23,465 bases of DNA from a virus, in the IMG/VR virus record IMGVR_UViG_3300037459_000016, positions 1 to 23,465 of that record. One strand, 5' to 3'. Positions 1 to 23,465 of the stretch are shown in pieces (positions within the stretch are counted from its first letter, which is position 1; each line of letters opens with the position of its first letter). The position numbers and the translations under genes are program-made. The notes beneath the pieces were generated by a model. That model was given only the letters and a program-made list of their open reading frames with translations. It did not search any database and was not told where the DNA came from.

Positions 1-19
1 AATAATAAAATTTTAAGAG

Positions 20-247
20 ATGTTAAAAGATTTGGAATATTACAGGTTAAATTGCGAAGAAAACTACATTAAAACTCCAATAAGTGTATTGAGATATATT
101 AAGGAATTGGAAAATAAGAATGAATCTGCTCATGAATTGTTGGAGGCTTTGATTGATTCTCAAAAATTCTTATGTGAGTTAGGCACAAACGAAAGTGGAT
201 TAGCTTATGGTAAAGCAATGAATATAATCGATAAAGCAACAGCATGA
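20..247 (+). CDS. hypothetical protein, 75 aa
   Basis: Small acidic, probably helical protein of unknown function; I recognise no family. It starts 19 bases into the window, so the upstream promoter is not visible. Its TGA overlaps the ATG of the next gene (ATGA at 244-247), which suggests translational coupling within an accessory operon of small phage genes. No signal peptide, membrane segment or metal-binding cysteine pattern is seen. A longer in-frame start outside the window cannot be excluded. Confidence 0.6.
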   Translation: MLKDLEYYRLNCEENYIKTPISVLRYIKELENKNESAHELLEALIDSQKFLCELGTNESGLAYGKAMNIIDKATA

Positions 248-465
248 AACTATTTATAACATATTCGGTATTGTTTTTAATAATTGGGTTAATAGTATTT
301 GCTGGTAAGTCAGAACCTAAACCCGATCCTAAAATTCAAGAGATGGCCGATAAGATGTTTAAGGAGCAATTAATAGAGGGCTATCTCAACTATAAGGATT
401 CAAGCAATTTAAGAAAGAAAGCGTTAAGGAAAATATATTCATCCCCTAAATGGGCTAACAACTAA
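244..465 (+). CDS. small membrane-anchored protein, 73 aa
   Basis: Residues 1-20 (MKLFITYSVLFLIIGLIVFA) form one hydrophobic segment after a single Lys. This fits an uncleaved signal anchor, leaving a charged C-terminal part of about 50 residues rich in Lys, Asp and Glu. There is no lipobox Cys. The start overlaps the preceding stop by four bases. The protein probably sits in the inner membrane with a short soluble domain. Its function is unknown; superinfection exclusion or a lysis accessory role would be guesses. Confidence 0.55.
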   Translation: MKLFITYSVLFLIIGLIVFAGKSEPKPDPKIQEMADKMFKEQLIEGYLNYKDSSNLRKKALRKIYSSPKWANN

Positions 466-468
466 GCA

Positions 469-792
469 ATGGAAATAACAGAAGCATTACAAGCAATGAA
501 GGGTAAAGATACATTTACGGATGTGTTAATTGATACCGCAGAAAAGAGCCATAACAACCTAAACGAATTTGTTGCTTATCAGGTTTCACAATACAACGAA
601 CCCGAACTTAAACACGACAAAGAAAACAGTAATAAGTCAAGGATGGATAAAACATTCACCAAGGAAGTAATGAAAGTCTTAGTTGATTATGATGAGAAAG
701 GGAATGTTATCAAATGCCCACATTGTAAAAGTGATGATGTAAGTGATATTGAAGGAATAATGTGGTGTTCTGGTTGCGACTCTACGTATTAA
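469..792 (+). CDS. zinc-ribbon protein, 107 aa
   Basis: The C-terminus holds a CxxC-x13-CxxC zinc ribbon (Cys83, Cys86, Cys100, Cys103) in the final 25 residues, the usual shape of a small treble-clef or rubredoxin-like zinc site. The first 80 residues are polar with no recognised domain. It begins three bases after the previous stop, so it is probably co-transcribed with the two genes upstream. A DNA- or RNA-binding role is plausible from the zinc ribbon but not shown. The gene is followed directly by the first attC-like intergenic motif (791-838), which overlaps its stop codon. Confidence 0.65.
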   Translation: MEITEALQAMKGKDTFTDVLIDTAEKSHNNLNEFVAYQVSQYNEPELKHDKENSNKSRMDKTFTKEVMKVLVDYDEKGNVIKCPHCKSDDVSDIEGIMWCSGCDSTY

Positions 793-838
793 CGTTTGCT
801 AATGACTAAACTATGGGTAGTGATTGCCCGAATTAAAA
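791..838 (+). repeat. attC-like intergenic motif, site A (degenerate)
   Basis: It begins in the stop codon of the zinc-ribbon gene. It contains the left half CTAATGACTAAACTATG shared almost exactly with site C (1566-1582) and partly with site F. A short hairpin GGGTA/TGCCC (816-830) follows. The right arm TTAG seen in the other sites is missing, so this copy looks decayed or truncated. Confidence 0.4.
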
Positions 839-859
839 ACTAAATAAACTAAATAACAG

Positions 860-1165
860 ATGGAATACAAAGCTGAAGATTATATAAATTTTATTGAGCA
901 AAAAAGATTTGATAAAATAAGTAGAAACGGAATGGAATTAATAGCGATTGAATTTAGAGAACTACAAAAGCAAGGGGAAACATTACCTATAGATAATGTT
1001 AGCGTTGCGTTACCGAGTATTGAAAGTATTGAGTTTTGTAATTGGTTAGAAGAAAATGGATATAAAGGAACTCTTAATGCTTGCTTGTATTTAAAAAATG
1101 ATATGGAATATTATAAAGATGTTTTGTACCAACATTACACTAATTTATTAGAGTTTGGAAAATGA
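860..1165 (+). CDS. hypothetical protein, 101 aa (cassette-like)
   Basis: Soluble, acidic, probably helical protein with no recognised family, signal peptide or membrane segment. It stands alone between two attC-like intergenic motifs: site A before it and site B starting on the last base of its TGA stop. This one-gene, one-palindrome arrangement is what a mobile gene cassette looks like. The leader before ATG is A-rich (ctaaataacag) without a Shine-Dalgarno sequence, as expected in Bacteroidota. Function unknown. Confidence 0.6.
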   Translation: MEYKAEDYINFIEQKRFDKISRNGMELIAIEFRELQKQGETLPIDNVSVALPSIESIEFCNWLEENGYKGTLNACLYLKNDMEYYKDVLYQHYTNLLEFGK

Positions 1166-1220
1166 ACGCTAATGCTGAAAACTAAATAGCGTTTTAATGC
1201 GTTTAGATTGTGTTAGCGTT
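1165..1220 (+). repeat. attC-like imperfect palindrome, site B
   Basis: The perfect 8-base outer arms AACGCTAA (1165-1172) and TTAGCGTT (1213-1220) flank an inner pair CTAAA/TTTAG with GC/GC inside and a short loop. The left arm begins in the stop codon of the preceding gene. Two paired boxes separated by unpaired spacers is the secondary structure expected of an integron attC site. The box sequences differ from the classical RYYYAAC/GTTRRRY. No T-run follows, so it is a poor intrinsic terminator. Confidence 0.5.
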
Positions 1221-1248
1221 TGTTTTTTAACTAAAAAAATATAATAAA

Positions 1249-1557
1249 ATGGATAATAGAAAATGGCTTAAAAGAAAATACCCTGAATCTTTTAATAAAG
1301 TAAATGGTTTTTTAAATGATGAACAATTGCAAACCTTTAAGGATGGTAAGTATAAGATAGGAGAAACAACTGACGTATTGAATGAAGGAGAAAATTACGG
1401 AAAAGGTACGTTGACAATGTTTAAAAGAAGTAATCCTGTAAACGATTACAATTACCCAATGCATACGATAATAGTTAAATGTAATGATGGAGTTACAGCA
1501 AGCGGATACAATAGTTTTTGGATAACACCAAACCAATGTAAAGAAATAGCTAAATAG
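1249..1557 (+). CDS. hypothetical protein, 102 aa (cassette-like)
   Basis: Basic soluble protein with many aromatic residues (Tyr, Trp, Phe), no recognised family and no export signal. It lies between palindromes B and C, again one gene per palindrome. The leader is an A-rich stretch (ctaaaaaaatataataaa) ending at ATG, with no Shine-Dalgarno sequence. Function unknown. Confidence 0.6.
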   Translation: MDNRKWLKRKYPESFNKVNGFLNDEQLQTFKDGKYKIGETTDVLNEGENYGKGTLTMFKRSNPVNDYNYPMHTIIVKCNDGVTASGYNSFWITPNQCKEIAK

Positions 1558-1561
1558 TATT

Positions 1562-1631
1562 AACGCTAATGACTAAACTATGTTTGCGGTTGTTTTTCAC
1601 AACTGAAATATAGGTAGTGTTAGTTGCAGTT
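1562..1631 (+). repeat. attC-like imperfect palindrome, site C
   Basis: The outer arms AACGCTAA (1562-1569) and TTAG..GTT (1620-1631) enclose CTAT (1578-1581) pairing with ATAG (1610-1613), and a central hairpin GTTGT/ACAAC (1589-1593 with 1599-1603). The left half is nearly identical to sites A and F. It starts four bases after the stop of the preceding gene. Confidence 0.5.
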
Positions 1632-1656
1632 TTAATAATTAAATAAATATAAAGAT

Positions 1657-2142
1657 ATGTTAGTAAATTTAACACCAATAAAAGAAGAACAAGAAAGAAG
1701 AGCTTTAATAGCTAAAGAAAATAATTTTGAATACACACCTCAATCTGACCCTAAATATTTACAAGAGACAGGTATTTACCAAAGTTCTTTTGCTTATAAC
1801 TTTCCGGAAGATGAATTTAAGGAGCTTGAAAAGTTATCGTATGATGACAGGTATAAAATATTTGAAAACTATGAAAAGATAACACATGGAGTTGCTGATA
1901 CTATTGAGCAAATAAAAGAATACTACAAGGAAGAGGTGTTGGATGAGAATAAAAAATACGCAATAGCCCTAACACCTGTGTGGCAGGAAATTGAAAATAA
2001 AGGAAAAGGTGGTGGCTGGAGATGGCACAAGTGGGGTGAGTATATTGGTAAGTTAGACCCACAATGTGAGCATTTAGATGATGAAGATTTTGGAAAAGAC
2101 TTTAAGTATGTAATAACCTTTACTTTATATGCAGTAAGGTAA
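1657..2142 (+). CDS. conserved hypothetical phage/plasmid protein, 161 aa
   Basis: The C-terminal third holds a GGGWRWHKWGEYIGK block (about residues 118-132) followed by an acidic P-Q-C-E-x-L-x-D-E stretch. I recall this signature from many small mobile-element proteins of unknown function, where the WHKWGxYIG motif precedes a C-terminal beta-rich end. The N-terminal hundred residues are charged and helical. No membrane segment is present. It lies between palindromes C and D as the fourth gene of the cassette-like block. The biochemical role is unknown; the family memory is from pattern recognition, not a search. Confidence 0.65.
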   Translation: MLVNLTPIKEEQERRALIAKENNFEYTPQSDPKYLQETGIYQSSFAYNFPEDEFKELEKLSYDDRYKIFENYEKITHGVADTIEQIKEYYKEEVLDENKKYAIALTPVWQEIENKGKGGGWRWHKWGEYIGKLDPQCEHLDDEDFGKDFKYVITFTLYAVR

Positions 2143-2147
2143 TTGCA

Positions 2148-2197
2148 ACTAATACAGAGCTTGGTGGCGTTTTTCATGCCGCTTAGCGGATATTAGG
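2148..2197 (+). repeat. attC-like imperfect palindrome, site D
   Basis: The arms CTAATA (2149-2154) and TATTAG (2191-2196) pair perfectly. An inner hairpin GGCGT/ATGCC (2166-2180) and a conserved AGCGGAT segment lie between them. The right end from 2183 to 2207 matches site G (5117-5141) in 24 of 25 bases, although the hearts differ. It follows the stop codon by five bases. Confidence 0.5.
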
Positions 2198-2217
2198 AAA
2201 TGTTTATTATATATATC

Positions 2218-2248
2218 TTGTATATGTCAAATATATATATTAATATTG
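2218..2248 (+). promoter_or_regulatory. Bacteroidota-type promoter
   Basis: TTG at 2218-2220 (a -33-like element) and TAATATTG at 2241-2248 (one mismatch from TAnnTTTG) are separated by 20 bases, the spacing typical of Bacteroidota housekeeping promoters. It sits just upstream of the ribbon-helix-helix gene in an AT-rich stretch and would start a new transcript after the cassette-like block. Confidence 0.45.
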
Positions 2249-2269
2249 TAGGGTAAACAAATTAAAACT

Positions 2270-2407
2270 ATGAAAAAGAAACAAGTTGAAATGTCAATAT
2301 TACTATTTGAGAAGATAGAAAAGTTGGCCGCTAAAGATAAAAGAAGTGTAAACAAGCAGATCGAAGTGCTATTGACTGAGGCTGTTGATAAACGTGGTAA
2401 AAAATAA
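2270..2407 (+). CDS. ribbon-helix-helix (Arc-type) DNA-binding protein, 45 aa
   Basis: The 45-residue product starts MKKKQVEMSILLFEKIEKLA and continues with a polar turn and a second amphipathic helix (SVNKQIEVLLTEAV). This is the layout of an Arc/MetJ ribbon-helix-helix domain: alternating residues VEMSI form the beta strand that enters the DNA major groove, followed by two helices for dimerisation. The ATG at 2270 is the only sensible start and lies 22 bases after a candidate promoter, which allows autoregulation. The following gene starts three bases after its stop, so the two probably form an operon. It is a likely phage transcription regulator. Confidence 0.75.
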   Translation: MKKKQVEMSILLFEKIEKLAAKDKRSVNKQIEVLLTEAVDKRGKK

Positions 2408-2410
2408 GTT

Positions 2411-3034
2411 ATGGAGAAATTAAGCAAAGAGCAATTAGAAGCGGTGTTAGATTACTTTTATTCAAGTACTTCCGAAATGGAAAAGCACCTAAAAGAAAAA
2501 GGATTAATAGATGAAGCGTTCGAGGTGGGGGAATGGTATAAGTCAGTAGAAATTAGTACTGGGCGATTCATACTCGCTTGTTATCAAGGTAAGGATAATC
2601 ATCAGTATGGTTTTATATCTGGTGGATCGTGGAGTGATAAAGTAGGTACTGCTTGGTTAGGCGGAATGGAAACAGCCAAAGCCACCCCCGAAGAGATACA
2701 ATCAGCTTTAATAAAGGAGGCTAAGAAGAAAGGGTTTAAAGAAGGGGTGAAAACTAAATGCCTTAATGTAGCTACAGACTTAGAAACTATAGGTGAATTT
2801 CAAACTTTTACTAAGGATGGAAGGCTATTATTTGATAGTGATTCTGAGGTAGGATGGTGTTGTATAATGGATGAAAAAGGCATCTGGGCTGATATAATTG
2901 AGGAGGAAAAGGAAGAGGAAACTAAGCAATCTATTCATGATAAAATTGAAAAATTAGATTCAACCCATAACGCAGAAATCACAAGGAAGATGAATGAAAT
3001 AATTGATGTTATAAACAGTAATAACTTACATTGA
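2411..3034 (+). CDS. hypothetical protein, 207 aa
   Basis: Soluble protein with two visible parts. Residues about 38-90 contain an aromatic, glycine-rich beta segment (EVGEWYKS, GRFILACYQG, YGFISGGSWSD) similar in feel to small beta-barrel modules common in Bacteroidota phage proteins. Residues about 160-207 are a charged, Glu/Lys-rich helical tail, probably coiled coil. There is no signal peptide. It lies three bases after the ribbon-helix-helix gene and ends next to the lipoprotein gene. I do not recognise a family or activity. Confidence 0.65.
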   Translation: MEKLSKEQLEAVLDYFYSSTSEMEKHLKEKGLIDEAFEVGEWYKSVEISTGRFILACYQGKDNHQYGFISGGSWSDKVGTAWLGGMETAKATPEEIQSALIKEAKKKGFKEGVKTKCLNVATDLETIGEFQTFTKDGRLLFDSDSEVGWCCIMDEKGIWADIIEEEKEEETKQSIHDKIEKLDSTHNAEITRKMNEIIDVINSNNLH

Positions 3035-3045
3035 AAAATAGAATT

Positions 3046-3279
3046 ATGGAATTAGTGAAAATAAGATTAGGAATATTAGTAGTATCAGTAATGTTACTTA
3101 CTGGATGTATGGACTTACAAGAGAGTGTTGAAGAGTCAAGGCTTAAGCACCCTAATAGCGATATTAAATTAACAGATTCGGAGGATGTTTATATTATTAA
3201 TGATACACTTAACAATAGACAAATAGTTGTTCATAAATCAACATTTAAGAATGAATATTTTTACACGAATCACAGCTAA
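3046..3279 (+). CDS. small phage lipoprotein, 77 aa
   Basis: The N-terminus is a type II signal peptide: a Lys/Arg-containing start, a hydrophobic core (LGILVVSVM) and lipobox L18-T19-G20-C21. Cys21 would be lipidated and the remaining roughly 56 polar residues exposed in the periplasm or on the outer membrane. I chose ATG 3046; an in-frame TTG at 3031 would add five residues and overlap the previous stop. Small phage lipoproteins can act as outer-membrane spanins or superinfection-exclusion factors, but nothing here decides between these, and no lysis cassette is nearby. Confidence 0.65.
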   Translation: MELVKIRLGILVVSVMLLTGCMDLQESVEESRLKHPNSDIKLTDSEDVYIINDTLNNRQIVVHKSTFKNEYFYTNHS

Positions 3280-3339
3280 CATTAACCCCCCAAGCACAAT
3301 ACCAAATCAAATAGGAACTAACACTTAATAATTAAGAGG

Positions 3340-3498
3340 ATGAAGCATACGTATTCAGATGGATTTATAAAAATGACCGCAAAGGATTATGATGTTTCTT
3401 TTGAAGTTGCTAAAGATATTATTGAAAAGTACCCTAATAACTTTTACCAAGAGTTAGAATGGTATATTGAAAAAAGAAGTATTAACCAAAGAGATTAA
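3340..3498 (+). CDS. hypothetical protein, 52 aa
   Basis: Short ORF from an ATG with an upstream purine-rich AAGAGG. The product has an N-terminal polar segment and a helical C-terminus rich in Lys, Glu and aromatic residues (FYQELEWYIEKR). The upstream 60 bases hold no other signal. It lies in line with its neighbours and the spacing is close, which supports it as real. Function unknown. Confidence 0.5.
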   Translation: MKHTYSDGFIKMTAKDYDVSFEVAKDIIEKYPNNFYQELEWYIEKRSINQRD

Positions 3499-3516
3499 AC
3501 AGTAAAAACAAACGAT

Positions 3517-3675
3517 ATGAGAATAGTTTTAGAGATTAGAGCAACAGGAGATTTTACCGATCAAGAATTAAAAGACTTTGTTGAATTTGAATTACAAGGT
3601 GGTAGCTTAGACGGTAGTAATCCATTTGTATTGGATGAAAGTGCAGCTCAAATAACAAGGGTAGATGTTGATTAA
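3517..3675 (+). CDS. hypothetical protein, 52 aa
   Basis: Acidic 52-residue product beginning MRIVLEIRATGDFTDQELKD. It has a predicted strand, a helix (residues 15-27) and a further strand, a small alpha/beta unit. It starts 18 bases after the preceding stop. It is similar in size and spacing to neighbouring early phage genes. Function unknown. Confidence 0.5.
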   Translation: MRIVLEIRATGDFTDQELKDFVEFELQGGSLDGSNPFVLDESAAQITRVDVD

Positions 3676-3713
3676 CCCTCAATAGAAAACAATAACAACT
3701 AAAGAATAAGAAC

Positions 3714-4067
3714 ATGGAGAAAGTAAAAGAGATAAGTTTAAACAAAGGCATATTCTTATCAGTAGAAGAAACTGACATTTTAAGAGATGCTTATTTGTTA
3801 CAATCAAAACAGTTAGAACTTGCAAAGGAGGAAATAGAGCTTAAAAAAATAACGTCTTTTAATCTTTATGAATTATGGCAGGACGTAAAGAAAGAAAACA
3901 CCACCCTAAACGCAAGAGTAAAAGAGCTGGAGGGGAATTTTGAGGCTTTTTTAGATGCTATGGAAGTAAATCAGTCTAAAGAAATGCTAAGTAAGTTTAA
4001 ACGTTTAGATTATATTAATTTCGGGAAACTTATAGCGGATTCAACTAAAGCATTATCTAACAAATAA
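3714..4067 (+). CDS. coiled-coil hypothetical protein, 117 aa
   Basis: Residues about 30-80 form a long Leu/Glu/Lys-rich helix suggestive of a coiled coil (ELAKEEIELKK, ARVKELEGNFEAF). The rest is also helical. No export signal or catalytic motif is seen. The leader before ATG is A-rich. It is probably a small multimeric accessory protein, and I recognise no family. Confidence 0.6.
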   Translation: MEKVKEISLNKGIFLSVEETDILRDAYLLQSKQLELAKEEIELKKITSFNLYELWQDVKKENTTLNARVKELEGNFEAFLDAMEVNQSKEMLSKFKRLDYINFGKLIADSTKALSNK

Positions 4068-4079
4068 ACAATAAAACAA

Positions 4080-4337
4080 ATGACTACAGAGAAACAACTA
4101 ACGCCATTAGGAGAGGTGTTAATGTTTGCTAATGTTGAGTTGTATGAATTGTTTATTAAAATTATAGGGATGGAAGAATTGATAAAAAAGCACCAAAAGG
4201 AAATTAACTTTTTAAATTGGAGATTAGAAAACGCACAATTTATGGGTAGAAACGTTAAAATAAGAATAGAAGAAAGATTGATAGTACACACTGAAATATT
4301 AAACGACTTAAAAGCGTTGGCAAATTTAAATAAATGA
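4080..4337 (+). CDS. hypothetical helical protein, 85 aa
   Basis: Helical protein with heptad-like spacing of Leu and Ile (residues 20-80) and a basic central part. It follows the coiled-coil gene by 12 bases and may work with it. The second block of attC-like motifs (site E) begins seven bases after its stop. Function unknown. Confidence 0.6.
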   Translation: MTTEKQLTPLGEVLMFANVELYELFIKIIGMEELIKKHQKEINFLNWRLENAQFMGRNVKIRIEERLIVHTEILNDLKALANLNK

Positions 4338-4343
4338 TTTATA

Positions 4344-4405
4344 AAACGTGTTGGGCACATTTTTAATTGATGCCTAATGGCTACTGTATGTTTAGTGCGA
4401 ATTAA
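4344..4405 (+). repeat. attC-like imperfect palindrome, site E (weak)
   Basis: TTGGGCA (4351-4357) pairs with TGCCTAA (4371-4377) with one G-T pair. A short CTAA/TTTAG pair follows (4374-4377 with 4391-4395). The order of arms differs from the other sites and the outer boxes are poor, so this copy is degenerate. The leader after it (GCGAATTAACTGATAAATT) resembles that after sites A and F. Confidence 0.35.
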
Positions 4406-4427
4406 CTGATAAATTAAATTGATAAAG

Positions 4428-4721
4428 ATGGATATAAAATACTTAGAATACGAGATTAATAGATTAGATATATTTAAAAGCACTTGCGAGTTAAGTAGCG
4501 ATGGTGAAGAAAAGCTAATTGAATTTAAAGCAATAAAGCAAGCATTAAATATACAGAATGTTAGCGTTTTGTTGTTAAAGAAGTTCATGGAGCACACTTT
4601 TAATTGCTCTGGCACTAACTATGTTTCTGATATAAAACAACCTTGGAGTGGTGTTAAATTTAGTAAAGAAGAAGCACTCTTATTGGAAATGTTACAAAAA
4701 GAAATAGACCCAGAGCAATAA
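4428..4721 (+). CDS. hypothetical protein, 97 aa (cassette-like)
   Basis: Helical, acidic protein without a recognised family. I start at ATG 4428; an in-frame TTG at 4419 would add three residues. It lies between palindromes E and F. A segment inside the gene (4562-4625) resembles the attC-like sites: it has TTAGCGTT, a 14 of 15 base match to the core of site E, and CTAACTATG. The 3' third of the gene may therefore have been built across an old site. Function unknown. Confidence 0.6.
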   Translation: MDIKYLEYEINRLDIFKSTCELSSDGEEKLIEFKAIKQALNIQNVSVLLLKKFMEHTFNCSGTNYVSDIKQPWSGVKFSKEEALLLEMLQKEIDPEQ

Positions 4722-4786
4722 ACGCTAATGACTAAAATATGTTTTTGTACTTTTTGGTATAAAATATATTTTGTGTTAGGTTTAGT
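4721..4786 (+). repeat. attC-like imperfect palindrome, site F
   Basis: The outer pair is CTAA (4725-4728) with TTAG (4776-4779). The inner perfect pair is AAAATAT (4734-4740) with ATATTTT (4766-4772), and the central pair is GTAC/GTAT around a T-rich loop. The right box GTTAGGT (4775-4781) fits the attC consensus GTTRRRY. The left end AACGCTAATGACTAAA equals site C and overlaps the preceding stop. Confidence 0.5.
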
Positions 4787-4813
4787 TATTAACTGAAAAA
4801 TAATTTTAAAAAA

Positions 4814-5065
4814 ATGAATAAAAAAAAGTACGAAATATTAAAAAAACGTTGCAATATAGCTGAAAGTGATTTGAATACTGCAACGGGTAGAATGGAAGCC
4901 GAAATGCAGCCGTTTTTTAAAAGCGAAATAACTGTTCTTTTTCAACCATCTGATGGATTTGTAGTGCTTGTGTTAGATACTGATAGTATAGGAAATGCCC
5001 CATCTAATTTAGGTATAGATGAAGTTTTTAAAACAATAAGTGAAAACCCTAAATTTTACCTGTAA
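4814..5065 (+). CDS. hypothetical protein, 83 aa (cassette-like)
   Basis: The N-terminal half is a basic helix; residues about 38-57 are a hydrophobic beta hairpin (ITVLFQPSDGFVVLVLDTDS). No membrane segment is clear. It lies between palindromes F and G, one gene per site. The A-rich leader directly precedes ATG. It could be a small antitoxin-like or DNA-interacting protein, but no family is recognised. Confidence 0.6.
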   Translation: MNKKKYEILKKRCNIAESDLNTATGRMEAEMQPFFKSEITVLFQPSDGFVVLVLDTDSIGNAPSNLGIDEVFKTISENPKFYL

Positions 5066-5075
5066 AGTAATTAAA

Positions 5076-5131
5076 CCTAACACGGAGCTATGTTGCTTAA
5101 GCGAAGCGGTGCAATATTAGCGGATGTTAGG
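5076..5131 (+). repeat. attC-like imperfect palindrome, site G
   Basis: Perfect outer arms CCTAACA (5076-5082) and TGTTAGG (5125-5131), with TTGC/GCAA inside and a loop that itself contains GCTT/AAGC. The left box ACCTAAC matches the integron box RYYYAAC exactly and the right box GTTAGGA matches GTTRRRY in six of seven positions, making it the most attC-like copy here. Confidence 0.55.
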
Positions 5132-5188
5132 AAATGTTTATAAATTTAATAATTAAGGGAATGAAAGAAGAAGAAATAATAAAATAAC

Positions 5189-5196
5189 TATATTTG
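5189..5196 (+). promoter_or_regulatory. -7 promoter element TATATTTG
   Basis: Exact match to the Bacteroidota TAnnTTTG motif, 20 bases before the ATG of the Fis-type HTH gene. There is no TTG at the expected -33 position, so an activator or weak promoter is possible. It would drive the head operon. Confidence 0.4.
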
Positions 5197-5200
5197 AATC

Positions 5201-5218
5201 GCTAAACTACAAATTATG
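5201..5218 (+). repeat. 18-base leader repeat, copy 1
   Basis: GCTAAACTACAAATTATG ends with the ATG of the Fis-type HTH gene and is repeated exactly at 12901-12918 before the tail chaperone G gene. It may be a shared translation leader or regulator target. Confidence 0.7.
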
Positions 5219-5389
5219 GCAAAGATATACACAACACAAGACTATGAGAAAAGCTCTTTAATATGTATGCATAGAGTCTACATTAAAAAGGCTATGTTAA
5301 AACACGAAGGGCATAGGGCAAAAGCTGCTAAAGATTTAGGTATTACAGAAAGGACCCTTTACAGAAAACTTACACTACATAATATATGA
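5216..5389 (+). CDS. Fis-type helix-turn-helix protein, 57 aa
   Basis: The 57-residue product is almost entirely a Fis-family C-terminal HTH (HTH_8). It has a helix with YIKKAMLKHEGHRAKAAKDL, then a turn and recognition helix ITERTLYRKL. The AAxxLGIxxRTLYRKL pattern is the typical signature that ends Fis and NtrC-type regulators. It lacks the Fis N-terminal beta arm and any AAA+ domain. Its TGA overlaps the ATG of the glycosyltransferase-like gene (ATGA, 5386-5389). Its place ahead of the structural genes suggests a late-gene regulator; a terminase small-subunit role cannot be excluded because HTH proteins often fill that slot. Confidence 0.7.
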   Translation: MAKIYTTQDYEKSSLICMHRVYIKKAMLKHEGHRAKAAKDLGITERTLYRKLTLHNI

Positions 5390-6042
5390 AAGTATCAGTA
5401 AATATATGTTCATTAGTTGAGCGTAAAGAGCAGTTAATAAATACTATTAAATCAGTAGTCGATCAATGCGACATTGTTAATGTCTGTTTAAATAATTATT
5501 TGAGTTGCCCGTATGAACATCCGAAAGTAAATTACTTTTATTCTGATAATGTTTTTACTGATTCTGGAAAGTTTCTTTTTGTAAAGGATTTTAAAGGGTA
5601 TTACTTAACCTTAGATGATGATTTAATAGTTGGACCTACATACGTAAAAGACACTATTAAAATGATAGATAAATACAAAGTAGTTTCTTATCATGGTAGA
5701 ACCTTCTTAAAATTCCCTATTGAAAGTTATCATAAAACACCAGCGATTAGGAATAGGTGTTTAGCAGAACATACATTTACAGAACCTGTACAAATATGCG
5801 GCTCAGGTGTAATGGGATTTGACACTAATTACTTTAGCCCACCAATGAGTATTTTCAAGAAAGGTTTAATGTCTGATATTTGGGTGAGCATATATGCAAG
5901 GGAAAACAATATTTATATTTGGGGGTTAAAACATAGTGCTAATTACTTTAAATACCAACATGTAGAGGATACAATCTATGAGAAAAAAGTAAATGATTGC
6001 GAGTATGAAACTGAATTAGTAAATAAATACTTTCAACACTAA
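5386..6042 (+). CDS. glycosyltransferase-like protein (GT-A fold), 218 aa
   Basis: The N-terminus MKVSVNICSLVERKEQLINT, with a beta strand then a helix, is the start of a Rossmann-like GT-A domain. The strand YYLTLDDDLIVG carries an Asp triad (Asp77-79) in the place of the metal- and nucleotide-sugar-binding DXD motif. A later acidic segment SDIWVSIYAREN (from residue 163) resembles the ED/D catalytic region of family 2 transferases. The length of 218 suits a compact GT2 enzyme. It would transfer a sugar from a nucleotide sugar to a protein or surface glycan; the acceptor is unknown. It is co-translated with the Fis-type gene and lies just before the portal, where a terminase is usually found. 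Confidence 0.65.
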   Translation: MKVSVNICSLVERKEQLINTIKSVVDQCDIVNVCLNNYLSCPYEHPKVNYFYSDNVFTDSGKFLFVKDFKGYYLTLDDDLIVGPTYVKDTIKMIDKYKVVSYHGRTFLKFPIESYHKTPAIRNRCLAEHTFTEPVQICGSGVMGFDTNYFSPPMSIFKKGLMSDIWVSIYARENNIYIWGLKHSANYFKYQHVEDTIYEKKVNDCEYETELVNKYFQH

Positions 6043-6068
6043 CTATAATTGTTTATTTTTGTCACTTA

Positions 6069-6085
6069 CTATATTATGAATATAG
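6069..6085 (+). promoter_or_regulatory. hairpin just upstream of the portal start
   Basis: CTATATT (6069-6075) pairs perfectly with AATATAG (6079-6085) around a three-base loop, nine bases before the portal ATG. A TATTTTTG motif (6054-6061, an exact TAnnTTTG) lies directly upstream, so transcription may start close to the hairpin and place it at the 5' end of the mRNA. Confidence 0.4.
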
Positions 6086-6094
6086 CACCAAAAA

Positions 6095-7351
6095 ATGAAA
6101 ATACCATCTATAAGAGAAGTCGTAACATTATTTACAAGCCAAAGAAATCATAACGACTTCCTTAAGGGCGTTACTAATGTAGGAACTACCTCGGCTGGTG
6201 TTTCTATAACTACTGACAACTCTATGACTATTGCTGGAGTATATTCAGCTGTAAGAGTTATAACCGATGCAATTAGCCAACTACCAACACACGTTGTAAG
6301 AGAAGTAGGAAACAATATAGAGAAAGATAAATCACACGCTTTATTTCCTTTAGTTAGTAGACAGCCAAACGACCTAATGACAAACTTTGTATTTTGGCAA
6401 ATCATGTTCCCTAATGTTTTATTATGGGGCAATGCTTACGCAATTATAGATTTTGACCCACGGACAATGCGCCCTATTTCTTTACTGCCTGTACATCCAA
6501 GTATGGTAACTGTTAGTATTCAGAATGGAATATTAATGTACACGTTTAGATTAGAGGGTGGAACTGAATTCACTTTAGATCAAAGTAACGTATTGCATTA
6601 TAGAGGTTTAGGAGATCAATTAATGGGTAAGTCTGTAATAGATTTAGCTGAAGATAATTTAGGATTAGGTAAAGCTGCTGAAGGATTTGGAAGCACTTTC
6701 TTTGGTAATGGAACTAATATGAATGGGGTTTTAACAACTGATTCATCTTTAAGCGATAAAGCAAGAAAAAATATATCTGATTCTATAAGTAGTAGTAATG
6801 GAGGTTTGAGTAAATCTAACAAACTATTATTATTAGAAGAGGGTTTAAAATTCCAACCAACATCTATTGCTCCAGATTCAGCACAATTTTTAGAAACAAG
6901 AAAGTTTAGTATTGTAGATATTGCAAGATGGTTTAAACTTGCTCCACATAAGATAGCAGATTTAGAAAGGGCTACATTCTCAAACATAGAAGAACAAGAT
7001 TTAAATTTTGTTAAAGAAACTATACTTCCTTGGGTAATAATGATTGAGCAAGAGGATAATAGAAAACTATTAAGAGAGGACGAGAAAAATACGTTATCAA
7101 TTAAAAAGAATTTAGACGGGCTTTTAAGGGGTGATATTAAGACAAGATACGAAGCTCACAAAGTAGGTATTCAAAACGGATTTATAACTCCTAACGAAGC
7201 GAGAAAGAAAGAAAACATGAACCCTATAGATGGATTAGATACAACTTGGATGCAACTTAATACAGCACCTGTAGTAGATGGAACTAATCAACAAGCTAAA
7301 GAGGAAGAAGTAAAGGAAACTATTAAACCAAAAGAAGATGAAGAAAATTAA
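6095..7351 (+). CDS. phage portal protein, HK97 family
   Basis: The 418-residue protein forms the dodecameric ring at one capsid vertex through which DNA is packaged and ejected. Recognisable HK97-type blocks in order are AVRVITDAISQLP (about 52-64), LLWGNAYAIIDFDP (109-122), LLPVHPSMV (130-138), VLHYRGLG (166-173) then the long stem helix, and FSIVDIARWFKLAPHKIADL followed by SNIEEQDLNFV. The C-terminus is a charged Glu/Lys tail. Length is normal for the family. Its last bases overlap the protease start by 14 bases, which is typical of a coupled portal-protease pair. An alternative ATG at 6076 is in another frame and stops soon. Confidence 0.95.
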   Translation: MKIPSIREVVTLFTSQRNHNDFLKGVTNVGTTSAGVSITTDNSMTIAGVYSAVRVITDAISQLPTHVVREVGNNIEKDKSHALFPLVSRQPNDLMTNFVFWQIMFPNVLLWGNAYAIIDFDPRTMRPISLLPVHPSMVTVSIQNGILMYTFRLEGGTEFTLDQSNVLHYRGLGDQLMGKSVIDLAEDNLGLGKAAEGFGSTFFGNGTNMNGVLTTDSSLSDKARKNISDSISSSNGGLSKSNKLLLLEEGLKFQPTSIAPDSAQFLETRKFSIVDIARWFKLAPHKIADLERATFSNIEEQDLNFVKETILPWVIMIEQEDNRKLLREDEKNTLSIKKNLDGLLRGDIKTRYEAHKVGIQNGFITPNEARKKENMNPIDGLDTTWMQLNTAPVVDGTNQQAKEEEVKETIKPKEDEEN

Positions 7352-8015
7352 AATAGAGAGACAATATAGAAAGTTACATATTAAAAGTGGTGACATTAAC
7401 AAAGAAGAAAGAACTGTAGACGTTTCATTTAGTTCTGAAGAGCCAGTAGAAAGGTGGTTTGGTACTGAAATTTTAGATCATAAAAGCTCTTCAGTAGATT
7501 TGAATAGATTAAATAATGGTGCTGCTGTTTTAGAAGATCATGCAGGAGGTCAAATTGGAGTAGTAGAATTTGCTGAGATTAAAGAAGGTAGAGGTTTTGC
7601 TAAATTAAGATTCTCACAAAATGGTCAAGGGGCTAACGTATTTCAAGATATAGAAGACGGTATTAGAAGAAACATTTCTTTTGGTTATCAATTAAATGAT
7701 TTGACTTTAGAGAAGGAAGAGAAAGGAGAAAATCCAGTTTACAGAAGTAATAGCTGGACACCTTTCGAGATTAGCGTTGTTGGTACTCCAGCAGATACTA
7801 CAATAGGAATAGGTAGAAGCTCAGAAGATTCTAACGAAATAGAAGTAGATGATTCATTTAGAAACTTATCAGAAAAAACCACTACAGAAGATAAGGAAAA
7901 GGAATTAATCGAAAAGGAAGAGCAAAAAGAAACTAAAAGAGAATATTGCAAGATGGCTGAAAAAAGATTACTTTTGGCTAAGATGGGAGAAAACTCATTC
8001 AAAAAACAATCATAA
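7338..8015 (+). CDS. HK97-family prohead protease
   Basis: The 225-residue serine protease cleaves the capsid protein delta domain and itself during head maturation. It has the U35 layout. The N-terminal part is beta-rich. His68 in AAVLEDHAGGQIG is the catalytic histidine and Ser114 in RRNISFGY is the nucleophile. The block PFEISVVGTPADTTIGIGR then ends the catalytic domain. The C-terminal 60 residues are charged and may be a self-cleaved scaffold-like tail. The start overlaps the portal stop by 14 bases, and the gene is followed by two small hairpins and the major capsid gene, the classical HK97 order. Confidence 0.92.
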   Translation: MKKIKIERQYRKLHIKSGDINKEERTVDVSFSSEEPVERWFGTEILDHKSSSVDLNRLNNGAAVLEDHAGGQIGVVEFAEIKEGRGFAKLRFSQNGQGANVFQDIEDGIRRNISFGYQLNDLTLEKEEKGENPVYRSNSWTPFEISVVGTPADTTIGIGRSSEDSNEIEVDDSFRNLSEKTTTEDKEKELIEKEEQKETKREYCKMAEKRLLLAKMGENSFKKQS

Positions 8016-8067
8016 GGTATAGAAGCCTTATACTCAATTTTTATATTAATTAGGTAAAGAAGCCTAA
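8014..8067 (+). promoter_or_regulatory. two tandem hairpins upstream of the capsid gene
   Basis: Two related stem-loops lie in the protease-capsid gap. AAGG..CCTT (8014-8029, overlapping an alternative GTATA/TATAC pairing at 8017-8033) is the first. TTAGG (8050-8054) with CCTAA (8063-8067) is the second. Both share the core AGGTAWAGAAGCCT. The second ends exactly 15 bases before the capsid ATG. No T-run follows, so they look like mRNA stability or translation elements rather than terminators. Confidence 0.45.
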
Positions 8068-8082
8068 CACAAAAAAAGAAAG

Positions 8083-9294
8083 ATGGAATATAACACTAAA
8101 GCAGACGAAGAAAGAGCCGCTAAGTCGAGGTTAGAAGCTAAGGCTATAGTAGACTTCGCACAAAAGGAAGGTCGAGAAATGAACAAAGAAGAGAATGATT
8201 CGTTTGACTCTCACATGAAAGAGCATCAAAACGCTGAAGACTCAGTAAATAGAAAACGATCTTTAAACGAAGCGTTTGAAAAAGACACTCAAAATAAAGA
8301 AGTTATTGCTGATAAACTGGTTAAATCAGTAGACGAAATCAAAGAAACAGAAGTAAGACATCACGCAGCTATTATGGATTATCTTCGTAATGGTAATTTG
8401 AGAATGTCTGTTAGTAATAGAGAGCTTTTAGATAGAGCACAAACAGTAGGTACTAATTCAGAAGGTGGATATACAGTAGACACTTCTTTAGCAGCAGCTA
8501 TAGAGCAAGCTACTTTAGATTTTGGTGGTGTTCGTTCAGTAGCTAACGTATTTTCAACTTCTAAAGGTGGAGATTTAAGCATAGTAACAAATGATGATAC
8601 AAGCAATGTAGGTGAGCTATTAGCAGAAAGTGCTACAGCAGCAGCTTTAGATACTGCTTTTGGAGTCGTTACTTTAAACGCTCATAAATACTCTTCTAAA
8701 TCAATGTTAATTACAAGAGAGCTTTTGCAAGATTCTGAATATAATTTAGTTTCTTTCTTAGCAGAATTAATGGCAGAGAGAATAGGACGTATTACAAATA
8801 CTCATTATACAACTGGAGACGGTTCAGGTAAACCAAGAGGTATTGTTACAGCATCAGTAGCAGGAAAATCAGCAGCAGCTACAGGCGCAACAACCTTTAG
8901 CGAATTGTTAGACCTTAAACACTCAGTAGACTCTACTTATAGAAGTAACGCTACTTGGATGTTTAATGACAGCACTTTAGTTGCACTTAAGAAATTGGCT
9001 ATTGTTTCGGCTAATCAGTCTTTATGGCAGCCCGGCATCGTAGGTGGTGCTCCTTCAACTATTGATGGTCAAGCATACACAGTTAACAATGATATGGCTT
9101 CAATGGCAACAACAACTAAACCAATTATCTACGGAGATATGAAAAAGTACTGGGTAAGAGATGTTGCAGGAGTTGAGATTTTAAGAAGTGACGAATTGAA
9201 CATGTTGAAAGGACAAGTTACATTTGTTGGATTCTCTCGAACGGATGCTGATTTAGTGAATACTGCTGCAATTAAGCACATGGTAATGGCATAA
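8083..9294 (+). CDS. major capsid protein, HK97 fold
   Basis: The 403-residue main shell protein. Residues 1 to about 105 are a charged helical delta domain (EERAAKSRLEAKAIVDF and onward), which acts as a built-in scaffold and is normally removed by the adjacent protease. The mature domain starts near the sequence SEGGYTVDTSLA (about 126). Family marks include GRITNTHYTTGDGSGKPRGI, WMFNDSTL and the C-terminal EILRSDELNMLKGQVTFVGFSRTDADL. No separate scaffold gene is present, as expected for this type. A strong terminator follows 37 bases after the stop, and a pair of hairpins precedes the start. Confidence 0.95.
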   Translation: MEYNTKADEERAAKSRLEAKAIVDFAQKEGREMNKEENDSFDSHMKEHQNAEDSVNRKRSLNEAFEKDTQNKEVIADKLVKSVDEIKETEVRHHAAIMDYLRNGNLRMSVSNRELLDRAQTVGTNSEGGYTVDTSLAAAIEQATLDFGGVRSVANVFSTSKGGDLSIVTNDDTSNVGELLAESATAAALDTAFGVVTLNAHKYSSKSMLITRELLQDSEYNLVSFLAELMAERIGRITNTHYTTGDGSGKPRGIVTASVAGKSAAATGATTFSELLDLKHSVDSTYRSNATWMFNDSTLVALKKLAIVSANQSLWQPGIVGGAPSTIDGQAYTVNNDMASMATTTKPIIYGDMKKYWVRDVAGVEILRSDELNMLKGQVTFVGFSRTDADLVNTAAIKHMVMA

Positions 9295-9331
9295 ACTAAT
9301 TTGTAGTTTAGCTTTAATTAAGTTAATCGGG

Positions 9332-9363
9332 AAGGGCTGCTGCAACTGTAGCAGCCCTTTTTT
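9332..9363 (+). terminator. strong rho-independent terminator after the capsid gene
   Basis: Stem GGGCTGCT (9334-9341) with AGCAGCCC (9350-9357), extendable by two inner pairs to an AACT loop, followed by six T. It would end or thin out transcripts after the capsid gene, raising capsid over connector expression if partly read through. Confidence 0.9.
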
Positions 9364-9375
9364 AATATATAAGAT

Positions 9376-9579
9376 ATGGAAGTACAATTTTTAGAACCAA
9401 TGGCAGGAAGTCAAGTAGTTTATGAAACTAATGTAATTTACGACTTACCAAAGGATGAAGCAAAAAGATACATAGAGCATGGAATTTGTTGTTTACCTGA
9501 AGATGCAGAAGAGGCGTTAGAAGTTAAACAAACTGTAATAGCTCCAAAACCAAAAGAAAAGAAAAAAGCTAAAAAGTAA
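9376..9579 (+). CDS. small head-tail module protein with Lys-rich tail, 67 aa
   Basis: Residues 1-40 form a small beta-alpha unit with the pattern V-x-F-L..., then LPKDEAKRYIEHGICC. The tail is nearly all Lys, Pro and Glu (PKPKEKKKAKK). This kind of small protein often sits between the capsid and the gp6 connector gene in HK97-like phages; its role is not established. It resembles the 72-residue product at 12209-12427 in length, start (MEVQFL/MEIVLL), the Ile-x-x-GI motif and the Lys tail, so the two may be paralogues. The last base overlaps the next ATG (TAATG). Confidence 0.7.
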   Translation: MEVQFLEPMAGSQVVYETNVIYDLPKDEAKRYIEHGICCLPEDAEEALEVKQTVIAPKPKEKKKAKK

Positions 9580-10172
9580 TGTCGAGTTATCAAATAACAG
9601 TACAACCAGCAACCGAGCCAATAACATTGGTAGAGGCTAAAGATCATTTAAGAGTTGACTTCTCAGACGAGGACGGCTATATAGATACTTTGATAGCTAC
9701 AGCAAGGAAGTACTGCGAACAATACACGAATAGAGTATTTATTACTCAAACATGGAGACAAAACTTAGATTTCTTTCCTAATGTTATTCAGTTAAAAGTT
9801 AATCCTATTATTAGTTTAACGAGTTTAAAGTATTTTGATACTAACGAATCTCTAACAACTATAACGGATGATTCTGCTAACTTCCAGAAGGATTTTTTAA
9901 GCGATGTAGGGAGCTTACACGAAGGATTAACTAATAGTTTTCCAAGTGTAGGAAATACAATTAACCCTATTGAGATTATAACGGTTTGCGGTTATGGTGA
10001 TGCTTCAGATGTACCAGACGATATTAAACACGCTATTAAGTTAATGGTAAGTCATTTATACGAGAATAGAGATAGCGTTAATGTTGTTGTAGGTGGATTG
10101 ACTCAGCAAATAGAATTACCTAATTCGGTTAAACATTTATTAGCACACTATAGAGTTTTAACATTTGGATAA
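9579..10172 (+). CDS. gp6-like head-tail connector
   Basis: The 197-residue helical protein probably forms the ring under the portal to which the head-closure protein binds. The N-terminus (EPITLVEAKDHLRVDFSDED, about residues 14-33) followed by YIDTLIATARKYCEQYTNRVF is the hallmark of the phage gp6-like/QLRG connector family. The later helix HAIKLMVSHLYENRDSV (about 159-175) matches the family's conserved C-terminal helix. A beta-rich insertion lies between. Length is in the normal range. The start overlaps the previous stop by one base. Confidence 0.85.
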   Translation: MSSYQITVQPATEPITLVEAKDHLRVDFSDEDGYIDTLIATARKYCEQYTNRVFITQTWRQNLDFFPNVIQLKVNPIISLTSLKYFDTNESLTTITDDSANFQKDFLSDVGSLHEGLTNSFPSVGNTINPIEIITVCGYGDASDVPDDIKHAIKLMVSHLYENRDSVNVVVGGLTQQIELPNSVKHLLAHYRVLTFG

Positions 10173-10183
10173 AAAGATAAATT

Positions 10184-10288
10184 ATGAAAAATATTATTGA
10201 GAAAATGAGAAGCGTTACAATTGTTTTAATGACTATTATTACGGTAATAGTTTTAATTGATATGATTATCAAGTATGTAAATGGATAA
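10184..10288 (+). CDS. single-pass membrane peptide, 34 aa
   Basis: A 34-residue product with a short basic start (MKNIIEKMRS) and a hydrophobic segment of about 20 residues (VTIVLMTIITVIVLIDMIIK). Its stop lies eight bases inside the glycosyltransferase-like gene, whose ATG is at 10281, so the two are translationally coupled and probably act together. Like the next gene, it interrupts the usual connector-to-head-closure order and looks like inserted cargo. A membrane anchor or partner for the glycosyltransferase is a guess; holin-like action is not supported by one segment alone. Confidence 0.55.
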   Translation: MKNIIEKMRSVTIVLMTIITVIVLIDMIIKYVNG

Positions 10289-10958
10289 AAAGATACTAAT
10301 ATTACTCCCGATTTGGAAACGTGAAAGCATAACAAAGATTTGCTTTGATAATTTAAAGGAACTACAAAAAGAATTTAACATTGAGGTGTTATGTATAGTT
10401 TCCGAGCAATGGGCAAAGATATTAGCATTTGAATACGGTTTTAAGTACGTGAACGCTTCTAACGAATGTTTAGGTACAAAGATGAATATAGGAGTTAGAG
10501 AGTCTTTAAAGTACAAGTATGATTACTTAATGAATTTAGGTAGTGACGACATTATAACAAAAGAATTATTCAATTGTTATTCTGATTATTTTAAAATTAA
10601 CTATCCTTTCTTTGGAGGTACAAGATTAACGTTTATTAATAGTGCCAGTAAAGAGATTAAAACGTGCGATTATCAGGTGTTGATAGGTGCTGGTAGATGT
10701 ATTAGAAGGGACGAATTAGAAAAGGTATTAGACAGAGGTGAAATGTATGATAAAATACAGAAGGGCTTAGATATGAATAGTATGAGTAAATTTATTTGTT
10801 CAATGACTGAGATTAAAAACCCTTTTACAAGTATTTACGATATTAAAAGCGATGTTAATATTTGGACCTATACAAACATTGGAGGAACAACTATAGATTT
10901 CGAGAAAGGCGTTGAGGGATTAAGTACAAAACAAATAGATAATATATTAGAGCTATGA
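10281..10958 (+). CDS. glycosyltransferase-like protein, 225 aa
   Basis: MDKKILILLPIWKRESITKI is the first strand and helix of a GT-A nucleotide-sugar-binding fold, as in family 2 transferases. A helix with LGTKMNIGVRES (about 64-75) is typical of the segment before the DXD strand. Then YLMNLGSDDIIT (82-93) carries Asp89-Asp90 at the metal-binding position, and GAGRCIRRDELEKV (136-149) fits the acceptor loop. It is a second, different glycosyltransferase-like gene within the structural operon, wedged between connector and head-closure genes and overlapping both neighbours (eight bases upstream, four downstream). It may modify a virion protein or host surface glycan; the substrate is unknown. 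Confidence 0.65.
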   Translation: MDKKILILLPIWKRESITKICFDNLKELQKEFNIEVLCIVSEQWAKILAFEYGFKYVNASNECLGTKMNIGVRESLKYKYDYLMNLGSDDIITKELFNCYSDYFKINYPFFGGTRLTFINSASKEIKTCDYQVLIGAGRCIRRDELEKVLDRGEMYDKIQKGLDMNSMSKFICSMTEIKNPFTSIYDIKSDVNIWTYTNIGGTTIDFEKGVEGLSTKQIDNILEL

Positions 10959-11278
10959 TTAATTCTGGTAGATTAGATAGAAGGATAATAATACAAGAGA
11001 AATCTATTGTATTAGCTACTAACGGGCAGCAAACCGAAACGTGGGCTACTTTTTTAACTGTATGGTCCAATCCTGTAGAAAAGGATGGATTTGAAAAGAC
11101 AGATAATAACAACCGTTCTACTATGCGAATGGTATTTTTTAGGGTAAGATATAACAGCACTATAACTAATGAAATGCGTGTAGTTTGGGAAGGTCAATCT
11201 TATAAAATAGAGGACACTAAAGAGCTTGGAAGGAAAGAGGGTTTAATTATTAACACAAGTTTACTAACTCAAGACTAA
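10955..11278 (+). CDS. phage head closure protein (SPP1 gp16-like)
   Basis: The 107-residue beta-barrel protein closes the connector pore and joins head to tail. The pattern INSGRLDRRIIIQEKS near the start, WATFLTVWSNPVEKDGFE in the middle and VRYNSTITNEMRVVWEGQSYKIEDTKELG is a clear phage head-tail joining family signature (beta strands around R-IxxR and W-GxxYxI). Length is typical. The ATG overlaps the TGA of the glycosyltransferase-like gene (ATGA) and its own stop overlaps the next ATG by one base. Confidence 0.88.
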   Translation: MINSGRLDRRIIIQEKSIVLATNGQQTETWATFLTVWSNPVEKDGFEKTDNNNRSTMRMVFFRVRYNSTITNEMRVVWEGQSYKIEDTKELGRKEGLIINTSLLTQD

Positions 11279-11805
11279 TGGCTAAGGATGGTATAAGTAT
11301 ACAGTTTAGAGGTGGAGATAAGTTAGATAGGGCTTTATCTAAAATGGCTGTAACTCATCAATCTAAATCATCTGCTATTGTTAATAGTTCGCTATCTGCC
11401 GCTACAACACAAGTTAAAAAAGAACTTAAGAGGGAGGTCCCTGTTTGGGGAGGTAAAGATACAAAAGGATTTAAAACAAAATCGAGAAATACTTCTGTAG
11501 GACAATTAAGAAGGTCTATAGTTGGAGGTTTACGAAAACAGGTTGACGTTCCGAGAGATGTATTCTTAGCTGGTGTATGGTTTAAAACTGCTTTTGGTGG
11601 CGCAAAGACAGGTTATGATGATGGGTTTTTTATAAAGTTTTTAGATGAAAAAACTAAATCTAATGCTTTTGGTGCAACTGGAGGGCATAATTTTATTGCT
11701 AAAGGAGTTAAAAAATCAGAATCTAAATTTAAAAATAAGATAGGAGGTAATTTAGCCAGAAAAATATCTATTTTGAGTCAAAAAATAATTAATAAAGAAC
11801 TGTAA
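11278..11805 (+). CDS. HK97 gp10-like tail completion protein
   Basis: The 175-residue basic protein resembles the HK97-gp10 family. An N-terminal GGDKLDRALSKMA helix is followed by a long helix (KSSAIVNSSLSAATTQVKKELKREVP), then GQLRRSIV (about residues 76-83), the conserved strand region with VWFKTAFGGAKTGYDDGFFIKFLDEKT, and a final basic helix starting at FIAKGVKKSE. Family members act at the head-tail interface. It sits between head closure and the DUF3168-like gene, the expected order. TAATG overlaps join it to both neighbours. Confidence 0.82.
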   Translation: MAKDGISIQFRGGDKLDRALSKMAVTHQSKSSAIVNSSLSAATTQVKKELKREVPVWGGKDTKGFKTKSRNTSVGQLRRSIVGGLRKQVDVPRDVFLAGVWFKTAFGGAKTGYDDGFFIKFLDEKTKSNAFGATGGHNFIAKGVKKSESKFKNKIGGNLARKISILSQKIINKEL

Positions 11806-12200
11806 TGGCTAAAGGTATAGGAGATGTATTATATAATTTGCTCAGTAATGATGTAGATGTTTCTGCTATTGTAGGAACTAAGATTTACCCCTTTATAGCT
11901 ATTGAAGATGTTCAAGACCCTTACATAGTTTATACTATTGAAGGAGTTGATCCTACGCAAGATAAAGACGGACCAAGCGTATTAGATACTATAACGGTTA
12001 ATATAGAATTATATACTGAAACATTAAGCGAATTAGAGGACTTAGGAAACAAAGTAAGAGCTTTATTAGATAGAAATAGCGGTATAATAGAAACTATTTG
12101 TGTTCAATCAATATCTTTTACAGCAGAAGATAGTGGTTATGCCGATGAAGATAGAGTATATTTAAAGATTCAATCATACTCGATAAGAGTAACTAAATAA
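11805..12200 (+). CDS. tail terminator / DUF3168-like protein
   Basis: The 131-residue alpha/beta protein has VLYNLLSNDVDVSAIVGTKIYP (about 8-29), then PYIVYTIEG (37-45) and TVNIELYTETLSELEDLGNKVRALLD (about 64-89), a clear DUF3168 pattern. The family caps the tail tube and interacts with the connector. Its length is normal. It overlaps the gp10-like stop by one base and is followed eight bases later by a small Lys-tailed protein gene. Confidence 0.85.
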   Translation: MAKGIGDVLYNLLSNDVDVSAIVGTKIYPFIAIEDVQDPYIVYTIEGVDPTQDKDGPSVLDTITVNIELYTETLSELEDLGNKVRALLDRNSGIIETICVQSISFTAEDSGYADEDRVYLKIQSYSIRVTK

Positions 12201-12208
12201 TTAAAGAT

Positions 12209-12427
12209 ATGGAAATAGTATTATTAAAGAAATATAAGCCACATTCAAGAGAGCTTAAAGTAGGTACTCAAATGGGAGTAACACAAGAGGTAGGATTAGA
12301 CCTTATTAAAAAAGGAATAGCAAGAGATTTTACAAAAGAGTATAATGCTGATCTTCAAAAGAAAAGAGATGAAGACGATGATATTGTAGAGGAAAAAAAG
12401 GTAGAGAAAAAGAAAAAAAATAACTAA
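12209..12427 (+). CDS. small Lys-tailed protein, 72 aa, paralogue-like
   Basis: Starts MEIVLLKKY and continues with a beta-alpha unit ending DLIKKGIARDF, then an acidic linker and a Lys-rich end (EEKKVEKKKKNN). The layout mirrors the 67-residue product at 9376-9579, including start, I-x-x-GI motif and tail. It lies directly before the tail-tube gene, while its counterpart lies directly after the capsid gene. Role unknown; an accessory binding to capsid or tail tube is a possibility. The 48 bases after it hold the hairpin upstream of the tail-tube gene. Confidence 0.7.
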   Translation: MEIVLLKKYKPHSRELKVGTQMGVTQEVGLDLIKKGIARDFTKEYNADLQKKRDEDDDIVEEKKVEKKKKNN

Positions 12428-12442
12428 TTTTACATTAATCAA

Positions 12443-12460
12443 CTGTGTTAAGTAACACGG
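12443..12460 (+). promoter_or_regulatory. hairpin 15 bases upstream of tail-tube start
   Basis: CTGTGTTA-AG-TAACACGG folds into an eight-pair stem with one T-G pair and a two-base centre, or a shorter stem with an AAGT loop. It ends exactly 15 bases before ATG 12476. It pairs in structure with the hairpin at 13677-13694, which differs only by compensatory changes. Confidence 0.6.
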
Positions 12461-12475
12461 TACAAAATTAACAAA

Positions 12476-12886
12476 ATGGCAACAACAGGACCCGTAAATG
12501 GAACAGACTTTGGCGTATATGTCGGAGCAACAAAAGTAGCACACGCAACGAGTGCAAGTATATCATCTTCAATGAGTGTTAGAGATGCAACCAGTAAGGA
12601 TAGCGCTGGTAATTCAGAATCTTTAGAAGGGATGATGGAATGGAGCATTGAAGGTGAAGGTTTATTTGCCTTAGATGCATCTTATGGTTATAAAGATTTA
12701 CACACGGTATTAAGATCAAGAGGTGTAGTTACAGTTAGATTTAGCTCTGAGACTTCAGGAGATGAGTATCACGAAGGACAAGCGTTTTTAGTAGATTTAT
12801 CTGCTGATGCTGGATTAGAAGAGACTATGACATTTAGTTTTTCTTTTACTGGTACAGGACCATTAAACTTAAAACAATTAACATAA
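12476..12886 (+). CDS. major tail tube protein
   Basis: The 136-residue beta-rich protein of the TP901-1-like tail tube family polymerises into the tail tube. The N-terminus (GTDFGVYVGATKVAHATSAS) gives the first strands, then RDATSKDSAGNSESLEGMMEWSIEGEGLF (about 38-66) has the family's conserved R-D-x-T-x-K-D ... W motif. The C-terminus (EETMTFSFSFTGTGPLNLKQ) forms the last strands. It is preceded by a regulatory hairpin and followed by the G/T chaperone genes, the normal siphovirus order. Confidence 0.9.
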   Translation: MATTGPVNGTDFGVYVGATKVAHATSASISSSMSVRDATSKDSAGNSESLEGMMEWSIEGEGLFALDASYGYKDLHTVLRSRGVVTVRFSSETSGDEYHEGQAFLVDLSADAGLEETMTFSFSFTGTGPLNLKQLT

Positions 12887-12900
12887 ATAATAATTAACAA

Positions 12901-12918
12901 GCTAAACTACAAATTATG
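12901..12918 (+). repeat. 18-base leader repeat, copy 2
   Basis: GCTAAACTACAAATTATG, including the start codon of the chaperone G gene, is identical to the sequence at 5201-5218 that includes the start of the Fis-type gene. An exact 18-base match ending in two start codons 7.7 kb apart is unlikely to be chance. Confidence 0.7.
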
Positions 12919-13212
12919 AAGGTTAAAATAGGAGATAAAGAGTACACTTTAAATTACAGTAATAGAGTAATCTATGATATAGAAGATCATTTTGGAGAAT
13001 CTATTAGTAAGTTTTTAGTTAGAGGTGACGATCATACTAAGAAAGAGTTAGGGCATTTGATACACTTCGGTGTTAAAGATGATATGACTTTTGAAGAGTT
13101 TACAGATAATATGAAGTTATCTCAATACGTACAAGCTCAACTTGATGTGGTATCTGCGTTATCGTCTGCTTTTGGAATTGATAGTTCAAAAAAAAAGGGC
13201 AAAGTGACGTAA
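12916..13212 (+). CDS. tail assembly chaperone G-like protein, 98 aa
   Basis: The short form of the tail assembly chaperone pair. It has a beta N-terminus (MKVKIGDKEYTLNY), a helix NRVIYDIEDHFGESISKFL and a helical body with FGVKDDMTFEEFTDNM, ending in SSKKKGKVT. Such proteins coat the tape measure protein while the tube grows. The gene ends just after an A AAA AAG GG slippery run (13191-13199). A -1 slip there enters the frame of the T-like gene and gives a 253-residue fusion. The position between tail tube and tape measure is canonical. Confidence 0.82.
   Translation: MKVKIGDKEYTLNYSNRVIYDIEDHFGESISKFLVRGDDHTKKELGHLIHFGVKDDMTFEEFTDNMKLSQYVQAQLDVVSALSSAFGIDSSKKKGKVT
13191..13197 (+). promoter_or_regulatory. 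programmed -1 frameshift site (A AAA AAG)
   Basis: Nine A (13188-13196) then GGG. In the G frame this reads A AAA AAG, the classical X XXY YYZ heptamer, 15 codon-frame bases before the TAA. The -1 frame is open from 13188 through 13676. A weak stem AGTG/CACT (13203-13206 with 13220-13223) starts five bases downstream. Confidence 0.75.
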
Positions 13213-13676
13213 GTTCAGGCACTACAAATGACAGTAAATGGGATTGGGAAGAGGCACAAATATTTGCTTGTGGAGTTAAAAATTTAACGCCAAAGGAGTT
13301 TTGGGATTCACAACCAAGAGACATAATATTAATGAATGAGGGTTTTCAAAACGAGCGTAAATATACAGAGGGCTTGCAGTTGGAAACCCTTCGTCTTTTA
13401 AGGTATTGTGCTTATACTACTTATATAGGAATACCGACAAAGAAAGGGCATAAAAAGACTAAAGTAACTAAGTTTTACCCTTTGGCTGGAGATCCAAAAC
13501 CTAAAGAAATGTCTACTATAGAAAGGTTTAACATAGAGAACAGGAAAGAGCCTCTAATTACAAACGGTAAAATGAGAGGTTATAAAGAAAATGATAGTAA
13601 CGCCTTGTATAGTGATGCTATAGGTGGTGAAATAATAGCATACATTAATGAGGGTGTAATTGAATTAGTTAATTAA
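13197..13676 (+). CDS. tail assembly chaperone T-like domain, made as G-T fusion
   Basis: The -1 frame after the slippery site codes for 159 residues. It begins with a linker (GQSDVSSGTTNDS), then KWDWEEAQIFACGVKNLTPK and EFWDSQPRDI. The run from W-D-W to L-T-P-x-E-F-W-x-x-x-P-R-D is the hallmark of phage tail assembly chaperone C-terminal domains. A start-to-stop reading would begin only at ATG 13332 (114 residues) and would lose this motif, so the fusion from 12916 to 13676 is the better product. In lambda and many siphophages the rare G-T form recruits the tube protein to the tape measure. Confidence 0.75.
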   Translation, partial: GQSDVSSGTTNDSKWDWEEAQIFACGVKNLTPKEFWDSQPRDIILMNEGFQNERKYTEGLQLETLRLLRYCAYTTYIGIPTKKGHKKTKVTKFYPLAGDPKPKEMSTIERFNIENRKEPLITNGKMRGYKENDSNALYSDAIGGEIIAYINEGVIELVN

Positions 13677-13694
13677 CGGTATGAAGTCATACTG
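13677..13694 (+). promoter_or_regulatory. hairpin 15 bases upstream of tape-measure start
   Basis: CGGTATGA-AG-TCATACTG is a palindrome with the AAGT centre, ending exactly 15 bases before ATG 13710. Compared with 12443-12460 it differs at three paired position sets (T-G to G-T, G-C to A-T, T-A to G-C), each preserving pairing. Confidence 0.6.
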
Positions 13695-13709
13695 CACACA
13701 TATAAAACA

Positions 13710-15740
13710 ATGGGAAAGAGTAGCGGTAGTATTTGGGTAAGTCTTGGACTTAGAACGGCTAATTTTAGCAAAGGGATTAGCAAGGCAAAAAAGGATTTAA
13801 ACGGTTTTCAAAAGTTCGGTCAAGGATTAAAGGGAATGTTTAACCCTATGACGGTGGGAATTGGTGTGGTCGCTGGTTTAGGCGCTGCATTAACTAACGC
13901 TGTAGGTATATTTAATGACTTTGAAAAGGCAAATAGTGCCTTAAAAGCTGTTTTAAAAGGTACTGATGCAGAGATGGAATCCTTATCAGATCAAGCAAAA
14001 TTATTAGGGTCAACAAGCGCTTTTACAGCTAATGAGGTTAGTTCTCTGCAAAAAGAGCTTGCAAAATTAGGATTCAATAGTACGCAGATAGAAAATATGA
14101 CAGAGGCCACGCTAAACTTGGCCGCTGCTGCTGGTGTAGAATTGTCAGAGGCTGCCGCTTTTGCTGGAGCTTCTTTAAATGCCTTTGGATTAAATAGTAC
14201 AAACGCTGGGCACATAACCGATGTTATGGCTGCAAGTTTTGCAAGTTCTGCATTGGATATGGAGAAACTAAGCGAGACTATGAAAACGGCCGCACCTATT
14301 GCAAGGGCTACGGGCGTTAGTTTTGAGGTTGCAACGGCTGCGGCCGGTAAATTAGCCGATGCTAATATAAGTGGTTCAAAAGCTGGAACAGATTTAAAAA
14401 ACATATTTAGTGAGTTAGTTAAGGATGGTAAACCCTTTCAAGAGTCCTTAGAAGATATAGCTACAAAATTAAACGGGGCAAGTACAAAAGCTGAAAAGTT
14501 AGCAATTGCTGAAAAGTTAGTAGGCGAAAGAGCAAAGGGTTCATTACTTATATTAGTAGATCAAAAAGAGGCTTTAGGGTTATTGGCTACAGAATTTGAG
14601 AACGCAGACGGTACAGCAAAAGAAATGGCTGATACCATGCTTGATAATGTTGCTGGAAGTATGACTAAAGCTGGTTCGGCTTATGAGGGTTTTATACTTA
14701 GTATTGAGGATGGAAACGGTATAATCTCAAAAGCCATGAAAGGCTTAATTGATGGGTTTACTGATGCTTTAAGTTTACTTACAGAGTTTAATAGTTCTGA
14801 TTTAAGCATATTTGAAAGAATAGCATCATTGACCACTCCAGCAGTTAGGAAAGTTATTAAACTTAGAGATGCAAATAAGGAGGTTAAGGAATCTGTTGAG
14901 GACATTGTAGAGGTAATGCCTGACTTAGAGAAAGGCGTAGAGAATGCAATTAAGGAGGTTGTAACATTAACAGCAGCACAAGAAAAAGCGGCTATAGCGG
15001 CAAGGAATTTTGGAAGTGTATTACAGGACTCATTAAGTATTAAAGCATTACCTACAGGATTGAGTAGTGCAATTGATAATATATTAAACGATATAGCAGA
15101 AGAGGGAAACAAACCAAGAAAACTACATATATCAGTACAACCAGAATTAGTAGTTCAGAATCCAGAAGAATCTGGAGCCGTTATTAATGGTGACATGATT
15201 AAGTTAGGCGAAAGTGCTGGAGCAGCATTATCATCTTCTTTAGTTGGAGCAGCTACCGAGGGCTTAGTAGGATTAGGAGAGGCTTTAGGTTCTGGAGGTG
15301 GTGCTGAAGATTTCGGAAATGCTTTATTAGGTGGCTTTAGTGGTTTATTGAGTTCTTTCGGAGAGCAAATGATTACTTTAGGATTGGGAATGATAGCTTT
15401 AAAAGCTGCTTTAGCATTAGGTCCATTAGGGGCAGGTTTAGCAATTGCTGGAGGTGTTGCGCTAATAGCGGTTGCAAGCTCAATAAAGGGTACTATGGAC
15501 ACAGCAAGTGCTGAAGGTTTTGCCGCTGGTGGATTAGTAACGGGTAGCGTATTTGCCAACATAGGAGAGGGTAGAGGAACGACACGAAGCAATCCAGAAG
15601 TAATAGCCCCATTAGATAAGTTAAAGGGGTTTATGCCAGATGCAGGAGGTATGGGAGGTGATGTAGAATTTGTAATTAAAGGCAATAATTTAGTAGGCGT
15701 ACTTAAAAAGACCGGTAAGAGGTCGAGTTTTAGTAATTAA
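13710..15740 (+). CDS. tape measure protein, TP901 family
   Basis: The 676-residue protein sets tail length and is ejected with DNA. The N-terminus has a basic helix. Next comes a hydrophobic Gly-rich segment (NPMTVGIGVVAGLGAALTNA, about 45-64). The conserved minor-tail block follows, with FNDFEKANSALKAVL, LGSTSAFTANEVSSLQKELA and GFNSTQIENMTEATLNLA, then MAASFASSALDMEKLSETMK and TAAPIARATGVSFEVATAAA. The C-terminus has long hydrophobic Gly/Ala/Leu stretches (about 535-595) and ends with FAAGGLVTGSVFANIGEGRG, which is common in tape measures. By the usual 0.15 nm per residue this would give a tail of roughly 100 nm. It directly follows the G/T chaperones. Confidence 0.93.
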   Translation: MGKSSGSIWVSLGLRTANFSKGISKAKKDLNGFQKFGQGLKGMFNPMTVGIGVVAGLGAALTNAVGIFNDFEKANSALKAVLKGTDAEMESLSDQAKLLGSTSAFTANEVSSLQKELAKLGFNSTQIENMTEATLNLAAAAGVELSEAAAFAGASLNAFGLNSTNAGHITDVMAASFASSALDMEKLSETMKTAAPIARATGVSFEVATAAAGKLADANISGSKAGTDLKNIFSELVKDGKPFQESLEDIATKLNGASTKAEKLAIAEKLVGERAKGSLLILVDQKEALGLLATEFENADGTAKEMADTMLDNVAGSMTKAGSAYEGFILSIEDGNGIISKAMKGLIDGFTDALSLLTEFNSSDLSIFERIASLTTPAVRKVIKLRDANKEVKESVEDIVEVMPDLEKGVENAIKEVVTLTAAQEKAAIAARNFGSVLQDSLSIKALPTGLSSAIDNILNDIAEEGNKPRKLHISVQPELVVQNPEESGAVINGDMIKLGESAGAALSSSLVGAATEGLVGLGEALGSGGGAEDFGNALLGGFSGLLSSFGEQMITLGLGMIALKAALALGPLGAGLAIAGGVALIAVASSIKGTMDTASAEGFAAGGLVTGSVFANIGEGRGTTRSNPEVIAPLDKLKGFMPDAGGMGGDVEFVIKGNNLVGVLKKTGKRSSFSN

Positions 15741-15756
15741 TAGTTAAATTTGTTTA

Positions 15757-18267
15757 ATGGCATTTGGATTAAAATATACACACAACTTTCATCAAATAAA
15801 ACAGTACGGTAGCGTAAGTACCGAGTGGCAAATAAGGATTTTACAGGAAGGTTTTGATGGTTCGACATCTACTTTTGACGTTGATAGAAATAGTATAAAC
15901 TTAAGTAGAGAGGGTGATTTATTAACTACCACGCAAGGAACTACGCTAACATTCTCAATAATTAACAAAACAGAAGGAGAGTTTAAAGAATTTAGAGATG
16001 CTAATTGGGGAGAGTATGCGGTTGTATTATTAAAAGACCCTAATGGAGTTAAAAAGCGTGTATTTACAGGATATAATCAAAGTGAAATATACACAGAGCC
16101 ATACGATCAACCTCCTTATAGTTCAGTTTTAGAATTTACTTGTGGGCTAAATCATTTACAGCATGTTAAATGGGATGATTCAGTAAATGAGGTAGAAGAA
16201 TTTGGTGTAGATGCAAATAGTACATCTACCGTTAGTGCTTCTGTGGTTATAAGCGGAACGGCTAAAGGTGTTAGTTTTAACATAGATGGTAGTACTGGAT
16301 CTCACAATAATCATATAGTAACACTACAGACAAGCGTAGACGATGCCGTATGGGTAGATACTATTCATGGAGTTACAGGTGTAGATATAAGCTCTAATAT
16401 AACAGGAGATTTAAACGATAATTTTGCAAGGCTAAAAATTACAGCGGCAGAAGGTGCGGCAAGTACAATAGATTGGGTAATTACTCCTTTTTATGTTGGT
16501 CAAAAATCAATAATTGAGGTGCTTAGATTGGCTTTAAATAAATTACCAAACCCTCTACCTATAAAAGAGTTTGTTAATCAATATGAAGACAGCATAAATT
16601 CTACAACTACTGATTCTATGATAAATCAGATTTTTGTGGATAGTAGTGTTTATAAAAAGAAATCGGACGAGGGTAGTAAATCAAATGAAGAAGCTTTTAA
16701 TTGTAGAGAGACTTTAGACGGTGTTTTAAAAGTGTTTGGAGTTAATCTATATCAAGCAAATAGTATTTGGTATATCGTTAGAGTACAGGAGTATATGGAT
16801 AGCACTATGTATTTTAGGGATTTTGAGGCCAACGAAGGAACTGAAGATGTTATTACTATAGATGGTTCTGGAAATCTTACAACTAACGAGAGAGATGTAA
16901 CGGGTAGAACTGGATTAGGGAGTGAATTAGTATTGGTAGCTCCAGCATCAGAATTAAGCATAGAGCCACCATTAAATAGAGTTCAAATAACATACAACCA
17001 AACAAATATAGAGCAAGAAGATAGCGATTGGATTAAGAATGGATGTTGGGACGATAGGATACCAAGTACTCTTACTCCTTCATTTTGGACTTTTGTAGGT
17101 AGTGACCCGTCTACATATTTTGCATTAGATTTTAATAGTAATAGTAATGGACCCTCTATATGGTACATGGAATTTGACCCTATAACGCAAAGTTTAGCCG
17201 AATCTTTTGACTCTGGAATTTACATAGAGCAGATAAAAACTGGCGTTGCCACATCTACATTAGATAGCTTATTGTTTAGTTTTGAAACGTATTTTGCGGC
17301 AGCAATAACGGGCAACGGATCACCAACTACTGTTATAAATTGGATGAATAACTCATTAGAGGTTACTTATGAAATAGAGATGAAGGTAGGTACTTTCTAT
17401 CTTCATGGAGATGTTTTAGGTGGTTTTACATGGGTTGACGGAGTTGTAGGGAGAGGCGTGTTTAAGTATTTTGGAGGCCAAGCAAATAATGCAGGAAGTA
17501 GCCCTACAGCATTTAGTTATTCTACTCACTGGTGGAGACAAGCATCTAAAGTATTACCGACACTACCTACTACCGCAATAGTTGATATTAGAATTAGAAT
17601 ATACCAACCATACAGTAATTCTAAGACTTTTGCGGATGCTTCTGGATACACTCTAACCATACATGATATACAACAGGCTTGTTTTAGTTTAGTTTACTTG
17701 CCTTTAGAAGGTCCTCCCACTGAAGAGTTGATTATTAATTCTACAATTAATGAGGACGAAAACTTAGAAGAGATTGAGGTGTTACACGGTGATGGTACTA
17801 ACTCAGGCACATTAAATAGCTTTAGGACTTCTAACGGATTAATTACTAACGAATGGACAAGAAGAGGCTTATCGGATGATATTGATATATTGACTTTGTT
17901 TTTAAGACAGTTAGCAGATATGAGGGGTGACTTTGTTAGAGAGATTAGCGGAAAATTAATAGGAGAAATAGACGTTTTTAACACTATAGAACATACTACA
18001 GATGTTGTAGCGAGTTATTACATAAAAACATACAACTGGAGTATAGAAACAAATGAATATGATGTAACATTATCAGAGTTAGAAAACTCTACTTTACCTG
18101 TTGTGATAGTAAAAGATACTGTAAGCTCTAAAGTTAGTGTTGACACTTCCGAAAATTCAGAGCAAAATCAATTAGGGGCTATAGCCTCATCTACAAGCGA
18201 TGGAAGTATAGTATCTAAAAGCTCTACAATTAATCCTAATCAACTGGACTTAAATAACTTTATTTAA
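15757..18267 (+). CDS. tail tip / baseplate hub-like protein, 836 aa
   Basis: A large beta-rich protein encoded right after the tape measure, the place of distal-tail and tail-hub proteins. Residues 1-140 (KQYGSVSTEWQIRILQEGFD and onward, ending LEFTCGLNHLQHVKW) resemble a Dit-type ring domain joined to a hub. Residues about 148-246 form a Thr/Ser/Val-rich beta-sandwich insertion that could bind carbohydrate. About 250-420 (VLRLALNKLPNPLPIKEFVN; FNCRETLDGVLKVFGVNLYQ) is a helix-strand part as seen in hub proteins of Bacteroidota siphophages. The C-terminal part (residues about 680-800) has DDIDILTLFLRQLADMRGDF and a final Ser-rich tail. The exact family is not named from memory, so the call rests on position and composition. 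Confidence 0.6.
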   Translation: MAFGLKYTHNFHQIKQYGSVSTEWQIRILQEGFDGSTSTFDVDRNSINLSREGDLLTTTQGTTLTFSIINKTEGEFKEFRDANWGEYAVVLLKDPNGVKKRVFTGYNQSEIYTEPYDQPPYSSVLEFTCGLNHLQHVKWDDSVNEVEEFGVDANSTSTVSASVVISGTAKGVSFNIDGSTGSHNNHIVTLQTSVDDAVWVDTIHGVTGVDISSNITGDLNDNFARLKITAAEGAASTIDWVITPFYVGQKSIIEVLRLALNKLPNPLPIKEFVNQYEDSINSTTTDSMINQIFVDSSVYKKKSDEGSKSNEEAFNCRETLDGVLKVFGVNLYQANSIWYIVRVQEYMDSTMYFRDFEANEGTEDVITIDGSGNLTTNERDVTGRTGLGSELVLVAPASELSIEPPLNRVQITYNQTNIEQEDSDWIKNGCWDDRIPSTLTPSFWTFVGSDPSTYFALDFNSNSNGPSIWYMEFDPITQSLAESFDSGIYIEQIKTGVATSTLDSLLFSFETYFAAAITGNGSPTTVINWMNNSLEVTYEIEMKVGTFYLHGDVLGGFTWVDGVVGRGVFKYFGGQANNAGSSPTAFSYSTHWWRQASKVLPTLPTTAIVDIRIRIYQPYSNSKTFADASGYTLTIHDIQQACFSLVYLPLEGPPTEELIINSTINEDENLEEIEVLHGDGTNSGTLNSFRTSNGLITNEWTRRGLSDDIDILTLFLRQLADMRGDFVREISGKLIGEIDVFNTIEHTTDVVASYYIKTYNWSIETNEYDVTLSELENSTLPVVIVKDTVSSKVSVDTSENSEQNQLGAIASSTSDGSIVSKSSTINPNQLDLNNFI

Positions 18268-19454
18268 TGGCAATTTTACCTAAAATAGTATATAATTTTA
18301 ATGAGAATGATGCTACTACTATACGTGATTATTCAGAGAATGGTAACGATGGGTTAGGAACTAATTTGACTGTTTCCACATCTACAAGGGTCGGCAATGA
18401 TGCTGTTTTTAATGGCACTTCTGACAGGGTATTAATGGGCACCATGTCGAGTTTAGACGGTGTTTCTGATTGTGGCTTTCATTTCGGTATAAATATAACG
18501 TCTGGAGGCTCATTAACAAAAAAGGTATTGAGTAAAATAGGTCAAGTACTTGCTACATATAATTATTCTACAGGTGTTTTTAGTTTTGAGTTAACCGTAA
18601 ATAGTGGAGTAGCTATAGTTACAGATACAATAACAACGGGTGCTTTTTTTGATTTAGATATAGTTTATGAGTCTGACGTATTAACATTGTATAAAGATGG
18701 TGTTTCTGTAGACACTGATAATACTCAAAGTGGTGTAGTATCCACTATAGCCTCTACCATGACACTTGGAGACCCAGTAGGGAGTGCTGCGTTCTTTATA
18801 CTTAATGAATTTAAACTATATAACGAAGCAATAACAACAAATATAATTACAGCCTCTATAAACCAACAAAACGGTATTTACACAGACACCTTTGAGGAAA
18901 GCGGCTTTCAATTAGGAGACGTTATATTTACCAATTTAGAAACTACTCCTTTGTATGCTGTAGTTAGTTGGGTAGGTACTGGTACAGATTACAGGTTTTT
19001 ACCTCTTACCTCTGGAATATATGGTTCTTTAGAATTTAGACGAGGCGCTCATTTATGGGATACTACAAGGCAGTTTGGCTTATTGATAGATGATACCCCA
19101 CAAATATGTTTTTATGATAACCAGACTAAAAGCACCGAAATATTTATAGATGCTAAAAAGACTTACTGTATTACTAATAACGGACTAATAAACCCATCAG
19201 TAGGTAAAATAGATGATTATACGCTAACTAATTCAGATCATACGGTATATCTAACAGGGTCAACTGCTAAGACTTTTACATTTCCTTCATCTCCAACGAA
19301 CGACAAGCAATGGAATATAATTAATTTAAGTACAGCTACTTTAACTATTGATGGAAACGGTAATAATATAAACGGATCATCTACAGAGGATTTATTAAGT
19401 AAATATGATTCTGCACAAATAAAATTCATTAATAATGAGTTAGTTATAAATTAA
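18267..19454 (+). CDS. LamG-like tail fibre / receptor-binding candidate, 395 aa
   Basis: The N-terminal 200 residues have a concanavalin/LamG pattern: FNENDATTIRDYSENGNDG (11-29), VGNDAVFNGTSDRVLM (42-57), a jelly-roll middle with DVLTLYKDGVSVDTDNT, and FILNEFKLYNEAIT near the end of the domain. Such domains bind sugars. The C-terminal part ends with YLTGSTAKTFTFPSSPTND and a beta-prism-like repeat of strands (WNIINLSTATLTIDGNGNNI), typical of phage fibre tips. The start overlaps the previous stop (TAATG). It is the best receptor-binding candidate here. Confidence 0.65.
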   Translation: MAILPKIVYNFNENDATTIRDYSENGNDGLGTNLTVSTSTRVGNDAVFNGTSDRVLMGTMSSLDGVSDCGFHFGINITSGGSLTKKVLSKIGQVLATYNYSTGVFSFELTVNSGVAIVTDTITTGAFFDLDIVYESDVLTLYKDGVSVDTDNTQSGVVSTIASTMTLGDPVGSAAFFILNEFKLYNEAITTNIITASINQQNGIYTDTFEESGFQLGDVIFTNLETTPLYAVVSWVGTGTDYRFLPLTSGIYGSLEFRRGAHLWDTTRQFGLLIDDTPQICFYDNQTKSTEIFIDAKKTYCITNNGLINPSVGKIDDYTLTNSDHTVYLTGSTAKTFTFPSSPTNDKQWNIINLSTATLTIDGNGNNINGSSTEDLLSKYDSAQIKFINNELVIN

Positions 19455-19459
19455 TAGGT

Positions 19460-20743
19460 ATGAGTAATTTTGTAGATAAATTAGATAAAAAAAGGCCAGA
19501 ATCACAAACTGTTATTAGCGAGGTAGAGTTTTTAAGCGATATAACTGTTCCAACAGCTTCATTAATACTGGGTAAAGATGGGGCGAGAATTGGATCATCT
19601 GCGAGGGCTTTATCATATACCGATGCAAGAGAAAGAAATACTTTATTTTCTCAATATTATTATGATGATACTGGTGGTACTGTTTTGTCTTATTGGGATA
19701 TAGCAGTTAGACAAACGTTAAATGTTTGCCCTGATAGTGGGGTTACTTTATCTGATCCGCAAGAATTACCTTTTAGCGGTGCTGTTGGAAACACACTCAC
19801 AAGAGCGTTTAAAATTATACCGAAAACATCAGGAACTTTAAGAGTTCAATCCTGGGAGGGGGTAGATGATACGGGCGCTGTTTTAATAGATAGTTCATTT
19901 ACTATATTAGTAGGAGATATTGATAATTTAACTTTAATTGACCTGCCTATTGGTCTTATATCGGAGGTGGGAGATTTACAGTTTGTAAGGTTTTCAGGCG
20001 TTCAATTATCAGGTTCTTTATCTCAAAGTTCTGGAATCTTTATAGGTCAAGAGTGCCCTTATTTAGATTCAGATGTACATTTATTAACGATAAAAGAGGT
20101 GGTTACGACTCAAATAGTCGGCACTGTTTCGCCTCATGGAGTGGTAAATGGTGTAGAGGGAGATGTTTATTTGTTTAAGTCGGGAAGGGATAGTACAAAG
20201 TACCTATTTAAAAACACCATAGCAGGTAATGACTCTTGGTATAGATACACCAACCCAATTATACTAAGCGGCAAACCTTCTGATATAGAGCAATCTATGA
20301 ATATGAATAGCGGAGAATCTTTTGTTGTTCTCGAAATTGTGCCAGAAACAGATATAGAAACATTTGTTTTAGTAATGGATAATAATAGTATGCCAGTAGG
20401 TCAAACTTGTGATTTCTATGTTACCATTTTTAATCAAGACGGAGACACAGTTTTAAAAGAAGAGTTATTAGTTATAGATAGTACTGTTATAGATTCATTT
20501 GAAGTAGATTTTTCAAGTTTATTTGAAAGTTATGCTAATGAGGGAGTTTTAGTAGCTATTACTGCAAACAATTATAGCGGTCAAGGTGTAATATCGCTAA
20601 AGAAAATAAAGGCAAAGCAAGTAAACCAAGACACTATTATATTTAAAAAGTCGGGAGTCAATGGAGTTCCAAGTTCTTCCGATTTTACTACGGGAAGAAT
20701 AACAACAAATGACGTTTTATTTTGGACAGGATTTAGAAGATAA
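19460..20743 (+). CDS. probable tail fibre or tail-appendage protein, 427 aa
   Basis: A beta-rich protein with a charged N-terminal helix (SNFVDKLDKKRPESQTVIS) that could attach to the tail. A short conserved segment SLILGKDGARIGSSARALSYTD follows, and then many strand-like repeats of Thr, Ser, Val and Ile with few charged helices. There is no catalytic motif I recognise. It begins five bases after the LamG-like gene, between it and another fibre-like gene, so it probably belongs to the adsorption device. Confidence 0.5.
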   Translation: MSNFVDKLDKKRPESQTVISEVEFLSDITVPTASLILGKDGARIGSSARALSYTDARERNTLFSQYYYDDTGGTVLSYWDIAVRQTLNVCPDSGVTLSDPQELPFSGAVGNTLTRAFKIIPKTSGTLRVQSWEGVDDTGAVLIDSSFTILVGDIDNLTLIDLPIGLISEVGDLQFVRFSGVQLSGSLSQSSGIFIGQECPYLDSDVHLLTIKEVVTTQIVGTVSPHGVVNGVEGDVYLFKSGRDSTKYLFKNTIAGNDSWYRYTNPIILSGKPSDIEQSMNMNSGESFVVLEIVPETDIETFVLVMDNNSMPVGQTCDFYVTIFNQDGDTVLKEELLVIDSTVIDSFEVDFSSLFESYANEGVLVAITANNYSGQGVISLKKIKAKQVNQDTIIFKKSGVNGVPSSSDFTTGRITTNDVLFWTGFRR

Positions 20744-20745
20744 TT

Positions 20746-21561
20746 ATGGCGACTATAATACCATTCTCATTAGAGAACCAAACAGGATCAAGTATAGTTT
20801 TAAGAGACTTGACTATATTAGACGGAACCACTTACGAGATACCATTAAAAGAAACGTTTTATAACGATGTTAATGCAGGAGTATTCAATAGGGATTTTAC
20901 AGATATTACTATATTAGGTACAAACAACTTAGAAATAATAAGGGAGGACTTTTGGGATGTATTTAATAGCTTACAAAATAGTAATATAATAAATATAAAC
21001 ACCCAAGGAATAGAATCAATAAGGGAAGGAATACCAACAAATGTGGCAGATGAAGAAGCAAGAGATTCTTTGTTCCCTAATCCTGCTGAAGGGCTAAAAG
21101 TTTATAACGAAAGACTTAATTTAGTAGAGAAGTATTACTCTGAATTTGGGCTGTGGCTTAATGCTCATTTAATAGTAGTTCAAAATACAGCAGGCTTGGA
21201 TGTTGCGAGGGTTGTTTGGTCCGAGAGCGAAAGCGAGGTTAACAGTATTCAATATATCAATATGGATTACCCAGAAATTAATAGTGATAGAGAGGATAGT
21301 TACGGGGCTTTAATACAAAACGGTATTAATGACTTTTCGTCTATGGCTGTTAGTGGTAAATGGTTTATAGAGCATGGAGAAACAATATCTATCAATGAAT
21401 ATGTAAGAGCTAAAACAAGCGGTTCAAATAGTGATGTTGGTAAATTACAAGGAAGCTCAGGAACGAGTAATGGTATTATAGGAAGAGCCGTAGAAGATAG
21501 CGGAGCCACAACGGGTAAGAGTGATTTTACTTTAGTATTAATAAATGTAGAAAACAGATAG
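20746..21561 (+). CDS. structural/fibre protein, 271 aa
   Basis: The N-terminal third looks like a beta domain (IPFSLENQTGSSIVLRDLTI). A middle segment (TNVADEEARDSLFPNPAEGL) resembles the trimerising collar found in phage fibres. The C-terminus is strand and turn rich: ISINEYVRAKTSGSNSDVGK, and GIIGRAVEDSGATTGKSDFT. The latter G-x-x-G-x-A-x-E-x-x-x-x-G pattern resembles DUF2190-type capsid or tail decoration proteins. It begins two bases after the previous stop. It is probably a virion surface protein, with the exact role open. Confidence 0.5.
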   Translation: MATIIPFSLENQTGSSIVLRDLTILDGTTYEIPLKETFYNDVNAGVFNRDFTDITILGTNNLEIIREDFWDVFNSLQNSNIININTQGIESIREGIPTNVADEEARDSLFPNPAEGLKVYNERLNLVEKYYSEFGLWLNAHLIVVQNTAGLDVARVVWSESESEVNSIQYINMDYPEINSDREDSYGALIQNGINDFSSMAVSGKWFIEHGETISINEYVRAKTSGSNSDVGKLQGSSGTSNGIIGRAVEDSGATTGKSDFTLVLINVENR

Positions 21562-21562
21562 C

Positions 21563-22117
21563 ATGGCAGACATTAAAGATGTACACGCAACAAAGGAGTT
21601 TTCAAGAACCCTAAAATTGTCAGGATCTCGTATTAATGGGGTTGTTTTAACTTCTGATGATAATTTTTATTCTTACATAGAGGATGGAGTTTCTATTATT
21701 AGAAAGTTTGAAAGTGACTTATTAACTGCTGATTGGGATGCTTTATTATTAGGCGCTAAGTTATTGAGGTATGAACATGTAGCAGAAAGTTTTGACGAAT
21801 TTGAAGAGGCAGGATTTGAATATCCTACAAGCTCTGGTAATTTCTTTTCTTTAACTTCAGAATCAATAGTTTATTATAATGCTATGTTATTAAGAAAGGC
21901 AACACTTACATATCCAATTCATTACCCTACTATTGCAGGAGGTTTTTATGCCTTTACAAATTCCGCCTCCGTTGATAGTTTTGATGCTGCATGGATAGCG
22001 GCCTTAGAAAGTGAGAACGCAATAAGTTTACACGTAGCAAGATTGGCAATACAAGCGGTTTCAGATGTTGGAATAGATAACGCCCGTATAGATTCAGTTT
22101 TTGCAATAGATTATTAG
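21563..22117 (+). CDS. possible tail fibre assembly protein (DUF4376-like), 184 aa
   Basis: Residues about 70-170 (RYEHVAESFDEFEEAGFEYP, a YNAMLLRKATLTYPIHYPTI block and FDAAWIAALESENAISLHVA) follow the layout of DUF4376-type domains found in tail-fibre assembly and fibre-associated proteins: an edited helix, the YPI-x-Y-x-T pattern and a long final helix. The N-terminus is beta-rich. It ends the fibre cluster, the normal place for a fibre chaperone, and starts one base after the previous gene. The domain call is from recall of the pattern. Confidence 0.5.
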   Translation: MADIKDVHATKEFSRTLKLSGSRINGVVLTSDDNFYSYIEDGVSIIRKFESDLLTADWDALLLGAKLLRYEHVAESFDEFEEAGFEYPTSSGNFFSLTSESIVYYNAMLLRKATLTYPIHYPTIAGGFYAFTNSASVDSFDAAWIAALESENAISLHVARLAIQAVSDVGIDNARIDSVFAIDY

Positions 22118-22119
22118 AA

Positions 22120-22452
22120 ATGAAGAAACCCAAATCTATATGCTCATCCTGTAGGAAGATTAGAGGCTTATCATGTATATGCCCTCCTAAAGAATCTCAT
22201 CAAGGATTCAAGAAGAATAACTATAGCTTATACAACAGCCGTAAATGGCGTAAGTTCAGCCACCAGTTAAGAAAGGACAACCCATTGTGTATCATGTGTA
22301 AAGATGAAGGTAAGACAACACCAAGCGAAATGGTGGATCATATAAAGCCTATTAATGAGGGTGGTGCTATATGGGATGTAAGCAATCTAATGTGTTTATG
22401 TAATAGCCATCACGCTAAAAAAACAGGTAAAAGTAAGAGATCAAATAAATAA
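22120..22452 (+). CDS. HNH endonuclease, 110 aa
   Basis: The N-terminus has a CxxC-x7-CxC cluster (Cys8, Cys11, Cys19, Cys21). Then comes YNSRKWRKFSHQLRKDNPLC, the typical lead-in of phage HNH nucleases. The core has CxxC (Cys57, Cys60), DH (Asp73-His74), Asn89 in WDVSNLMCLC and His97/98 in CNSHHAKKT, completing the H-N-H metal-binding site. The final zinc position is His instead of the usual Cys. In HK97-like phages such an enzyme works with terminase on cos DNA ends, but here it follows the tail genes. It could be a packaging helper or a solo homing enzyme. Confidence 0.88.
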   Translation: MKKPKSICSSCRKIRGLSCICPPKESHQGFKKNNYSLYNSRKWRKFSHQLRKDNPLCIMCKDEGKTTPSEMVDHIKPINEGGAIWDVSNLMCLCNSHHAKKTGKSKRSNK

Positions 22453-22455
22453 TAC

Positions 22456-22463
22456 TATATTTG
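22456..22463 (+). promoter_or_regulatory. -7 promoter element TATATTTG
   Basis: Exact Bacteroidota -7 motif four bases after the HNH stop. It would start transcription near 22470, into a leader with a structured element. No clear -33 TTG is present. Confidence 0.45.
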
Positions 22464-22472
22464 CCTTGTTAA

Positions 22473-22541
22473 CCGACAAGTAACAAAAGAAATTAAAAAC
22501 TAAACCCTTAGGTAGTCTTGTCGGATGCTTAGGGGTTTTTT
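22473..22541 (+). ncRNA. possible structured leader or small RNA
   Basis: Between the TATATTTG element and a terminator, CCGACAAG (22473-22480) is complementary to CTTGTCGG (22517-22524). The second half lies inside the loop of the terminator hairpin, so a pseudoknot or a competing anti-terminator could form. The about 70-base transcript could be an independent small RNA or an attenuator for the following HTH gene. Confidence 0.35.
22502..22541 (+). terminator. rho-independent terminator before the HTH gene
   Basis: AACCCTTAGG (22503-22512) pairs with GCTTAGGGGTT-type sequence (22527-22537) with two G-T pairs, followed by T 22536-22541. It lies between a promoter motif and the ATG at 22555, so termination here would block the downstream gene. 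Confidence 0.65.
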
Positions 22542-22554
22542 AATTAAATATATT

Positions 22555-22824
22555 ATGAGAAACTTAATACTACAAGGAATAACAGTTGACGAGCTAACCA
22601 CAATTATTAATGAAAACGTAAGGACTCAATTAGTCGATCTTAAAAAGGAGCTTCTAAGTAATAATGCAAACGATGATCTATTAACTCGAGATGAAACTTG
22701 TAAACTACTACAAATAGATAGTAGTACTTTATGGCATTGGACTAATAAAGGTAAGGTTAAGGCTTATAAAATGGGTCAAAGGTGTTATTACAAGCGTTCA
22801 GAAATAATGGAATCTTTTATTTAA
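22555..22824 (+). CDS. excisionase/MerR-type HTH protein, 89 aa
   Basis: The C-terminal half is a winged helix of the HTH_17 (excisionase-like) family: LLTRDETCKLLQIDSSTLWH (42-61), then WTNKGKVKAYKMGQRCYYKR (62-81), with the wing motif G-x-x-K/R-x-Y-K. The N-terminal 40 residues are a helical dimer part. Such proteins are abundant in Bacteroidota phages, transposons and prophages, as regulators or excision factors. The ATG at 22555 follows a terminator, so expression may depend on read-through. A TTG upstream would extend into the terminator and is unlikely. Confidence 0.8.
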   Translation: MRNLILQGITVDELTTIINENVRTQLVDLKKELLSNNANDDLLTRDETCKLLQIDSSTLWHWTNKGKVKAYKMGQRCYYKRSEIMESFI

Positions 22825-22829
22825 TAGAT

Positions 22830-22988
22830 ATGGATAGTAAAGAATTAAAGATAGGTGATGTATTGTTTTGTGATTATATACCAGACAATGTAATAGTAAC
22901 AGGTATTAGAAGTGATGGCAAGATAGAGACTGATAAAGGTGTTTATGATTTAGAGTCTTTAGATGTTATACCGCTAAAAGAACTATGA
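22830..22988 (+). CDS. hypothetical small beta protein, 52 aa
   Basis: A 52-residue acidic product (start ATG 22830) with strand-turn pattern GDVLFCDYIPDNVIVTGIRS, suggesting a small SH3-like barrel. It is five bases after the HTH stop and overlaps the next ATG by four bases (ATGA). Function unknown. Confidence 0.6.
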   Translation: MDSKELKIGDVLFCDYIPDNVIVTGIRSDGKIETDKGVYDLESLDVIPLKEL

Positions 22989-23155
22989 GCCTACTAAGAA
23001 GATACTGCAATGATAATTACTCTATTAGTTATAGTGAGTTTGATAAACTACCATTAGACGAAAGAGAGAGCTTATCTAAGACATGGGGTTACTTCTGTTA
23101 TATTTCTGGTTTGAGTATTGAAAAGGCATGGGATAAACTAATTAAATCAATATAA
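22985..23155 (+). CDS. hypothetical protein, 56 aa
   Basis: A 56-residue product starting MSLLRRYCND, with a helical body rich in Leu, Ser and aromatic residues. It overlaps the previous stop by four bases, so translation is probably coupled. No family is recognised. Confidence 0.55.
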   Translation: MSLLRRYCNDNYSISYSEFDKLPLDERESLSKTWGYFCYISGLSIEKAWDKLIKSI

Positions 23156-23157
23156 CT

Positions 23158-23313
23158 ATGATTAAATACATTTACTGGTTAATATTCAGGAAGAGGGTTC
23201 ATTATGTGGATTTAACAAAGACGGACAATAAAAGAGGAGTTCCCAGAATGAAGAATCCACCACCACCACCTAAGTGTTTTAAAAGGCATAAAAGACCTGA
23301 AATAGATGATTAA
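23158..23313 (+). CDS. hypothetical protein with Pro stretch, 51 aa
   Basis: A basic 51-residue product with a short hydrophobic start (MIKYIYWLIF) and a run of five Pro (PPPPPKCF) near the C-terminus. It is two bases after the previous stop. A membrane-associated peptide is possible. Function unknown. Confidence 0.45.
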   Translation: MIKYIYWLIFRKRVHYVDLTKTDNKRGVPRMKNPPPPPKCFKRHKRPEIDD

Positions 23314-23329
23314 TTAATAAACAAGAACT

Positions 23330-23465
23330 ATGAGCGATACAACATACAACTACTGGTGTTACGAAGGATGCACACCTAAGAACGTACAAAGCAAAGATAA
23401 GAAGGCTGAATGCCCTAAATGTAGTAAGAGAATGAAACAGTTAGGGATAGCAACTTACATAACAC
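23330..23465 (+). CDS. zinc-ribbon protein (partial at window end)
   Basis: Open reading frame from ATG 23330 to the window edge, 45 residues visible. It shows CxxxC (WCYEGC) and CPKC spaced about 17 residues apart, a small zinc-ribbon layout. The C-terminus is outside the window. Function unknown. Confidence 0.5.
   Translation, partial: MSDTTYNYWCYEGCTPKNVQSKDKKAECPKCSKRMKQLGIATYIT

What the first reader, a model, noticed from the sequence alone, without database searches (positions are those of the whole stretch)
791..2197. Integron-like cassette block with attC-like palindromes in a Bacteroidota phage (first array)
Seen: four genes of unknown function (stops at 792, 1165, 1557, 2142) are each followed within a few bases by an imperfect palindrome with outer arms CTAA/TTAG, unpaired spacers, inner arms and a variable heart (sites A-D). 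Arm identities are conserved while the gene sequences are unrelated. Known: integron cassettes are single genes in one orientation, each carrying an attC site after its stop, whose function depends on folded shape. Inference: these are cassettes of an integron or a similar recombination system carried by, or captured into, a phage accessory region. No integron integrase is visible here.
Basis: partly seen in the sequence, partly recalled or inferred. Interest (0 to 1): 0.75.

Follow-up and report, generated by a model that had tools for sequence, protein, structure and literature searches.

The report
Orphan integron-like cassettes in phage
The palindromes in this phage fragment are recombination sites of movable one-gene cassettes, and in isolated relatives of such phages the same kind of cassette is gained and lost beside an unusual integrase gene, which points to a little-known integron-like gene-swapping system in Bacteroidota viruses and their hosts.

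Summary
The palindromes are real, though site A is degenerate and folding alone is weak. They mark integron-like cassettes. A cassette runs from GTT-N7-GT to AT-N7'-AA(C/T), where N7' is the exact reverse complement of N7. Two window cassettes fit this 7/7 (0 of 300 shuffles reach two) and one fits 6/7. A second array, not in the finding, lies at 4338-5135.

Searching outward from the rule led to its probable machinery. In Bacteroidota viral contigs, 45 of 52 distinct loci of a ~265-aa XerA-like tyrosine recombinase carry such arrays directly upstream (133 cassettes upstream, 4 downstream), ending at an attI-like AAC-TATYATATAT. Seven isolates of Polaribacter phage Freya, otherwise at least 99.98% identical over the genomes compared, differ by whole cassettes there. 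Every junction lies at AAC, and one isolate has an empty site.

The system works like an integron but is not canonical. The recombinase lacks the IntI-specific insert, and in the phage pool the genes point toward attI. Flavobacteriales chromosomes hold a related version in classical orientation.

The window itself is an orphan (CALIN-like) array with no recombinase seen on the fragment. Phage CALINs were already known (Qi 2023).

The parts
793..838 (+). Site A: degenerate attC-like site (left arm GCTAATGACTAAACTATG; no proper GTT-N7 right arm)
   Evidence: Left arm shared with C and G (family D2); fold z -0.23; right side pairs with no cassette end
860..1165 (+). Gene between A and B, 101 aa, unknown; probable cassette with an eroded 5' boundary
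   Evidence: ORF; no PHROG or Pfam hit; ends in N7' GAACGCT-AAT but lacks a matching start tag
1164..1221 (+). Site B: N7' 1164-1170, AAT 1171, hairpin, GTT 1212, N7 AGCGTTT 1215-1221
1171..1567 (+). Cassette B->C (phage-type unit: AAT-hairpin-GTT-N7-gene-N7'), gene 1249-1557, 102 aa, unknown
   Evidence: Tag match 6/7
1561..1628 (+). Site C: N7' 1561-1567, AAT 1568, hairpin, GTT 1619, N7 AGTTGCA 1622-1628
   Evidence: near-identical site in another phage, L013:2300
1568..2150 (+). Cassette C->D, gene 1657-2142 (161 aa, phrog_18298, unknown function)
   Evidence: Tag 7/7 plus G/T rule; 81% aa homologue in a cassette with another tag in L057, apparently non-cassette homologues in L060-L063
2144..2201 (+). 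Site D: N7' 2144-2150, AAT 2151, hairpin, ATT 2192, N7 AGGAAAT (orphan start, no matching end in the window)
4338..4405 (+). Site F: degenerate attC-like site at the 5' edge of the second array
   Evidence: Sequence reading; no matching tag
4428..4721 (+). Gene between F and G, 97 aa, phrog_21984 (unknown)
   Evidence: ends in N7' AAACGCT-AAT
4720..4784 (+). Site G: N7' 4720-4726, AAT 4727, hairpin, GTT 4775, N7 AGGTTTA 4778-4784
   Evidence: Fold z -2.25
4727..5078 (+). Cassette G->E, gene 4814-5065 (83 aa, unknown)
   Evidence: Tag 7/7 plus G/T rule
5072..5135 (+). Site E: N7' 5072-5078, AAC 5079, hairpin, GTT 5126, N7 AGGAAAT (same orphan start tag as D)

Best explanation
The window carries two short orphan arrays of integron-like cassettes. 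Each unit is AA(C/T)-hairpin-GTT-N7-gene-N7'. When the unit closes into a circle, N7' sits next to N7 and the hairpin becomes a fully paired attC-like site. A tyrosine recombinase of the XerA-like family encoded by related Bacteroidota phages exchanges DNA at the AAC/GTT trinucleotide. It inserts units at an attI-like site (AAC-TATYATATAT) next to its own gene and deletes them again. Shown here: cassette anatomy, adjacency of recombinase and array, and natural whole-cassette gain and loss at AAC in isolated phages. Inferred: that this recombinase is the catalyst, that the substrate is a folded single strand or cruciform, that the window's arrays were once built by such a recombinase (the phage's own beyond the contig ends, a host's or another phage's), and that the cargo, with DNA methyltransferases the commonest recognisable genes, helps phages against host defences.
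For: Window: two exact rule-fitting cassettes vs shuffle mean 0.013, 0 of 300 shuffles with two; plus one at 6/7. Unbiased test on contigs picked only by the start motif GTACGGATTATTAA: the matching tag (7/7 in 15 of 17, 6/7 in 2) stands at the end of the same gene unit, usually after TAGTAT; the same-site match never exceeds 5/7. All loci: 227 rule-fitting pairs vs 6.8 per shuffle. Recombinase adjacency: 45 of 52 distinct loci have arrays upstream; 133 cassettes upstream on the same strand vs 1+4+1 elsewhere in similar room. attI-like motif in 48 of 68 vs 1.9% background (alignment). Freya isolates: genomes 99.98-100% identical apart from 63/905/1807/2279/4103/4698/5005 bp between a fixed gene and the integrase; every junction lies at AAC, minimal shared sequence 3 bp; empty attI in Freya_1; single-cassette differences F5/F6 (472 bp) and F9/F10 (307 bp); internal 902-bp unit absent from F8. 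Reordered identical cassettes L147/L149/L172. Hairpins between linked cassettes fold well: median z -2.7 top strand, -2.2 bottom. Recombinase: invariant R129, K154/K157, H213-xx-R216, H239, Y248; model pLDDT 90, best PDB match integron integrase 2A3V, Z 21.5, tied with XerA, Z 21.2.
Against: No recombinase or attI on the window's own fragment, and no exchange was seen for this phage itself; close relatives covering the array were not found (L001 starts just upstream of the portal). Sites A and F are degenerate, and the start tags after D and E have no matching ends, so the arrays may be decayed. No enzymatic test exists for this recombinase. It lacks the I2 insert thought necessary for single-strand attC recombination (PMC7790495). 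The GTTRRRY consensus is relaxed to GTT plus a variable tag.
Confidence: 0.88

Rival explanations
1. The palindromes are transcription terminators or RNA elements between small genes and do not move.
For: They lie between co-directional genes; single sites fold only moderately better than shuffles, and more stably on the top (coding) strand; attC sites are thought to contain weak terminators (PMC9892861).
Against: Terminators do not explain exact reverse-complementary tags at the two ends of a gene, different in each gene, nor whole-unit indels at AAC in Freya, nor hairpins whose right arm is translated as the cargo N-terminus.
Confidence: 0.03
2. Modules shuffled by ordinary homologous recombination between repeated hairpins, like the mobile regulatory cassettes (PeSL) of T4-type phages (recalled, not searched).
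For: Similar hairpins are repeated within arrays (a 48-bp hairpin recurs in L147/L149/L172); Freya encodes RecT.
Against: In Freya the two recombining sites share as little as 3 bp, always AAC. Arrays are anchored to one side of a recombinase gene. Homologous exchange gives no reason for start and end tags to be reverse complements.
Confidence: 0.05
3. Canonical integron cassettes (IntI-type) captured from bacteria; a host IntI moves them.
For: A Polaribacter-phage attC of similar shape recombines with IntI1 x attI1 in E. coli (PMC9892861). 7-bp core complementarity within a cassette is classical.
Against: No IntI (TIGR02249, E<=1e-50) in 396 Flavobacteriales genomes, though no control genome held one. 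The arrays sit beside a recombinase below the IntI cut-off that lacks its insert. The cassette-end rule (N7 plus G/T) is not seen in the canonical array of Vibrio phage MK672802.
Confidence: 0.1
4. Mini-transposons (MITE-like units) with terminal inverted repeats mobilised in trans.
For: The units have inverted terminal tags.
Against: Tags differ in almost every unit, so no transposase could recognise them by sequence. Units are in tandem head-to-tail, and the Freya empty site needs no target duplication beyond the shared AAC.
Confidence: 0.02

Closest known systems
CALINs in phages (Qi et al. 2023, PMC9892861), notably Polaribacter phage P12002L
   Same: Integrase-less clusters of attC-like sites between short genes in a Flavobacteriia phage; DNA methyltransferase cargo; AAC..GTT hairpins
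   Different: That work used canonical attC models and IntI1. It did not describe the 7-nt tag rule, the inverted gene orientation, the attI-like site, the XerA-like recombinase, or natural excision in isolates
Canonical integrons (IntI, attI, attC; e.g. the V. anguillarum integron in phage MK672802)
   Same: One-gene cassettes, G|TT-type exchange, attC hairpin with paired outer and inner arms, attI beside the integrase, insertion next to the integrase
   Different: The integrase lacks the IntI-specific insert; cassette genes in phages point toward attI; longer variable R arm (GTT-N7 plus conserved G/T); RRRY not conserved; the array lies upstream of a co-directional integrase
XerA / XerC-like tyrosine recombinases (NF040815; PDB 5HXY, 4A8E)
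   Same: Sequence and fold of the array-associated recombinase; catalytic residues
   Different: Xer proteins resolve dimers at dif; here the gene sits at the edge of cassette arrays
Mobile regulatory cassettes (PeSL) of T4-type phages (recalled)
   Same: Small phage genes separated by stem-loops, reshuffled between relatives
   Different: No recombinase, no complementary tags, exchange by homology

Membership tests
Integron (canonical) | IntI-family integrase with the additional I2-containing insert | tested here: not met
   Array-associated recombinases score 102-150 bits on TIGR02249 (cut-off 265); about 50 residues of 2A3V are skipped; gap in alignment with the V. anguillarum IntI
Integron (canonical) | attI site beside the integrase where cassettes enter | tested here: met
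   Conserved AAC-TATYATATAT between last cassette and integrase; single cassettes differ there between Freya isolates. Not present in the window
Integron (canonical) | Cassette ends: core GTT.. and inverse core ..AAC complementary within one cassette | tested here: met
   but RRRY/RYYY consensus relaxed and complementarity extended to 7 nt and more
Integron (canonical) | attC hairpin with R''/L''..L'/R' architecture | tested here: met
   Fold and z-scores; site A and F exceptions
Integron (canonical) | Hit to the IntegronFinder attC covariance model | not testable with these tools
   Model not available; Rfam has no match at gathering score in the window
Integron (canonical) | Cassette genes read away from attI, attC after the gene | tested here: not met
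   Phage pool 176 toward vs 17 away; Flavobacteriales chromosomes the classical way, 50 to 2
Integron (canonical) | Exchange of whole cassettes at G|TT (AAC) | tested here: met
   Freya isolates; not shown in the window's own phage
CALIN | At least two attC sites with no integrase nearby | tested here: met
   Sites B, C, D and G, E; PF00589 search of the record empty; contig is a fragment, so absence is provisional

The most novel reading that the evidence does not exclude
Bacteroidota phages and chromosomes carry a distinct class of integron built on a XerA-like recombinase without the I2 insert. In phages the cassettes are inverted (attC before the gene, often overlapping its start, genes reading toward attI and into the integrase), and the phage reshuffles anti-host genes quickly enough to differ between isolates.
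Probability: 0.72. Interest if true: 0.9.

Novelty: new variant of a known kind. Interest (0 to 1): 0.84.

Why it matters
Single-strand cassette recombination is held to depend on the I2 helix of IntI (PMC7790495). A recombinase without it that sits at active cassette arrays would reopen how integrons arose and what they require. It also gives a concrete mechanism for the variable gene content of Bacteroidota phages, with DNA methyltransferases the commonest recognisable cargo. Isolated phages (Freya, Ingeline, Leef) make it directly testable. Standard integron finders may miss it.

Tried and rejected
Rfam scan of the window: nothing. Megablast of the window against named phages: nothing. Exact-pattern scans GCTAAYGACTAAACTATGTT in 85k genomes and CTAAYACRGAGCTWKGTKGC in IMG/VR: no hits. 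Four of six hits of the first viral pattern were coincidental (coding sequence). Start motif GTACGGATTATTAA in genomes: 12 hits, only 3 real, all on phage-like contigs. A portal-protein search to prove that the integrase contigs are viral found none; terminase phrog_2 was found on 13 of 28. MAFFT alignment of hairpins was too poor to build a covariance model, so none was built. Cassette detection with loose criteria was noisy (about 45% expected by chance) and was replaced by the G/T rule. Exchange in close relatives of this phage could not be tested: none cover the array.

Full report
What was claimed.

The window. The record is a 23,465-base IMG/VR fragment with portal, capsid, protease and tape-measure genes. 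The stops are as stated. Palindromes B, C and D are present; A is a left half only. Two further good sites (G, E) and a degenerate one (F) form a second array at 4338-5135. By folding alone the sites are unremarkable (z from -0.2 to -2.3). What makes them special is a rule that became visible when a near-identical site was found in a larger phage contig (L013): the bases after GTT at the start of a unit are the reverse complement of the bases before AA(C/T) at its end. In the window this holds for B->C (6 of 7), C->D (7 of 7) and G->E (7 of 7). All other pairings score 5 or less, apart from B with itself (6) and B with G (7), which share a tag. Two full rule-fitting units occur, against a shuffle mean of 0.013 (0 of 300 shuffles reach two).

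Generality. L013 cassettes start with GTT-N7-GTACGGATTATTAA. A scan of IMG/VR with that start motif gave many contigs. Without using the end in any way, the matching tag was found at the end of the same unit: 7/7 in 15 of 17 cases and 6/7 in 2, usually right after TAGTAT; the neighbouring same-site tag never matched more than 5. The position after N7 is G at starts and T at ends. With that rule 227 units are found where shuffles give 6.8. In the linear array a site's two halves belong to different cassettes and match only by chance, mode 3 of 7. This is the classical integron relation (established knowledge), with a longer and freer tag.

The machinery. Three array-bearing contigs encode small tyrosine recombinases. 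Searching IMG/VR with them gave 80 loci. Of 52 distinct loci with at least 1 kb upstream, 45 hold rule-fitting cassettes upstream on the same strand: 133 cassettes there, against 4 downstream on the same strand and 1 on the opposite strand on each side. The last cassette is followed not by a hairpin but by AAC-TATYATATAT and then the recombinase start; this motif is in 48 of 68 loci against 1.9% background. It has the same R-spacer-L layout as one arm of the hairpins and is best read as attI. The recombinase is about 265 aa. Its catalytic residues are invariant (R129, K154/K157, H213-xx-R216, H239, Y248). It scores below the IntI cut-off and lacks the IntI-specific insert. Its model (pLDDT 90) matches integron integrase 2A3V (Z 21.5, 3.5 A, 253 residues) and XerA 5HXY (Z 21.2), which are tied.

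Movement. Polaribacter phage Freya (Freya_1 to Freya_10, North Sea isolates, PMC8776804) carries this recombinase, as do Cellulophaga phage Ingeline and Polaribacter phage Leef. Seven Freya genomes were read. Whole-genome comparison of four of them with Freya_10 gave 99.98-100% identity (Freya_1 to Freya_10: 43,978 bases, no mismatch). They differ in the stretch between a fixed gene and the recombinase: 63, 905, 1807, 2279, 4103, 4698 and 5005 bp. Every difference is a whole unit or group of units whose junctions share AAC; in the clearest cases AAC alone is shared. Freya_1 has the empty site. F5 vs F6 and F9 vs F10 differ by one cassette next to attI; F8 lacks an internal one. The flavophage paper reads the integrase as a sign of temperate life and its main text has no occurrence of 'integron' or 'cassette'. 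In metagenomic contigs L147, L149 and L172, identical cassettes stand in different order. The shared 3 bp argues against homologous recombination.

Which gene owns the hairpin. In L041 and L051 the same cassette sits between different neighbours. Identity begins at the AAC before the upstream hairpin and ends just past the AAC after the gene. The inserted Freya units have the same limits. In several cassettes the gene starts inside the hairpin loop and reads through its right arm. So each palindrome belongs to the gene after it. Seen from attI, phage cassettes are inverted: genes point toward attI (176 of 193 with a clear call). In Flavobacteriales chromosomes, where relatives of the recombinase (E<=1e-30) occur in 85 of 296 species, arrays obeying the same end rule have genes pointing away from attI in 50 of 52. 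In the loci inspected the chromosomal recombinase is mostly longer (about 300-380 aa) and its 3' end faces attI.

Cargo. Of 85 cassette proteins, most have no Pfam match. The commonest recognisable ones are DNA methyltransferases (7 N6/N4, 2 C5, 1 D12), with an RNA ligase, nucleases and an ADP-ribosyltransferase domain. The window's cargo is unknown; one cargo gene (1657-2142) has an 81% identical homologue in a cassette with a different tag and neighbours (L057) and apparently non-cassette homologues in other viruses.

Interpretation. The window holds orphan, partly decayed arrays of an integron-like system; the probable recombinase family is identified in relatives but not in this fragment. 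It works like an integron. It is not a canonical integron, because the integrase insert and the gene orientation were tested and not met. Known before: CALINs in phages, including a Flavobacteriia phage, and the activity of one such attC with IntI1 (PMC9892861). Not found in the library searched (open-licence PubMed Central papers only): the recombinase association, the inverted pool and the cassette dynamics in isolates. That absence is not proof of novelty. The IntI search in Flavobacteriales had no positive control and is only suggestive.

Open points. Catalysis by this recombinase is inferred from position, conservation and junctions, not shown. Whether the substrate is a folded single strand or a cruciform is unknown: the top strand folds more stably in 42 of 49 sites, unlike classical attC sites, where the bottom strand is the recombinogenic one. 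The host of the window phage is inferred.

Noticed in passing
window 4338-5135: Second attC-like array with the same orphan end tag (AGGAAAT) as the first array, outside the finding's coordinates
   Followed up: yes
L240, L241, L242, L243, L246/L247, L248, L239 (Polaribacter phage Freya_1, 2, 6, 8, 5, 9, 10): Near-identical phage isolates differ by whole gene cassettes directly upstream of the integrase, one with an empty site
   Followed up: yes
L219-L238 (Flavobacteriales chromosomes): Large chromosomal cassette arrays obeying the same end rule next to a longer XerA-like recombinase, genes in classical orientation
   Followed up: partly
L239 last cassette; L114, L140 and L241 first cassettes: Cargo ORFs begin inside the hairpin loop, so the right arm of the attC-like site is translated as the protein N-terminus
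   Followed up: partly
L018 (P12002L) about 29.2-31.3 kb and 37.2-40.1 kb: Both methyltransferase arrays end in the same ~60-bp sequence (CAACGGATAAAACAAGTTTTACC..); the second array shows more attC-like sites with start/end complementarity
   Followed up: no
L147, L149, L172, L158, L164, L165, L175, L178: A nearly identical 48-bp hairpin (AACGTCCGATGATAAACAATCGTTTTAATGTTGTTTATCATTTGTT) is reused by unrelated cassettes
   Followed up: no
NZ_CP041688 (Chryseobacterium plasmid), CP012862 (Persicobacter), Acinetobacter plasmids: Plasmids encode relatives of the recombinase; 52% identical ones in Acinetobacter, one such plasmid hit being annotated TnpF
   Followed up: no
L049:625-1936, L135:9251-9522, L053 minus 10256-10527: Same cassette gene (90-95% identical) with different hairpins on both sides, suggesting that exchange or replacement of the hairpin alone also occurs
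   Followed up: partly
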